A stretch of DNA of 64,000 nt, taken from NCBI RefSeq assembly GCF_001548055.1, contig NZ_AP014724.1:1674001-1738000 (forward strand). The letters run 5' to 3'. Below the pieces are notes generated by a model. It searched no databases and was not told where the DNA came from. It was given only the letters and a program-made list of their open reading frames with translations. A program made the translations under genes and the position numbers. Every line of letters starts with the position of its first letter. The stretch's first letter is position 1. The DNA comes from Sulfurospirillum cavolei. Lineage in GTDB: Bacteria; Campylobacterota; Campylobacteria; Campylobacterales; Sulfurospirillaceae. Positions 1 to 64,000 of this stretch are shown in pieces.

Positions 1-1344
1 ACGTTAGAACCTTTCTTGGGACTTCAAGAACTTACGTCGCATACTTACGAAGCACCCGTAGAAAATACGATTTCCAAGCCGAAAGATTTTAACCTTTTCG
101 ACAATAAAGCCAACACCCTAGCTTCGTTTCTCACGAAAATGGTCAAAGAAAACACTTCTCTGGACGAATTTCGCTATGCCGACACTGATTTTTTGATCAC
201 ACAAAACCCCATTTCGCAAACAGGATGGAAGCTTATTTTACTTTTAGATAAAGACTCTTTGTTAAAAAGCGGCAAAGACCTGAAAGCAAAAACCGACTTT
301 ATCGGCTACATCGCACTTGGTTTTATGGCGTTATTTTACTTGGTCTTTTTATTTATTCTCATTAGCCGAGCCCAACGCTTTTCCGCGCAAATCTTAACCC
401 CGCTTCACGAACTCATTCAAGCGACTCGAAGCCTCAAAGACAAGCTTGTTACGACCAAACTTCCGCATTCGGACATTATCGAGCTGAACACTCTTTTGGA
501 CAACTTTTCGGCGATGAGTCACGAGCTGCAAAACTTGTACGATTCGATGGATAAGAAGATCAAAGAGGGCATCTTGGAAAATATGGAAACCCAAAAGATG
601 ATGATCTATCAATCCCGCCTTGCGCAAATGGGCGAAATGATCAGTATGATCGCACACCAATGGCGACAACCTTTGGGCGCGATTTCAACGGTCACGGCGA
701 GCATCAAACTCAAGCAAAGCCTCAAAAAATTCGACCTTACAACCTCGGAAGGACGCGTCGCGCAAGACGAATTTTTAACGACGGCCATCGACAAGATCGA
801 AAATTACATCCAATTTTTGACCAATACGATCGACGATTTTCGTAACTTTTTCAAACCCGACCAACGTCACGAAAAAAGCTCTTTGGCGCACATTATCGAA
901 AAAACGCTTCGCATTATCGGAAAAAGCCTCGACGTTCACAAAATTGCCGTAGAGATCGACAACCGTTCGACACGTGAGTTTATCACGTACGAAGCGCAAG
1001 TGACGCAAGTGCTCATTAATATCTTAAAAAACGCCCAAGACGTGCTTCTTGACAAAAAAATAGAAAATGCTACGATACGCTTGAACGCTTACGAAGAGAA
1101 GGAATTTTTTGTCATCGAGATCGAAGATAACGCCGGAGGTATCCCCGAGGCGATTATTTCCAAAGTGTTCGATCCCTACTTTTCGACCAAAGCGGAAAAA
1201 AACGGCACGGGGCTTGGACTTTACATGTCAAAAACGATTATCGAAGAGCATTGTCACGGCATTTTAAGCGTCTGCAATACCGAACGCGGAGCAAAATTCA
1301 GCGTGAAAATTCGGGGAGAATACGATGTCCGTAGCGATCAATGA
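1..1344 (+). CDS. Sensor histidine kinase (5' end outside window)
   Basis: The reading frame is open from base 1, so the start lies upstream. The visible part holds the end of a periplasmic Cache-like sensor domain (TQNPISQTGWKL), a membrane segment at about 295-365, a coiled linker, a HisKA domain whose phospho-acceptor His is in the HQWRQP motif (codon 655-657), and a HATPase domain with N box (NILKNAQD), DNAGG and GTGLGL motifs. Kinases of this HQWRQP group are common in Campylobacterota; ligands are usually unknown. The stop overlaps the next gene by 20 nt, so the REC-GGDEF-EAL protein is the likely partner. Confidence 0.93.
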   Translation, partial: TLEPFLGLQELTSHTYEAPVENTISKPKDFNLFDNKANTLASFLTKMVKENTSLDEFRYADTDFLITQNPISQTGWKLILLLDKDSLLKSGKDLKAKTDFIGYIALGFMALFYLVFLFILISRAQRFSAQILTPLHELIQATRSLKDKLVTTKLPHSDIIELNTLLDNFSAMSHELQNLYDSMDKKIKEGILENMETQKMMIYQSRLAQMGEMISMIAHQWRQPLGAISTVTASIKLKQSLKKFDLTTSEGRVAQDEFLTTAIDKIENYIQFLTNTIDDFRNFFKPDQRHEKSSLAHIIEKTLRIIGKSLDVHKIAVEIDNRSTREFITYEAQVTQVLINILKNAQDVLLDKKIENATIRLNAYEEKEFFVIEIEDNAGGIPEAIISKVFDPYFSTKAEKNGTGLGLYMSKTIIEEHCHGILSVCNTERGAKFSVKIRGEYDVRSDQ

Positions 1345-3064
1345 GCTTTTAACGCTCACGTCTCATTTACGCGTTTTATACGTCGAAGACGATGCGATAT
1401 TACGTGAAAACACCGTCGCGCTTTTAAGCGATCTGTTCGCCTCCATCGACGAAGCAAGCGACGGACAAGAAGCATACGCGCGCTATCAAGAACAACCCGA
1501 CGTGTACGACATTTTAATTACCGATTTGAATATGCCGCATATGAACGGCATGGAACTCATCAAACGCATTCAAGAGATCAACCCGTTTCAGCTGATCGTC
1601 GTCGTCTCGGCGCACAACGAAACCGAATATTTTTTAGAGAGTATCCGCAACAACGTCAACGGCTATATCCTCAAACCGATCGATTTTGAACAGCTTTTAG
1701 AAACGCTTTACAAAGTCTCGTTGCTCGTCAAAGAGCGCAAAGAAAACATTCAAAATAAAGAAAAACTCGAAGCCTTGCTCCAAGAGCAACACCAAAAGCT
1801 GGAACAAAACGATCAAATCGTGCATGAGTTTTTAACGCTCGACAAGGTGACGAAACTCCAAAACGCCACGATGCTCTACACGTTTTTGGACCGTTTTTTA
1901 CAAGACCATGCACTCACCGTTATGCTTTACAATATCGATGATTTTAGCTTTATCAATCAAACTTACGGCGTCGATTTTGCGGACGAAGTTTTGTACAAAG
2001 TCGGTGAATTTCTGCGCTATAACCTCGCAAAAGACGTTCATCTGTATCGCTACAATTCCGACGAATTCGTCATTCTCTTCGATCCCGATCTGCTCAGCCC
2101 CGAGCTTTTTGCGATTCAGATTCAAACTTTTTTTAGAGAAACACCCGTCGGAGAGATAAACAATCGCCCGATCTACGTGACGCTTTCATGCGGTATCGCA
2201 ACGTCTCGAAATCCCGCATTGTTGCTCTCCAACGCGCGTATCGCTTTGCGTGAAGCTAAGATGCGCGGTATTCCGAGCCAGTACAACGTCTACAACGCAA
2301 GCGATCCTTTCTTAAAACGCTCCGAAGTCGAAACGACGTGGATTCAAAAGTTTCGCTTAGCCTTGGAAGAAGACCGCGTTATTCCCTATTTTCAACCCAT
2401 TATCGACAATCAAACGGAAAAAATCGCCAAATACGAATGCCTCGCCCGCATCGAGGACGACGGTGAAGTTATTTCGCCCTCGCACTTTTTGGAAGCGGCG
2501 CGAAGAAGCGGTTTGATGAGTAACCTAACCCGTATGATGATTAACAAATCGTTCAAAAGTTTCGCGGATCAGAGCATCGAATTTTCGTTGAACATCACCA
2601 ACGAAGATTTACTCGACGATACGTTCATCGACTTCTTACATGTCAAGCAAGCCCAATACCGCATTGACCCGCATTGCGTTATTTTCGAAATTTTGGAAGA
2701 CATTATTTTAAGCGACCTGAATAAAATGCCGCTTAAAAACCTTCACGTCCTCAAAGCTATGGGATACCGTTTGGCGTTAGACGATTTCGGAAGCGACCGC
2801 TCAAACCTCAACCGTTTGGACAATATCGGCGTTCAATTTCTCAAAATCGACGGACAGTTTGTTTTAGGCATCGACCAAAATTTGCGCAATCAAAATATCG
2901 TCGAAACGATTACTGCGATGGCACATAAAATGAGCGTTCAAGTGATTGCGGAATTTGTCTCGACACGCGGGGAATACGAAACAATTAAGCGTTTAGGCGT
3001 GGACTTTTCGCAAGGTTTCTTTTTCGAAGCACCGGCACATTTCCCTAAGCCGTCTTCGTGTTGA
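1325..3064 (+). CDS. Response regulator with degenerate GGDEF and EAL domains
   Basis: A 579-residue protein with a receiver domain (residues 14-130; acceptor Asp67 in ITDLNMP), a linker helix, a GGDEF-like domain (about 165-325) and an EAL domain (about 335-572). The GGDEF signature is NSDEF, so cyclase activity is doubtful. The EAL motif reads ECL, but other c-di-GMP phosphodiesterase residues are recognisable (the Asn in SLNITN, EILED, DDFGS, the Lys in LKIDGQ, and QGF). It probably degrades or senses c-di-GMP under control of the upstream kinase. It overlaps the kinase gene by 20 nt and runs 20 nt into the convergent OmpR-type gene. Confidence 0.9.
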   Translation: MSVAINELLTLTSHLRVLYVEDDAILRENTVALLSDLFASIDEASDGQEAYARYQEQPDVYDILITDLNMPHMNGMELIKRIQEINPFQLIVVVSAHNETEYFLESIRNNVNGYILKPIDFEQLLETLYKVSLLVKERKENIQNKEKLEALLQEQHQKLEQNDQIVHEFLTLDKVTKLQNATMLYTFLDRFLQDHALTVMLYNIDDFSFINQTYGVDFADEVLYKVGEFLRYNLAKDVHLYRYNSDEFVILFDPDLLSPELFAIQIQTFFRETPVGEINNRPIYVTLSCGIATSRNPALLLSNARIALREAKMRGIPSQYNVYNASDPFLKRSEVETTWIQKFRLALEEDRVIPYFQPIIDNQTEKIAKYECLARIEDDGEVISPSHFLEAARRSGLMSNLTRMMINKSFKSFADQSIEFSLNITNEDLLDDTFIDFLHVKQAQYRIDPHCVIFEILEDIILSDLNKMPLKNLHVLKAMGYRLALDDFGSDRSNLNRLDNIGVQFLKIDGQFVLGIDQNLRNQNIVETITAMAHKMSVQVIAEFVSTRGEYETIKRLGVDFSQGFFFEAPAHFPKPSSC

Positions 3065-3743
3065 GTTTGTACCCTCTGTTTTTCAAGTTGACGATCGAGT
3101 TTTCATACCCGAGTTTGTCGCGTAAACGCTTGACCAAAGCGCGAAGCGTGGAACTGTTGACCTCTTCGCTTTGCCAAACGACATGGGCGATCTGCTCGTT
3201 GCGAACAAACGCATCGGCATGCTTGACCAAAATATAAAGCAACGCCTCTTCTTTCGCGGTTAGCGTCTCCAAAATATCGTTGACATGTAAGGTGCGCTCG
3301 TTCATCGAAAAAACGACGCCTGGGTGTAACACGACAAGATCGCTTGTCGGAACGCTTTGAGGTTTTTGCCCGCAAAGATGGGCGGTAACTTTGATCATCG
3401 TGTTGATTAAATGTTGCGAATCGAAAGGCTTCGTTAAAAAGCTAAAAATCCCCAAATCGATACTTTTCAGAAAATAATCGGTCTCTTTGTACGCCGAAAT
3501 GACGATTACCGTTTGCGTAGGATTTTTCTTTTTAATCTTTTCAATCAAATGAAGCCCGTTTTGTTGGGGAAGCTGAATATCGGTAATGACCAAATCGTAC
3601 GTGCGGGTTAGGTAATGCGCATAAGCGTCTTCCGCCGATGCAAAGGCATCGATCGTATCGAAGAAATCTCCTAAAAAAAGGCACAATTCCTCATTAAGCG
3701 CGGTATCGTCTTCAACGAGGAGTAACGACAGTGAATGACGCAC
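3045..3743 (-). CDS. OmpR/PhoB-family response regulator
   Basis: Receiver domain with acceptor Asp55 (ITDIQLP) and conserved Lys (FLTKPFD), followed by a C-terminal winged helix (about residues 140-232) with the usual recognition-helix pattern (SSTLRALVKRLRDKLG) and a wing ending NRGYKLN. It is a transcriptional regulator of unknown targets. I chose GTG at 3743 because an AAAGGGA Shine-Dalgarno lies just upstream; a TTG at 3761 in the same frame is the alternative. It is convergent with the GGDEF-EAL gene and divergent from the REC-PAS gene, so it may answer to the same kinase. Confidence 0.9.
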   Translation of the reverse strand: MRHSLSLLLVEDDTALNEELCLFLGDFFDTIDAFASAEDAYAHYLTRTYDLVITDIQLPQQNGLHLIEKIKKKNPTQTVIVISAYKETDYFLKSIDLGIFSFLTKPFDSQHLINTMIKVTAHLCGQKPQSVPTSDLVVLHPGVVFSMNERTLHVNDILETLTAKEEALLYILVKHADAFVRNEQIAHVVWQSEEVNSSTLRALVKRLRDKLGYENSIVNLKNRGYKLNTKTA

Positions 3744-3783
3744 GATGTTCCCTTTAGGCAATTTTTGGGAGTAATTTTGGGTT

Positions 3784-3789
3784 AGTATA
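3784..3789 (-). promoter_or_regulatory. -10 box for the OmpR-type regulator
   Basis: TATACT on the minus strand, about 40 nt before the GTG start. Sigma70 promoters in this phylum often lack a clear -35, and none is obvious here. Confidence 0.45.
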
Positions 3790-3824
3790 GCAAAAAATAC
3801 AACTCAAATACAACGCTTACGTTA

Positions 3825-3830
3825 TATAAT
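3825..3830 (+). promoter_or_regulatory. -10 box for the REC-PAS gene
   Basis: TATAAT about 29 nt before the ATG at 3859. With the leftward TATACT box it makes a compact divergent promoter region of about 115 nt. Confidence 0.5.
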
Positions 3831-3858
3831 AGTCCCATCAAACGATGCGGAGAGCTTT

Positions 3859-5145
3859 ATGGAAAATGCGATTGATCAACTCATTGCTTGGAGCAAGGAT
3901 CTGAATGTTTTGTATGTCGAAGACGACGTCGCCTTGCGCGAAGAAGTTAGCCTCTTTTTAAGCGACATCTTCAGCCGAGTCGATTTGGCGAGTAACGGCG
4001 AAGAGGGATTGCAAAAACTCGCAAAAAACCAATACCATTTAGTCATTACCGACATTCGTATGCCCGTAATGGACGGCATCGAAATGATCGAGAAAATCAA
4101 AGAGCTTTATCCCGAACAACCCGTCTTGGTGACCTCCGCACACAACGAAATCGATTACCTCGTCAAGCTCATCAATCTCGGAGTCGATAATTTTATTACC
4201 AAACCGCTGCAAAGCGAACAAATTTTCAAAGTTTTACATAAAATCGTCGAGCATATACACCACAAAAAGGAGTTACGGAAAATCGAACACGATTTACGCG
4301 AAGCTCACGCCCAGTTAGAAAAACTAACCCAAATGCAATCGCGCTCTTTGGATTTGAAAAATGCCGTTTTAAAAGCCTACAAAGAAGCCCTCGATAAAGC
4401 GACCATCGTCTCAACAACCGATAAATTCGGCGTTATTAACGACGTTAACGAAAATTTTTGCCAAGCTACGGGTTACGGAGAAGAGGAGATCGTCGGTAAA
4501 ACGCACCAGCTGATAGTCCATCCCTCGACCGATAAAAAAACCTATGCCGATTTGTGGAAAACGGTTTTAGCCAAACAAACCTGGCAAGGGCTGCTCATCA
4601 ACCAAACGCACACACTTTCGCCTCTGTATCATTACACGACCGTCGTTCCCATTTTAGATGCCAAAGGCGACATTAGCGAATTGATCTGGATTGTGCAAGA
4701 TTTGACTGAACTGCATCGCATTCAAGAAGCAAAAACCCAAGCTTCTTTGGATATTGCCTTAAGCCTCAAAGAAGACGAATTTTTAAAACAATTGCCTTTT
4801 GCCGCGGCGATGCTAGACGAAACGTTTCGATGCGAACGTTACAACGCCTCTTTTGAAACACTGGCGATGAACCACGTCAAAGAAGAGACGTTCGTCACGT
4901 TGACGCAAAAAAATCTTTTCCTCAAAGAACTCGTCTATTTTGAAGAAATGGACTATTTTCAAACCCTATCCGACATCTTCGATAAGTTTCCCTACGAAGG
5001 AGACATCACGTTCAAAGGAACGATCCAAACGATCGATCATATGCAAGAAGTTCTCGTCAAAATTACGCCTTATGCGACGCATTATCTTATCAGCGTCATT
5101 CCCCAAGAGGATTTTGAACTATGCTGCCAAGTTCTAGGGAGATAA
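3859..5145 (+). CDS. Response regulator with PAS domain (REC-PAS)
   Basis: 428 residues: receiver domain (acceptor Asp65 in ITDIRMP, Lys in ITKPLQ), a coiled coil (about 130-170), a PAS domain (about 175-290, with NENFCQATGY and a PAC-like tail ending WIVQDLTEL) and a C-terminal region of about 130 residues with no motif I recognise. No kinase, cyclase or DNA-binding output domain is present, so output may be a protein contact. The next gene starts 25 nt before this one stops, which points to coupled translation and a shared role. Confidence 0.88.
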   Translation: MENAIDQLIAWSKDLNVLYVEDDVALREEVSLFLSDIFSRVDLASNGEEGLQKLAKNQYHLVITDIRMPVMDGIEMIEKIKELYPEQPVLVTSAHNEIDYLVKLINLGVDNFITKPLQSEQIFKVLHKIVEHIHHKKELRKIEHDLREAHAQLEKLTQMQSRSLDLKNAVLKAYKEALDKATIVSTTDKFGVINDVNENFCQATGYGEEEIVGKTHQLIVHPSTDKKTYADLWKTVLAKQTWQGLLINQTHTLSPLYHYTTVVPILDAKGDISELIWIVQDLTELHRIQEAKTQASLDIALSLKEDEFLKQLPFAAAMLDETFRCERYNASFETLAMNHVKEETFVTLTQKNLFLKELVYFEEMDYFQTLSDIFDKFPYEGDITFKGTIQTIDHMQEVLVKITPYATHYLISVIPQEDFELCCQVLGR

Positions 5146-7250
5146 TTTTACACAGCGCCGTTTCGCGTATGCATTTGGCGCAAGACGACATGTCGCTTCA
5201 ACTCATCGATAACGACTGCCGTCTGCACAAAATCGATCTCGAATCGCTTAAGATCACGAAAAGTACGTCCTTATCGCATCTTTACGAACACGATCTTTTC
5301 GATTATTACCGTCGTCCGTTTGCGATTACGCAACACTTAGCCTACATCTCTTTCTCACAAAAAGGGGTAGAGCACCTCGTCGAGGTAGATTCGAAAATTT
5401 TGCCGATTTTTACGTTTTCGTACAACAAAAACGAACAGATCAGCAAAGCGGCATTTAGCGAAAACGGCAACTATCTGATCACCGGTAACGAACACGGACG
5501 CGCTTACGTCGTCTCGACCTTGGACGGAAGTTTACAGGCCGATTTACCGATCAGCAGCGACGTCATCAGCGCGGTGGAAGTTTCCGAAACCTATCGGCTA
5601 GCGGCACGCGCTTCGTTTACCAAAGAGTTGGTCGTGTACAAACTCAACACGCGCAGCGTCATTTTCGAACAAAAGCTCGATGCCGTCATCGAAATGATGC
5701 TTTTTTTAGACGATCGCTATCTTTTGGCGATTACCCGTAATTCCAAACTGCTCAAAATTGACCTTTACCTACAAAAAATCGAAAAAGAAGTGCTCCTCGA
5801 TACGGTCTTGTGGCCTTGCGTCTTCATTCTTTCGCACAGTCAAAAATTTCTCTACGTCGGCACGCGCGAGTCGGTTCTTTTTGCGATTCACGTTAAAACC
5901 TTGGAAATTTTATACCATGTCAATCTTCCCTACCAAGGCATTACGACGCTTGCTCGTAGTAAAAAGTATTTTATCATCGGCTTCAAAACGGGCGAAGTCG
6001 TTTTTTACAACCACCGCGAATTTGAAACGGAGTTTATCAACCACATTCGTTTGCACCAAATCAAAGAGGCCTCTTTGCTCTTTAACAAAAATATCTTTTT
6101 GATGACGCATCGCGAAACCAAAAAAATCTATGAGTTTTGGGAAGAAGAGAAAAAAACGATTATGGAACTTTTGTCACGCGGTGAAATCGAAGGAGCGCAA
6201 AAAATAGCCGAACCATACCTTTTCCATCCCAAATGCAAACTGGAATTTACCGATCTTTCCCTCCTTCAGCCTGATCTAATGAGCTTACACCGCTATATTC
6301 GCAGTTTTCATTTCGCGCTGGCCTATCAGTTGGTCAAACTAAAACCCGCACTGAAAAAAAGTTCTTTATATGCCACGATGGAAGCATTATGGACAAAAAG
6401 TTTCCAAAAAGCGCAAATTTTACTAGCACGAGAGCCTATCCTTAACAAAGAAAGCGCCAAAGAGGCGTTGCATCTTTTTGAAGACGTTGAAGAGAAGCAA
6501 TCTATTATCGAAAATATGCTCAAACGTTCCGGTATTTTTACACTCGCCGAAAATGCAGCCAAAGAAAAAAATTTCGCCTTTTATTTTAAACTGGTCGCGC
6601 AAAATCTCTTTTTGGAATATACCCCGCTGTATCAAAAAGTGCTGCAAATTGCCGAACGACTGCAACATGAAATCAACGTCTCATTGGAAAACCGTTTTTT
6701 TGATCAAGCCCTGACCTTAGCCGATATTTTGCACCAATTTAGTCCCTATCGCCATCAAGCCAATCGTCTCAAAGAAGTTTCAAAAGCATTGATGATTCTC
6801 GAAGAGCACCTTGAACATCATCGCCTTTTTGAAGCCGTTAAGCTTCAAGAACAATACCGTTTACAGACCAATTATGCACCGATCGTTACACTGGAGCAAC
6901 TCAAAATCGCCTTCCAAGAAGAGCAAAACCGATTGCTTAGTACCAAACACTACGGTGCCGTTTATGCCAATATCTTGCCGTATATGAGCCTCACGGTCTG
7001 TCGGCAAAACGTCGCCAATATCATGCGTCAATACTACATGTCGCAACTCGAAGACGCGATCGCAAACACGAGCTCTTCAATCGACTGGGAAAAGACGTTT
7101 TTGGAGTATTGTCGTTTTTTCCCGACGGATAAAATTTTGGTCGAATTTGCAAAACGTCACGGTAAAATGGAGGTTTTACAACGCATATCCGCGATTGCGC
7201 GAACCGAAGAATCACCGCAGTATCCAAAGACGATCGTCTGTAGGGCATAA
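5121..7250 (+). CDS. Beta-propeller plus alpha-helical repeat protein, function unknown
   Basis: 709 residues without signal peptide or membrane segment. The first half (about 15-345) has a WD40/YVTN-like repeat rhythm, with phrases such as ISKAAFSENGNYLITG and RSKKYFIIGFKTGEVVFY, as expected of a seven-bladed beta-propeller. The second half (about 355-690) is almost wholly helical and looks like stacked helix pairs. A GAGG Shine-Dalgarno lies 9 nt before the ATG. Translational overlap with the REC-PAS gene suggests that it is the partner or output platform of that regulator. I do not know an assigned function for this family. Confidence 0.75.
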   Translation: MLPSSREIILHSAVSRMHLAQDDMSLQLIDNDCRLHKIDLESLKITKSTSLSHLYEHDLFDYYRRPFAITQHLAYISFSQKGVEHLVEVDSKILPIFTFSYNKNEQISKAAFSENGNYLITGNEHGRAYVVSTLDGSLQADLPISSDVISAVEVSETYRLAARASFTKELVVYKLNTRSVIFEQKLDAVIEMMLFLDDRYLLAITRNSKLLKIDLYLQKIEKEVLLDTVLWPCVFILSHSQKFLYVGTRESVLFAIHVKTLEILYHVNLPYQGITTLARSKKYFIIGFKTGEVVFYNHREFETEFINHIRLHQIKEASLLFNKNIFLMTHRETKKIYEFWEEEKKTIMELLSRGEIEGAQKIAEPYLFHPKCKLEFTDLSLLQPDLMSLHRYIRSFHFALAYQLVKLKPALKKSSLYATMEALWTKSFQKAQILLAREPILNKESAKEALHLFEDVEEKQSIIENMLKRSGIFTLAENAAKEKNFAFYFKLVAQNLFLEYTPLYQKVLQIAERLQHEINVSLENRFFDQALTLADILHQFSPYRHQANRLKEVSKALMILEEHLEHHRLFEAVKLQEQYRLQTNYAPIVTLEQLKIAFQEEQNRLLSTKHYGAVYANILPYMSLTVCRQNVANIMRQYYMSQLEDAIANTSSSIDWEKTFLEYCRFFPTDKILVEFAKRHGKMEVLQRISAIARTEESPQYPKTIVCRA

Positions 7251-7272
7251 GCTTATCAGAGCATAAATTTGT

Positions 7273-7278
7273 TATAAT
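7273..7278 (+). promoter_or_regulatory. -10 box for the cyclophilin gene
   Basis: TATAAT 37 nt before the ATG, in an AT-rich intergenic stretch. Confidence 0.5.
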
Positions 7279-7315
7279 AAATCTTTACATAATCTTACTT
7301 CATTAAAGGAAACCT

Positions 7316-7810
7316 ATGTCGGGACTTAAAACCTACGACTATACGCAAGAACAACGTGCGGCATTTGCTTACGCAATTATTACGACTGAAAAAGGGAAAA
7401 TCGTCCTGAAACTCAATACAGAAGAGACGCCCAACACCGTTGCCAATTTTGCGACACTCGCCAACGATAAATTTTACGACGGTCTTACGTTTCATCGCGT
7501 CATTAAAAACTTTATGGCACAAGGCGGTTGCCCTAACGGTCGCGGTACGGGCGGTCCGGGTTGGTCGATTGCCTGCGAATGTAAAGGACAAAAAAGTAAA
7601 CACAAACGAGGCGTTATCTCTATGGCACATGCGGGTCCCAACACCGGCGGCAGTCAGTTTTTTATCTGCTTCGTAGACTGCCCTCATCTTGACGGCGTGC
7701 ATACGGTTTTCGGCGGCATTGAAAAAGACGACAAAGAGAGTTTTAAAACGCTCGACGGTATCGCACAAAACGATAAAATCGTCTCCATCGAAATCAAAGA
7801 GAAGCTCTAA
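7316..7810 (+). CDS. Cyclophilin-type peptidyl-prolyl cis-trans isomerase
   Basis: 164 residues covering one cyclophilin domain. The catalytic FHR (in [11 protein letters not shown]), the following MAQGG, the GRGTGGPG loop, the SMA segment and GSQFFI are all visible. There is no signal peptide, so it should catalyse proline isomerisation in the cytoplasm, like PpiB. AAAGGAAA is a good Shine-Dalgarno just before the ATG. The gene has its own promoter and appears monocistronic. Confidence 0.93.
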
Positions 7811-7817
7811 CTCTTTT

Positions 7818-7846
7818 GACATGTAAGTCTTAAAAGCTTACATGTC
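7818..7846 (+). repeat. Inverted repeat with two ACATGT cores
   Basis: A perfect 10-bp stem (GACATGTAAG pairing with CTTACATGTC, loop 7828-7836) lies right after the cyclophilin stop. No U-run follows on either strand, so an intrinsic terminator is not clear; it may act as a weak terminator, an mRNA-stabilising hairpin or a protein site. The rest of the gap to 7962 holds the leader of the next gene. Confidence 0.5.
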
Positions 7847-7961
7847 ATCTTCCAACGGCGTTGCGTTTGCATTACCTGTATTCGGTATCGTCACACTGTT
7901 TCGCTTCGCTCAAAATGAACGTTATCCTACAGAATGGCTTTTATTAAAGAAAGGTTTTACT

Positions 7962-8870
7962 ATGATCCACCGTATCAATGCACTCTTCCCGCTTTGGGCA
8001 CTTTTTTTCTCGCTCTTGGCTTATCAAATGCCCGCGTATTTTACACCCTATAAAATGCATATTTCAACACTGCTGATCGCCGTGATGTTTTTTATGGGCA
8101 TTACCTTGCGCCTTGAAGACTTTGCACGCGTACTGAAATCGCCTCGAATTATTGCGATTACCGTCGGATTGCAGTTTTTCATCATGCCGCTAGCGGCGTT
8201 TTTGCTCTCAAAGTTGTTTGGATTTTCCACCGAACTGTTAATCGGTATGGTACTCGTCGGTGCCGTATCGGGCGGTACGGCGTCTAATGTCATTACCTAT
8301 CTTGCCAAAGGCGACGTTGCTCTTTCCATCACGATGACGACGACCTCTACGCTTTTATCCGTCGTCGCGACACCTTTTTTAACCCTGCTTTACGTCGGAC
8401 AAAAAGTTCCGGTTCCCGCGCAAAGTATGCTGATGAGTATCTTAGAAATGGTGATCGTTCCGGTCGTCTTAGGTGTCGTCGCTAATTATTTTTTATCTCG
8501 CCGTATTGCACGCATTGAACCCTACTTGGCGACGTTTTCGATGATAGCCATCGTGAGTATTATCGCTATCGTCGTCGCGCTCAATCGACAAAATATCGCC
8601 ACGGTCGGTATGATGACGATCTTAGCCATCATGTTGCACAACCTTTGCGGACTTGCGGGCGGATATTGGATCACGAAATGGCTAGGATACGATCGACGTA
8701 TTTGTAAAACCGTCGCGATTGAAGTCGGTATGCAAAATTCCGGTCTTGCCGTTGCATTGGCAATGAAATACTTTACGCCTTTAAGTGCGCTTCCCGGTGC
8801 GATTTTTAGCGTCTGGCATAATATATCGGGCGCGATCTTGGCGGGATATTGGGCAAAGAAAGACCGCTAA
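7962..8870 (+). CDS. Bile acid:sodium symporter (BASS) family transporter
   Basis: 302 residues and about ten hydrophobic segments. Motifs typical of the SBF/BASS fold are visible, including GAVSGGTASNVITYLAKGD (substrate/sodium-site region) and EVGMQNSGLAVALA. Such proteins import organic anions with sodium; the substrate cannot be read from the sequence. I start at ATG 7962, which has AAAGAAAGG 8 nt upstream; 40 extra upstream codons are in frame but have no good ribosome site and are not family-like. It is convergent with the S24 repressor gene. Confidence 0.85.
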   Translation: MIHRINALFPLWALFFSLLAYQMPAYFTPYKMHISTLLIAVMFFMGITLRLEDFARVLKSPRIIAITVGLQFFIMPLAAFLLSKLFGFSTELLIGMVLVGAVSGGTASNVITYLAKGDVALSITMTTTSTLLSVVATPFLTLLYVGQKVPVPAQSMLMSILEMVIVPVVLGVVANYFLSRRIARIEPYLATFSMIAIVSIIAIVVALNRQNIATVGMMTILAIMLHNLCGLAGGYWITKWLGYDRRICKTVAIEVGMQNSGLAVALAMKYFTPLSALPGAIFSVWHNISGAILAGYWAKKDR

Positions 8871-8877
8871 GCATCGC

Positions 8878-8903
8878 TTTGAGGGTAACATGTTACCCTC
8901 AAA
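8878..8903. terminator. 26-nt perfect palindrome between convergent genes
   Basis: Both arms read TTTGAGGGTAACA and its exact complement, centred on ACATGT. It sits between the transporter and repressor stop codons and includes the repressor stop. A bidirectional terminator is the simplest reading, although neither side has a strong U-run. Confidence 0.5.
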
Positions 8904-9558
8904 TATTACAAGAGAGTTTGCCGACGACTTTGCCTAAAACGTTCACTTCTTGCGCATCCATAATCTCCGGCGCATACGCTTCATTATCCGATACCAATGC
9001 GACCGTACCGTTCACATGTAACTGCAATCGCTTGATAAAAAGACCCGCAGGCGTCGAAACGACGTAGATACCCGCTTTTTTTGCATTCGTATATTCTTGG
9101 TTAATAAAAACAACGTCTCCGCTAAAGAGCGTCGGTTCCATCGAATCGCCTAAAACGTTGATCGCTTGAATATGCTTAATCATTCCGATACCGCCTAACT
9201 TCCGGACAATCTCTTCGTCCAGATACATCATTTCGCTGCTTTCGTCTTCGTTTAACGCTCCGCCGCCGGCAGAAGCGTAAATATCGCGAAAATAGTGAAT
9301 ACGTGCATACTTATCGGTTTCGGCCTGTAAACTTTCGACGATTTGATCGAATAAAAGCCAATTGATCGAAATTTTTCGCTTGGCGCAAAACTCTAAAATC
9401 TCTTTATAGGGAATTTTGGAGCGATTTTTCATCGTCGCCAATGTCAGCTGATTGATGCCGAGGGCTTCGGCAACGTCTTTATCGAAAACCTTCCGTTCTC
9501 CGACTTCTTGAGAGAGAACATCTTTGACTTTTTGCAAAACGGCTAATATATCCGGCAT
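8899..9558 (-). CDS. CI/HdiR-like repressor with S24 self-cleavage domain
   Basis: 219 residues. An N-terminal CI-type helix-turn-helix (about 1-75; FDKDVAEALGINQLTLATMK) is joined to a LexA-like S24 domain. The S24 domain shows an Ala-Gly cleavage dipeptide (A97-G98 in YASAGGG), nucleophile Ser139 (GDSMEP) and general base Lys176 (FIKRL). This is the full set for RecA-stimulated autolysis, so it probably represses stress genes until DNA damage. Most Campylobacterota lack LexA, which makes such proteins candidate SOS-like regulators. ATG 9558 has GGAGG 5 nt upstream; a TTG four codons earlier is less likely. No phage genes are nearby. Confidence 0.85.
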   Translation of the reverse strand: MPDILAVLQKVKDVLSQEVGERKVFDKDVAEALGINQLTLATMKNRSKIPYKEILEFCAKRKISINWLLFDQIVESLQAETDKYARIHYFRDIYASAGGGALNEDESSEMMYLDEEIVRKLGGIGMIKHIQAINVLGDSMEPTLFSGDVVFINQEYTNAKKAGIYVVSTPAGLFIKRLQLHVNGTVALVSDNEAYAPEIMDAQEVNVLGKVVGKLSCNI

Positions 9559-9570
9559 CTTCGCCTCCAA

Positions 9571-9587
9571 TATTTCATTTTGAAATA
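9571..9587. promoter_or_regulatory. Probable operator of the S24 repressor
   Basis: A perfect 7-3-7 inverted repeat (TATTTCA, TTT, TGAAATA) directly before the repressor Shine-Dalgarno. It overlaps the expected transcription start of the leftward promoter. This position is classic for autorepression. Confidence 0.55.
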
Positions 9588-9589
9588 AA

Positions 9590-9595
9590 ATTGTA
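9590..9595 (-). promoter_or_regulatory. -10 box of the repressor gene
   Basis: TACAAT on the minus strand; transcription would start near 9583, inside the inverted repeat at 9571-9587. Confidence 0.45.
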
Positions 9596-9650
9596 GCATA
9601 TTTTTCAATTTTAGTAAAATGGATGAAAATTTTATCACAAAGGTGTCGTT

Positions 9651-9755
9651 ATGAAAAGTTTATTGTCTACGCTAAACCATTCAAAAAATGTTTATACGTC
9701 CTTTATGAACCGTGTCGAAGAGAAAATGCTGATTTTAAGCAATAAAATTTTCTAA
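9651..9755 (+). CDS. Small ORF, 34 residues, divergent from the repressor
   Basis: ATG with an AAAGG ribosome site a few bases upstream, 34 codons, TAA. The product is basic at the N-terminus and could form one amphipathic helix (VEEKMLILSNKIF at the end); it has no clear membrane segment. It is divergent from the S24 repressor across about 90 nt, and a strong hairpin begins at its stop codon, giving it the outline of a complete transcription unit. I do not recognise it. It may be a repressor target, or the message may instead be a small RNA. Confidence 0.45.
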   Translation: MKSLLSTLNHSKNVYTSFMNRVEEKMLILSNKIF

Positions 9756-9802
9756 GGACTTCTTCAAACACCGCGAGGATGTTTGAAGCCAAGAGTGTCC
9801 TT
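9754..9802. terminator. Bidirectional two-tier hairpin terminator
   Basis: An outer stem (AAGGAC with GTCCTT) encloses a 9-bp stem (CTTCAAACA with TGTTTGAAG), followed on the plus strand by AAACCTTTTT. It lies between the small ORF and the stop of the leftward DedA gene. Confidence 0.65.
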
Positions 9803-10364
9803 AAACCTTTTTAGCGGTAGCTTTTTGGAAGTAAAACCAAATGAGTGCCAAGATACTCAAAAGAATAACCGGTGCCATAAAAGGATTATTCGAAAAATAA
9901 GCGGCAATGCGCATCAAAATTTCACCCGCTTGGTAGCTGGCAATTCCTAACGAAAGAGCCCATACGATAGCCGCAGCGGTGTTAATCAAATGAAACTTGA
10001 CGATCGGATATTTGGTAATACCGATCGTCATCGGTACAAGTGTTTTAAGCCCGTAAATAAACTTTTGAATGAAAATAATTTTGTCACCGTACTTTTTCAT
10101 CAAAAGATGGCTTAACGCCAATTTTCTTCGATGCGCTTTAATATAAGGCAATAACGCTTTTTTATTGTAGCGTCCCATCGAAAATAAAAATGCGCTTCCG
10201 ATCGTATTAGCGATTGCGGCGATAACGATCGAAAGCGTTAAATCCATCTGTCCGGCATAACTTAAAACGCCCGCCGCAATAATCGCGACCATCCCGCCGC
10301 CGAAAGAATAGAAAAAGAGTAAGAGGTACCCGTACGTTGAGAGGGAGGTTAAAATATCTTCCAC
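9801..10364 (-). CDS. DedA-family membrane protein (short)
   Basis: 187 residues with four to five hydrophobic segments and the DedA/SNARE-associated core (RRKLALSHLLMKKYG, then KFIYGLKTLVPMTIG). The family includes flippases that recycle undecaprenyl phosphate and phospholipids at the inner membrane. The start is GTG with AAGGAT upstream. It is 8 nt after the SYLF protein gene, so the two are probably cotranscribed. A longer paralogue lies at 56189-56878. Confidence 0.87.
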   Translation of the reverse strand: MEDILTSLSTYGYLLLFFYSFGGGMVAIIAAGVLSYAGQMDLTLSIVIAAIANTIGSAFLFSMGRYNKKALLPYIKAHRRKLALSHLLMKKYGDKIIFIQKFIYGLKTLVPMTIGITKYPIVKFHLINTAAAIVWALSLGIASYQAGEILMRIAAYFSNNPFMAPVILLSILALIWFYFQKATAKKV

Positions 10365-10372
10365 AAAAATCC

Positions 10373-11038
10373 TTAGTGCGTTAAACGCTGAATACTTTTC
10401 AAGAACTCTTCAATCGCATACGAAGCGGTTAAGCCGTCCGACTCGATAATTTGTTCGGGAGAGATGCTATTGCCGTAGAGTTCGATATTTTTATCGTAAT
10501 CGTGGTTCATGACCGAACCGTCAAACGAAACACCCGCAAAGACGCCTTGCGTTTTCGTGTAGGTATACACTTCCGAAGAAAAATCGACTTCGCTTCCTCT
10601 TCCCGCACTCTCTCCCGCAGGCCCAGCGGCAACGGAAGCGTCGACGCCCAACGTCATTTTATTGTTCGAAAGTTTTTGAACGATATCGCGGCTTTTAAAG
10701 AACATCAAAATATCTTTTTTCTCGACGCCCAACTGTAACCCGAAACCCGCACCACCGAGTTTAACGAAAAACGGATAGCTCCATGTTCCGTTATCTTTGC
10801 GCACGACCATCACGCCCTCGCCCGTTCTACCGCCTAGAAACATACTGATCTCGATCGTTCCGGGAAAAATCGCGATGGCTTGGGCATTATCGCGTACTTT
10901 TTCGGGAATCTTAATTTTAGAATCGTATATCATATTTTTAATGGCATTGGCCGAATCCAAAAGATTCTCTTCCGCCGATGCATACGCTAACGAACTTAAA
11001 CTCAAAACCGTCATAACGTATATCCATATTTTTTTCAT
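10373..11038 (-). CDS. SYLF/Ysc84-domain lipid-binding protein
   Basis: 221 residues with an N-terminal signal peptide (about 1-20, ending AYAS). The body is a SYLF domain, visible in IAIFPG near residue 52, the GGRTGEGVMVV strand, the GFGLQLGVEKKD segment and GSEVDFSSEVYTYTKTQG. The family binds phosphoinositides in eukaryotes; the bacterial exported members have no settled role. Its start overlaps the ABC exporter stop (ATGA), so it follows that gene in an operon. Confidence 0.85.
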   Translation of the reverse strand: MKKIWIYVMTVLSLSSLAYASAEENLLDSANAIKNMIYDSKIKIPEKVRDNAQAIAIFPGTIEISMFLGGRTGEGVMVVRKDNGTWSYPFFVKLGGAGFGLQLGVEKKDILMFFKSRDIVQKLSNNKMTLGVDASVAAGPAGESAGRGSEVDFSSEVYTYTKTQGVFAGVSFDGSVMNHDYDKNIELYGNSISPEQIIESDGLTASYAIEEFLKSIQRLTH

Positions 11039-12825
11039 GAGATTTTACTCCTTTGATTTTCCGTAACATAATTAAAAAACGCCCCTTCGGCTTGCATGAG
11101 CACTTCATGCGTTCCCTCTTCGACGATTTTACCTTTGTCTAAAACGTAAATATAATCGGCTTTTTTAATGGTGCTGAGTCGATGTGCGATGATAATCGTC
11201 GTCTTACCTTCCAAATACGACTCTAGCGCACAAAAAAGCTTCGTTTCCGTATGCACGTCCAATGCCGACGTCGATTCGTCTAAAACGACGATATTAGGAC
11301 GTTGCAAGACCATTCTCGCAATCGAAAGCCGCTGCCTTTGACCGCCGGAAAGCCGAATACCGTATTTACCGATTTGCGTCTCAAGCCCTTCGGGCAACTC
11401 GTCGATCAGCGTATCAAGCTGCGCGATACGTAATGCATCTTTGACCAAGCTCTCTTCACATGTCGCGTCGATCATCAAATTTTGCGCGATCGTCGCATTG
11501 AAAAGCTGCGGATTTTGCAAAACCAAAAAAAGATGATCGCGTACGACGTCTAAACCGATCGTTCGAATCGAAACGCCGTCAAACGCAATGTCTCCCTCAT
11601 CCACAGGATAAAGTCCAACCAAAAGATGCGCTAAGGTTGTTTTTCCGCTTCCGCTCGCGCCTATTATAGCAATTTTCGATCCCTTTGGAATGTGCAAATC
11701 GATATGCTCTAAGATTTTTTTCTCTCCGTCATAACTAAAACTCAAGTCTTTAACGTCAATCGCATTCGTTTGCGTACCGATAAAAGGATTGTGTAGGTGT
11801 TGCCCTTTTTTCTCAAGCGATAATGCAAAAACTTCGTTAATGCGATCAAGCGATTTTTGTGCATTGTGGTAAGCATACTGGATATTTAAAATATCTTGCA
11901 TCGGAGGCATTAAAACCCACAAATATCCGAAAATCGCCAACATCAATCCGATGCTTAAATCCGAATAAGCGACCACAAAAATACTTGCGGCGCGAAAAAG
12001 TTCAAAGCCAGAAAGAAAAATCAAGAATGAAAAACGATTGGCTCCGTCGCTTTTATAGGTAAACGTAATGGAATGTTCTTTAATCGAGCGAGAGTGGTTA
12101 TGCACCTTGTCAAAAAAAAGCTTTTCTTTATTGGTGGAGCGAATCTGAACAAACATCTCCAAGGTTTCGTTTAATGCGTCTTGAAACAGTTCAAACGCCT
12201 TGTTTTGCTCTTTTTTCAGTTGTGCGACTTTTTTTGCGAATTTCGTCGTAAAAACGATGACGATCGGATTTAAAATCAAGATAAAAAGAGCCAACTGCCA
12301 ATGAATCCATAACAGTACCGATCCCACACCCAAAATCATTAAAATAGAGATAATCAACCGACTGACGGAAACGCCTAAAAACGTATCGATCGTCTCGATA
12401 TCCGTGACCAACAGCGATGCTGCTTTTCCAGCACCGAAAGACTCGAACTGATTCATCGCCACATTTTGTAAATGGTGCAACGCCTCTTCCCTAACGCGAA
12501 ATGCAACGTTTTTGGAAACGATCGTAAAGAGTTTGGTTTGCCAATAATTTAAAAGAAAAAAAACAAATCTTAAAAAAATGACGCTCAGTAAAACGATACC
12601 GATGTAAACAACGGGACTTTGAAGGTGCGTACAATAAGTATCGATCGTGCGGGTTAAAAATCCCGGTTTTTTCAGCAGGACTTCATCCACGAGCATCGGC
12701 ATTAAAAGCGGAACGGGCGTATTAACGATTGCCGCGACAAAAGCGACGATATTAGCGGTAATAAGCTCTTTTTTATAGGGTTTGATGAAACGAAAAAGCG
12801 TTTTAAAGTCGTAGTGTACTGGCAT
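11035..12825 (-). CDS. ABC exporter, fused permease and ATPase (MsbA-like)
   Basis: 596 residues: a six-helix permease domain (about 1-320) and an ATPase domain with Walker A (GASGSGKTT), signature (LSGGQRQR), Walker B (NIVVLDES) and switch His (IIAHRLST). It should work as a homodimer exporting a lipid, peptide or drug; the substrate cannot be inferred. It follows rny by 50 nt with a weak hairpin between, and its stop overlaps the SYLF protein gene. Confidence 0.92.
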   Translation of the reverse strand: MPVHYDFKTLFRFIKPYKKELITANIVAFVAAIVNTPVPLLMPMLVDEVLLKKPGFLTRTIDTYCTHLQSPVVYIGIVLLSVIFLRFVFFLLNYWQTKLFTIVSKNVAFRVREEALHHLQNVAMNQFESFGAGKAASLLVTDIETIDTFLGVSVSRLIISILMILGVGSVLLWIHWQLALFILILNPIVIVFTTKFAKKVAQLKKEQNKAFELFQDALNETLEMFVQIRSTNKEKLFFDKVHNHSRSIKEHSITFTYKSDGANRFSFLIFLSGFELFRAASIFVVAYSDLSIGLMLAIFGYLWVLMPPMQDILNIQYAYHNAQKSLDRINEVFALSLEKKGQHLHNPFIGTQTNAIDVKDLSFSYDGEKKILEHIDLHIPKGSKIAIIGASGSGKTTLAHLLVGLYPVDEGDIAFDGVSIRTIGLDVVRDHLFLVLQNPQLFNATIAQNLMIDATCEESLVKDALRIAQLDTLIDELPEGLETQIGKYGIRLSGGQRQRLSIARMVLQRPNIVVLDESTSALDVHTETKLFCALESYLEGKTTIIIAHRLSTIKKADYIYVLDKGKIVEEGTHEVLMQAEGAFFNYVTENQRSKIS

Positions 12826-12836
12826 AAAAATCCGAT

Positions 12837-12864
12837 AAAGGCAAGAGAACGTGTCTCTTGCTTT
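12837..12864 (-). terminator. Hairpin between rny and the ABC exporter
   Basis: GCAAGAGA pairs with TCTCTTGC around a 5-nt loop. On the minus strand the trailing T-run is interrupted, so this is at most a partial terminator. Confidence 0.35.
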
Positions 12865-12874
12865 AGGTTAAAAT

Positions 12875-14431
12875 TTAGCGCGCAAAGTCGACCGCACGCA
12901 ATTCGCGAATGACGTTGACTTTAATTTCGCCGGGATATTGAACTTTGTTTTCGATCTCTTGTGCGATCTCTTTCGCCAATAAAACCGCTTCGTCGTCGTT
13001 AATAAGCTTGGCGTTGGCGATTACGCGAATTTCACGACCGGCATTGATGGCATAGACTTGTTTAATGCCTTGTTTGTTTTTGGCGATCTCTTCAATGTCT
13101 TGAACCCGTTTCAAAAAGCTCTCCAAAACTTCGCGTCGTGCGCCCGGACGTGCGGCGGAAAGCGTATCGGCGGCGCATACGGCAGCCGATTCGACGGAAG
13201 TCGGTTCTTCGTGACCGTGATGCGCGTAAATCGCATTGATAACGACATCATGCTCTTTGTAGCGTCGGCAAATCTCCGCGCCCAAATCGACATGGCTACC
13301 CGCCGTTTCATGCGTTAATGCCTTACCGATATCGTGTAGGATACCGGCGCGTCTTGCCAACAGTACGTCACCGCCGGTTTCTGCCGCAATGATGCCGGCT
13401 AAGTGCGCGACTTCCAAAGAGTGACCGAGTGCATTTTGGCCGTAGCTGGCTCTAAATTTAAGGCGACCGATCAATTTGACGATTTCCGGATGCATTTTTG
13501 AAAGCCCTAGATCGATGATAATATTTTCACCCTCTTCCATCAACCCTTGGTCAAATTCGTCCTTAACTTTTTCGTAAATGCCTTCAATACGTGCCGGCTG
13601 AATTCTGCCGTCTTGCACTAAAAGCTCAATGACTTTCGTCGCAATGGCACGTCTGTAAAGATTAAAACTGCTTAAAATAATCGCGTTTGGCGTATCATCG
13701 ATGATAATATCGACACCTAAAAGCATCTCAAGGGTTTTAATATTACGTCCTTCTTTACCGATAATACGCCCTTTGAGCTCGTCGTCTTTAATATTGACGA
13801 CGTTGATCAAACGTTCCGCGGCAAATTCGCCCGCAAAACGCGTCGTAGCTTGCGCTAAGATATAATTCACGCGACGTTTGATGTCTTGTTTGGCTTCCTC
13901 TTCCAATCGACGCGTCGTATGCGCGATTTCCGCACGCGATTGCTCTTCGACTTTGGCAAGAACAATCTCTTTGGCTTCGTTTTGCGTCAAGCCCGCGGAT
14001 CGCTCTAAAACGATTAACGCTTCATTGACTTTTTGGGCGTACTCTTCTTTGAGCTGCAATCCCTCTTCGTATAAACTCGTCGCATTTCCGTGAAGTTGTT
14101 CAAGTTCTTCACGCTCTTTACCGACTTTTTTCAATTCTTCTTTATAACTACGCTCTTTTTTCTCTAATTCCAGCATTTTGTCGGTATGCTCTTTTTTAAG
14201 AGCGATCGTGCGATCTTCGTACTTACGTTTGGCTTCTAATTCCGCCTCTTTGACTTTTAAATTCGAATTACTAAGAATCAGTTCCGCTTCATGCTCGATG
14301 GCTTTAGCTTTGGCTCTTGCTTGAGCGACATGTATCTCATAATTTGCGGCTTCCATCTTCTTGGCGATGAAAAATCCCGCAACGCCGCTGACTAATGCGG
14401 CTCCACCTACGGCTAACGACTCTAGGACCAT
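12875..14431 (-). CDS. rny: Ribonuclease Y
   Basis: 518 residues in the order expected of RNase Y: N-terminal membrane anchor (about 5-25), long coiled coil (about 30-195), KH domain (GRIIGKEGRNIKTLE) and HD metal-dependent phosphohydrolase domain (HSLEVAHLA, then ILHDIGKA and HAHHGHEEP-type His residues). It is a membrane-bound endonuclease that starts mRNA decay. The upstream cyclo-ligase gene reads 95 nt into it in another frame. Confidence 0.96.
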   Translation of the reverse strand: MVLESLAVGGAALVSGVAGFFIAKKMEAANYEIHVAQARAKAKAIEHEAELILSNSNLKVKEAELEAKRKYEDRTIALKKEHTDKMLELEKKERSYKEELKKVGKEREELEQLHGNATSLYEEGLQLKEEYAQKVNEALIVLERSAGLTQNEAKEIVLAKVEEQSRAEIAHTTRRLEEEAKQDIKRRVNYILAQATTRFAGEFAAERLINVVNIKDDELKGRIIGKEGRNIKTLEMLLGVDIIIDDTPNAIILSSFNLYRRAIATKVIELLVQDGRIQPARIEGIYEKVKDEFDQGLMEEGENIIIDLGLSKMHPEIVKLIGRLKFRASYGQNALGHSLEVAHLAGIIAAETGGDVLLARRAGILHDIGKALTHETAGSHVDLGAEICRRYKEHDVVINAIYAHHGHEEPTSVESAAVCAADTLSAARPGARREVLESFLKRVQDIEEIAKNKQGIKQVYAINAGREIRVIANAKLINDDEAVLLAKEIAQEIENKVQYPGEIKVNVIRELRAVDFAR

Positions 14432-14996
14432 TTTCCCCTCTTTTGATGATAGTATGATACGGGGTTAAATAAATATCGGCTGCAATATCGTGTTCTTCGG
14501 ATAAACGGCTTTGCGTCATACACAACTCCCTTTGAATAAAAACGATAGGAGGCTTTTTAGCGAGGGTTTGAAAGAAACGATCGTACATTCCCTTCCCGAA
14601 ACCCACTCTTTTGAATGCCCCGTCAACCCCGATGACGGGCACCACGGCAAGATCAATCTTGGGCTTTAACTTAAAAGAGTTTTTGGGCTCTAAGATGTTA
14701 AAGACTCTCTTTTCTAAAGGCAATCTCCATTCTACCATCTTGAAACTAATACCTTCCATAAACGGAACATATACCTTGCATTTTCTACGCCTACATGTAT
14801 GAATAACGCTACGAATATCCGCTTCGATTGCAAGCGGATTGTACAAGAGAATCGAACGGACGCGCATATGAAAAAGAAAAGAAGAGAGTTGACGCTGGAG
14901 CACTTTATCCCGCCTGTAACAACCGTTTAAAGTTTCGAGTTTTGCTCTTGCAAAGGCTCGAAAATGGGATTTGCTTTCGAACTTAATTTTTTCCAT
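14337..14996 (-). CDS. 5-formyltetrahydrofolate cyclo-ligase
   Basis: 219 residues. The C-terminal ATP-dependent ligase signature is visible (VGFGKGMYDRFF, about residues 140-151), as are the nucleotide-binding segment VIGVDG and the end motif DIYLTPYHTII. It recycles 5-formyl-THF to methenyl-THF in one-carbon metabolism. I start at ATG 14996; upstream in-frame codons run into the divergent tlpA-like promoter. The last 31 residues are translated from the start of rny and look non-native (rich in Arg and Ser), so the end may be extended by a lost stop or frameshift. Confidence 0.85.
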   Translation of the reverse strand: MEKIKFESKSHFRAFARAKLETLNGCYRRDKVLQRQLSSFLFHMRVRSILLYNPLAIEADIRSVIHTCRRRKCKVYVPFMEGISFKMVEWRLPLEKRVFNILEPKNSFKLKPKIDLAVVPVIGVDGAFKRVGFGKGMYDRFFQTLAKKPPIVFIQRELCMTQSRLSEEHDIAADIYLTPYHTIIKRGENGPRVVSRRWSRISQRRCGIFHRQEDGSRKL

Positions 14997-15022
14997 TGTT
15001 GTCACTTTAAGGCTTGTTTGAC

Positions 15023-15043
15023 TACAATCATATCCTTTATAAT
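15023..15043 (+). promoter_or_regulatory. -10 candidates for the tlpA-ftsY-radA run
   Basis: TACAAT at 15023-15028 and TATAAT at 15038-15043. The second leaves a leader of only about 10 nt; either could serve. Confidence 0.4.
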
Positions 15044-15060
15044 CTAAAAAAAGGACCATA

Positions 15061-15624
15061 ATGAAACTTTGGGCAACCTTGTTACTTGTCTCGACGCTTC
15101 TACTCTTAGGAGGGTGTTCTTCCGAAAAAAAGAAAACCGATAACCAAACCGAACCCGCTAAAGTGCAAGAAGAAGTGAAAGAAGCGAAAGCAGAAAAAAT
15201 CGTTCTACACGATGTCAACGGAAAAGAAATCGTCGTAACGCCGATCGAGAAAGGATTTCGATTTTCGGGCTACGAAGACAAAGTTGTTTTAGTCAATTTT
15301 TTCGCCACATGGTGTCCTCCGTGCAAAGCCGAAATTCCCCATCTCAATAACCTTCAAGACAAATACAAAGACCGTTTAGTGATTTTAAGCGTTCTATTAG
15401 AGGAAAACAAGTCGCAAGAAGAACTCAACAGTTTTATTCAATACAATGCCATTAACTATGTTATCGTCAACGGTATCGAAAATTTTAAATTTGCGCAAAG
15501 CGTCGGCGGCGTTAAAAATATTCCGTTAATGTTTCTCTACGATAAAAACGGCAAATACTCCACGCATTACGTCGGTGCTATTCCCGAAGAGATGATCGAA
15601 GCCGATATTAAAAAAGTGCTTTAA
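15061..15624 (+). CDS. TlpA-like thioredoxin-fold lipoprotein
   Basis: 187 residues with a lipoprotein signal (lipobox LGGC, Cys19) and a TlpA/ResA thioredoxin fold. The redox motif WCPPC and the cis-Pro segment (KNIPLMFLYD) are visible. It should act in the periplasm as a disulfide reductase, for example in cytochrome c maturation. It starts a rightward run with ftsY (TAATG junction) and radA. Confidence 0.9.
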   Translation: MKLWATLLLVSTLLLLGGCSSEKKKTDNQTEPAKVQEEVKEAKAEKIVLHDVNGKEIVVTPIEKGFRFSGYEDKVVLVNFFATWCPPCKAEIPHLNNLQDKYKDRLVILSVLLEENKSQEELNSFIQYNAINYVIVNGIENFKFAQSVGGVKNIPLMFLYDKNGKYSTHYVGAIPEEMIEADIKKVL

Positions 15625-16508
15625 TGTTTAGTTTTATTAAAAAAGGACTCGAAAAAACACTCGGTTCGATTAAAGATATTCTGCCCGAACGCGTCGAGAA
15701 AATCGATAAAACGCTTTTGGAAGAGATTCTCATCGAGTCGGATATTCCCTATGAACTCGTCGAAGAGATTCTTTACTATCTTCCACCTGCTTCCTCCATC
15801 GCAAGAGCCGACGTAAGACGCGTTTTAAAAGCCTATTTTACCTATCCAATGCCCGAACGTTCATCGGAACAAACACCGTTCGTGGAGCTGGTAATTGGTG
15901 TCAACGGAGCGGGAAAAACGACGACGATCGCCAAACTGGCACATAATTATAAAAAAGCTTCTCAAAGCGTATTGTTGGGTGCGGCGGATACTTTTAGAGC
16001 CGCGGCGATCGAACAATTGAAAAGTTGGGCAGAGCGCGTGGATGTCGGTATCGTTTACACCGCGCAAGGGCACGATCCCTCAGCCGTCGCATACGATACG
16101 ATTAGCTCCGCAATCGCCAAAAAAATCGACCGCGTCATTATCGATACGGCAGGGCGTTTGCACAATCAGGTCAATTTGGCAAACGAACTCAAAAAAATCG
16201 TACGCATTTGCGATAAAGCACTTCTTGGTGCTCCGCACCGCAAAATTTTGATTTTAGACGGTACGCAAGGCACGTCTGCGATTAATCAAGCCAAAGCTTT
16301 CCACGAGATGATCGGCATCGATGCGATCATTATCACCAAACTAGACGGTACAGCCAAAGGCGGGTCGCTTTTCGGCATCGCCAAAGCGTTGGAACTTCCG
16401 ATTCTCTACGTCGGCGTCGGCGAGGGAAAAGACGACTTGATTCCTTTCAATTCCGACGAATATGTCGATACGATTTTAGACGCCATTTTTACGCCCAACC
16501 ATGGCTAA
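15624..16508 (+). CDS. ftsY: Signal recognition particle receptor FtsY
   Basis: 294 residues with a short N-terminal region and the NG GTPase domain. The P-loop GVNGAGKTTT (about 92-101), DTAGR and TKLDGTAKGG motifs are clear. It docks SRP-ribosome complexes at the inner membrane. The acidic A domain found in E. coli is missing, as is usual in this phylum. Its start overlaps the lipoprotein stop and its end overlaps radA by 8 nt. Confidence 0.96.
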   Translation: MFSFIKKGLEKTLGSIKDILPERVEKIDKTLLEEILIESDIPYELVEEILYYLPPASSIARADVRRVLKAYFTYPMPERSSEQTPFVELVIGVNGAGKTTTIAKLAHNYKKASQSVLLGAADTFRAAAIEQLKSWAERVDVGIVYTAQGHDPSAVAYDTISSAIAKKIDRVIIDTAGRLHNQVNLANELKKIVRICDKALLGAPHRKILILDGTQGTSAINQAKAFHEMIGIDAIIITKLDGTAKGGSLFGIAKALELPILYVGVGEGKDDLIPFNSDEYVDTILDAIFTPNHG

Positions 16509-17853
16509 AAAACAAATTCTTTTCGAGTGCCAAGCGTGCGGTCACCAAAGTGCTAAGTGGTTGGGAAAATGTCCCAATTGCGGTGCTTGGGACGAATTTA
16601 TCGAACTTTCGCAAAAACAAATCGACGTGTTAAAAGAGACCGGCTCAAAACCCGATTCCGCACAAAGCCGTGCCGTTTCTATTACCGAGGTGACGTACGA
16701 GCAAATTGAACGTTTTAGTTCGGGAGACAAAGAGCTCGATCTCGTCCTCGGCGGCGGTATCGTCGAAGGAAGTCTCACGTTGATCGGAGGCAGCCCCGGA
16801 GTCGGAAAATCGACTTTATTGTTGAAAATTGCGGGAAACTTGGCGCGTGAAGGCAAAGAAGTGCTTTACGTCAGCGGCGAAGAGTCCTCAAGTCAAATCA
16901 AACTTCGAGCCAATCGCGTCGATAGCAACTACGAAGCCCTCTATCTGCTTTCGGAAATTAAACTCGATACGATTTTTACGGAGCTTGAAAAACATCCGTA
17001 TAAAATTTTGATTATCGACTCAATCCAAACCCTTTACAGCGAAAAAATCGCCTCCGCTCCCGGGAGTGTTTCACAAGTCCGCGAAATCACGTTTGAACTT
17101 ATGCGTTTTGGTAAAGAACGCAATATCGCGATTTTTATTATCGGGCATATTACCAAAGAAGGTGCGATTGCAGGGCCTAGAGTCTTAGAACATATGGTCG
17201 ATACCGTTTTGTATTTCGAGGGTGATTCATCCAGAGAACTCCGTCTCTTGCGCGGCTTTAAAAACCGCTTCGGAGCGACCAGCGAAGTGGGTATCTTTGA
17301 AATGACGAAAGCGGGACTCGTGAGTGCCAAGGACGTCTCGAAAAAATTTTTCACGCGAGGTAAAGCGCAAGCAGGCTCCGCCATTACCGTTTTGATGGAA
17401 GGATCGCGCCCGATCGTTTTGGAAGTCCAAGCTTTAGTCAGCGATAGCGGCTATCCCAATCCTAAGCGTAGTGCCACGGGATACGAAATCAATCGCCTCA
17501 CGATGCTTTTAGCTCTTTTGGAGCGCAAACTCGACCTTCCGTTTAACCAGTACGATGTTTTCGTCAACATCGCCGGCGGTATTAAAATCAGCGAAACGTC
17601 GGCGGATTTGGCGATTATCGCCGCTATTATCAGCTCGTATCGCAACCGACCGATCAGCAAAGACACCGTTTTTATCGGAGAAGTTTCATTAATCGGGGAC
17701 GTACGCGATATTTTTAACCTCGATTTACGCCTCAAAGAAGCAAAATCTCAACACTTCGAAAAAGCGATCGTTCCTTCACTACCGCTTGAACCGCTTGATG
17801 GCGTTAAGTGTTATCCTATCGACGAAGTCTCAAAATTAATCGAATGGATGTAA
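16501..17853 (+). CDS. radA: DNA repair protein RadA
   Basis: 450 residues: N-terminal four-Cys zinc finger (CQACG and CPNCG), RecA-like ATPase (Walker A GGSPGVGKST), the RadA-specific KNRFG motif and a C-terminal Lon-like domain (about 290-450). RadA drives branch migration during recombination and transformation. The 8-nt overlap with ftsY indicates coupled translation. Confidence 0.96.
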   Translation: MAKKQILFECQACGHQSAKWLGKCPNCGAWDEFIELSQKQIDVLKETGSKPDSAQSRAVSITEVTYEQIERFSSGDKELDLVLGGGIVEGSLTLIGGSPGVGKSTLLLKIAGNLAREGKEVLYVSGEESSSQIKLRANRVDSNYEALYLLSEIKLDTIFTELEKHPYKILIIDSIQTLYSEKIASAPGSVSQVREITFELMRFGKERNIAIFIIGHITKEGAIAGPRVLEHMVDTVLYFEGDSSRELRLLRGFKNRFGATSEVGIFEMTKAGLVSAKDVSKKFFTRGKAQAGSAITVLMEGSRPIVLEVQALVSDSGYPNPKRSATGYEINRLTMLLALLERKLDLPFNQYDVFVNIAGGIKISETSADLAIIAAIISSYRNRPISKDTVFIGEVSLIGDVRDIFNLDLRLKEAKSQHFEKAIVPSLPLEPLDGVKCYPIDEVSKLIEWM

Positions 17854-17915
17854 AAAAAATTATCGTTTAGACGATATGTCTTATACGAAATTTATTTGGA
17901 TTAAAAAGGAAGAAA

Positions 17916-18464
17916 ATGGCAGGTAAAAAACCTGAAGACGGCGAAGCCGTCGTTGAGAAAAAAGCAAAAGGTAATACCGTTCTTATCGTGATTATAGCAT
18001 TGTTGGTACTTTTGTTGGTCGGCGGCGGAGCGGCGGCATTTTTACTTTTAAGCGGCTCTCACGACGAAGCTAGCGCGGATGCCGGACATGCGGCGGCACC
18101 GCAAGAAACCAAAGCGGCACCTAAAAAAAGCGGCAGTAAAAAATCGACCGACCACTTAACCGTAGGACCGATGTATCCGATGACGCCTTTTGTCGTCAAC
18201 TTACTCAGCGAAAGCGGCAATCGATTCTTAAAAGTCTCCATCGATTTAGAACTCAGCGACGCTAAATTGCAACCTGAAATGGATCACAAAAAATCTCTCA
18301 TTCGCGATATTATTATTCGCACGTTCTCGTCTAAAACGTTTGAGGAAGTCAGTACGCTCAAAGGCAAGGACAAGCTCAAAGAAGAAGTATTGGATAAAAT
18401 TAACGAGAACCTTTCCGACGGACAAGTGAAAAATATCTATTTTACCGATTTCGTGGTTCAATGA
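17916..18464 (+). CDS. fliL: Flagellar basal body protein FliL
   Basis: 182 residues: a short cytoplasmic tail, one membrane helix (about 24-47), an Ala/Gly/Lys-rich linker and a periplasmic FliL domain (PFVVNLLSESGNRFLKVSIDLEL and an end of KNIYFTDFVVQ type). It forms rings around the flagellar stator and supports torque. AAGGAAG precedes the start. It overlaps acpS by 4 nt. Confidence 0.92.
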   Translation: MAGKKPEDGEAVVEKKAKGNTVLIVIIALLVLLLVGGGAAAFLLLSGSHDEASADAGHAAAPQETKAAPKKSGSKKSTDHLTVGPMYPMTPFVVNLLSESGNRFLKVSIDLELSDAKLQPEMDHKKSLIRDIIIRTFSSKTFEEVSTLKGKDKLKEEVLDKINENLSDGQVKNIYFTDFVVQ

Positions 18465-18835
18465 TCGGGATTGATCTCGTATCCATCGCACGCATAACGC
18501 ATATGCGCGAACGCTTCGGCAATAAAGCGTTCGCAAAATTTTTATCCGAAGAAGAACTCGCACTGGTGCAAAACGACGTCACGGCGGCTGGTTTTTATGC
18601 CGCAAAAGAAGCGATTTCGAAAGCATTAGGTATCGGGATTTGCGGACAATGCGGATTTATGGATATTAAAATTCTTAAAGATGCACGCAACGCACCCTCG
18701 TTTACGCTTTCACGCCACCTCGTTGAAACGTACGAAATTAGCGATGTTTCCTTATCTATTACGCATGAAAATGGTTTTGCCGTTGCCGTCGCCGTGATCG
18801 AAGGAAAAAAGCGTCAGCGTCGACTCTGGCATTAA
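18461..18835 (+). CDS. acpS: Holo-[acyl-carrier-protein] synthase
   Basis: 124 residues covering the whole AcpS fold. The magnesium/CoA motifs GIDLVSIARI and FYAAKEAISKAL are present, followed by SITHENGFAVAVAV. It moves the phosphopantetheine arm from CoA to acyl carrier protein. It starts within the fliL stop (ATGA) and its stop overlaps the convergent thiS stop by 4 nt. Confidence 0.94.
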   Translation: MIGIDLVSIARITHMRERFGNKAFAKFLSEEELALVQNDVTAAGFYAAKEAISKALGIGICGQCGFMDIKILKDARNAPSFTLSRHLVETYEISDVSLSITHENGFAVAVAVIEGKKRQRRLWH

Positions 18836-19029
18836 CCTCCGCCCACAAATTGTAAAAATTCGACTTTATCGTTTTCGTGAAGCTCAAAAGAGCTCCACTG
18901 CTCTTTTTTGATAACGTTCATATTGACCGCGGCAGCCATCACTTTCGTCTCAATATCCAAATCCACTATCAAAGCTTGAATCGTTCTCGCATTGGTTTCT
19001 TGCAAAACTCCGTTGATGATTAACTGCAT
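18832..19029 (-). CDS. thiS: Sulfur carrier protein ThiS
   Basis: 65 residues of beta-grasp type ending in Gly-Gly-Gly, the tail that is thiocarboxylated to deliver sulfur for the thiamine thiazole ring. The start at 19029 has AAGGAG 7 nt upstream. It overlaps the MidA-like gene by 10 nt. No thiF, thiG or thiH is nearby. Confidence 0.88.
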   Translation of the reverse strand: MQLIINGVLQETNARTIQALIVDLDIETKVMAAAVNMNVIKKEQWSSFELHENDKVEFLQFVGGG

Positions 19030-20054
19030 TTCAATGCTCCTTTTCGAAAACACGCCATATTAAAGCGTTCACCCATAAAAGCGGGGTCAATGAGCGTTTT
19101 GACACGATTTTTCTCTCGATTGTAAGCCTCTTTTGTCGTTTTTTGGGCAAAAAGATCTAACAGTTCGATCAAGCCGAAATCGACCAATGCTTTCATTTGA
19201 GAACAAAATTTTTCTACATACAGACCGCTTTTTTCAAAGGCTTGAAACACGTGGGCAAAGCAGACGTCATACGTAAGATCCGCATCGGCAAAAAAGGTAT
19301 CAAACGTATACCCTTCACGCTGCGAACCTTCGACAAGATCGCTTAAAGCAAAAAAAGGATAAACATGATGCTTAGCGTAAACGCGAAGCGAAAAATCTTC
19401 GCGAGCCTCTTTTTGCCCGTAGTCAAACGTGACAAATTCTAAACGATCGGCACTGTGAGCCATCGAAGCGGCAAAGGCTTCATACGCTAAACACAATTCG
19501 CCTTTACGAACGCCGTACTCTTTTGCTTTAAGGGAAGTCGGTTCGTCCATCGGTTTAAACACCGCTCGATTCTCTTCGATATATAACATTGTGTCATCGT
19601 AAATCACTTCACATGCAAAAGCGTCGAAAATCTCGTTTGCAACAAAGAAAGCTTCTTCTACATTGACTTCTTCCAAGGATTTGACATGCCTGAGCGTAAC
19701 GGCATCGCCAAACGCTTCTTGGAAATAGGCTTTTTGCATGAGCTCGTTTTGCACAAAAGGTTCAACGATGACAAAGCGTAGCGTTTTCAGCCACTCCGGT
19801 TTCAGCGTGTAGATAAACTGAATCATATCGGCAAGCAAATACCCTTTATGCGCACCGATTTCAACGACATGACATGTCGGGCTTAAAAAGCCGCTTTGAA
19901 TCGTCGAAATCAGACGCTTGGCAATCGATCCGCCGAAAAACATACTCGTACTCACGGCGGTGTAAAAATCGCCCTCTTTTCCGATAATGCGTTTTTGCGT
20001 ATAATAGCCCCGATTGCCGTAGAGCCATTCGTACATGTAAGCACTAAATTTCAA
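19020..20054 (-). CDS. MidA/NDUFAF7-like SAM-dependent methyltransferase
   Basis: 344 residues with a class I methyltransferase core (VEIGAHKGYLLADM, then FVIVEPF) and the family phrase FVANEIFDAFACE. The mitochondrial relative NDUFAF7 methylates an arginine of a complex I subunit; bacterial members have no settled substrate. The start is TTG, which keeps the family-like N-terminus (MKFSAYMYEWLYG). It lies 3 nt after argD. Confidence 0.82.
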   Translation of the reverse strand: MKFSAYMYEWLYGNRGYYTQKRIIGKEGDFYTAVSTSMFFGGSIAKRLISTIQSGFLSPTCHVVEIGAHKGYLLADMIQFIYTLKPEWLKTLRFVIVEPFVQNELMQKAYFQEAFGDAVTLRHVKSLEEVNVEEAFFVANEIFDAFACEVIYDDTMLYIEENRAVFKPMDEPTSLKAKEYGVRKGELCLAYEAFAASMAHSADRLEFVTFDYGQKEAREDFSLRVYAKHHVYPFFALSDLVEGSQREGYTFDTFFADADLTYDVCFAHVFQAFEKSGLYVEKFCSQMKALVDFGLIELLDLFAQKTTKEAYNREKNRVKTLIDPAFMGERFNMACFRKGALKCS

Positions 20055-20057
20055 TGT

Positions 20058-21245
20058 TTATCCAAGAGCCTTGCATGCACGCTCCAAACGTTTAAAGCCC
20101 TCGTCCATCTCTTCTTTGGAAATGGTTAAAGGCGGCAAGAAACGCAACGTATTTTGTCCGGCTTTTAAAACCAAGACACCCTCTTCGAAAGCTTTTTTAA
20201 TCATGCCCGCTAAAATATCGCCGCTTTTGCATCGAAGTCCTCGCATCAGACCTAGCCCTTCTACGCTTTCAAATAAGCTCGGAAATGCTTGACATGTCGC
20301 TTTTAATTTCGCATCGAAATGGATCAACGCTTCATCAAGCATACCGCTTTGTTGATACTCTTCCAAAATCGCTAAAGCTTCCAAACCTGCACGTGTCGAG
20401 AGAAAATTTCCTCCAAACGTACTACCGTGATCGCCCGCTTCAAAAATATCTTTGTGTTTCGTAATCACTGCACCGATAGGAACGCCGCCTGCTAGACCTT
20501 TCGCAAGCGTAATAATATCCGGCTCGATCTCGTACAAGGTCGTCGCCAAAAATTCACCGCTTCGAAAGACGCCGCTTTGCACTTCGTCGATGATGAGTAA
20601 AATCTCTTTTTCTTTTAAAAATTTGGCTAAAGCTTGAATCTCTTCTTTAGGAAATGCTTTCACGCCGCCTTCGCCTTGCACAAGCTCTAACATCACCGCT
20701 ACGGTTTCATCATCGATACTGTTGTACAAATCCGCAATTGCTTTGGTATAGGAAAATCCTTCCGGATAAGGTGCAAAAGCGGTTTTGTGAAAACTCTCCT
20801 GCCCCGTCGCTTTCACCGTCGTAATCGTACGACCGTGAAACGAATGTTCTAAGGTTAAAACTTTATAACGTTTATTGGCAAATTTTTTCTCACCGTACTT
20901 ACGGGCTAATTTGATGGCACCTTCATTCGCCTCCGCACCCGAATTTCCGAAAAAAACCGCTACGTCAAACCCGGTAAGGTCATGAATCTTTTGAGCTAAT
21001 TTTGCCTGAGGTTCTATCATGTAGAGATTTGAGGTATGAATCAAATGACGTGCTTGATCGCTAATCGCATCGGCAAGTCTTTGATTGCCGTGTCCTACGC
21101 TGACGACGCCGATACCGCTGGTAAAGTCGATATAATCTCTTCCCTTGTCGTCAAACAACGTTGCGTTGATGCCGTGTTTAAAATTGACATAGTTTCTTGC
21201 ATAAGTATGCAACACGTACGTTTTGTCCATGGTTTCAAAATCCAT
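20058..21245 (-). CDS. argD: Acetylornithine aminotransferase
   Basis: 395 residues, PLP-dependent class III aminotransferase. Visible are GNSGAEANEGAIKLARKY, the Asp of LIIDEVQSG and the PLP lysine in TLAKGLAGG, then HGSTFGGN. The length and SHGRTITT-like segment fit ArgD, which makes N-acetylornithine in arginine synthesis; a succinyl-diaminopimelate role is also possible. It belongs to the long leftward run. Confidence 0.9.
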   Translation of the reverse strand: MDFETMDKTYVLHTYARNYVNFKHGINATLFDDKGRDYIDFTSGIGVVSVGHGNQRLADAISDQARHLIHTSNLYMIEPQAKLAQKIHDLTGFDVAVFFGNSGAEANEGAIKLARKYGEKKFANKRYKVLTLEHSFHGRTITTVKATGQESFHKTAFAPYPEGFSYTKAIADLYNSIDDETVAVMLELVQGEGGVKAFPKEEIQALAKFLKEKEILLIIDEVQSGVFRSGEFLATTLYEIEPDIITLAKGLAGGVPIGAVITKHKDIFEAGDHGSTFGGNFLSTRAGLEALAILEEYQQSGMLDEALIHFDAKLKATCQAFPSLFESVEGLGLMRGLRCKSGDILAGMIKKAFEEGVLVLKAGQNTLRFLPPLTISKEEMDEGFKRLERACKALG

Positions 21246-21283
21246 TGGCTACTCCTCAAAAAAAATGCAATTATAGCAAATGC

Positions 21284-21892
21284 CTACCCAATTTTAGGCA
21301 AGTTCCATTTTTTATAATACGCGAGTAGCCGAAGCGAAACGCCGAAGGCAAAAACAACCATAAAAGCAACGTATCCTTGAATGCCAAAAGCATCAAAGGC
21401 AAATAAAATCGCACCGACGAGCAAAGAGACCGTACCGTAAAATTCGCTGGTCAACAAAAAAGGTACGCGATTGAGTAAAATATCGCGCAGCACGCCGCCG
21501 CCAACGGCCGTAATTAACGCCATTAAAACCACGCCGAAGAAATTAAATTCCGCTTGTAACCCGATAAGCGCACCGGAGATAGAAAAAGAGACCAAACCCA
21601 GCGTATCGCTGATGATAAAATAAAACGTCTTTTCGATCTCGTCTTTTTGATGCAATTTAAGTGCAATGCTCAAAACGATAACACCGATGACCAATAATGA
21701 AGGAAGCATATGCGTAAACGTAGAAGGTGCTCTTTGGACGATCGTATCGCGTACGATTCCTCCGCCTAACGCCGTTAAAAAAGAAGCGATAAAAATACCC
21801 AAAAGGTCCAAACGCTCTTTAATGGCTACGTAAAAACCGCTGAGTGCAAAAGCAATCGTCCCGATAATTTCCGCCACTTCCAACTCAACCAT
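21284..21892 (-). CDS. TRIC-like (UPF0126) membrane channel protein
   Basis: 202 residues, seven hydrophobic segments, and an internal repeat each carrying the family signature (TALGGGIVRDTI and TAVGGGVLRDIL). Bacterial TRIC homologues form trimeric monovalent-cation channels. The start overlaps the ruvX stop by 8 nt. Confidence 0.87.
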   Translation of the reverse strand: MVELEVAEIIGTIAFALSGFYVAIKERLDLLGIFIASFLTALGGGIVRDTIVQRAPSTFTHMLPSLLVIGVIVLSIALKLHQKDEIEKTFYFIISDTLGLVSFSISGALIGLQAEFNFFGVVLMALITAVGGGVLRDILLNRVPFLLTSEFYGTVSLLVGAILFAFDAFGIQGYVAFMVVFAFGVSLRLLAYYKKWNLPKIG

Positions 21893-22295
21893 GCGATCCC
21901 TTTAAGGTTTCTAAATACCGCTCTAAAATCACTTTAGCCGCGATCGAATCAATGCGTCCGTCACGCTTTTGGCGCATTGTGCCTTGCATCATCTCTTTGG
22001 CTTCCAAGCTTGTTCCGTACTCGTCTTGGTAAACCACTTCACCGCCAAAATGTAAAAGTCCGACAAAATGCTCAATGCGTCGCTTCATCTCCGCTTCGCT
22101 ACTGCCGCCTTTGGGTAAGCCTACGACCAAACAGTCGATATGCCACGTCGTTAAAAACGTATCCACGTCGCATGCGGCTTGATCGCGATTTTTTCGTAAA
22201 ATCGCTTCTTGGGGCACGACAAGAGACTCGCCTAAACACAGTGCCGCCCCGATACGCTTTAGACCGATATCTATTGCCGCTATCTTTTTTATCAT
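21885..22295 (-). CDS. ruvX: Putative Holliday junction resolvase / pre-16S rRNA nuclease (YqgF family)
   Basis: 136 residues of RNase H-like fold. Acidic residues are found in AIDIGLKRIG, VVGLPKGG, YQDEYGTSLEA and DSIAAKVILERYL. The family is linked to 16S rRNA 5' maturation and possibly to Holliday junctions. It lies 7 nt after the unknown exported protein gene. Confidence 0.88.
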   Translation of the reverse strand: MIKKIAAIDIGLKRIGAALCLGESLVVPQEAILRKNRDQAACDVDTFLTTWHIDCLVVGLPKGGSSEAEMKRRIEHFVGLLHFGGEVVYQDEYGTSLEAKEMMQGTMRQKRDGRIDSIAAKVILERYLETLKGSHG

Positions 22296-22302
22296 TGGGT
22301 TC

Positions 22303-22848
22303 TTACCGACAACGCAAATACTCCAAACGCGTTTCGTCCCATAACGCTTTGGCGTTGTAGTTAGGGACCAATCCGTTAGGCGATTTTTGCGATAAAGGGT
22401 TTTGTGCCGCTTCGATCATATAGCGCGGCATATAATTGGGCTTTCCGAGCGATTCTAAAAAGCGACATGTAGAGGCTAAATGCTCCAGTTTGTCACGTAA
22501 AACTTGCGCAAAACGATCGCGTTTTTTGGCATCTAGCGGGCTAAAATAGGTTACTTTTAAGGTATCTAAAACGCTGCGTGCCGATTTATCGGCAACGCGT
22601 AAACTATCAAAGTACCCGTACGCCGTCGCCGTCAAATACAAATCTGCCGCTTGGTCGTATTTTTCCTCTTGGATGCAATACGCACTTGAGGCAAATAAGA
22701 GGTCTGCAGAAAGTTTGTTGATGATTTCGACGTGTTCTAAACATCGGTTCGACCAAGCCTCCGATGCGTGCATTGTTTGTTCCTCGAAAGGATTACTTGC
22801 AGACCAAAGCACTAGAGGTGCTATAAGCGTTAACATCATCCCTTTCAT
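22303..22848 (-). CDS. Exported protein of unknown function with helical repeats
   Basis: 181 residues. The start at ATG 22848 has AAAAGGAA just upstream and gives a signal peptide (about 1-17, ending LWSAS). The mature part is mostly helical, with a TPR/Sel1-like phrase (EEKYDQAADLYLTATAYGY) and three or four Cys residues. I do not recognise a family. It sits tightly between ybaK and ruvX in the leftward run. Confidence 0.75.
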   Translation of the reverse strand: MKGMMLTLIAPLVLWSASNPFEEQTMHASEAWSNRCLEHVEIINKLSADLLFASSAYCIQEEKYDQAADLYLTATAYGYFDSLRVADKSARSVLDTLKVTYFSPLDAKKRDRFAQVLRDKLEHLASTCRFLESLGKPNYMPRYMIEAAQNPLSQKSPNGLVPNYNAKALWDETRLEYLRCR

Positions 22849-22870
22849 CGGGTTCCTTTTCCTCAAGGTA

Positions 22871-23347
22871 TCACTCCTGCCATGCTTTACAGACGTCGAC
22901 CCAACCGCAAGAGCGTGCATACGTTTGTAACGAAGGAATATCCAAAGCAATCGCACTGTTGGCACTTCCGGCAGCGGGATACACCCTATCAAACCGTTGC
23001 AACGATACATCTAAAAAAACGCGTACGTTTTCGCGAATACCGAAAGGACAAACGCCTCCGATGGCATGTCCGACCAAAGGTTCGACCTCTTCGGCTTTCA
23101 ACATTTTCGCTTTGATCGCAAAACGTTCTTTAAACTTTTGATTGTCAACTTTCGCGTCTCCCGCGGCAACGATCAACAACGCACCGCCTCGTTCGTCGTA
23201 AAACGAAAGCGTTTTAGCAATCTGTTTAGGCTCACAACCCAATGCACGTGCTGCCAGCTCGACGGTTGCGCTCGAAACGTCGAATTCGATAATCTTTTTT
23301 TCCAAACCGTACGTTTGAAAATAAGCCCTTACCTGTTCTATCGCCAT
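22871..23347 (-). CDS. YbaK/EbsC-type aminoacyl-tRNA deacylase
   Basis: 158 residues. The family core is visible in KTLSFYDERGGALLIVAAGDAKVD-type strands and the GHAIGGVCPFG loop near residue 95. These proteins hydrolyse mischarged tRNAs such as Cys-tRNAPro. It stands between the TauE-like permease and the exported protein gene. Confidence 0.86.
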   Translation of the reverse strand: MAIEQVRAYFQTYGLEKKIIEFDVSSATVELAARALGCEPKQIAKTLSFYDERGGALLIVAAGDAKVDNQKFKERFAIKAKMLKAEEVEPLVGHAIGGVCPFGIRENVRVFLDVSLQRFDRVYPAAGSANSAIALDIPSLQTYARSCGWVDVCKAWQE

Positions 23348-23357
23348 TGTTTTGCCT

Positions 23358-24158
23358 TTATAAAACCGAACTCAACATTTTGATACTCAACGCCATCAAC
23401 AAAAGCGCAAAAATCTTTTTCAATTTCGAAACCGGAAGATTATGCGCCATTTTGGCACCCCACGGAGCCGTAAAAAAACTCACGAGCGAGATGAGAACGA
23501 CGGCAGGAAGGTAAACGTAGCCCAATTGCAAACCGGCACTGCCTTCTTGCAAAATCCCGTTTAACATGTAACCGATCGTACCTGCAATCGATAGAGGAAA
23601 GCCTATCGCCGCCGAAGTCGCAATCGCTTTTTTAAGATCGACGTTCTGCCAAACCAAAAACGGTACCGTTAACGAACCGCCGCCGATCGAAACGAGTGCC
23701 GAGACGATACCGATAAACAAACCGCCGCCGAAAAGTCCTTGGTTTCCGACGATTTGTTGCGAAGGCTTCGGCTTTTTATCCACGGCCATCTGAATCGAAA
23801 CGTATGCCATAAAAACCGCAAAAAAGATCGCCAGTTGCGCCGATTTCATAGACGCCGCTAAAAACGTCGCTCCAAACGTACCGATAACGACGCCGGGAGC
23901 CATAATTTTAACGATACTCCATTGAACCGCGCCTCGTTTATGGTGCGCCCGCATACTGGCAAACGATGTCATTACAATAGACGCCATCGACGTGCCTAAC
24001 GCCATATGGACGACTTGTTCGACCGCAACGCCTTGTGCTAGAAAAATTGTCGTTAGTGCCGGAACCATAATACCTCCGCCGCCGATGCCCAATAATCCCG
24101 CCATAAAGCCGACAACGGCACCCAAAACCAAAAAAGCGATAATCCACTCAAATCCCAT
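23358..24158 (-). CDS. TauE/SafE-family (TSUP) anion permease
   Basis: 266 residues with about eight hydrophobic segments. The paired signatures GLLGIGGGGIMVPAL and ALVSIGGGSLTVPFL are typical of the TSUP family, which moves sulfite, sulfonates or other small anions. The substrate is not evident. It lies 10-12 nt from its neighbours. Confidence 0.88.
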   Translation of the reverse strand: MGFEWIIAFLVLGAVVGFMAGLLGIGGGGIMVPALTTIFLAQGVAVEQVVHMALGTSMASIVMTSFASMRAHHKRGAVQWSIVKIMAPGVVIGTFGATFLAASMKSAQLAIFFAVFMAYVSIQMAVDKKPKPSQQIVGNQGLFGGGLFIGIVSALVSIGGGSLTVPFLVWQNVDLKKAIATSAAIGFPLSIAGTIGYMLNGILQEGSAGLQLGYVYLPAVVLISLVSFFTAPWGAKMAHNLPVSKLKKIFALLLMALSIKMLSSVL

Positions 24159-24169
24159 CGTTGTATCCT

Positions 24170-24943
24170 TTAAATGCGAATAATGCGTCCGTTATCAACT
24201 TTGATTTTTCCTAAACATTCATACTCGAAAATTCGATCGGCAAATTTTTCAACCGCTTCGTGGTATAACGGTTGCGTTTCGCAATAACGTAAAAAATCGT
24301 CTTGACATGTAGACGTCGTAAACCCTAAATTTTCGACAAAAGCATCAATATCTAAAATCGGCGTTGCTAGCCCTTGACGTAGTAAATCATTCGTCGCTTC
24401 GCTCTCGCCCAAGCGATGCGGAAAAACAAAAATGGGCTTTTGCATTTGAAGCGCATAGTGAATACTGTGCATCGTTCCGCTTTTGCGGTCGGCTTGCGCT
24501 ACGATTAACGCTTCACCTAATGCAACGATCAATTCGTTTCGTTGGGGGAATGCCCATTTTAAAGAAGGAGCACCCGCTTCAAATTGGCTCAAAACCAATC
24601 CTTGAGATTCAATCGCTTCAATCATTTTACGATTGATCGAAGGGTAGCGAATATCCAAACCCGTTCCGGCAACCATAATCGTTTTATCGAAACCGGCACC
24701 CCAATGTGCAGTTGCATCAACGCCTTGCGCCCCTCCGCTTACGATGCACGCACCCGCGTTCGCAAGTTTTGAAGCAAGCGTATGCGTCATCGTCTTGGTA
24801 TAGGCAAACGGGTGTCTCGTTCCGACGATCGAAATTTTTCGTTGACGTAACAAAGAGGTATTGCCGACGTAAAAAAGGCTCTTGGGATAGACTTTCATCG
24901 CTTCGCATTCCGTGATATGAAAGTCTATCGTTTGAATCATCAT
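24170..24943 (-). CDS. dprA: DNA processing protein DprA
   Basis: 257 residues forming a Rossmann-like DprA domain: IVGTRHPFAYT, VSGGAQGVDATAH, TIMVAGTGLDIRYPS and IVAQADRKSGTMHS. It loads RecA on incoming single strands during natural transformation. The SAM domain is missing, as in other Campylobacterota. It overlaps the deacetylase gene by 4 nt. Confidence 0.92.
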   Translation of the reverse strand: MMIQTIDFHITECEAMKVYPKSLFYVGNTSLLRQRKISIVGTRHPFAYTKTMTHTLASKLANAGACIVSGGAQGVDATAHWGAGFDKTIMVAGTGLDIRYPSINRKMIEAIESQGLVLSQFEAGAPSLKWAFPQRNELIVALGEALIVAQADRKSGTMHSIHYALQMQKPIFVFPHRLGESEATNDLLRQGLATPILDIDAFVENLGFTTSTCQDDFLRYCETQPLYHEAVEKFADRIFEYECLGKIKVDNGRIIRI

Positions 24944-26094
24944 AAATCTTTGAGATAGACCAAATCCAAACCTTCTAAAAGATCACTCGAATCTTTCAGA
25001 ACCTCTAACGTACTTTTATGCGGATGCCCGATCGCAATGGCGTATCCGTTTCTCTTTGCTTTCGTAACCGCTTCTTTGAGTTGCGTTCGAATCGCACTTT
25101 TATCCAAACTGTTATCCAAAAATACGTCTCTGGAGTAACAAAACATATCGTATTTTTTGCATACCGCACCGACTTTCGAATTACCGATCGTTCGGCTATC
25201 GACAAAGAGTAAATCGCGTGCTTTCATCACTTTAATCAAACGATCCATCGCGTTATAATCGGCAGTATACGTTCCGCCCGTATGGTTATTGTAGTATTTG
25301 ATATGAGGAAACCATGCTTTAATACGGCTAATACGCTTTTCAATCACGTCGCTCGAATCGAGCGTCGTTAAGGTATCCGGTTCCGGAGACGAATAGTTTT
25401 TCGACTCCATCGGAAGGTGAATCATCGCAAACTCAAACTCGTACGAGAGGCGCACGGTCTCGGGATGTCCTTTGGTCGGCGGGAAGAAAGAAGGCGTCAC
25501 TTTATAGGGAATTTCTTTAATCAAGCGCGTTTGCCACGGAAACGATACGTCGTCGATAATAATCGCTAAACGCGGCGTCGTTCCGGCAGGATACGTTTTT
25601 CGCATCACTTCGGAGTGTTTCGTCGTTTTAGCGGCTTTGACGTTTTGCTCGTAGTCTTGAGCTTCGGAAAGAATCGGCGTTTTAGGCTCTTCTTCTTTAT
25701 GCAAAGGTGTCGTTACATTGTGTTCAAGAGTCTCTACGGAAGCATTTTGTTCTAGTTTCTGTTCCGGAGGTATCGGGAGTTCTTCGGATCGGCTCACGTT
25801 GGTTTCTTCAAGAGCAGGAGGAGGCGTAGTCAAAGACGCTAAACGCGTTTTTTCATCGTCAAGCATCTGTTTCATTTTACGCATCAACTCTTCGCTAGAA
25901 GCACTGTTTTGCTTTTGCACCGTTTGATAATGCGCATACGAAGTCGTCATGTAGACGTAAACTCCGAAGGAGAGGATCATAACGGTCATGATCAACATTA
26001 CTATCAGACTGTATCGTTTCAATGTACGCGAACGCACTTCTTTAGGCGAAGAGGCAACGTTATTGGAACTCTTTTCTTTATTTTTCTTTACCAT
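24940..26094 (-). CDS. Divergent polysaccharide deacetylase family protein
   Basis: 384 residues: a cytoplasmic basic tail, one membrane helix (about 29-50), a low-complexity linker (about 65-150) and a NodB-like barrel (about 170-384), starting LAIIIDDVSFPW and including MIHLPMES and YYNNHTGG. It is probably anchored in the inner membrane facing the periplasm; substrates of this branch are unknown. ATG 26094 is used; GTG 26097 is possible. Confidence 0.85.
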   Translation of the reverse strand: MVKKNKEKSSNNVASSPKEVRSRTLKRYSLIVMLIMTVMILSFGVYVYMTTSYAHYQTVQKQNSASSEELMRKMKQMLDDEKTRLASLTTPPPALEETNVSRSEELPIPPEQKLEQNASVETLEHNVTTPLHKEEEPKTPILSEAQDYEQNVKAAKTTKHSEVMRKTYPAGTTPRLAIIIDDVSFPWQTRLIKEIPYKVTPSFFPPTKGHPETVRLSYEFEFAMIHLPMESKNYSSPEPDTLTTLDSSDVIEKRISRIKAWFPHIKYYNNHTGGTYTADYNAMDRLIKVMKARDLLFVDSRTIGNSKVGAVCKKYDMFCYSRDVFLDNSLDKSAIRTQLKEAVTKAKRNGYAIAIGHPHKSTLEVLKDSSDLLEGLDLVYLKDL

Positions 26095-26107
26095 CACTGC
26101 TTACACA

Positions 26108-26347
26108 CTACTTTCCAAGAATAACTTCGACCTCTAATAACTCAAGATTTTGATTTGTCTGCGAGGTAATTTTCACGTCTTCAACTTTGGTATATTTACG
26201 AATAACCGCAATCAAATCGTTGCGCAAGTCGTCCATATAGGGAAGTTTGCAGCTCGCCCTTTCATGGGCAAGCATAATCTTCAAACGGTTTTTGGCGACA
26301 TCGGCACTGTTTTTGTTACGACCGAAAAAACTATCCAAGAAACTCAT
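26108..26347 (-). CDS. minE: Cell division topological specificity factor MinE
   Basis: 79 residues with an N-terminal membrane-targeting helix (MSFLDSFFG), the MinD-binding segment ([14 protein letters not shown]) and the C-terminal dimerisation domain. It stimulates MinD ATPase to set the division site. The 4-nt overlap with minD supports coupling. MinC is not adjacent. Confidence 0.95.
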
Positions 26348-27153
26348 TTAAAGATTCCTTTCAACGTTGCAAGAATTCCTTTCTTTGCACGAATATCCAA
26401 AAATTCCACATCTTCGCCCAAAATACGACGGGCTATATTGCGATAAGCTTCGGCAGAGAGGGATTTGTCTTTATTGACGATAGGCGAACCCGTGTTGGTG
26501 GAGGTAATAATATCTTCATCGTCGGGGACGATACCGATCAACGGGAGCGCTAAAATACTTAAAACGTCTTCGACGCTTAGCATATTACCCGCATCGACCA
26601 TTTCAGGTTTGATACGATTGATGATAATGTGTTTTTCGACCTCTTGTCCATTGGTAGCTTTTTCACTTTTCGCATCGATAATACCGATAACCCTATCGGC
26701 ATCGCGAACAGAACTGACATCGGGCGTCGAAACGATTAATGCACGGTCGGCTAAAAAAATCGAGTGTTCAAACCCGCTTTCAATACCCGCAGGCGAATCG
26801 ATCATCACGATATCAAAACTCTCTTTGAGATTTTCGATCAACGCTTTGACTTTATCTTTATTTAAAATATCTTTATCTTTGGTTTGGCTTGCGGGTAAAA
26901 AATAAAGCGTTTTCGATTTTTTATCGTTGATCAACGCTTGCGCAAGGTTACATCGCCCTTCCATAACATCGACGACGTCATAGACGATACGATTTTCAAG
27001 CCCCAAAATCATGTCAAGATTTCTAAGCCCGATATCAAAGTCGATAGCAACCACTTTTTTGCCCAAATTTGCAAGTCCGACGGCAAGATTGGCGGTAGTG
27101 GTGGATTTGCCGACCCCGCCTTTACCCGACGTTACGGTAATAACTATACCCAT
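26344..27153 (-). CDS. minD: Septum site-determining ATPase MinD
   Basis: 269 residues with the deviant Walker A motif KGGVGKST (residues about 11-18), [17 protein letters not shown] and a C-terminal amphipathic membrane helix ([13 protein letters not shown]). It oscillates with MinE to keep division at mid-cell. It is the first gene of the leftward run to thiS. Confidence 0.97.
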
Positions 27154-27234
27154 GTAACCTCTTTGAATAAATCAAGATAGAGTTCCTCGAACTCTTTACG
27201 CCGTTGTTGAGAGTAAAACACCCGACATGACGTT

Positions 27235-27264
27235 AAAAAGCGGGTTTTCTTCGCTAGAAAACCC
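27235..27264 (-). terminator. Terminator downstream of ilvC
   Basis: On the minus strand GGGTTTTC pairs with GAAAACCC around a 7-nt loop and is followed by GCTTTTTA. A second, longer hairpin (GGTTCTTTC with GAAAGAACC, about 27288-27321) lies nearer the ilvC stop. Confidence 0.6.
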
Positions 27265-27323
27265 ACACACTTTGCGTGTTATTTTCGGTTCTTTCGCCAT
27301 CGCATTGTGAAAGAACCGAAACG

Positions 27324-28466
<1,143 letters not shown>

Positions 28467-28482
28467 TTATGCAGGATCGGTT

Positions 28483-29295
28483 ATGGACGAAAATATTTTA
28501 AAAAAAATCAAGGCTCTACCGCCGCTTGACGATACCGTGTTGAAAATCCAGCGCATTTGCGTTGATAAAAACAGTTCTCTTTCCGATTTGGTACAAGTCG
28601 TCGAGAGCGATCCGATGTTAACCGCCAATATTCTCAAATCATCCAATTCGCCGTTGTACGGTTTTAGCCGAGAAATTAAGAACATTGCCCATGCGGTCTC
28701 TTTGTTCGGCATGGCGACGGTTCGGGGTTTTGCGCTTTCAAGTGCGATCAAACAAAATATTAAAATTAATTTAGAACCTTACAACATCAATAACAATATC
28801 TTCCTCGATATCAGTACTTTGCAAAGTATGTTCATGTTCAAGTGGTACTCTAAAGTCGATAAATCCCTCCTCGACATTCTCCAACCCGCGTCTTTTATGA
28901 TGGAAGTCGGAAAGATTATTATTGCGCATGAATTGATCGAACGTCGCAAAGAACAGGCTTTTCAAGAAGCACTTTTAAACGTTACGACCTTAGATGCCTT
29001 GGATGCTTTGGAAAAAGAGTACGTCGGATTTTCTAACGAAGAGATTACTGCTAAGATTTTTGAACAATGGAATTTGGAAAGCGAACTTGTCGAAGCGATT
29101 CAATATTCGCGTACGCCCGAAAAAGCTCCCGAACATATTAAAGTGTGCGCACGTGCCTTACATGTCGTACAAACCGCCGTTAATATTTTTGCCCAGCTAA
29201 GCGATGCATCAATTCAAAATGCTTTGGTGCTGTTGGAAGAGTACCGTCTTCAAAAAGAACCGTTTCTCGAAACGTACGAGCAATTCATACAGTGA
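28483..29295 (+). CDS. HDOD-domain protein
   Basis: 270 residues, with an HDOD domain at about 10-215 (LPPLDDTVLKIQRIC, SDPMLTANILKSSNS, AVSLFGMATVRGFAL). The HD metal residues are absent, as is typical of HDOD. Such proteins act in signalling or stress regulation by protein contacts. ATG 28483 with AGGATCGG upstream is chosen. It overlaps rnr by 4 nt. Confidence 0.86.
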   Translation: MDENILKKIKALPPLDDTVLKIQRICVDKNSSLSDLVQVVESDPMLTANILKSSNSPLYGFSREIKNIAHAVSLFGMATVRGFALSSAIKQNIKINLEPYNINNNIFLDISTLQSMFMFKWYSKVDKSLLDILQPASFMMEVGKIIIAHELIERRKEQAFQEALLNVTTLDALDALEKEYVGFSNEEITAKIFEQWNLESELVEAIQYSRTPEKAPEHIKVCARALHVVQTAVNIFAQLSDASIQNALVLLEEYRLQKEPFLETYEQFIQ

Positions 29296-31238
29296 GAGAT
29301 TTTCTTTTAAGTTTGAGTCGCGGAGTGGCACGAAACGATGTGCCTTCCGCTTTTTTACCTCATTTTCAAGCACTGCTTCAACTACGCGCTTTGGTTCAAA
29401 AAAACGATCTTTACATGTTAGAATCTTCTTACAAAGTCGGAAAACTCGACGTTGCATTTAACGGAACCGGTTTTTTAAGCTCCTTAGAGCCGACAAGTGC
29501 CAAAGATATTCTCATTGAATCCTCAAGCTTGCACGGTGCGATGAGAGGCGATCTGGTCGTCGTTAAACGCGTCGCAAACAAACGAAGTTCGCGTCCTAAA
29601 GCCGTGGTCGTTTACATCGCGCAACGCGCCTTTAGCAAAAGCATCGTCTACACCAAAATGAGCAAAGGCAAAGTTGTCGGTGCCAACGTGAAAAACGAAG
29701 CACTCTTCGAGATAATCGCCAGTCAAAAATCGCTTAAACAATTACCGCTTGGAACCGTCCTCAAAATCGACAATACGTCCAATACGATCGAAGAAGTGCT
29801 AGGCATTTTAGACGATCCAAGCGTCGATGAGAAGATTTCATTGGCTCTTTTCGATAAAAAAGAGTTTTTCAGCCCGGAAGCCGAAGCCGAAGCCAAAAGC
29901 CACGGCGATTTTGTCGACAAAAGCTACTATGCACATCGCGTCGATTTAACGCATCTACCCTTTTGCACGATTGATCCCGTGGATGCCAAAGATTTTGACG
30001 ACGCTATCTATTTTGACGTGCAAAACCACATTTTATACGTTGCTATCGCCGATGTAAGCGAATACGTACATGCTATGGGCTATATCGATAAAGAAGCCCT
30101 CGTTCGCGGTTTTTCGATCTATTTTCCGCATAAAGCGATTCCGATGCTACCGCGCGCTTTAAGCGAAAATATCTGTTCGCTCAAACCAAACGTCGATCGA
30201 CTCGCTTATACGTTTAAAATAACGCTCGACCCGCTGACATGTGAACCGATCGAAGAAGCGTTATTCGAAAGCGTCATTCATTCGCAAAAACGTTATACGT
30301 ACGAGACAATCGATCTGTTTTTAAAAGGCAATCTTAGCGATGCCGACGCAACGGATCAACCTATTTTGGCGTACCTTTTTGAACTGAACGCTTTGACGAA
30401 AAAATTGCGTACCATACGCTTGGAAAAATCCTTTTCGTTTCGTGCTTCGGAAATTCGAATGCGCGTCGACGAAAACCAAAATCTGATTTCGACGAGCATC
30501 GAAGAAGAGACTCCTTCTCACGGGTTGATTGAAGATTGTATGCTTCTTGCCAACAAAGCCGCCGCTAAAAAACTGGGATTCGGTATTTTTAGAACGCATG
30601 AAAGTCCTTCTTATGAACGCATGGAAGCACTTTTGAGCGATTTGGCACTGATCGGTATCAACGTGAAGCTCCGCTCGGACTTGCCGCAAATGATTCGAGA
30701 GATTCAACAAAAAGCCGATACGCTGAACCTGCGTGACGAAGTCGATAAACTCATTATCAAAAGCCAAAAGAAAGCCATTTACGAACCGGAAAACAAAGGG
30801 CATTTCGGACTCGGATTTGACATGTACACCCATTTCACGTCACCGATTCGTCGTTACAGCGACTTGACGTTACACCGCCTTTTGAAGGCAAAAACGTCAC
30901 ACGACGATAAAAAATTGGCGTTTTTGCTCAAAGACATCGCGCCTTTATGTGAACAAATTAGCCTTCTCGAGCGTGAAAGCGACAAAGTTGCGTGGGATTA
31001 TATGGATCGTAAATTTGCACGCTATATGGCCTTACATGTCGGTGACAATTTCAAAGCAATCGTCGTTGAAACCGAGCAAAACACGATTGCAAAGTTAGAC
31101 GATACGATCAAGGGTGCTCGCATCTTTTTGCTGGATGATGACGTGCATCTTTTGCAACGCGTTGAGATTAAAATCGTCGAGAGCAACATCGCTACGGCAA
31201 GAATTTATGCACGTGTTACGAGGAGCTTTGATGTATAA
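29292..31238 (+). CDS. rnr: Exoribonuclease R (RNase II/R family)
   Basis: 648 residues starting at GTG inside the HDOD stop. The RNB catalytic domain is clear (TIDPVDAKDFDDAIYFD with the metal Asp residues, YHTHFTSPIRRYSDL-like segment near 510), preceded by cold-shock-like regions and followed by a short S1-like end. It degrades structured RNA 3' to 5'. It overlaps holA by 8 nt. Confidence 0.93.
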   Translation: MRDFLLSLSRGVARNDVPSAFLPHFQALLQLRALVQKNDLYMLESSYKVGKLDVAFNGTGFLSSLEPTSAKDILIESSSLHGAMRGDLVVVKRVANKRSSRPKAVVVYIAQRAFSKSIVYTKMSKGKVVGANVKNEALFEIIASQKSLKQLPLGTVLKIDNTSNTIEEVLGILDDPSVDEKISLALFDKKEFFSPEAEAEAKSHGDFVDKSYYAHRVDLTHLPFCTIDPVDAKDFDDAIYFDVQNHILYVAIADVSEYVHAMGYIDKEALVRGFSIYFPHKAIPMLPRALSENICSLKPNVDRLAYTFKITLDPLTCEPIEEALFESVIHSQKRYTYETIDLFLKGNLSDADATDQPILAYLFELNALTKKLRTIRLEKSFSFRASEIRMRVDENQNLISTSIEEETPSHGLIEDCMLLANKAAAKKLGFGIFRTHESPSYERMEALLSDLALIGINVKLRSDLPQMIREIQQKADTLNLRDEVDKLIIKSQKKAIYEPENKGHFGLGFDMYTHFTSPIRRYSDLTLHRLLKAKTSHDDKKLAFLLKDIAPLCEQISLLERESDKVAWDYMDRKFARYMALHVGDNFKAIVVETEQNTIAKLDDTIKGARIFLLDDDVHLLQRVEIKIVESNIATARIYARVTRSFDV

Positions 31239-32205
31239 AAGAGAGTTTGAAAATCTTTTAAAAACAAAAAAAGTTCCCAAAGCAACGCTTTTTTACGGCG
31301 CATGCGCTTACCAAAACAATCTTTTAACCCGTGCTCTGTTAGAACTTTTAAATGCATCCGGCGAAGAAAAACTCATGATGTATTACGACGAATATCATTT
31401 CGGTTCGGCAAAAAATTTTCTTTCGCAAGCCTCGCTTTTCGGTGATCGCAATATTTTAATCCTTAAAACCGATAAGCCGCTTCCCGCAAAAGAACTTTCA
31501 ACGTTAGTCGAACTGTGTACGAAAAACGATTCTAGCTATTTTATTTACCAATATTTCGGTGAAGATAAAAAAGCAACGCCGATGACCAAAGCTTTCGACA
31601 AATTTTTCGTTCGTCTCTTCAAAGCCGACTATAACGAAGCCGTATCGCTTCTAGCCCAACATGCAAACGCCCTCGGGCTTGCGATCGATCGTTACGCTTT
31701 GGGAGAATTGTACGTTTTGCATGCGGAAGATTTAGCGTTGTGCGTTAACGAGTGCGAAAAACTGCTTGTTCTAGGAAAAGAGGTTCAAACCGCCGATATT
31801 CATACGCACGTTTACGGCCTCGGAGCAGTTTCTATGGACCGTTTTATGGGTAAGTTATTGGAAAAAAAAGATATTAAAGAGGAGTTTTTACGCCTTGTCG
31901 AAGGCGACGGCATTGAAGAAATCCGTATTGTTAATGCCTTACAAACGCATATTTCGCAACTCTTTTTATTTCACGCCTACATCAAACTTCACGGCACGTT
32001 TGACGCCAAAGCGATTTTAGGCTACCCTCTTCCGCCGCAACTTGCCGCCGAACGCTCTAAACTTTCCATTAAAATCGACTTAGCAACTTACCAACGGCTC
32101 TTAACGCTTTTAACCGATACCGAATACCGACTCAAAAAAGCCGGTAATATTGAAAAAAGCAGTTATCTGCTCTCTATCTTAATAAAATTTCAAAGTTTTT
32201 TATAG
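31231..32205 (+). CDS. holA: DNA polymerase III, delta subunit
   Basis: 324 residues. Layout and motifs suit HolA: N-terminal AAA-like fold (KVPKATLFYGACAYQ, then FGDRNILILKTDKPLP) and helical collar domain (AVSMDRFMGKLLEKKD). It opens the sliding clamp as part of the clamp loader. GAGGAG precedes ATG 31231. Confidence 0.85.
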   Translation: MYKREFENLLKTKKVPKATLFYGACAYQNNLLTRALLELLNASGEEKLMMYYDEYHFGSAKNFLSQASLFGDRNILILKTDKPLPAKELSTLVELCTKNDSSYFIYQYFGEDKKATPMTKAFDKFFVRLFKADYNEAVSLLAQHANALGLAIDRYALGELYVLHAEDLALCVNECEKLLVLGKEVQTADIHTHVYGLGAVSMDRFMGKLLEKKDIKEEFLRLVEGDGIEEIRIVNALQTHISQLFLFHAYIKLHGTFDAKAILGYPLPPQLAAERSKLSIKIDLATYQRLLTLLTDTEYRLKKAGNIEKSSYLLSILIKFQSFL

Positions 32206-32211
32206 TATAAT
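32206..32211 (+). promoter_or_regulatory. -10 box for rpsF-ssb-rpsR
   Basis: TATAAT right after the holA stop. The 60-nt leader can form a small hairpin (CTCAAATA with TATTTGGG, 32235-32255 region) before the ribosome site AAGGAG. Confidence 0.55.
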
Positions 32212-32277
32212 CCGCGTCTATTCTAAAAATCCTTACTCAAATAGATATTATTTGGGTGAAATCCATAAGGAGACATT

Positions 32278-32679
32278 ATGCGACATTACGAGTTGCTTGT
32301 CGTAGTTAAACCTACGCTAACCGTAGAAGAACTACAAGCAAAACTAGGCTTTCTAAAAGAAATTTTAGAAAAAAACGGCGCGGTCATCGCTGCTACACTT
32401 GACATGGGTACCCGCAAACTTGCGTATCAAATCGATAAATTTGAACGCGGTACATACGTTGTATTCTATTTTACTGCCCCAACGGCTGCGATTGCAGAAG
32501 TTGAAAGACTTATCCGTATTACGGAAGAGTTTATCCGCTTTATGACCGTAAAATTTGAAAATCAAAAAGAACTTCGTTTCTGGAACAAACAAGTGGAAAA
32601 AATCACGAAAAAAAGTGATGCACCCGCTGTTGTAGAGACTAAAGAGATTGTAGAAGATACTGTTACGACTGAAGCTTAA
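32278..32679 (+). CDS. rpsF: 30S ribosomal protein S6
   Basis: 133 residues. The S6 ferredoxin-like domain ([14 protein letters not shown] at the start, [20 protein letters not shown] in the middle) is followed by a 25-residue acidic tail. S6 binds S18 in the 30S platform, matching the operon with rpsR. Confidence 0.97.
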
Positions 32680-32692
32680 ATAAGGAGCCACG

Positions 32693-33193
32693 ATGTTCAA
32701 TAGAGTGATTATGCTTGGTAATCTCACGCGCGATTGCGAACTTCGCTACCTGCCAAACGGAGGTGCCGTATGCACAACGGGACTTGCGACTAACCGTCGC
32801 TTCAAAAAACAAGACGGTAGCCAAGGTGAAGAGGTTTGCTTTATCGATATCACTTTCTTTGGACGCACGGCGGAAATCGCCAATCAATACCTAAGCCGCG
32901 GCAAAAAAGTATTGGTGGAAGGTCGTTTGAAACTCGATCAGTGGACGGATCAACAAGGCGTTAAACGCTCAAAACACTCCATCACGGTCGAAACACTTCA
33001 AATGATTGATTCTCGCGGACAAAACGAAAGCGATATGGGCGGAAGTTACGGTGATCCGACAAGCGGTTCTATGCCAAACGTCGGTTATAACCCCAGCCAA
33101 AAACCGACCGGCGCACCAAGACAATCAGCTCCCGAAATGAGTGGTCATGATATTCCGAGCATCGATATTAACGATGACGAAATACCGTTTTAG
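32693..33193 (+). CDS. ssb: Single-stranded DNA-binding protein
   Basis: 166 residues: OB fold (MFNRVIMLGNLTRDCELRYL, about 1-110), a flexible Gly/Ser/Pro linker and the acidic tip DDEIPF used to recruit partner proteins. It sits between rpsF and rpsR in the conserved order. Confidence 0.97.
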   Translation: MFNRVIMLGNLTRDCELRYLPNGGAVCTTGLATNRRFKKQDGSQGEEVCFIDITFFGRTAEIANQYLSRGKKVLVEGRLKLDQWTDQQGVKRSKHSITVETLQMIDSRGQNESDMGGSYGDPTSGSMPNVGYNPSQKPTGAPRQSAPEMSGHDIPSIDINDDEIPF

Positions 33194-33214
33194 TAAATAA
33201 AGAAGGATAAAAAG

Positions 33215-33481
33215 ATGGCAGAGAAAAGAAAATTTGCACGTAAATACTGCAAATATTGTGAAGCAAAAATAGAATACGTTGATTATAAAGATGCAAAAAT
33301 TTTGAGACACTCACTTTCCGAGAGATACAAAATTATGCCTCGCCGTTTAACCGGTAACTGCAAACGTCACCAAGAGATGGTCGAACTTGCGATCAAACGC
33401 GCTCGTGCGACGGCGGTTATCCCATACATCATCGACACGAAAAAAGTCGTGGCCGTACCTTTTGAGCAATTGCAACAATAG
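33215..33481 (+). CDS. rpsR: 30S ribosomal protein S18
   Basis: 88 residues, with the [10 protein letters not shown] segment and the core [20 protein letters not shown]. Four-Cys zinc motifs are not complete. It ends the rpsF operon and is followed by a strong terminator. Confidence 0.97.
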
Positions 33482-33490
33482 GGTTTACAT

Positions 33491-33535
33491 GTAAGGTTTG
33501 GAACGCGCTTCCAAACCTTACGTTTTGTGTTATTT
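33491..33535. terminator. Strong terminator between rpsR and lon
   Basis: A perfect 13-bp stem (33491-33503 with 33509-33521) and 5-nt loop, then GTTTTGTGTTATTTT. It serves rpsR and probably the convergent lon gene, whose stop lies in the tail. Confidence 0.85.
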
Positions 33536-35953
33536 TACGAGCGCGTACTCCAACACTTCTTCGATCTTACTGACCGGAATAATCGTCATTTTTTCTTTCA
33601 CTTCGTCCGGAATTTCCTCGAGATCTTTCTCGTAATTTTTCTTCGGTATCAATGCCGTTTTGATTTTTGCTTTATACGCCGCAATCAATTTTTCTTTAAG
33701 CCCGCCGATCGGCAACACTTTACCGCTCAGGGTTATCTCGCCCGTCATCGCAATGTCGCTTTTGACTTTTTTGTCGCAGAGAATGGACGCGATCGCCGTT
33801 GCCATCGTTATACCCGCACTCGGACCGTCTTTGGGCGTTGCGCCTTCAGGCACGTGAATATGCAAATCGTAACGTCGGTATACGTCGCTAGGCTCGACTT
33901 GTTTGGCACTTTCTTCTTTCTCCAAGCTCGTCGTCGGAATAATAGAAAGCGGCACACTGATTTTGCCGTTGTCGATCAAAACTTTGACAACGCTCAACGC
34001 AATTTTGGCCGATTCCTTCATCACATCGCCCAGTGAACCCGTAATTTGTATGCCGCCTTTACCTTGAATGCGAATGGCTTCAACTTTCAATACGTCGCCT
34101 CCAACACTCGTCCATGCAAGTCCGTTGACGATTCCTACGCTATTTTCCTTATCGACTTCGTCGATCTCGAAAACCGTTTTAGGAAGATACTCTTTGAGGT
34201 TACTGTTGGTAATGCTGACTTTTTCTAATTTAGGATCCATTAAAAGATGTTTGGCAACTTTACGCAAAATGTCGGCGATGCGGCGACGTAAATTACGTAC
34301 TCCCGATTCCCTCGTATAATTGGAAATAATCAGTTGCAAAGTTGCTTTCGAAATCGCCACTTCGTTATTTTTAAGTCCGTGTTTTTTTAATTCCTGAGGA
34401 ATTAAGTATTTTTTAGCGATTTCGTATTTTTCTTGCGGTGTATAAGAATTCACAAAGATAAACTCCATACGATCGCGAAGCGGTGCGGGAATAGAGCCGA
34501 CTTCATTCGCCGTCGCAATAAAAATAACCTTGCTCAAATCGATATTAAAATTGAGGTAGTAATCTCTAAATTTATTGTTTTGTTCGGGATCCAACACTTC
34601 TAAAAGTACCGCCGTCGGATCGCCCCTGTAACTACGGGCGACTTTATCGATCTCGTCTAAAACGACGACGGGATTCATCTCTTCGGCTTCAATAATACCT
34701 TGAACGATGCGTCCGGGCATCGCTCCGATATACGTACGTCTGTGCCCTCGAAGTTCGTTAACATCTTCCAAACCGCCTAAGGCGATACGAACGAGCTTGC
34801 GTTTGAGAGCTTTCGCGATAGAATTTGCTAACGAGGTTTTACCCACGCCCGGAGGGCCTGCAAAGCATAAAATCGCGCCGTTTGCCGACTTATCGGCGAT
34901 ACCGCGTTTGGCTAGAAGTTCACGTACGGCAAAGAACTCTTCGATACGCTCTTTAGGCTTATCAAGCGAATAGTGGTCTTTATCCAGTTGCGCTTTAACC
35001 TCAAGCACGTCAAGGTTTTTCTTAGCCGCTTTACCGAAAGGAATCTCAATAACCCAGTCAAGATAGCTTTGGATCAAATTTGCATCGGCAGAATCCGGAT
35101 GCATTCGAGCGAGCTTATCGATCTGCTTTTTGATCTCTTTGTAGGCATCTTCTTCCATGTACTCTTTTTTAGCTTCAAGTTTTTTACGGTACTCTTCGAT
35201 CTCTTCTTCGCGCTGATTGTCCGTACCTAGCTCTTTTTGGATCTGCTTGAGCTGTTCTTTGAGAAAATACTCTTTATTGACTTTCTCGATTTGCGAATGA
35301 ACTTTGGTTTTGATCTCTTTTTTCAAACGGCTCGACTCGATCTCTTCGATCACGTAATCGATAATTTGTAGAAGTCTGATTTCATCGTCGGCTTCGACAA
35401 AAAGTTTATAGGCTTGTTCTTTTTTAAGTTTCATCGTGCTTGCAATCAAATCAATAATACGATTAACGTCACTGTTTTCTTCGACGGTTTTGAGCAAATC
35501 CGGAGGAAATTGACCGCTTAAAGAGGAGAGTTGCGTAATTTTTTCGCGTAAAACCGATAGTGCCGCTTCGACTTTCATCGTTTCTGATCGGTGCGTTTGA
35601 ATCAGATCGATCGTCGCACGAAGCGGCATAGAACCTAATTCTTTTAAAATTTTGCCTTTTTGCATCCCTTGAAATAAAATTTTGACGCGACCGTCGGGTA
35701 ATTCGACTTTGCGCATGATAGAGCCTATCACACCCGCAGGATAGATTGCGTTAAAGTCTCGTCCTTGTTCCTGTCCGACTTTTGCAGTACAGACCATGAC
35801 CAAAGAGTTGTGTTCCAACGCTTCGTTAGCAGCTCGTATATTCTCTTCGTCGGCTAAAAAGAGCGGTGAGATCATAAATGGGTATAAAAATAAATTATCC
35901 TCGACAACAATCGGGATATCCGCAGGAAATGCGGTGTAATCGGTGATCTTCAT
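33530..35953 (-). CDS. lon: ATP-dependent protease Lon
   Basis: 807 residues: N-terminal substrate domain, AAA+ module (Walker [10 protein letters not shown], Walker B VVLDEIDK) and C-terminal Ser-Lys protease domain ([13 protein letters not shown] with catalytic Ser, catalytic Lys in [10 protein letters not shown]). It degrades damaged and regulatory proteins. It follows bamD on the same strand with a hairpin between, so it probably has its own promoter. Confidence 0.98.
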
Positions 35954-36005
35954 CGTTTATCACTCCGTGTAAATTTAAGGTATCGTTATAGTATTTTACA
36001 AAGTA

Positions 36006-36032
36006 GCACATAAAAGTTAAGCTTTTATGTGC
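36006..36032 (-). terminator. Hairpin between bamD and lon
   Basis: GCACATAAAA pairs with TTTTATGTGC around a 7-nt loop, with only a short T-run on the minus side. Likely the end of the bamD transcript. Confidence 0.5.
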
Positions 36033-36068
36033 CGATTAGATTATAGGGTAAAGAAGTAAATAAAAAGT

Positions 36069-36713
36069 CTATTTTTCAAACCATGATCGATACCACGGCA
36101 TATTCGGCTCGATCATTTGTGCTTTTCCTAAAGAAGAGTTAGTGATCTTATCTTCGTAAATTTTTGCCGCATCGGGTTTATCGACACGTGTATAAAGGCT
36201 TTTGATATTTTCGTTTAAAAAGTACTCGCCTAATTCCAAGCGCACTAAAATCGTTTCCGCTAAAGGACGAAATTTAGAGTTGGGGTATTTACTAAGAAAC
36301 TCTTTGGTTTGCGAAATCGTATCCATCAAAAGTTGCTGATTGCGATTGGGATTGGGGAACGATTCGTAATTGGCTTTAATCTTCATAAAACGGACATGAT
36401 CGGCATTTTCACGGCTACCGTAACGTTTTAGATACTCGTCAAGATAAAAGTTTGCTAAAACGTATTCCTCGTCTTGCATGTGAGCGTTGGCAAGCATCAT
36501 CATCGCTTCAGGCAAAAGCGGCGATTCGATATGTTCACTCGCGAGCGACGTGTAAAATCCGTCGGCTTTTTCGAGATCTTGCGCTTTGATCTCTTTGGCA
36601 ATCTGTTCATACCAATACGTTGCGGGCATGTTAAAAACTTCCTTATCCTTGGAAGCACATCCGCTGATAAAAGCGACTAACGACGCGGCGACAAGCATAT
36701 TTGCTATCTTCAT
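36069..36713 (-). CDS. bamD: Outer membrane assembly lipoprotein BamD
   Basis: 214 residues with a lipoprotein signal (lipobox ISGC, Cys19) and TPR-like helices (SPLLPEAMMMLANAHMQDEE, then ANFYLDEYLKRYG). BamD is the essential TPR subunit of the BAM complex. It is divergent from fliW. Confidence 0.92.
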   Translation of the reverse strand: MKIANMLVAASLVAFISGCASKDKEVFNMPATYWYEQIAKEIKAQDLEKADGFYTSLASEHIESPLLPEAMMMLANAHMQDEEYVLANFYLDEYLKRYGSRENADHVRFMKIKANYESFPNPNRNQQLLMDTISQTKEFLSKYPNSKFRPLAETILVRLELGEYFLNENIKSLYTRVDKPDAAKIYEDKITNSSLGKAQMIEPNMPWYRSWFEK

Positions 36714-36834
36714 TCATTCTATCCTTTTCGTTACAGTAAAAATCTTATTGTACCCGTTTTTTCGTTATCTTACTATATAACGGATTAATTTTCTTTTTTC
36801 AGCAAAAATGAGAGCCATTTAACCAACAAAATGC

Positions 36835-36840
36835 TACAAT
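36835..36840 (+). promoter_or_regulatory. -10 box for fliW
   Basis: TACAAT 33 nt before the ATG in the bamD-fliW divergent region. Confidence 0.4.
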
Positions 36841-36873
36841 AAATCAAAATAACTATTTTTCAAAAGGAATTGT

Positions 36874-37269
36874 ATGGTTTTTAGTCTTAAAATGCCTCTT
36901 TTAGGGTTTGAATCGATTCAAGAAGTGGAACTTGAAAAAATCGACGAATTCTTCGTTAAATTTATTTCAAAGTCCGATACGACAACATTTACGCTTATCA
37001 ACCCCTTTATGCTGAGACCTTACGAATTTGAAATCCCCGAATATTTTAGAACACTCCTCGATATTAACGAAAAATCAAACATTCTTATCCTCAATATTAT
37101 GATTATCGCCACTCCCATTGAAGCCTCTACGATAAACTTTTTAGCCCCGTTGGTTTTTAACGTCGATAACGGTGCAATGGCACAAGTGGTCTTAGACGCC
37201 AACAAATATCCGGAATTCGGCTTGATGGAAGGAATCGCTCGGTATTTGAATAAAGGGAAATCTGAGTAA
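36874..37269 (+). CDS. fliW: Flagellar assembly factor FliW
   Basis: 131 residues with the FliW barrel pattern (PLLGFESIQEVELEKID, then LINPFMLRPYEFEIP and TVNFLAPL-like ending). FliW antagonises CsrA and binds flagellin, coupling flagellin synthesis to secretion. It stands alone, upstream of the prepilin-like operon. Confidence 0.93.
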   Translation: MVFSLKMPLLGFESIQEVELEKIDEFFVKFISKSDTTTFTLINPFMLRPYEFEIPEYFRTLLDINEKSNILILNIMIIATPIEASTINFLAPLVFNVDNGAMAQVVLDANKYPEFGLMEGIARYLNKGKSE

Positions 37270-37280
37270 ATAATATTTTA

Positions 37281-37286
37281 TATAAT
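37281..37286 (+). promoter_or_regulatory. -10 box for the prepilin-like operon
   Basis: TATAAT in a very AT-rich gap, 55 nt before the ATG at 37342. AAGAAAGG is the ribosome site. There is no hairpin between fliW and this box, so some read-through from fliW is possible. Confidence 0.5.
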
Positions 37287-37341
37287 ATTATTTTCTATAA
37301 AATTCTATGTTATTCCTAATATAAAGAAAGGTCATTAAGTC

Positions 37342-40300
37342 ATGAAAACCAATGCGTTATCTTTTTTTTCTTTTGTTTTCATCTCTTTCTTGCTTTTATT
37401 TCCCTCAACAGGTTGGAGTAAAGGGAAAATAATACAACATCAAAATCCTTTCGTATCTGCGCTACCGTCCGGTTCTTCGCTAAGCTTATACGGCGATTTT
37501 ATTGCAACCGGAACATCCGTGCTTTGCCAAAACGATGGTCATGGCAGTTGCAATAATGCCTATACGGGCTATTTATACGAATCCAATTTAATGTATAAGA
37601 ATGCCGTCTCGACATCCGTTATACCATTAAACTCGGCAACAGCTACTTTAACATTGCCATCAGGTATTGCCGGAACAGATATCGTATGGGCTGGATTATA
37701 TTGGCAAGGTCATATTGCCGGACAAAATGCGTCTAATTATACAACCGATAGCAAAATTCAAAATAGAAACAAAGTCGATACTCTATGGCCGGATGGAACA
37801 GCATCTTCCCTTTCAGCAGATACGATATGGTATCATGATTTTTGGGGAGACGGCACAGGTAATTCTGGAGGTTATCGATCTTTTTATCAAGGATATAAAG
37901 ATGTCACAGCTTTACTTAAAAACCATCTCATTCCAGGAACATCACAACCTATCACTGTAGGGAATATCAAAGCTAATAGCGGAACAGATTGGTATTCTTA
38001 CTTCTATTTAGCATCTGGTGCAGAAGTTAACGGAATTAAATTTGGATTTTGGGGAAATTGGGCTCTTGTCATTGTATATAGTTACCCAGCTAATAATATT
38101 CCCGCCAATGCTAAATTAAAAAATGTTCAAGTAACTCATGGCTTTGATGCAATGGTGCCTTTAGATATCAATGGATATAAAACGTTTAATATCACATTAC
38201 CCGTTAATGGATTTTTAACGCCTAAAGAAAGTACAGTTAATGCAAAAATGCTCTTTTATGCCGCAGGCGGAGAAAAAAATATCGCAAGAGATGCATTTTA
38301 CATTCAAAATGCTAATAATGGCTACGCTTATACAGCCGTCTCAAACACCCAGAACCCATCAAATAACCCCTTTAATGGTACCGTTTCCAATAATGGCATC
38401 GCTATAGACAATACGATTTCTTACTACCCTGGATTAGATTTGGATACATTCGATGTATCACAATATATGACAAATCAACAAACCAATACCGCGGTGAAGC
38501 TTGAAGCTACTTTTAGTAATAATAATGGTGATCAATCAATGCCCGGGATTCTAGCTTTTTCAACGGAACTTTATGAACCAAAATTTTGTTACGATTATGC
38601 TTATTCTCAAAATGGAAAATACTTTACGGAAAGCAATAATGGCACATCTTTGCCCCGGGTTCAAGGTAAAATTACACCGACAGATGACATTAATGTCTCT
38701 ATTTATATTAAAAATGAAGAAAACTCAGATGTTGAAGCGCAAAATTTAACGCTTGATATTACAGATATTAATACATCTCAAGCAATTTATAATCGAAATA
38801 GTACTTATGTTGTACACCCTTACGAAATAGTACCTGTTCTTATGCCTGATTCTAGTTTAACGGTAAGCGATTCTCAGATTGTCGGTATTCCGCATGGAAC
38901 CATCAACGGCAATGAGTATTTTTACACTTATTACACGTTAACTCCAAAGGCTATAAATGATATCAATATTTCTTTAAATGCACAAATTAATTACAATCTT
39001 GTTTTAACAATTGGGGGAAATACGGTTTCTCTTCCGTATTCTTATACGGTAGGAAGCACCAAGTTCCCACTATGTACTGGTGATGTGACCAAGTATGAGC
39101 CTAATTGGGGAACTTTTAATATTGCAGCAAAAGGTGTTTATAACAGTAATGACACTTACCCAAAATTTAATATCCCTACTCAAGTTGTAAATCGCCCCGG
39201 AGCATACCTTATCACTGCGCACGACGCCAATAGTACACCGGTTGCTTATACGAGAGAATTAACTATTCCTACGGTCGTAGGTATCGAAATTATAGATGCC
39301 GGTAAATTTCATAATACGAAAGCTAGCTGTGATGAGCCTTCTAGCGCAATTAGTGAACGCTTTTGGGTTCCTTTCGTAGACACAACGGGTGCCAAATCAC
39401 AAGTCGATTTTCAAACAGCTTTACAAAAAGCGATTGATACCAATAGTATTTCTATTACTAATATTAAAGAATATTTTAATAAAGCAAGACAAAATACGGC
39501 ATTTCGTATTAGCGCAAATGTTGGAGATGCTAATAATACCGTTATCAAATACGAACAACTTTCTAACGGAAAATACCGAATGATCAACTTTACAGAGCTT
39601 GTACAAACATACGGTACGTGTAAAAAAACGGTTAAAGCTCCCAATGGTACGAGTACGACTAATCAAGTCGCAGTTGCATGCGGTAATGCTGGAAACACCG
39701 GTGTAGACTACTTCACGCTCGCACAATGTCATGAATGTATTTTAGGGTATCGTACCCTTTATACATGTTCAAGGGATAACTTTGCAACACGACCGGAAAG
39801 TTTCAACGTTAAACTAAGTGATCTTAATCAAACAAATCATGCACAAACTCAATCTTTTGCACAAGATCGCACGGGTGTAATATTACCGAATAATGAAAAA
39901 ATTCACATTGCTACTGGTTATGCCTATCGTTTTGATATTAATGCGACAGATCACGACGGGAATAATGCTAGTTCCGGTTATACGCGCTACTTTACCACTT
40001 CTGCGACAGATCATAATATTTCTTTTGTATGGCAACCTCTCTCTCCAATTAACCCTTCAATACGATGTAATGACCTTTCTAGTAAACCTCTTACTTTTAA
40101 TATGATTAATGGAATAATCTCAAGTGAAGCTAATCTGACCAATGTCGGAGAATACCGACTCAATATGATTGACACGAATTGGACGCTTGTTGATAACAAT
40201 ATTAACTACATGACACATCATCGTTCTGCTTCCGTCAAAGGCGTTACAACAGATGTTAGTAATTATTTTGTCGGCTTCGGTAATGCCTTAGACTGTAAAG

Positions 40301-41535
40301 AAAATAGTTCAATAACTCAAAACTCTTCTATGCTACCTTCAATTTCTGGGAACACACTTACAAATATTAACGGTTGTACAATCGATACCAACAACCATGA
40401 CAACAACGAAGCCGGATTAAAATACCGCGATTACAACGTGTCTTCTCATCCTTATCGTTTCAGCCTTTTACTGACCCCTTCTTATGGAGTCAATAACAAT
40501 AACGACTTTACAAACGCTTGGGTTTATATGAATGATCTTAACGATACAAATGATATTCATAAGCATGCCGACATGAATGAATCAATGCATTTTAGAGGTA
40601 CCATTAGTGCTACAGGTTACGACAATACATCCATGAGCAATTTTGTGACAGGCTGTTATGCGCAAGATATTAATATTAGCATGGACCATACGTATTCTCG
40701 TATGCCTCCTATGCCTTATCAGTATCGTCTTTTTGATCTTAATTCAACAGACGACATTATTAGTATTGTTCCAAAGTTGACCACTAATCCAGGCGATGCT
40801 AATACGACAATAGTTCTTAGTGAAGGTAATTTTACCAAAGATCTTAACGGTGCGATCAAAATTAATCAACATCTTAACTTTGATCGCAACACTTCAAATC
40901 CTATCAATCCGATTGTAGTAATCTTTAACGACCTGAATACAACCTGTAAGCAAAATCCCGATTGTACAATGCAAGCCGATTTAAAGAGTGGTTATACGAC
41001 AGAGGGAAACCTTACAGTCGACGTTAACGTTACACACTATTACGGACGCGCTTACTCGACCGATTATCGCGGTCCTAGTGCTATCGATACAACTATTCGC
41101 TATGAAGTGTATTGTAAAGATTGTAATAAAACCGATCTGAATATTACGGGAGCACAAAGCCCGACATCGCTTAATTGGTATCAAAATATGAGGCATGATG
41201 CTTTAACCGATGGTAACATTAGCGTATTTACCTCAGTTTCAGCAGGCACAGCAAAAGAAACAACGATCAATCCGATAACCACTCCCGTAGGCGGTATTAC
41301 ACATGGTTTAGAAAGCTATAATGCTCATTTAACCAATGCCAACGCTCCTTATACGGATCGTATTCGCATGACACCTTCTTCTTGGCTTCTTTATAATCCG
41401 TTCAATGCAGCAGCAACCACTAACGATTTTAACGTAGAATTTACACGTTCGGGGAATTGGGCTGGAGAAGGAAATTTGGGAAGAACCGTTGATTTAAACA
41501 CTTCAACACGTACCAACCGTAGGATGGAATGGTAA
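37342..41535 (+). CDS. Giant secreted beta-rich protein, possible pilus-tip or MshQ-like adhesin
   Basis: 1397 residues. A signal peptide (about 1-26) precedes a domain at about 40-420 with motifs WAGLYWQG (117-124), YQGYKDVTALL and NWALVIVYSYP; this pattern occurs in large bacterial surface proteins with beta-sandwich repeats. The middle is Asn/Thr-rich and beta-prone with paired Cys (CHEC near 794). The C-terminal part (from about 1230) has HYYGRAYSTDYRG and CKDC and resembles the end region of MSHA protein MshQ, though weakly. No C-terminal anchor is seen. The gene is clearly AT-richer than its neighbours. It overlaps the first prepilin gene (TAATG), so it is probably assembled with those pilins. 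Function is inferred from context. Confidence 0.7.
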   Translation: MKTNALSFFSFVFISFLLLFPSTGWSKGKIIQHQNPFVSALPSGSSLSLYGDFIATGTSVLCQNDGHGSCNNAYTGYLYESNLMYKNAVSTSVIPLNSATATLTLPSGIAGTDIVWAGLYWQGHIAGQNASNYTTDSKIQNRNKVDTLWPDGTASSLSADTIWYHDFWGDGTGNSGGYRSFYQGYKDVTALLKNHLIPGTSQPITVGNIKANSGTDWYSYFYLASGAEVNGIKFGFWGNWALVIVYSYPANNIPANAKLKNVQVTHGFDAMVPLDINGYKTFNITLPVNGFLTPKESTVNAKMLFYAAGGEKNIARDAFYIQNANNGYAYTAVSNTQNPSNNPFNGTVSNNGIAIDNTISYYPGLDLDTFDVSQYMTNQQTNTAVKLEATFSNNNGDQSMPGILAFSTELYEPKFCYDYAYSQNGKYFTESNNGTSLPRVQGKITPTDDINVSIYIKNEENSDVEAQNLTLDITDINTSQAIYNRNSTYVVHPYEIVPVLMPDSSLTVSDSQIVGIPHGTINGNEYFYTYYTLTPKAINDINISLNAQINYNLVLTIGGNTVSLPYSYTVGSTKFPLCTGDVTKYEPNWGTFNIAAKGVYNSNDTYPKFNIPTQVVNRPGAYLITAHDANSTPVAYTRELTIPTVVGIEIIDAGKFHNTKASCDEPSSAISERFWVPFVDTTGAKSQVDFQTALQKAIDTNSISITNIKEYFNKARQNTAFRISANVGDANNTVIKYEQLSNGKYRMINFTELVQTYGTCKKTVKAPNGTSTTNQVAVACGNAGNTGVDYFTLAQCHECILGYRTLYTCSRDNFATRPESFNVKLSDLNQTNHAQTQSFAQDRTGVILPNNEKIHIATGYAYRFDINATDHDGNNASSGYTRYFTTSATDHNISFVWQPLSPINPSIRCNDLSSKPLTFNMINGIISSEANLTNVGEYRLNMIDTNWTLVDNNINYMTHHRSASVKGVTTDVSNYFVGFGNALDCKENSSITQNSSMLPSISGNTLTNINGCTIDTNNHDNNEAGLKYRDYNVSSHPYRFSLLLTPSYGVNNNNDFTNAWVYMNDLNDTNDIHKHADMNESMHFRGTISATGYDNTSMSNFVTGCYAQDINISMDHTYSRMPPMPYQYRLFDLNSTDDIISIVPKLTTNPGDANTTIVLSEGNFTKDLNGAIKINQHLNFDRNTSNPINPIVVIFNDLNTTCKQNPDCTMQADLKSGYTTEGNLTVDVNVTHYYGRAYSTDYRGPSAIDTTIRYEVYCKDCNKTDLNITGAQSPTSLNWYQNMRHDALTDGNISVFTSVSAGTAKETTINPITTPVGGITHGLESYNAHLTNANAPYTDRIRMTPSSWLLYNPFNAAATTNDFNVEFTRSGNWAGEGNLGRTVDLNTSTRTNRRMEW

Positions 41536-42206
41536 TGCGTTCTGCTATGTCGCTTATTGAGCTTGTCTTTACGATCGTCATTATGGGGATTGCCGTGATG
41601 AGTTTGCCTCTTATTCTCACGCAAGTTCAACGAAACGATGCTTTTGCGATGCAACAAGAAGCGATTTTAGCGGCAAAGGCAAAAATAGGCAATATCCTCA
41701 CGTATGAGTGGGATCACAATAGTTACGATTCAACAGCGTCACGTTCTTTTGTCCTTGCTACCAGTAGCCCGGATACGGAACTTAATTGTAATGGAACGAC
41801 ATTTCGCCGTCTTGGTCACGTCAATGCCGATTCTCGGCGTAAATGCTCTGCCACGGGCGCATCGGCAAGTGCTATCGGTGCTGATGCGGGTGACGGTGGG
41901 AATTTTACCGATATCGACGATTTTGACGCAGATGCGATCAACATTAGTGCCTCTGCGGAAGGAGCCGGTACGCTCGATTATATTTTCAATTTAAACCTGA
42001 GAACAAGCATCACTTATGCGGCAGACAGTGCTACCTATAACGTCTCACCCGTTGTATTTACTTTGAATCCCGATAATAATGCGACCGTTACCAATATTAA
42101 GACAATATCCGTTACCGTATCGGGCGGCGACCAAAATATAACGTTACGTGCCTTTACATGTAACATCGGAGAATCCATGCTTCTTCCATCAAGGCCGTAC
42201 CAATGA
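41535..42206 (+). CDS. Prepilin-like protein (PilV/MshD-like)
   Basis: 223 residues with a type IV prepilin leader: MRSA, then MSLIELVFTIVIMG with Glu5 of the mature form. Cleavage would be after Ala4. The ATG at 41535 forms TAATG with the previous stop; an ATG two codons earlier is also possible. The mature protein has one hydrophobic N-terminal helix and an Asp/Ala-rich beta head with four or so Cys. It is larger than a major pilin and fits a minor pilin. It overlaps the next gene by 4 nt. Confidence 0.85.
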   Translation: MRSAMSLIELVFTIVIMGIAVMSLPLILTQVQRNDAFAMQQEAILAAKAKIGNILTYEWDHNSYDSTASRSFVLATSSPDTELNCNGTTFRRLGHVNADSRRKCSATGASASAIGADAGDGGNFTDIDDFDADAINISASAEGAGTLDYIFNLNLRTSITYAADSATYNVSPVVFTLNPDNNATVTNIKTISVTVSGGDQNITLRAFTCNIGESMLLPSRPYQ

Positions 42207-43177
42207 AAAAACGCTCCGCTTTTACGTTGATAGAGTTAGTGATGGTCATCGTGGTTTTCGGTATTATTGCAAGTATCGGAGCCGAGATTATCACGAAAAT
42301 GTATGAAAACTATTTGCGAACGCGCGCGATCAATCGCCTACAGAGCCAAACCGAAATTACGCTAGAGCAAGTTGCCAAGCGTCTACAATATCGCATCAAA
42401 GATAGCGTAAGAGCAAGCAACGATAACGGTGCCTCGTGGCGAGCACTACCAAATGCGATAGCAGGATATGACACAATCGAGTGGATCGGGATCAGCAACG
42501 AAAGCTTTTTGGGCGAACATAACGGAACTTCCGTCGTTCCGGGATGGAGCGGCTTAATCGATATGAACGATACGGTTAATACAAGCCATGCGGCAAGAAC
42601 GCTTTCCACACCGGGAAGCAGGTTGGATTTTACCAACAATATTATCAAATCTCTTACCGACAATAATGTTGCCATGGATGGAACGGCAATTAAGCACCCT
42701 GCACTTATTTTTAAAGGAGCAAAGCCGGGTACTTTTTCAAATTATTATGAAAATGCCATTACTATAGGGAACAATCCTTATGCAAGAAAGGTTCGATGCG
42801 TGGGTAATAATTGTGCGGCGAATTTTTCCACTTTACAACTTCTATCCAATGCGGCCAACGATGATTTGATCGACTATGACGGTGATGGGAATGGAGATCT
42901 CTTTGAACAATACTACCTCGCCCATAGTGCTTATGCTCTCGCACCTATAGGAGCTGCCGATGATTTTAATCTGACGCTTTATTACAATTATCAACCGTGG
43001 GAAGGCGAAACCTATACGCCAAACGGTACATCGACGGTACTTGCCGAGCATGTCAGTACGTTTCGTATTCGACAAGACGGCGATAGTATTCGTATCAAGC
43101 TCTGTATTCATGATGCCAACCAAAGTATTGCCAGTAATTTTGACTTTAGCGCATGCAAAGAAAAGGTGATTTACTAA
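42203..43177 (+). CDS. Prepilin-like protein (PilW/MshO-like)
   Basis: 324 residues with a class III signal (MKKRSAFTLIELVMVIVVFG; cleavage after Ala6, Glu5 present). Its large size is characteristic of PilW/MshO/GspJ-type minor pilins. The head holds an aspartate loop at about residue 223 (DYDGDGNGDL) that looks like a calcium site and two close Cys (RCVGNNC). Start and stop overlap both neighbours (ATGA, TAATG). Confidence 0.85.
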   Translation: MKKRSAFTLIELVMVIVVFGIIASIGAEIITKMYENYLRTRAINRLQSQTEITLEQVAKRLQYRIKDSVRASNDNGASWRALPNAIAGYDTIEWIGISNESFLGEHNGTSVVPGWSGLIDMNDTVNTSHAARTLSTPGSRLDFTNNIIKSLTDNNVAMDGTAIKHPALIFKGAKPGTFSNYYENAITIGNNPYARKVRCVGNNCAANFSTLQLLSNAANDDLIDYDGDGNGDLFEQYYLAHSAYALAPIGAADDFNLTLYYNYQPWEGETYTPNGTSTVLAEHVSTFRIRQDGDSIRIKLCIHDANQSIASNFDFSACKEKVIY

Positions 43178-43629
43178 TGAAAAGAGGGTTTACACTGATT
43201 ACCGCCATTATCTTTATCGTGTTAATTGCTACTATTGCGGCATTATCCCTCTCTTTTTCAACGTTTTCTACCAAACAAACCAGCGATCTCTATCTTAGAG
43301 AACAAGCCGAACTTTTACTTCAAAGCGGAACCGAATTTGTGCTTTTGGCCATCAGCGCTCATGAAATCAACGCAACAAATGGATGCATTAACGCAGTGAA
43401 TGCACAATACCCTCAGGCCGGAGTCAATGCTCTTTTTGATATCAATGCTACGATTTATTACATCGGTAACGGGCTTCCTTTAGCATGCAATATCTTAGGC
43501 GATAATGCCCTAGCAACCACCGACTCTAATGTCACCGTCATTATCGATACCGTCGTTGAAACAACGCCCGGAAACAACATCTCCACAGAACCCATTCGCT
43601 TGCATCGCCGCACGATCCAAAAGCCGTAA
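43177..43629 (+). CDS. Prepilin-like protein (PilX/MshP-like)
   Basis: 150 residues. MKRGFTLITAIIFIVLIATI is a prepilin-type leader and helix, but position 5 after the cleavage site is Thr and not Glu, as in PilX, MshP and GspK types that cap the fibre. The rest carries two Cys and a beta-prone head. TAATG start inside the previous stop; AAAGGTG upstream. Last gene of the unit. Confidence 0.8.
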   Translation: MKRGFTLITAIIFIVLIATIAALSLSFSTFSTKQTSDLYLREQAELLLQSGTEFVLLAISAHEINATNGCINAVNAQYPQAGVNALFDINATIYYIGNGLPLACNILGDNALATTDSNVTVIIDTVVETTPGNNISTEPIRLHRRTIQKP

Positions 43630-43670
43630 TTTCAGCTCAAAAACTCCTTTTCATTTAAGGTTGCATTTGT

Positions 43671-43676
43671 TATACT
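43671..43676 (+). promoter_or_regulatory. -10 box for hpf
   Basis: TATACT; transcription would start near 43683, just before the palindrome at 43688-43702. Confidence 0.45.
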
Positions 43677-43687
43677 GACCTCATAAA

Positions 43688-43702
43688 CCCGCACCGTGCG
43701 GG
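43688..43702. promoter_or_regulatory. CCCGCAC-C-GTGCGGG inverted repeat before hpf
   Basis: A perfect 7-1-7 repeat between the -10 box and the AAGGAG ribosome site. It could be a repressor operator at the start of transcription or a tight 5' hairpin in the mRNA. Confidence 0.45.
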
Positions 43703-43719
43703 AAGGAAAAGGAGACAAG

Positions 43720-44238
43720 ATGAACACGAGTATCGTAGGTAAACAATTTGATTTGACCGAGCCGATTAAGGCTTATATCGAAGGAGCGGTTGATGCTCTT
43801 GGCAAATACAATTTGGATATTATCTCCGTGCGTACGGTGATCGCAGCCGATGAAAAAAACGGTAAAAAAGGCTTTAACGTTGAATTTGCGATCAACATGG
43901 CACATAAAAATACGATCGTTATCCAACAAAAAGACAAAGACGTTTATGCGGCGGTCGATCTTGCGATTGAGCGCGCTAAAAAAGTGCTTCGTCGCCATCA
44001 CGATAAAATTATTACTAACTCTAAAGCCACGGAAGATGCACCTCTCGTGATCGAAAATCAAGAAGGAAGCGACGACGAAATCGTTCCGATGCGTTTAGAC
44101 AGCTACAAACCGATTGAGGTAGAAGACGCGATGAACGAGCTTAAAGCTTCCGATAAACAATTCCTCGTTTTCCACGATATGGAAGACAAATTCCGCGTGA
44201 TGTATAAAAAAACCGACGGACGATTCGGTCTTTATTAA
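43720..44238 (+). CDS. hpf: Ribosome hibernation promoting factor, long form
   Basis: 172 residues: N-terminal S30AE domain (about 1-100; MNTSIVGKQFDLTEPIKAYI) and the C-terminal dimerisation domain of long HPF (about 118-172; DEIVPMRLDSYKPIEVEDA). It drives formation of silent 100S ribosomes in stationary phase. ATG 43720 has AAGGAG about 7 nt upstream. Confidence 0.92.
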   Translation: MNTSIVGKQFDLTEPIKAYIEGAVDALGKYNLDIISVRTVIAADEKNGKKGFNVEFAINMAHKNTIVIQQKDKDVYAAVDLAIERAKKVLRRHHDKIITNSKATEDAPLVIENQEGSDDEIVPMRLDSYKPIEVEDAMNELKASDKQFLVFHDMEDKFRVMYKKTDGRFGLY

Positions 44239-44247
44239 CCTCTAGAC

Positions 44248-44286
44248 CCAAGCCGAGACTTGCTCGGCTTGGACTTTTTTATCTTT
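44248..44286 (+). terminator. Terminator of hpf
   Basis: CCAAGCCGAG pairs with CTCGGCTTGG around ACTTG, then ACTTTTTTATCTTTTTT. A textbook intrinsic terminator facing the convergent recG end. Confidence 0.9.
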
Positions 44287-44298
44287 TTTCGAGTTTTT

Positions 44299-46122
44299 TT
44301 AAGGTTGCATCGCCAATCGGTTTTGCGCCTCTTTCAAGATCGCTTCATCGCTTCCCATCTCAAACCACACCAACTTCTTACCGCTTTGAATCACGCCTTC
44401 TACCACGTCGCCGCCTTGACGATACGCTAAGTCTAACTCGGCAATCTCAAAACCGTCCAAGGTTCGGCTAAATTTTTCCAAGCGTTCGTTTTGCGGCGTA
44501 TTGGTATATAAAAAGCAATACCCTTTAAGCCCGTTACGGCTCACGCGACCTCGTAGCTGATGCAAACTTGCCAGCCCTAAACGCTCGGCACCGACGATCA
44601 CGATAGTCGAAAGCCTCGGAAGCGAAATGCCCACTTCCACGACGGTCGTCGAGATGAGCAAATTGCCCTCTTCTTTAAACGTTTTTAAAATACTCTCTTT
44701 GTGCTTGTCCTTTCCGTGCGTGACAAAAACGCCCTCGAAGTGTTTTTCCCAAAAACCGCGCCCTTCGTCGATCGACTGATAGTGGATCGCTTCGCTCTCT
44801 TCCACCAGCGGATAGACGATAATGCACTGTCTTTTTGCTTCGATTTCGCGGCGAATATGCTCCAAAAGCATTTTAAAATTTGCTTTTGCGATCACATACG
44901 TCGTGATGTCTTTGGGAAACGGCAAGGTTTTAATAAACGAAAAATCGACCAATGATGATTGTATCATACTGAGCGTTCGAGGAATCGGCGTTGCCGAAAA
45001 CTGTAAATAATGCGGATACCACGTTCCTTTGGAAGAGACTAAAGCCGAAAGCAAGGCACGTTGTTTAGTACCGAAACGGTGCTGTTCATCGACCATCACC
45101 AATGCGCACCTCGGCAGTTCTTTATACAAAAGCGCATGCGTACCGACTAAAAAGTCAAACTGCGCCAAATCTTCTTTCGTATCGGACTCTTGCGTGACCA
45201 AAAGCGTCTTGACATGTAAGGGTAAAAAACGTTTTGCCTCTTCAAATAATTGCGTCGCCAAGACGCTTGTCGGTGCCATTAAAACGGCTTTTTGCGGGTA
45301 TGCCATCATCACGGACGCTAAAATGACCATCGTCTTACCGCAACCGACGTCGCCCATAATAACGCGTTTGGCGGCATTTTCACTTTGAAAATCGTGCTTA
45401 ATCTCCGCAATGACTTTTTGCTGGTCGTGCGTTAAACGAAAAGGCAAAGTTGCGATAAACGCTTTTTCGTCGCCGACCAGTTTTGCACACGAAGGAAAGG
45501 TCGTTTTTTTGGCGGAAAGCTTTTGAAGATAATTGAAAATTTCGACAAATTTGAGGCAGGAAATCGTCTCATGCGTATAAGCGTTCGAAAACGTCGCCGC
45601 TTCTTGGGGCGTAGGAAAATGAAGGCTTAAAAGCGTTTGCGCCTCTTTGACATGTAAGCCTTCTTCGAGCAAGGTTTTTTCACTGACGTAACGCGCCATC
45701 AACGTGCTCACGGTTTTACTTTGAAGCGGCGTTTTATACTTACATGTCAGTGTATTGACCTGTGTCACGACTTGCGGTTGTATCATCTGCCATCTTCCGC
45801 CGTTGTAACTCAACTTGCCGCTGACGAAGAGTTCGCCGCCTCGCTTGAACACCGCTTTATGATAAGGCTTAAGCGCAAAAATGACACCCTCAAAATGCAT
45901 CTGCCACGCTTCGCAAAAAAAACGAATCTGAAGCACTTTGGGCGTTTGCGTAAGAGCCGTTATTTTCACGAAGACGGTATTGACGCGATCCAGCAGAGGC
46001 GAAGGAGAAAGATAGGTATTTTCATACGCGGAGGGAAGCAGAAGCGCTAAATCTAAAAGCGTTCCTACTCCTAATTTTTTGAAACGTTCCTTATCGAGAG
46101 GATCGCATTCAATGTTTTTCAC
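44299..46122 (-). CDS. recG: ATP-dependent DNA helicase RecG
   Basis: 607 residues beginning at GTG. Motifs: Walker A (GDVGCGKTM), DEQH (MVDEQHRFG), QFSATPIPRTL, and the C-terminal helicase block with QLRGRVSRNG. The N-terminal wedge is shorter than in E. coli RecG (693 residues). It reverses stalled forks. It overlaps the M16 gene by 14 nt and ends the hemL-recG run. Confidence 0.93.
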   Translation of the reverse strand: MKNIECDPLDKERFKKLGVGTLLDLALLLPSAYENTYLSPSPLLDRVNTVFVKITALTQTPKVLQIRFFCEAWQMHFEGVIFALKPYHKAVFKRGGELFVSGKLSYNGGRWQMIQPQVVTQVNTLTCKYKTPLQSKTVSTLMARYVSEKTLLEEGLHVKEAQTLLSLHFPTPQEAATFSNAYTHETISCLKFVEIFNYLQKLSAKKTTFPSCAKLVGDEKAFIATLPFRLTHDQQKVIAEIKHDFQSENAAKRVIMGDVGCGKTMVILASVMMAYPQKAVLMAPTSVLATQLFEEAKRFLPLHVKTLLVTQESDTKEDLAQFDFLVGTHALLYKELPRCALVMVDEQHRFGTKQRALLSALVSSKGTWYPHYLQFSATPIPRTLSMIQSSLVDFSFIKTLPFPKDITTYVIAKANFKMLLEHIRREIEAKRQCIIVYPLVEESEAIHYQSIDEGRGFWEKHFEGVFVTHGKDKHKESILKTFKEEGNLLISTTVVEVGISLPRLSTIVIVGAERLGLASLHQLRGRVSRNGLKGYCFLYTNTPQNERLEKFSRTLDGFEIAELDLAYRQGGDVVEGVIQSGKKLVWFEMGSDEAILKEAQNRLAMQP

Positions 46123-47407
46123 GTTTGGTTACGACCGAAAAGCTTAACGCGGTAATTTCGTCATGTTTTTTGATAAACGCGTTTAACTCGGGAAGCGTCA
46201 ATTTTTCTATTTTTTCGAGCTGTTGCTTGGAGTGTCCTTGCTCGTAACCGTTGTAATACTCAAAAAAAGCGCGGGAGAGTCTTTGCGAAAGCGTTTCGTT
46301 ACGAAGCGGCTCGGAACCGAGTAAAAAACGTTTGGCTTGGTCGAGTTCTTCTTGCGTCGCTCCTTGTTCGACAAAACGTTTGATCTCTTGCGCGACGATC
46401 TTTTTTGCCTCTTCAAGGTTTTCGTTCTTCGTTTGAAGATGACCGGTAAAACTGCTATGCGATTTGCCGATACTGCTTCTACTGTAACTCGAATATGCCA
46501 ATCCTCGCTTCACGCGTACCTCTTCCATCAAACGACTTCCAAAACCGCTCTCGCCCAAAATAAAGCTCGCGACTTTGGCTTTGTACGCTTCCGAATCGCC
46601 GCTTTTCATGTAAAAAGGCGCCCCGAAATAGATATAAGCCTGCTCGCTCTCTTTGTAGACGATCTGTTCTTTGGCGTCTTTATTCGCGTCAAAATACGGC
46701 ATCGCCTTGATATGTCCGTGCTTAAATTCGTTTAACACGGGAAGCAACATCGTTTTAAGCTCCTCAAGTTCGATGTCGCCGCCTGCAACGATAATGAGGT
46801 TTTGTAAGCTGATGCGTTCTTTGTAGAATGCTTCAACGTCTTTGAGTTTTAAGGCTTTGATGCTTTTCACTTCTCCGCTATAGGGGTGCGCAAAAGGCGT
46901 CTCTTTAAAAATCAATTTTTGAAGGTTGAGATTGGCGATGTAGTCAAAGTCGCTCTCTTTATTGGAAAGCATTCCCAACGTTAAAAGTTTGATTTTTTCA
47001 AAGCTCTCTTTGGAAAAATTAGGACTTTTGACCAATTTCCCCAACATCTCAAGCGCATAAGGAAACTGCTCTTTGAGCGATGAAACTTCAAATACCAGCG
47101 TTTCAACGCCTGCATGTGCATCTAAAGAGATCGCGCGAAACTCAAGCTCTTCGGCAAACGCGGTTGCTCCCATCTCTTTGGTTCCCTCGCCGAGCATCGC
47201 CGCTAAAAACTTTGCAATTCCCTCATGCTCTTTATCTTCCATACTTCCGGCGTTTTGAACCACGATCTGAACGGATGCTATCGGTAAGGTCGTATCTTTT
47301 TCAAATACCACGGGAACGGCAACCTCGCCGACCTTGATATGACTAATCTCTTGAGCCACTACTACTCCTTGTAACAAAATCACCAATGCGATTATTAATT
47401 TTTTCAT
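46109..47407 (-). CDS. M16-family peptidase-like protein lacking the zinc motif
   Basis: 432 residues with a signal peptide (about 1-18) and two M16 half-domains. At the place of the HxxEH zinc motif it has KFLAA (Lys66, Ala69, Ala70), so catalysis by the usual mechanism is not possible. The second half keeps the R/Y substrate-binding region (EEVRVKRGLAYSSYS). It may be a non-catalytic subunit or a chaperone-like binder in the periplasm; a catalytic partner is not in the window. It overlaps mqnC by 4 nt. Confidence 0.85.
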   Translation of the reverse strand: MKKLIIALVILLQGVVVAQEISHIKVGEVAVPVVFEKDTTLPIASVQIVVQNAGSMEDKEHEGIAKFLAAMLGEGTKEMGATAFAEELEFRAISLDAHAGVETLVFEVSSLKEQFPYALEMLGKLVKSPNFSKESFEKIKLLTLGMLSNKESDFDYIANLNLQKLIFKETPFAHPYSGEVKSIKALKLKDVEAFYKERISLQNLIIVAGGDIELEELKTMLLPVLNEFKHGHIKAMPYFDANKDAKEQIVYKESEQAYIYFGAPFYMKSGDSEAYKAKVASFILGESGFGSRLMEEVRVKRGLAYSSYSRSSIGKSHSSFTGHLQTKNENLEEAKKIVAQEIKRFVEQGATQEELDQAKRFLLGSEPLRNETLSQRLSRAFFEYYNGYEQGHSKQQLEKIEKLTLPELNAFIKKHDEITALSFSVVTKREKH

Positions 47408-48453
47408 GCAAATTTCTCCAAAATCGTATACGCCGTATCCCGTTTGGCGGGAATGGAGCCGATGTCTTTGATGAGTTTGATCATCTCGGCTTGATTCATA
47501 CGATTAGCCGCACCTGCGGCTTTAACGACGTTTTCTTCCATCATGGTACTTCCCAAATCGTTTGCTCCGAACAGAAGTGCCAACTGGCCGATGTAACTGC
47601 CTTGCGTTACCCATGAACTTTGAATATTTTTAAAATTATCCAAATACAAGCGACTGACCGCTAAAAGCCGTAAATAACGATTGGAAGACTGTTTTTGAAT
47701 TTCGGGATGCTCGGCTTTCAACTTCGTATGATCGCTTTGAAAACTCCACATAATGAACGCGCGAAATCCACCCGTTTCATCTTGCAACGCTCTGATTTTC
47801 TCCCAATGCTCGATGATCTCTTCATCGCTCTCCAGCGTTCCGAACATCATCGTAGCGGTTGTTTTCATGCCGATTTCGTGCGCGCTTTTGTGAACGTCGA
47901 GCCACTGCTGCGCACTCAGTTTTTTCGGTGCAACCAAATCGCGCACGCGGTCGCTTAAAATTTCCGCTCCGGCTCCGGGGATACTGAAAAGCCCTTTGGC
48001 GTGAAGTCTGGTTAAGACCTCTTTGTAACTCAATTTGGAAATGCGCGCGATATAATCAATCTCTATCGCCGAAAATCCGTGGATCGTAATGCTCGGATAA
48101 TGCGTGGCTATCCACTCCACCAATGCTTCATACCATTCAATTTTCAACGTCGGATGTACGCCGCCTTGAAATAAAATCTGCGTGCCGCCGATAGCGATCA
48201 ATTCTTCGATTTTCTCTCCGATTTGCTCAAACGAGAGCACGTACGCCTCTTCTTCTTTCGCATGACGGTAAAACGCGCAAAATTTACAATCGACCCAACA
48301 CACGTTGGTATAATTGATATTGCGATCAACCACAAACGTCGTTATATTTTCGGGGTGAAGCTCCCTTTTTCGTGCCGACGCCATCTGGCCTAAAGTGTTG
48401 AGATCGACTTCGCGTATTAAACGCAACGCTTCCTCACGACTCATACGTTCCAT
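47404..48453 (-). CDS. mqnC: Cyclic dehypoxanthinyl futalosine synthase
   Basis: 349 residues, radical SAM enzyme with the cluster motif CWVDCKFC (CX3CX2C) and the family phrases FQGGVHP and GSTMMEENVV. It forms the cyclic intermediate in the futalosine route to menaquinone, the respiratory quinone of this phylum. The other mqn genes are elsewhere. It overlaps both neighbours. Confidence 0.93.
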   Translation of the reverse strand: MERMSREEALRLIREVDLNTLGQMASARKRELHPENITTFVVDRNINYTNVCWVDCKFCAFYRHAKEEEAYVLSFEQIGEKIEELIAIGGTQILFQGGVHPTLKIEWYEALVEWIATHYPSITIHGFSAIEIDYIARISKLSYKEVLTRLHAKGLFSIPGAGAEILSDRVRDLVAPKKLSAQQWLDVHKSAHEIGMKTTATMMFGTLESDEEIIEHWEKIRALQDETGGFRAFIMWSFQSDHTKLKAEHPEIQKQSSNRYLRLLAVSRLYLDNFKNIQSSWVTQGSYIGQLALLFGANDLGSTMMEENVVKAAGAANRMNQAEMIKLIKDIGSIPAKRDTAYTILEKFA

Positions 48454-48970
48454 AAAAATCCTTTTTTAAAAACACCGCGCCGAACAAGCCGCAAAGCGGA
48501 ATGACGCTGAGCCCTATCAAAAATGCTACGGCATCGAATCGGCTCTTATGCACTAAAACCAACAACGTTAAAAATAAAATACCGTAGGTTGCGATACGAT
48601 ACACCGAAAGTGCACTTTTATAGCTTAAAGAGAGATTTTGAAAACTCTCTTTAAAGCCGATTTTAGGCGGTTTTTTCTCTGATTCGAGCGGGGAGTCTTG
48701 CATCGTAGCGTCTTCGTTCTCTTTTTCGCTTTCTTCGTCATCATCTTCGTAGTAATGCTCAAATTTATCCGGCGGTATTGCTCCCGCTGCCAAACGCGAT
48801 TGTACCATGCGGTGATACGAATAAAACGACGCAAACGTAATCAACAAAGAACAGGCAAACGCCGCTTGCGTGTTTAAAAGCCAGTTACCGCCTTGCATCA
48901 ACGAGACGGCAAGAACCGCTACGTCCCCCGCAAGGTACGCCAGCAAAAGCTTAACGCTCGTCTTTCTCAT
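48434..48970 (-). CDS. Inner membrane protein of unknown function
   Basis: About 178 residues from ATG 48970 (48985 is possible; neither has a good ribosome site). Two hydrophobic segments, an acidic cytoplasmic stretch (about 75-110, rich in Asp/Glu), then two more hydrophobic segments. I do not recognise a family. It overlaps atpZ and mqnC, so it belongs to the hemL-recG run. Confidence 0.7.
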   Translation of the reverse strand: MRKTSVKLLLAYLAGDVAVLAVSLMQGGNWLLNTQAAFACSLLITFASFYSYHRMVQSRLAAGAIPPDKFEHYYEDDDEESEKENEDATMQDSPLESEKKPPKIGFKESFQNLSLSYKSALSVYRIATYGILFLTLLVLVHKSRFDAVAFLIGLSVIPLCGLFGAVFLKKDFYGTYES

Positions 48971-49244
48971 CGTCGTCTTTGACATGTCGGTAATTTTGAT
49001 AGCGTACGTCGTCTTTAAGCTCATCCAGCGAACGAAGGTTTTTTTTGTAGGCTTTGTAAACATTCAAAATTGCTCCGCCTACGCCCCAAAAAACGCCGAG
49101 CCATAAAAGCCACGGCATTTGGAAGTATCGGCTCATCCAAAAGCCGGCTCCCGCGCCGAGTGCTACGGCGACGACCATCGAAATGCCTAAAGAGAGCTGT
49201 TCGGCTCCCTCAATTAATCTTCCGTATTTCGGTTTTTCGCTCAT
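48951..49244 (-). CDS. atpZ: AtpZ/AtpI-family protein
   Basis: 97 residues with two membrane helices (about 17-36 and 43-62) and a charged tail. The [12 protein letters not shown] and [12 protein letters not shown] segments are like AtpZ/AtpI, which help ATP synthase assembly or magnesium uptake. Its start overlaps the hemL stop by 4 nt. Confidence 0.8.
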
Positions 49245-50530
49245 GCCATCTCTTTAAAAACTTTTTGCGCCGCTTCGATCGTATCGTCGATCATTGCGTC
49301 GCTAATAGCCGTCGAAATAAATCCGGTTTCAAACTGTGAGCACGCAAAATAGAACCCCTCATTCAACATGCCTTGGTGAAATGCCGCAAAACGCTTCGTA
49401 TCGGACGAAAGCGCATCGGCAAAATTTCTCACGGGCTTATCGTTAAAGAAAAAGCCGAACATAGAGCCGATCGCATCGACTTGCAGTGCGATACCCGCAT
49501 CACTAGCCGCACTTTTAAGCCCTTCGACCAAGCGTTTAGCTTTGGCTTCCAGCGAAGCGTAAACGACTGCTTCATTTTCGATGAGTTGCTCAAGCGAAGC
49601 CAAACCCGCCGCCATCGCGACCGGATTGCCGCTGAGGGTTCCGGCTTGATATACCGGACCTTGCGGCGAAAGGTTATCCATAATCTCGGCACGTCCCGCG
49701 AACGCACCGACGGGCATGCCGCCGCCGATCACTTTTCCAAACGTCACCAAATCCGGAACGGTACCGTAAATACCTTGCGCTCCTTTTAACGAAGCGCGAA
49801 AACCGCTCATCACTTCGTCAAAAATCAAGAGCGCGCCGTTTTTTTCGCACAAGGCTTTTAAATCTTCCAAAAACTTCGGATCGGCGGGAACGAATCCCAT
49901 ATTGCCCGCAAGCGGTTCGATGATGACGCACGCGATGTTTTTAGAGTGTTTAAAGCACTCTTTGACGCTTTTAATATCGTTGTATTTCGCAAGCAACGTA
50001 TGTTTCGTCAAATCGGCGGGAACGCCCGGAGAGCTGGGATTGCCAAACGTCGTCGCGCCGCTTCCCGCTTGCACCAAAAGCGAATCGCTGTGCCCGTGAT
50101 AACATCCCTCAAATTTGACGATGTCGTCTTTACATGTAACGCCTCTTGCCAAACGAATCGCACTCATAACCGCTTCGGTTCCGCTACTGACAAACCTTAC
50201 TTTGTCGATTTCGGGGAAAAGTGAACAGATTAAACCGGCAAGTTTGGTCTCCGCTTTGGTCGGTGCTCCAAAACTAAGTCCTTTTTTTACCGCTTTGATG
50301 ACCGCTTTTTCGATCGTATCGTCGGCATGACCGAAAATAAGCGGTCCCCAACTTTGAACGTAATCGACGTAACGGTTATCGTCGACATCGATCAGATACG
50401 CTCCTTCGCCTTTTTTGATAAATAACGGCGTTCCGCCCACGCTTTGAAACGCCCGAACCGGAGAGTCCACGCCTCCGGGAATGACGCGACACGCTTTCTC
50501 GTACGCTTTGACGCTCTTATCCTGATTCAT
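49241..50530 (-). CDS. hemL: Glutamate-1-semialdehyde 2,1-aminomutase
   Basis: About 429 residues. HemL motifs are clear: [30 protein letters not shown], the PLP lysine in [15 protein letters not shown]. It makes 5-aminolevulinate for haem. GAGGA stands 6 nt before ATG 50530; ATG 50536 is an alternative. It is the first gene of the run to recG. Confidence 0.95.
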
Positions 50531-50590
50531 CTTCATTCCTCGTACTCTATTTTTGATTATTTTACTGAAACTTTGCCTATAAACCGCTTT

Positions 50591-50938
50591 TTACTTTTTC
50601 ACTTCGCTTGAGACGTAATAATACAAACTATCGATCTCTTGCCACGTTAAAAAGTAGGTCGGCATGACTTTATGTTGCGTTGTTAAGGCGTGAAAAAAAC
50701 GCTCTTTGCTTAAGTTTGTGATATTCGGAGCTTCTAAAACGACGGGTTTGCCTTTGAGCGTATATTGAGAGATAATCGTACCTTCCCCTTTTTCTCCGTG
50801 GCATTTATTGCAACCGATTCCTCGAGGATTGGAATAGAGCATTTTGGCATATTCCATTTTTGTAATAAAATCTTCACTCCGAAGCGATACGCCAGACAGC
50901 AGTAAAAACATCGTAATCCCAAGCCCCAGTCGCTTCAA
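50591..50938 (-). CDS. Small c-type cytochrome
   Basis: 115 residues with a signal peptide (about 1-21) and one haem-binding motif CNKCH (residues about 43-47). The axial Met may be that in KVMPTYFLTW. It is a periplasmic electron carrier of class I type. TTG 50938 is used because it supplies the basic n-region of the signal; an ATG ten codons on lacks it. Confidence 0.85.
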   Translation of the reverse strand: MKRLGLGITMFLLLSGVSLRSEDFITKMEYAKMLYSNPRGIGCNKCHGEKGEGTIISQYTLKGKPVVLEAPNITNLSKERFFHALTTQHKVMPTYFLTWQEIDSLYYYVSSEVKK

Positions 50939-50955
50939 AACCCTTTTATCCCTTC

Positions 50956-50961
50956 TTTAAT
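50956..50961 (+). promoter_or_regulatory. -10 candidate for the structured RNA
   Basis: TTTAAT; transcription would start near 50968, at the edge of the terminal helix of the RNA candidate. Confidence 0.35.
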
Positions 50962-50965
50962 AGAC

Positions 50966-51107
50966 GTCTTGCAAAATCCGCTTTACAAGAGGTAAAAGCA
51001 CCCAAGGGTGCATGGGCACTCCACCGACGAGAACCCGATGTTAACGTCGTCTTTGCAGCTTTACTTCAAAGGCGTATTCTCAAGCGTTCATACTCTTTTG
51101 CAAGAAC
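50966..51107 (+). ncRNA. Candidate structured RNA of about 140 nt, family unknown
   Basis: A 10-bp perfect helix joins TCTTGCAAAA (50967-50976) with TTTTGCAAGA (51096-51105). Inside it, GAGGTAAA (50989-50996) pairs with TTTACTTC (51060-51067). Two hairpins follow: GGGTGC/GCACTC (51006-51021) and CGACG/CGTCG (51025-51049). Two of the helices use a G-U pair that would be lost on the other strand, which supports plus-strand transcription. It could be an independent small RNA (a 6S-like closed rod is one idea) or a folD leader. SRP RNA is ruled out by the missing GGAA-loop core. No U-run terminator is seen. Confidence 0.45.
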
Positions 51108-51124
51108 TTTAATAGTAAGTTTGC

Positions 51125-51130
51125 TATAGT
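51125..51130 (+). promoter_or_regulatory. -10 box for folD
   Basis: TATAGT 29 nt before the folD ATG, downstream of the RNA candidate. Confidence 0.45.
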
Positions 51131-51158
51131 ACCAAAAATGAATTTAAAGGATGTTTGA

Positions 51159-52010
51159 ATGCAAATCCTTGACGGAAAAGCACTGTCGGACCAAATCAAA
51201 ATTCGCCTCAAAAAGGAGAGCGAAGCACTCGTTGAAAAAGGCATCACTCCCGGACTTGCCGTTATTTTAGTCGGCGACGACGCCGCGAGTCAAACGTACG
51301 TTAAAATGAAAGAAAAAGCGTGCGACATCACGGGAATTTACTCCATCATTCACAAAATGCCCTCTTCGATTTCCCAAGAAAAAATTTTGGAAACCATCGC
51401 CATGATCAATACCAATCCGAATATTGACGGCGTTTTGGTTCAACTTCCGCTTCCCAAACACATCGATACGACTAAAATTATCGAAGCCATCGAGCCTCGT
51501 AAAGACGTCGACGGCTTTCACCCTTTTAACGTCGGACGGTTGGTTGCCGGATTGGAAAGCTTCGTGCCGTGTACACCCCTTGGCGTTATGCGCCTTTTAT
51601 CCCACTACGCCATCGATCCTAAAGGATTAAACGCCTGCGTCGTAGGAGCTAGCAATATCGTCGGAAAACCGATGATGAATCTTCTCTTAAACGCAGGAGC
51701 AACGGTCGATATTTGCCATATTTTTACCAAAGACCTCAAAGAACATACGAAAAAAGCCGACCTTTTAATCGTCGGAGTGGGTAAACAAAACCTCATTACC
51801 GAAGATATGGTCAAAGAAGGCGCGATCGTTGTTGATATCGGTATCAATAAAACCGCCGAAGGACGCATCGTCGGCGACGTGGATTTTGAAAACATCGCAC
51901 CGAAATGTTCGTATATCACGCCGGTACCAGGAGGCGTCGGTCCGATGACGATCGCGATGCTGCTTGAAAATACCGTTAAAGCCGCACACCATCGCTTGAA
52001 CGCAAAATAG
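51159..52010 (+). CDS. folD: Bifunctional methylene-THF dehydrogenase / methenyl-THF cyclohydrolase
   Basis: 283 residues. The substrate-site lysine stretch (YVKMKEKACDITGI), the VQLPLPKHID segment, the NADP motif (GASNIVGKPM) and PVPGGVGPMTIAML are present. It interconverts one-carbon folates. It starts a rightward run with lepB and the M50 protease gene. Confidence 0.97.
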   Translation: MQILDGKALSDQIKIRLKKESEALVEKGITPGLAVILVGDDAASQTYVKMKEKACDITGIYSIIHKMPSSISQEKILETIAMINTNPNIDGVLVQLPLPKHIDTTKIIEAIEPRKDVDGFHPFNVGRLVAGLESFVPCTPLGVMRLLSHYAIDPKGLNACVVGASNIVGKPMMNLLLNAGATVDICHIFTKDLKEHTKKADLLIVGVGKQNLITEDMVKEGAIVVDIGINKTAEGRIVGDVDFENIAPKCSYITPVPGGVGPMTIAMLLENTVKAAHHRLNAK

Positions 52011-52017
52011 GAAGATT

Positions 52018-52848
52018 ATGAAAAATTTTATCCATCGATTTTACCACTTTTCCAACAGTTGGACGGGAACGATTATTATCGTTTTATTCGTTATTTTTTT
52101 CGTCGCGCAAGCCTTTGTGATTCCCAGCGGTTCTATGAAAAAAACCCTACTCATCGGCGATCATCTTTTTGTCAAAAAGTTTTCGTACGGTCTTCCTACT
52201 CCGCATCTTCCGTGGCTTGAAATTCCCGTTTTACCCGATTTTAACGGTGACGGGCATTTGATCTCCTCAGAAGGTCCAAAGCGCGGAGATATCGTTGTTT
52301 TTCGTTATCCAAAAGACCCTAAAGTCCACTACGTCAAACGTTGCGTCGCACGCGAGGATGATGAAATTTTATTTCAGGACAAGAACCTTTATGTTCACTT
52401 TAGCGAAGGCGACGACTACATTAAAACGCATTATCCTGCCGATAAAATTAAGACCATTGCAGGAAAACTTTGGGTCAATAACCCGTATAAAGAGCAGTTT
52501 CACGGTATTCATTACGACGACGGCGTCGATTTGTTCGCACAGATGGTTTTGCATCTAAAAGCCAATCAATTGGCGATGAAACCGGCACTCGTTGCGGAAC
52601 TTCCGATGGTTGCGGGCTATAGCAATTTCAACGCTTTTTACGCTAAAGTCGAAAAAGGACACTATTATATGGTCGGAGACAATCGCGACCACTCCAACGA
52701 CAGCCGTTTTTGGGGTAGCGTTCCCTACAGTCTTATCGTCGGCAAACCGTGGTTTGTCTATTTTTCATGGGATGACGACTATAAAATAAGGTGGAACCGT
52801 ATCGGAAGATCGGTCGATAGCCTCCAATTCGACGAGACGCTTTTCTAA
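52018..52848 (+). CDS. lepB: Signal peptidase I
   Basis: 276 residues: N-terminal membrane helix (about 15-35), catalytic Ser in PSGSMKKTLLIGD, catalytic Lys in KRGDIVVFRYP...YVKR, and the GDNRDHSNDSRFWG box. It removes signal peptides at the outer face of the inner membrane. It is 7 nt after folD and joined to the next gene by TAATG. Confidence 0.96.
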   Translation: MKNFIHRFYHFSNSWTGTIIIVLFVIFFVAQAFVIPSGSMKKTLLIGDHLFVKKFSYGLPTPHLPWLEIPVLPDFNGDGHLISSEGPKRGDIVVFRYPKDPKVHYVKRCVAREDDEILFQDKNLYVHFSEGDDYIKTHYPADKIKTIAGKLWVNNPYKEQFHGIHYDDGVDLFAQMVLHLKANQLAMKPALVAELPMVAGYSNFNAFYAKVEKGHYYMVGDNRDHSNDSRFWGSVPYSLIVGKPWFVYFSWDDDYKIRWNRIGRSVDSLQFDETLF

Positions 52849-53501
52849 TGGAGAGTATCAAACTTATCGAAATTGCGGCAGTCGTTTTAGCCTTGATGAT
52901 CGCTATTATCGGTCATGAAATTATGCACGGCTACGTAGCGTATCGCTACGGCGACGACACCGCTAAACATATGGGAAGACTGAGCGTCAATCCGTTTGTA
53001 CATGTCGATTTGGTCGGAACGATCATCGTGCCCGCCGTTTTGTTTTTGAGTAACGCTCCTTTTATGTTCGGCTGGGCAAAACCCGTTCCCATTTATATGC
53101 CAAGCGTCATTCGAAACGGCGGCTATAAGGCGGCGATTGCCGTTTCACTTGCGGGGATTGCTTACAACTTTACGCTGGCAATCCTAGCTTCTGTCGTTTT
53201 AAGCCAATTAGGCGATATTAGCGAAGTCAACAGTTACGTCGAATATTTTTGGGTCTATTTTCTCGTACAATCGATGATTTATAACGTCGTCTTGGGTATT
53301 TTCAACCTCTATCCGATCCCGCCGCTAGACGGTTCGCATGCGCTAAGCTATTTGGGGCGCATTTTCGGTTGGAATGCCTTGGTACGCTTCTACGAATCAA
53401 CGGAACGTTACGGCATGATTATTCTTATCGTCTGTATCGCAACACCGCTTTCTTCTTACTTTTTTATGCCGATTCGCGTCGTTTTAAGTTGGCTTTACTA
53501 A
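52848..53501 (+). CDS. Site-2 protease family (M50) metalloprotease
   Basis: 217 residues, mostly hydrophobic. The zinc motif HEIMH (residues about 22-26) and the third ligand in PPLDGSH are present. Such proteins cut substrates within the membrane. It is translationally coupled to lepB. Confidence 0.9.
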   Translation: MESIKLIEIAAVVLALMIAIIGHEIMHGYVAYRYGDDTAKHMGRLSVNPFVHVDLVGTIIVPAVLFLSNAPFMFGWAKPVPIYMPSVIRNGGYKAAIAVSLAGIAYNFTLAILASVVLSQLGDISEVNSYVEYFWVYFLVQSMIYNVVLGIFNLYPIPPLDGSHALSYLGRIFGWNALVRFYESTERYGMIILIVCIATPLSSYFFMPIRVVLSWLY

Positions 53502-53515
53502 AGTGCTTCTTTTTT

Positions 53516-53557
53516 GACCTAACACCGTTTTATTCGGGCTTTGTTAGGTCTGTTTTA
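53516..53557 (+). terminator. Terminator after the M50 protease gene
   Basis: GACCTAACA pairs with TGTTAGGTC around a 17-nt loop, then TGTTTTAT. Confidence 0.7.
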
Positions 53558-53569
53558 TAATGCGTGTGC

Positions 53570-53575
53570 TATAAT
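53570..53575 (+). promoter_or_regulatory. -10 box for rpiB
   Basis: TATAAT 30 nt before the start of rpiB; a second TATAAT lies at 53556-53561. Confidence 0.55.
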
Positions 53576-53604
53576 CGAAACGATTATGTTCTTAAAGGAT
53601 AGAC

Positions 53605-54045
53605 GTGAAATTTTTTATTGCAACCGACCATGCGGGCGTTGCTATCAAACCGGACGTTATAGCGATGCTCACAGCGATGGGGCATGAAATCGTCGATCTT
53701 GGACCTTTTTCCCAAGAGAGGGTCGATTATCCCGATTTTGCGCATGCATTGTGCACGGAAGTCTTACAAAATCCCCAAACGCAAGGCATTTTGATCTGCG
53801 GATCGGGTATCGGTATGAGCTTGGCGGCTAACAAACATGTCGGCATTCGTGCCGCATTGTGCCATGACGCCTATACCGCTCAAATGGCGCGCGCCCATAA
53901 CGACGCCAATGTTTTGTGTTTCGGACAACGTATCGTAGGACTCGGCGTGATCGAGTCGATACTTCACGCATGGTGTGCAACCTCTTTCGAAGGAGGCAGA
54001 CATGCACACAGAGTTGAAAAAATCGAGTTGACACATGGCGTTTGA
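53605..54045 (+). CDS. rpiB: Ribose-5-phosphate isomerase B
   Basis: 146 residues with start TDHAGVAIK and the GILICGSGIGMSLAANK loop holding the catalytic Cys. It interconverts ribose and ribulose 5-phosphates. Overlaps the next gene by 11 nt. Confidence 0.95.
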   Translation: MKFFIATDHAGVAIKPDVIAMLTAMGHEIVDLGPFSQERVDYPDFAHALCTEVLQNPQTQGILICGSGIGMSLAANKHVGIRAALCHDAYTAQMARAHNDANVLCFGQRIVGLGVIESILHAWCATSFEGGRHAHRVEKIELTHGV

Positions 54046-54367
54046 ATGGGTTTTGACAACGGCGCTTTTTTCGGTTTGTCTTTACTTGCTCGTCATGGTG
54101 TTTTACTACAAAACCCTGCTTCGCAAAGAAAAACGCGGCAATATCGTGATTAAACAAACCCTCAACGATGCCGAAGTCGTCATCCGCAAATACCAAGTCC
54201 AGCTTCAACGCTCTTTGGGCAATATCGATATTTTAAGCGATGAGCTCAAAAAGGTGAAAAACGATCTCAAATCCTTACGAACCCGTAACAGTCAATACCG
54301 TATGGAAGGCGATAAGCTTCGCCAACATATCAAAGAGCTAGAGGGCAAAATCGAGGCGTTGTTGTAA
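54035..54367 (+). CDS. Single-pass membrane protein with coiled coil, unknown
   Basis: 110 residues: one membrane helix (about 7-27), a basic hinge (RKEKRG) and a long coiled coil (about 40-110). No family recognised. It overlaps rpiB and precedes apt by about 60 nt. Confidence 0.7.
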   Translation: MAFEWVLTTALFSVCLYLLVMVFYYKTLLRKEKRGNIVIKQTLNDAEVVIRKYQVQLQRSLGNIDILSDELKKVKNDLKSLRTRNSQYRMEGDKLRQHIKELEGKIEALL

Positions 54368-54428
54368 CTACGCTACGTCGGTCGATTTGCTTTGTATCTC
54401 AATTTAAAAAATTCTATAAAGGCCGTTG

Positions 54429-54977
54429 ATGCATCTTTTAAACGAGAACGATAAAACATTTCTTCTTCAGTCCATCCGCGAAATCGAGGATTTTCCCAAA
54501 CCCGGTATTAAATTCAAAGATATTACGACGCTTTTAGGCGATACGAACGCTTTTAATCTCCTTATGGATCATCTTGCCAGTCGATACGAAAACCAACAAA
54601 TCGACTACATCGCCGGCATCGAAAGCCGAGGCTTTATTTTCGGTGCGGCGTTAGCGGCACGCCTTCGCACGCGTTTCGTTCCGATTCGAAAACCGGGCAA
54701 ACTTCCCTATACTACTATTAGCGAGAAATACTCGTTAGAATACGGCGTGGACGAAGTTTCGATTCACATCGACGCTTTTAACGGCGTTGCCAATCCGCGT
54801 GTCTTGCTGATTGATGATTTGATCGCTACCGGAGGCACGGCAACCGCCGCGGTCAAACTGATTACCAAAGCAGGAGCGACCTGCGTCGAAGCATGCTTTG
54901 TGATGAACTTGACGTTTTTACAAGGCGATTTGGACATTAAGAAAATGACCTCCGTCTATTCCGTGTTGGAGGTGTAA
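54429..54977 (+). CDS. apt: Adenine phosphoribosyltransferase
   Basis: 182 residues. The start [29 protein letters not shown] and the PRPP site [17 protein letters not shown] are typical. It salvages adenine to AMP. ATG 54429 is preferred over TTG 54426. One base separates its stop from trpB. Confidence 0.95.
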
Positions 54978-54978
54978 C

Positions 54979-56184
54979 ATGTACATTCCACGCGCTTCAA
55001 AATTTGATCCGGACGCAAACGGACACTTCGGGATTTTCGGAGGACGCTACGTTCCCGAAACCTTAATGCCTATCTTGATCGATTTGGAAAAAGAGTATCG
55101 CAAACTTCGCTTCGACGAACACTTTTGGACGGAAGTCAACCACTGTCTGAACGAATACGTCGGACGTCCTTCCGCACTCTTTTTTGCCAAAAATATTTCG
55201 CATGAACTGGGTGCAAAAATTTACCTTAAACGCGAAGATCTCAATCATACGGGCGCACACAAGATCAATAATACCGTGGCACAGGGCTTGATTGCGAAAA
55301 AGATGGGTAAAAAACGCGTTATCGCCGAAACGGGTGCCGGACAACACGGCGTTGCCACGGCGACGATTGCGGCACTTTTAGGCTTGGAATGCGAAGTTTT
55401 TATGGGAGAAAAAGACGTTGAACGCCAAGAACTCAACGTCTTTCGTATGAAGCTTTTGGGTGCTAAAGTCCACAGCGTCAAAAGCGGAAGCCGTACGCTT
55501 AAAGATGCGATGAACGAGGCCATTCGCTACTGGGTGACGCATGCGCGTGATACGTTTTATATTATCGGCACCGTCGCAGGCCCGCATCCGTATCCCATGA
55601 TGGTACGCGACTTTCAAGCGATCATCGGTTACGAAGCCAAAGCGCAAATTTTGGTCAAAGAAAAAAGTCTTCCCGATTACGTCATTGCCTGTATCGGCGG
55701 AGGAAGCAACGCTATGGGGATTTTCAGCCACTTTTTAGGCGAAGAAGGTGTGAAATGCATCGGTATCGAAGCCGGAGGTTTGGGTATCGAAACCGATAAA
55801 CACGGTTGTTCGCTTGCCAAAGGAAGTCCCGGTGTGCTTCACGGACAGATGAGTTATCTGTTGCAAGACGACGACGGACAGATTTTAGAGGCACATTCGA
55901 TCTCCGCCGGCTTGGACTATCCCGGTATCGGACCTGAGCATGCTTACCTCAAAGAACAAGGTGCGGCGATTTATGAAAACATTACCGATCAAGAGGCACT
56001 CGATGCGTTCGTCTGGCTATCGCGCAAAGAGGGCATTATTCCGGCGTTTGAGAGCGCGCATGCCATTGCCTATTTGAAAAAAATCCCTAAAGATGAGATT
56101 AAAAACAAGATCGTTATCGTCAATCTTTCCGGTCGCGGCGATAAAGATATGGTGCAAGCCAAATCAATTTTAAACATAGGATAA
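54979..56184 (+). CDS. trpB: Tryptophan synthase beta subunit
   Basis: 401 residues, TrpB1 type. The PLP lysine is in [10 protein letters not shown], with [11 protein letters not shown] and the phosphate loop [10 protein letters not shown]. It condenses indole and serine. No other trp gene, including trpA, lies nearby, which is unusual for TrpB1; in this run it stands between apt and a DedA gene. Confidence 0.95.
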
Positions 56185-56188
56185 GGGC

Positions 56189-56878
56189 ATGATGCATACG
56201 ATCGGAAAACATACCGGAAAGCTTTTTACGCTTCTCATGGTCGTAGCCCTTCTCACGTTAGCTTACGTCCTTTATCAAGCACCGGCGGAAGGACTGGAAA
56301 ATAAGTTTATTTATTTGATGAAAGCTTACGGATACATTATCCTTTTTGTATGGAGTATGTTGGAGGGCGAAAGCGGCTTGATTATGGCGGGGCTTTTGTC
56401 TCATACGGGCGATATGAATCTCTTTATCGCGATTTTCGTGGCGGGACTCGGCGGTTTTGCCGGAGATCAGGTCTATTTTTACATCGGTCGTTTTAATAAA
56501 AAATACGTCCATATGAAACTCAAAGGTCAACGTCGGAAGCTGGCACTCGCGCATCTTTTACTCAAAAAATACGGCTGGCCGATTATCTTCGCACAACGTT
56601 ACATGTACGGATTGCGTACGATTATTCCGATCTCGATCGGCTTAACGCGTTACGATGCCAAAACCTTTGCCTTTATCAATCTTATGTCGGCATGGTGTTG
56701 GGGCGCATTTACGATTTTGCCCGCTTGGTATTTCGGCGACGAAATTTTGATCGTCATACACTGGGCAAAAGAGCATTGGTATTTTGCACTTCCTCTTGCC
56801 GGACTAATCGGCGGAAGTATCTACTACTATTTTCATAAAATGACGGATAAAACCTTTAAGGAAAAACATGCACGTTAA
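56189..56878 (+). CDS. DedA-family membrane protein (long)
   Basis: 229 residues with five or so hydrophobic segments. The core GQRRKLALAHLLLKKYG and RYMYGLRTIIPISIG matches the paralogue at 9801-10364, with an extra N-terminal helix. Probable lipid flippase of the DedA family. Overlaps pepA by 11 nt. Confidence 0.88.
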   Translation: MMHTIGKHTGKLFTLLMVVALLTLAYVLYQAPAEGLENKFIYLMKAYGYIILFVWSMLEGESGLIMAGLLSHTGDMNLFIAIFVAGLGGFAGDQVYFYIGRFNKKYVHMKLKGQRRKLALAHLLLKKYGWPIIFAQRYMYGLRTIIPISIGLTRYDAKTFAFINLMSAWCWGAFTILPAWYFGDEILIVIHWAKEHWYFALPLAGLIGGSIYYYFHKMTDKTFKEKHAR

Positions 56879-58319
56879 TATTCTAAACCAAAAATTATTT
56901 GATTCGACAAGCGACGTTAAAGTCGTTTTCGTCGTCGCAAAAGCATTTGATCACCGATGGATTCGCGATAAAGAGAGTTTTGAACTGTTAGGATTCAAAG
57001 GCGAAAGCGAAGAGACGCTCTTCGTTGCCGCTTCTCGGATTCTTTACGTCGGTTGCGACAGTTTGGATGCCGAAGATATTCGTTTGAGTGCGGCAAAAGC
57101 GTTGGAAGCCTTGAAAAAAACCAACGTCAAATCCGTCTCTATCGGAACGTATTCTTCCGATTGCCCCGGTATGAACGTCAAAGCACTTGCCGAAGGATTG
57201 ATGCTTGGAAGCTATGTTTTCGATCAGTATAAAAGCAAAAAAGAGCCTTCAACCTTAGAAAGCGTTTTTATATGCCTCGAAGATTACGCGCGCACCGACG
57301 TCTCCGTAGAGACGGCGAGCAAAGCACTGAAAGAAGGAACGCTTATCGCAGAAGCGACGAACTTTGCCAAAGCGATCGTCAACACGACGCCTTTTGACAT
57401 GACGCCCATCGCCTTGGCGAAACTTGCTCAAACCCTCACGTCGCTTCCAAACGTGACATGTAAGGTTATGGACGAGACCTTTTTGAAAGAACAAGGCATG
57501 AACGCTTTTTTAGCGGTCAATCGCGCAAGCGTCCATCCGCCGCGTTTGATCCACCTGACGTATATGCCCCAAGCACCTAAAAAACGTTTGGTTTACGTCG
57601 GTAAAGGATTGACGTACGATAGCGGCGGACTGAGCTTAAAGCCTAGCGAGCATATGGTGACGATGAAAGCCGATAAAAGCGGCGGCGCGGCGGTAATGTC
57701 GATTTTAAAAGCGGCGGCGGAACTCGAATTGCCGTTTGAAGTGCACGCCATTATCGGAGCAACCGAAAATATGATCGGAGGCGACGCCTATAAACCCGAC
57801 GACGTTTTGGTTGCTAAAAACGGTAAAACCATCGAAGTTCGCAATACCGATGCCGAAGGACGCTTGGTTTTGGCAGATTGTTTGTGTTACGCACAAGAAC
57901 TCAAGCCCGATCTTTTGGTCGATATGGCGACCCTCACGGGTGCTTGCGTCGTGGCGTTGGGCGAATACACGACCGGTATCATGGGACACGATAGCACTCT
58001 TAAACACTCTATGCAAAAAGCCGCCGATAAAAGCGGCGAACTCAGCGGTATGCTGCCGTTTAACAAATACCTCAAAAAGCTTTTGAAAAGTTCGGTTGCC
58101 GACATGTCAAACATCAGCTCCAGCCGTTACGGCGGCGCGATTACCGCGGGATTGTTTTTAGACAACTTTATCGAAGAGGCGTATAAAGACAAATGGCTTC
58201 ATTTGGATATTGCGGGACCTGCGTATTTGGAAAAAGCATGGGGCTATAACCAATCGGGTGCAACGGGTGCTGGCGTACGAATGAATCTCTATTGGATGCT
58301 TGAAGAAGCTAAAAAATAG
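56868..58319 (+). CDS. pepA: Leucyl aminopeptidase
   Basis: 483 residues, M17 family. Metal and catalytic motifs are present: YVGKGLTYDSGGLSLKP, MKADKSGGAAVM and NTDAEGRLVLAD. It removes N-terminal residues from peptides as a hexamer with two zinc ions. Confidence 0.95.
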   Translation: MHVNILNQKLFDSTSDVKVVFVVAKAFDHRWIRDKESFELLGFKGESEETLFVAASRILYVGCDSLDAEDIRLSAAKALEALKKTNVKSVSIGTYSSDCPGMNVKALAEGLMLGSYVFDQYKSKKEPSTLESVFICLEDYARTDVSVETASKALKEGTLIAEATNFAKAIVNTTPFDMTPIALAKLAQTLTSLPNVTCKVMDETFLKEQGMNAFLAVNRASVHPPRLIHLTYMPQAPKKRLVYVGKGLTYDSGGLSLKPSEHMVTMKADKSGGAAVMSILKAAAELELPFEVHAIIGATENMIGGDAYKPDDVLVAKNGKTIEVRNTDAEGRLVLADCLCYAQELKPDLLVDMATLTGACVVALGEYTTGIMGHDSTLKHSMQKAADKSGELSGMLPFNKYLKKLLKSSVADMSNISSSRYGGAITAGLFLDNFIEEAYKDKWLHLDIAGPAYLEKAWGYNQSGATGAGVRMNLYWMLEEAKK

Positions 58320-58327
58320 TACCGCAG

Positions 58328-58903
58328 ATGAAACCTAAACTCATCTTAATCGGGGCTTCCACCGGAGGTCCCGGACATCTTAAAAAGATTTTATCCTCGC
58401 TTCCCTCTTCTTTTAACGGCATTATTTTAATTGCGCAACATATGAACAGTACGTTTATTCCGAGTTTTATCAACCAATTTCAGACGGAACTCGCTTTTCC
58501 CGTACACACGCTAGACGCGCGTACGCTTTTAACGAACGGTCATATTTACATCTGCGCCGGACACGCCCGCGTTAAAAGCGAACCCAATGCCAATACCTTA
58601 AGAGCCGAACCGGTCGAACAAGGCGATACGCCGTACAATCCGAGCATCGATACGCTTTTTCTTTCCGCTCTTTCATGCGTCGAAGATGCCGATATTTTAG
58701 CGGTTTTATTGACCGGTATCGGGCATGACGGCGCATTCGGCTTGAGCGAACTTCAAAAAAAAGGGGCACGCTGTATCGCCGAGAGCGAAAAAACCGCGAT
58801 CGTTTACGGTATGCCTAAACGCGCGGTGGAAATCAACCCGCAAATTAGTTCTAAGCCTTTAGACGATATTATCGTCTCGATCAATCAATTCGGAGCACCG
58901 TAA
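58328..58903 (+). CDS. cheB: Chemoreceptor glutamate methylesterase, receiver-less CheB
   Basis: 191 residues holding only the CheB catalytic domain: Ser in GASTGGPGHL, His in AQHMNSTF, Asp in GIGHDGAFG. The receiver domain is absent, as in Campylobacter and relatives, so activity is not set by phosphorylation. The stop overlaps the cheR start (TAATG). Confidence 0.93.
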   Translation: MKPKLILIGASTGGPGHLKKILSSLPSSFNGIILIAQHMNSTFIPSFINQFQTELAFPVHTLDARTLLTNGHIYICAGHARVKSEPNANTLRAEPVEQGDTPYNPSIDTLFLSALSCVEDADILAVLLTGIGHDGAFGLSELQKKGARCIAESEKTAIVYGMPKRAVEINPQISSKPLDDIIVSINQFGAP

Positions 58904-59742
58904 TGTTCTTCTGGAATCGAAAACAAGAACCGACCTCGCCGCAAACGCTTTCTAAAGAGCCTGAAGTTTTCAACGCCCTCGGATTAAACGACCTATTGCA
59001 CTACATTAAACGAGAAATCGGCGTCGATCTTTTTGCCAAAAACAGTATTATCGAGACGAAGTTGCGTCTTTTTTGCGAACGAAAAGAGATTTACAGCTTT
59101 CGCAAACTTTTCGAAACGCTTCAACACGATAAGGAATTACGCCAAGAGTTGATCGATTTGGTCACGGTTAACGAAACCTATTTTTACCGTGAGGAGAGCC
59201 AGCTCGAGTTGGCAATTACCTTTGCATTGCGGATTCCGCATGTTAAAATTTTATGTGCACCTTGCGCTTCGGGAGAAGAAGTCTATTCGCTTTCGATGAT
59301 GTTGCAAGAAAGAGGTCGCATGCCCAATGATTTTAGCATCACGGGAATCGACATTAACTCCGAAGCGATCGATAAAGCTAAGAATGCCTCGTTTTCGGAA
59401 CGTTCGTTACACAAACTCGACGAACGGCTCAAAGAGCGTTATTTCATCAAAGACGAGCGTTCTTATAAAGTCAAATCGACCTATTTTACTTCGGTCGATT
59501 TTAAGAAGGTCAATATCTTCGAGCATGACTTTTTAGCACTCGGAAATTTCGACATTATCTTTTCGCGCAATATGCTCATCTATTTCGACGACGACTTTCG
59601 TCTCAAAACGATCGAGCGTTTCGCGTCGCTTTTGAAGAGTGAAGGCAAGCTCTTTTTAGGGCATGCCGATATTATTCCCGAAAACCGATTTTTTACCAAA
59701 TATACCGAAAACAGGCTTTCGTACTACGTTAAAAAAGGCTAA
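58903..59742 (+). CDS. cheR: Chemoreceptor methyltransferase CheR
   Basis: 279 residues: N-terminal helical domain (about 20-85) and SAM-binding domain with NETYFYREESQLE, CAPCASGEEVYSLSMM and FSRNMLIYFDDD. It methylates receptor glutamates for adaptation, opposite to CheB. Confidence 0.95.
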   Translation: MFFWNRKQEPTSPQTLSKEPEVFNALGLNDLLHYIKREIGVDLFAKNSIIETKLRLFCERKEIYSFRKLFETLQHDKELRQELIDLVTVNETYFYREESQLELAITFALRIPHVKILCAPCASGEEVYSLSMMLQERGRMPNDFSITGIDINSEAIDKAKNASFSERSLHKLDERLKERYFIKDERSYKVKSTYFTSVDFKKVNIFEHDFLALGNFDIIFSRNMLIYFDDDFRLKTIERFASLLKSEGKLFLGHADIIPENRFFTKYTENRLSYYVKKG

Positions 59743-59751
59743 GCTCCTTTT

Positions 59752-60300
59752 TTAACGCTCTTTTACCAAGCGACTGATCGCTTTAAACTCGGCATGTTCT
59801 GCTGTGCCTAAGAGTTCAAAAAGGATCGACTCGACGGTCGCAAGAAAAATTCCTTCTTGTTCCATACGCCGCAAAGCCGTCTCACAATCGTACCCGTAAC
59901 GAGAACCCACTGCGTCGGTACATACGATCACGTCAAATCCTCTTTCTTTCAGATCCAATGCCGTTTGTAAAACACACACGTGCGCTTCTACTCCCGCAAC
60001 GATGACGCTTTGCGTTTCGTAAGCTCTCAGCGTTTCGGTCACGTTTGGATTTTGGCAACAACTAAAACTCTTTTTCTCGTAAACCTCTCCGTCTCCTAAG
60101 AGCACTTTCAACGAAGCGATCGTCTCACCGAGCCCTTGGGTGTATTGTTGGTTGCAAACGATCGGTACCGATAAACATTGCAAGCCCTGAACCAACGTAC
60201 ACAAGCGTTGTTCGATACGTGAATGTCCTTCTATACGGTAAAAAAGCTTCTCTTGTACGTCTACTAGCATCAAACACGCGGTATTGACCTTTGGTCGCAT
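59752..60300 (-). CDS. Isochorismatase-family cysteine hydrolase
   Basis: 182 residues. Catalytic Asp in MLVDVQEKLF and Cys in GVEAHVCVLQTALDL; the Lys is probably in YEKKSFSCC. Family members hydrolyse amides or nicotinamide-like substrates. GGAGG is close before the ATG. Monocistronic, convergent with cheR. Confidence 0.88.
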   Translation of the reverse strand: MRPKVNTACLMLVDVQEKLFYRIEGHSRIEQRLCTLVQGLQCLSVPIVCNQQYTQGLGETIASLKVLLGDGEVYEKKSFSCCQNPNVTETLRAYETQSVIVAGVEAHVCVLQTALDLKERGFDVIVCTDAVGSRYGYDCETALRRMEQEGIFLATVESILFELLGTAEHAEFKAISRLVKER

Positions 60301-60348
60301 ACGTCCTCCTTCGGTGAACTTTTTTAGAATACCCTAAGCCCTCTTTCG

Positions 60349-60354
60349 TATAAT
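60349..60354 (+). promoter_or_regulatory. -10 box for the RBBP9-like gene
   Basis: TATAAT, with a predicted start near 60361 and an 80-nt leader. Confidence 0.5.
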
Positions 60355-60365
60355 CGTCTTCAGAC

Positions 60366-60411
60366 TTCTTTCATGACCCGCAAGCAAAAACGTTGAGAGG
60401 TAATGAAAGAA
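60366..60411 (+). promoter_or_regulatory. Leader hairpin before the RBBP9-like gene
   Basis: TTCTTTCAT pairs with ATGAAAGAA, then after a 1x1 mismatch ACC pairs with GGT, enclosing a purine-rich 20-nt loop. It could be a regulatory leader; no known riboswitch consensus matches. Confidence 0.4.
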
Positions 60412-60441
60412 ACCTAATTCTTTTCACGCATAAGGGACACT

Positions 60442-60975
60442 ATGAAACCCTCCGTACTCATTCTACCCGGCTACCAAGGCTCCGGTGAAACGCACTGGCA
60501 AACGCATTGGGAAAAAGCCAACCCCGATTTTTTTCGCGTCGAACAGCGCGACTGGGAAGAACCGATTGCTTCCGAATGGGCGGAACAACTCGAACAAACG
60601 CTCCAAAAATGCGAAAAACCCGTTGTTTTAGTCGCACACAGCATCGCGTGTTTGGTGCTTGCACACTGGGCAAGCAAAGCGCATACGCCGATTAAAGGCG
60701 CATTGATCGTTGCACCGCCTAATCCTGAAGAAGCGATTTTTCCTAAAAGTGCTCAAGGCTTTGCACAAACGCCGATGATGCGTTTTGATTTTCCAAGCAT
60801 CGTTCTTGCCAGTAGCGACGATCCTTACGCAACGATGGCGTACAGTAGACGCCTCAGCGATGCATGGGGAAGCAAACTGATCGATCTTGGCAAACGAGGT
60901 CACATCAATACCCAAAGCAATCTCGGCGCATGGGAAGAAGGGTATGCGTACCTGCAAAGTCTGCTTCACATGTAA
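60442..60975 (+). CDS. RBBP9/YdeN-family alpha/beta hydrolase
   Basis: 177 residues, starting LILPGYQGSGETHWQTHW, with the nucleophile Ser in VAHSIACL, Asp in ASSDDPYA and His in KRGHINTQ. A serine hydrolase of unknown substrate. Confidence 0.9.
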   Translation: MKPSVLILPGYQGSGETHWQTHWEKANPDFFRVEQRDWEEPIASEWAEQLEQTLQKCEKPVVLVAHSIACLVLAHWASKAHTPIKGALIVAPPNPEEAIFPKSAQGFAQTPMMRFDFPSIVLASSDDPYATMAYSRRLSDAWGSKLIDLGKRGHINTQSNLGAWEEGYAYLQSLLHM

Positions 60976-60980
60976 GCATA

Positions 60981-61000
60981 AAGCCCTTGTTGAAGGGCTT
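60981..61000. terminator. Hairpin between convergent hydrolase and cupin genes
   Basis: AAGCCCTT pairs with AAGGGCTT around GTTG. The tail on the plus strand lacks a U-run; probably bidirectional and weak. Confidence 0.5.
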
Positions 61001-61001
61001 G

Positions 61002-61382
61002 CTAACACTCTTGGTGACAGCCGCCTTTTTTGCGTTTGACCATCTCGATTTTGTCTTCAAGATTAGGAACCAAGCATAAAAATTCGTAATCTTCTTCGCC
61101 GATTACGTCGTACGAATGCGCCACGCCCGCGGGAATAAACAACACGTCGTCCTTTTCGGCGATGAAAAGCTCTTCACCCAAGCGCACTTGCGCTTTACCT
61201 TTTAAAACGTACTGTTCGTGCTCGACTTCGTTGGTATGATAGGGCATATGTCCGCCTTTTTTGATCACAAACTTTCGCATCGCAAAATGGGGTGCGACTT
61301 CGGGAGAGATGAGCATCTGCATACTCGCACCTTCGCCTGATTGAAGCGGCGTGCTGGGGATTTCATTCAAAGCTTTTTTCAT
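61002..61382 (-). CDS. Cupin-domain protein
   Basis: 126 residues, one cupin barrel with metal-ligand pattern HTNEVEHEQYVLKG and later a PAGVAHSYD His. Ends with a CHQEC pair. Function is not evident; such proteins bind metals or small acids. It follows htpX by 20 nt on the same strand. Confidence 0.88.
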   Translation of the reverse strand: MKKALNEIPSTPLQSGEGASMQMLISPEVAPHFAMRKFVIKKGGHMPYHTNEVEHEQYVLKGKAQVRLGEELFIAEKDDVLFIPAGVAHSYDVIGEEDYEFLCLVPNLEDKIEMVKRKKGGCHQEC

Positions 61383-61404
61383 CTGTTTGCCTTTACATGT
61401 AAGA

Positions 61405-62259
61405 TTAACGTAACTCTAATTTTAACTCTTCCAACCTTGCGATTCGATCTTCCGTACTCGGGTGTGTCGAAAAAAGCGAAGCAAACGAGATATTTTTACC
61501 CGAAAAAGGGTTCACGATAAACATATGAGCACTCTCCGGCGTCGCATCGTGCATCGTACCTCGCGCATTGTAACCGGAGAGTTTTGCAAGAGCACTTTGA
61601 AGCCATTCGGGATGTCGCGTTATACGCGCCGCACCTTCGTCCGCCATGTATTCGCGGTTGCGGCTGATCGCCATTTGAATGACCGCCGCCGCCAAAGGGA
61701 GGATAATCGCTAAGACGATCATCACGATAGGATTGGGTCGATTTTCCCTATCGCCGACTCCAAACATCGCGCCAAATTGCATCATATTGGCGATCATTCC
61801 GATCGCTCCGGCAATCGTCGCCGCAATCGTACCGATCAGAATATCGTAGTGGCGAACGTGGCTAAGCTCGTGCGCCAAAACCGCTTCCACTTCTTCATCG
61901 TCTAAAAGCTCTAAAAGTCCCTCCGTAACCGCAACGGCGGCATTTTGAGGATTACGACCCGTCGCAAACGCATTGGGGACGGATTCGGGAATGATGTACA
62001 CTTTGGGCATCGGCAGAGCGGCTTTTTGTGCCAATCGCTCGACGATGGCATAAAGTCCGCTTGCTTGTGCGCGCGAAACTTCGACGGCATTGTAATGACG
62101 CAGCACCAAGGTATCGGAATAAAAATAGCTCACGAAGTTCATAGCACCCGCCAACACGAGTGCCATCAACATACCTTGCGTTCCTCCCATCATACCGCCG
62201 ACCCATACGAACACTAAGCTCATTAACGTCAATAATACGACGGTTTTGACCGTTTCCAT
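61405..62259 (-). CDS. htpX: Membrane zinc metalloprotease HtpX
   Basis: 284 residues with four membrane segments, zinc motif HELSH (in [13 protein letters not shown]) and the [13 protein letters not shown] segment with the third ligand. It degrades damaged membrane proteins. ATG 62259 has GGAG 7 nt upstream. Confidence 0.94.
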
Positions 62260-62335
62260 CACGTCACTCCTTCAAAGATAATCGTTTTATTTTACCCAAG
62301 ATTGGTAAATAGTTTTTACATGTTAAGCGTTGTGC

Positions 62336-62341
62336 TATAAT
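62336..62341 (+). promoter_or_regulatory. -10 box before the frameshifted gene and metE
   Basis: TATAAT 28 nt before the GTG at 62369. No other promoter is evident before metE, so it may drive both. Confidence 0.5.
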
Positions 62342-62368
62342 ACAACCACTCTTTTAAAAGGATACTGT

Positions 62369-62780
62369 GTGCGGCTACCTCGTGGCTTTGGCAAAAAAGG
62401 CTATTTTACGCTCTCTTCCATTCAAGCATCCGCTATTGAGCAAAAAACCAAACGCCGACACGTACGCTTACGCTATACCGCCCGTCTTTTGAGCGACACG
62501 GACGAACACGAAACAAACGAAGACGATCCACCGCCCTTAAGCCCTGATCTGTTACTCCTTATCTCATCCTACCGTCCAAGACGTTGCCAATGCAGTCGAC
62601 TTTTTGCTTCACGCGCACACTCTGCCATCAAGCGTGCTCGAAAACGACGTCAATGCAACTGTAATTGCCGCTATTTTAGCTTCCGCCGTACCGGTGTTCA
62701 TCCGCCCTCTTTTCTTTTTACACCATCACATTTTCGCCTTCTGTGCCGTGATCGTTGACGGCTTTATACTTGAATCGTAA
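62369..62780 (+). pseudogene. Frameshifted small gene before metE, family unknown
   Basis: AAAAGGA precedes GTG 62369. The frame from there gives natural-looking residues to about 62565 (GKKGYFTLSSIQASAIEQ, then SDTDEHETNEDDPPPLSPD), after which it becomes Arg/Cys-rich. The +1 frame takes over from about 62570 with PTVQDVANAVDFLLHA and a hydrophobic end, stopping at 62780, 16 nt before metE. A single +1 frameshift would give a product of about 137 residues. It may be a real mutation, a sequencing error or a recoding site. I recognise no family. Confidence 0.4.
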
Positions 62781-62795
62781 AAAGGAAATACATCC

Positions 62796-64000
62796 ATGTC
62801 ACAAACGTACGTTACGGGTTTTCCTCGAATCGGAGAAAACCGAGAACTCAAATTTGCCCTAGAGGCATTTTGGGCACGCAAAATACCCTTTAGCGAAGTG
62901 AAAACACTCGCAAAATCCCTTCGCGCCAAACACTGGCGTGCGCAAAAAAATTGTGCGATCGACTTTATCGCATGCAACGATTTTAGCTATTACGACCTCA
63001 TGCTTGACACGAGCGTTCTTTTGGGTGCAATCCCCAAACGCTTTTTAGACATCGAAGATCCGATCCAGCGTTATTTTGCTATGGCACGCGGCGACGCGAC
63101 GCATCAAGCGATGGAGATGACCAAATGGTTTAACACCAATTACCATTACATCGTTCCCGAACTCGAAACGAAGACGCGATTTAAACTCGATACGCGTAAA
63201 ATCGAAGAAGAATATGCCGAAGCGAAAGCCTTAGGATTATCGCCTAAGATCAATCTGATCGGACCGATCACGTTTCTAGCCCTCTCCCGTATGCAAGACG
63301 CTACCGATGCTTTTGGTTTATTTGACGCGCTTTTAGAGGCGTATGAAGAGCTCTTTTCCTTCTTAAGCACGTTTGATGCGACGCTTCTAATCCAATGCGA
63401 TGAACCGATTTTCGTCAAAACCTTAGAGCCTCGTTATCTTAGTCTACTCAAACGAGCGTACGATCGCTTAGGCAAGGTCTCCTCGTCGCTTAAAATCAGC
63501 GTCGTGACCTACTTCGATCATGCCAAAGAAGCGGTCGACGTCTTGGTAACAACGCCGATTTGGGCGATCGGTTTGGATTTTGTTTACGGCAAAGAAAACC
63601 TTGACGTGCTTTCGCATTTTGGCGACAAATATCTTATTGCAGGGCTTATCGACGGGCGCAACGTTTGGAAAAATGACCTGAATGCTTCGCTTGGGCTCTT
63701 AAAACACATCCATGAATACCTTCCCAAAGAGCATGTCATCCTCTCTACTTCTTGCTCGCTTTTACATGTACCCTATTCGCTTCAAAGCGAAACGAAACTT
63801 CCGCTTGAAGTCAAAGATAAACTCAGCTTTGCCATCGAAAAACTCTCGGAATTAGAGTCGTTACGCGCGCATTTTGACGTCGGCGTTTTCGTCAAAAACG
63901 ATACCTCTAACGCTCCTGCTCCCCAAATGCCGCAACGCCCTTTCTTTCCGAAACGCTCTGCGTATGCACAACGCCGCATCGTACAAGAGAAGCAATTAGG
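62796..64000 (+). CDS. metE: Cobalamin-independent methionine synthase, N-terminal part (runs off window)
   Basis: 401 codons from ATG 62796 (AAAGGA upstream) remain open to the window end; the full protein is usually about 750 residues. The start GFPRIGENRELKFALEAFW, the motif EMTKWFNTNYHY and the later GLIDGRNVWKNDL and SCSLLHVPYSL match the MetE N-terminal barrel. The zinc-binding C-terminal barrel lies outside. It makes methionine from methyl-THF-polyglutamate without B12. No cobalamin or SAM riboswitch is seen upstream. Confidence 0.94.
   Translation, partial: MSQTYVTGFPRIGENRELKFALEAFWARKIPFSEVKTLAKSLRAKHWRAQKNCAIDFIACNDFSYYDLMLDTSVLLGAIPKRFLDIEDPIQRYFAMARGDATHQAMEMTKWFNTNYHYIVPELETKTRFKLDTRKIEEEYAEAKALGLSPKINLIGPITFLALSRMQDATDAFGLFDALLEAYEELFSFLSTFDATLLIQCDEPIFVKTLEPRYLSLLKRAYDRLGKVSSSLKISVVTYFDHAKEAVDVLVTTPIWAIGLDFVYGKENLDVLSHFGDKYLIAGLIDGRNVWKNDLNASLGLLKHIHEYLPKEHVILSTSCSLLHVPYSLQSETKLPLEVKDKLSFAIEKLSELESLRAHFDVGVFVKNDTSNAPAPQMPQRPFFPKRSAYAQRRIVQEKQL

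Follow-up and report, generated by a model that had tools for sequence, protein, structure and literature searches.

Results and discussion

Organisation of the operon

The window, i.e. the whole 64,000-nucleotide stretch analysed here (C1:1674001-1738000), belongs to a complete 2.70-Mb genome and carries at positions 37342-43629 four open reading frames (ORFs) that the first-pass annotation had described, from the sequence alone, as genes coupled by TAATG/ATGA overlaps. All four ORFs are present where that annotation had placed them and each junction was confirmed. The first encodes a 1397-residue protein, hereafter the giant, and the following three encode minor-pilin-like proteins designated V, W and X. 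The genes and their two neighbours are as follows.

36874..37269, + strand: fliW, conserved syntenic 5' neighbour, outside the tip module
37342..41535, + strand: the giant, putative MshQ-type tip protein of 1397 aa; ~1-26 signal peptide, ~37-500 N-terminal core (conserved, beta-rich), then a middle region, ~807-1397 C-terminal region (DUF6701-like)
41535..42206, + strand: V, MshD-like minor pilin; Glu5 present; another in-frame ATG at 41529
42203..43177, + strand: W, MshO-like minor pilin of 324 aa; N_methyl leader, Glu5 present
43177..43629, + strand: X, MshP/GspK-like minor pilin of 150 aa; ORF opens at 43153; no Glu5; C-terminal QKP conserved
43720..44238, + strand: hpf-like gene, conserved syntenic 3' neighbour, outside the tip module

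The giant and V genes overlap in TAATG (41533-41537), V and W in ATGA (42203-42206) and W and X again in TAATG (43175-43179). Translation of X probably starts at 43177 rather than 43153, since most homologues start at the methionine of 43177. Within the operon, promoter signals were not in excess of those in shuffled sequence, and a search for a + strand terminator revealed none.

The three minor pilins

Alignments of homologues showed that V and W bear prepilin leaders with an invariant Glu5. The last pilin had been reported to lack this residue, and X indeed carries Thr in its place, with Glu in none of the aligned homologues. Pfam and NCBIfam models matched only the prepilin leader of W and gave a weak leader match for V and a weak GspK match for X. 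The three proteins were compared as profiles to the products of two msh loci of classical layout, running from mshL or mshM through to mshQ, in Oleispira (L184) and Pseudomonas fluvialis (L186); both loci had been picked up with the W profile and served as references for MshD, MshO, MshP and MshQ. More specifically, V scored 95.5 against MshD (E 9e-15), 41.7 against MshO and 28.6 against MshP, and shares with MshD a DD[IV]DD[FY] motif that lies outside the leader. W scored 80.9 against MshO (E 3e-11), 54.3 against MshD and 23.2 against MshP, while X scored 39.9 against MshP (E 6e-6), 32.3 against MshD and 22.9 against MshO; the W-MshO and X-MshP matches mostly span the N-terminal 60-75 residues. 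The best partner thus fell on the diagonal in every row, in line with the PilV/MshD, PilW/MshO and PilX/MshP mapping made at first pass, and the assignment of V, W and X as one-to-one counterparts of MshD, MshO and MshP is well supported by these profile comparisons.

Identity of the giant

The giant had been described as secreted and beta-rich. Its N-terminus is, by sequence, a plausible signal peptide, and AlphaFold models of residues 37-500 (pLDDT 86, pTM 0.84) and 798-1397 (pLDDT 76, pTM 0.74) were both beta-rich. Fold searches returned generic Ig-like arrays only for the C-terminal model and weak double-jelly-roll-like matches only, with a TM of about 0.2, for the N-terminal core; these matches were left out of the functional evidence. 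None of the solved structures matches the giant by sequence, and searches of Pfam and NCBIfam with it gave zero matches. The PilY1 domain PF05567 was absent from the giant in a search at E up to 1, and a PilY1-type tip was accordingly rejected; a genome-wide search for the domain gave no signal in any control and was given no weight. The first-pass view of a tip adhesin unlike PilY1 thus stood, and could be refined to an MshQ-type protein (DUF6701) by way of relatives.

The domain DUF6701 (PF20419) is that of MshQ, the putative adhesin of MSHA pili; MshQ from Oleispira and from P. fluvialis matches it at 1e-113 and 1e-122, respectively. It gave no direct score on the giant of the window, whose copy appears to be too diverged to score. 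Proteins of 17 of the 100 relatives examined do exceed the cut-off, the best match being the G024 giant (5.2e-24); the G007 giant is also among them (8.8e-19), and its N-terminal part is 62% identical to the window giant. Seen via such relatives, the C-terminal ~580 residues of the family correspond to DUF6701. Alignment of the giants' C-termini with the two MshQ tails by hhalign gave an E of 3.4e-6 over 180 columns at a probability of 88%, which is below 95%, and a control with the giants' N-terminal core against the same tails gave an E of 0.34. Since the window giant lacks a direct DUF6701 match, its membership of the MshQ family rests on these intermediates, through which it is supported. 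An MshQ-type tip protein in turn argues for a system of MSHA type rather than a type IVa pilus (T4aP).

Pilus machinery elsewhere in the genome

Filament machinery had been expected elsewhere in the genome, and a genome-wide search found a secretin, an ATPase, a platform protein, pilins and a peptidase, which excludes the case of a genome with no such machinery. A cluster at about C1:1369.6-1378.4 kb shows an MSHA-like gene order around the ATPase: MshI-like, MshJ-like, secretin, AAA ATPase, TPR protein, ATPase and platform protein. The secretin lies over the MshL equivalog cut-off (TIGR02519, 264 vs 250.2 bits) and under that of PilQ, and the ATPase, the only one of PilB/MshE class in this genome, and the adjacent platform gene exceed the cut-offs of PF00437, PF05157 (the MshEN domain) and PF00482. 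The AAA ATPase and the TPR-like protein occupy the MshM and MshN positions and had no match to an MshM- or MshN-specific model. The genome further encodes two PilT-like ATPases, one of them over its own PilT cut-off, a single prepilin peptidase (1419.6 kb), two tandem pilins with N_methyl leaders (837.7 kb), candidates for the major pilin MshA although they match no Msh-specific model, and a GspH/FimT-like pilin at ~745.7 kb (L063:4193-4840). The MSHA-type membership of this machinery, like that of V, W and X, is well supported.

A type II secretion pseudopilus, with the giant as an exported substrate that is either released or surface-bound, would also draw on this part list: V, W and X correspond generally to GspI/J/K, X resembles GspK, the major pilin candidate resembles GspG and the ATPase resembles GspE. 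The secretin, however, passes MshL and fails GspD (173 bits, cut-off 351), the ATPase falls short of GspE (524 bits, cut-off 630), PilT-like ATPases are present and the giant belongs with the MshQ family. With the GspD and GspE cut-offs missed, we rejected this reading as extremely improbable.

Two minor features of these genes can be recorded. Only spurious-looking ORFs were seen 3' of the GspH/FimT-like pilin, in a region that we presume may be an rRNA operon. In one consolidated cluster, MshE (L190:14923-16587) is matched by NF053729, a model of the c-di-GMP-binding motif related to MshE, for which the MshE of the window's genome (L035:10924-12672) was not listed.

Conservation across Campylobacterales

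The first-pass annotation had proposed a comparison of synteny, and this showed the operon and its overlaps to be conserved between fliW and hpf, within a frame lon-bamD-fliW-(operon)-hpf-recG that is maintained across Campylobacterales. Of 20 relatives chosen from across Campylobacterales, most have the arrangement giant-V-W-X with like stop/start overlaps, and it recurs in 17 of 17 same-genus loci, in one of which the giant is broken. Because of this conservation the operon is not a chance arrangement. A profile of the C-terminal 600 residues of giants picked up family members in 81 of 100 relatives; the W profile detected pilins in 97, some by the common leader helix only, and the genome's own MshL as query detected secretins in 94. 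A contig search with the W alignment named carriers in Sulfurospirillum, Sulfurimonas, Sulfurovum and other Campylobacterales.

From the match lists of the giant family and MshL, at least 23 genomes were counted in which a giant and an MshL-like secretin are no more than ~12 kb apart. Five such clusters read gene by gene (L190, L192, L193, L103 and L213) contain V-W-X, a GspH-like pilin, MshI/J/K-like proteins, MshL and MshM- and MshN-like proteins, with a giant adjacent or nearby, as well as MshE, MshG and pilins where the locus is long enough. These consolidated clusters therefore tie the tip genes to MSHA-type machinery.

The same comparison bears on whether the giant could stand apart from the pilus, as a surface or outer-membrane protein that has only its transcription in common with the minor pilins. 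Orphan or separately placed family members do occur, and in some sampled loci, e.g. L051, L060 and L098, a giant stands with no detectable V-W-X alongside. Such a reading is nonetheless very unlikely given the overlap coupling conserved over most of the order, the clusters that join giant and machinery, and the C-terminal region common to the giant and MshQ.

Two further loci were recorded in this survey. The giant of G015 (L208:3989-8235, single-contig genome) is split into three ORFs of 882, 224 and 304 aa beside an intact V-W-X, and is either a pseudogene or the result of a sequencing error. In a Helicobacteraceae metagenome-assembled genome from sheep colon (L185:7333-10362), V-W-X is directly followed by a pilT-like gene, with no giant next to it.

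Proposed function and comparison with known pili

The operon quite probably encodes the tip module of a retractable pilus of MSHA type, one with a split arrangement and an MshQ-type tip. In this model V, W and X would come together as a minor-pilin complex and prime assembly, which the MSHA-type machinery located elsewhere in the genome would carry out. The giant would attach to the complex through its DUF6701-like C-terminal region and display its N-terminal beta domains at the tip, where they could bind surfaces, other cells or polymers; the PilT-like ATPases would retract the pilus. We infer the adhesive role of the giant, as well as the physical assembly of the tip, the priming and the use of distant machinery by this tip set. 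The distance between operon and machinery counts against this assignment, as does the pairing of the syntenic locus with a DNA-uptake system in a C. jejuni-type genome. In classical MSHA loci (L184, L186) mshQ is the last gene of one contiguous locus, whereas here the MshQ-like gene comes first and the tip genes are split from the machinery; contiguity is the usual arrangement rather than a functional criterion. One-to-one minor pilins, a tip protein assigned through relatives to the MshQ (DUF6701) type, MshL/MshE/MshG-type machinery and PilT are shared with those loci, but DUF6701 is strongly diverged here, and the C-terminal tails of both MshQ proteins gave no match to the ~460-aa conserved N-terminal core.

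The T4aP set FimU/PilV/PilW/PilX with PilY1 is alike in combining three or four minor pilins with one large non-pilin tip protein (PMC10191384), but the giant lacks a PilY1 domain and the secretin is of MshL and not PilQ type. PilY1 caps the T4aP minor-pilin complex, and in the same work MSHA is termed poorly characterised (PMC10191384). Loss of MshQ, the putative adhesin of MSHA, reduces the amount of surface MSHA (PMC7096442), the length of the protein varies among Shewanella strains (PMC7439477) and mshQ exchange affects squid host specificity (PMC4094467). MSH systems have been reported in Epsilonproteobacteria by a survey (PMC6668835), and the type IV pilus genes of Thiovulum show mixed T4a, T4b and MSH affinities (PMC9938260). 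To this the present analysis adds the tip operon that belongs to the Campylobacterales system, how its modules vary and a link to ctsT. A likely function can be proposed for a large family of unannotated proteins, present in about four fifths of the sampled Campylobacterales genomes, and with it a candidate adhesin for recognising hosts or surfaces in bacteria of vents, sediments and guts.

Divergence and modularity of the giants

Mean pairwise identity over the 17 same-genus loci was 84% for FliW, 86% for HPF, 73% for X, 61% for W and 55% for V. For the giant (16 same-genus loci) it was 45% over the C-terminal 340 residues and 27%, with a range of 8 to 96, over residues 31-430. In iterated searches, which could drift but had strong first-round matches, residues ~37-640 of the window giant aligned to most giants. 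Extra N-terminal modules in the other giants shift these alignments by up to ~2800 residues. The extra modules in relatives include PA14, Calx-beta, DUF11 repeats, Laminin_G_3, H_lectin and cadherin-like domains. The giants of L043 and L044 stand out in that their first ~410 residues have been replaced or have diverged strongly, with the remainder still ~61% identical. G076 (L049:2788-13365) encodes two tandem giants whose last 2301 bp are 99.0% identical and whose 5' ends are divergent; V-W-X follows the second copy only. The gradient of divergence and the modules fit a tip adhesin with an exchanged or diversified head.

Giants were also seen in other settings. G012 has an orphan giant of 1417 aa with no pilins (L210:3001-7254) that has only the C-terminal ~470 residues (42%) in common with the operon giant of the same genome. 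In G088 (L211:4199-18514), neighbouring giants of 2984 and 1601 aa are ~81-85% identical in DNA over long stretches.

The operon slot in Campylobacter and its possible relation to ctsT

The complete operon is retained in C. concisus (L160). In G071, fliW is followed by proC, then by genes for a 97-aa pilin, a 188-aa product and an X-like protein, and the C-terminal profile detected no giant in this genome. The gene order there runs through a cadF-like gene, a hydrolase and a pyruvate oxidoreductase to cts-like genes that include a 519-aa CtsE-like ATPase, and from the cadF-like/pyruvate-oxidoreductase/cts order we take G071 to be of C. jejuni type. A homologue of the window genome's MshL was found in it (2.4e-55). 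In C. jejuni, proC is cj1076, ctsT (100 aa) is cj1077 and CtsE has 519 aa (PMC8308473). From the G071 slot and this numbering, the transformation gene ctsT appears to lie in the syntenic slot of the tip operon. The Cts system (CtsT locus cj1075-cj1079; CtsD/E/F) resembles the one described here in its syntenic minor-pilin locus by fliW and its homologous secretin, ATPase and platform protein, but it has no giant tip protein, its pilins are strongly reduced and its function is DNA uptake. Neither this operon nor Cj1078 was found described in the literature searched.

These likenesses raise the question of whether the operon could itself serve a DNA-uptake (competence) pilus, as the ancestor of the ctsT locus of C. 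jejuni, with the giant as a DNA- or surface-binding tip. The ctsT-like pilin locus beside fliW/proC in G071, the MshL homologue in that genome and the ComEC encoded in the window's own genome are consistent with such a role. We nevertheless consider it unlikely: ComEC is common (10 of 14 control genomes), the giant would be dispensable for DNA uptake since the C. jejuni-type genome lacks it, and both the rapid divergence of the head and the presence of PA14 and lectin-like modules suit surface recognition better than DNA binding. A single pilus could serve both adhesion and DNA uptake.

Returning to the tip module of an MSHA-type pilus, a wider scenario can be drawn towards which we remain slightly more sceptical than convinced. 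Campylobacterales would share an ancestral adhesion pilus with exchangeable heads, the DNA-uptake system of C. jejuni would be this MSHA-type pilus deprived of the tip adhesin it once had, and the tandem or orphan giants with common C-termini, such as the G076 pair, would be recombination cassettes for head switching. The link between the C. jejuni transformation pilin locus and an adhesion pilus makes the derivation of a competence pilus from an adhesion pilus testable.

Other genomes of this set show reduced forms of the locus. G086 and G099 have the arrangement fliW-V-W-X-hpf with the giant missing; G099 encodes, far from V-W-X, a separate 673-aa family member that matches the DUF6701-like part only (E 1.3e-15; L189:4650-6671), and G053 has a 798-aa tip protein at the operon position. 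As relatives have tip proteins of ~670-800 aa, the DUF6701 part alone may act as a structural cap that is separable from the adhesive head.
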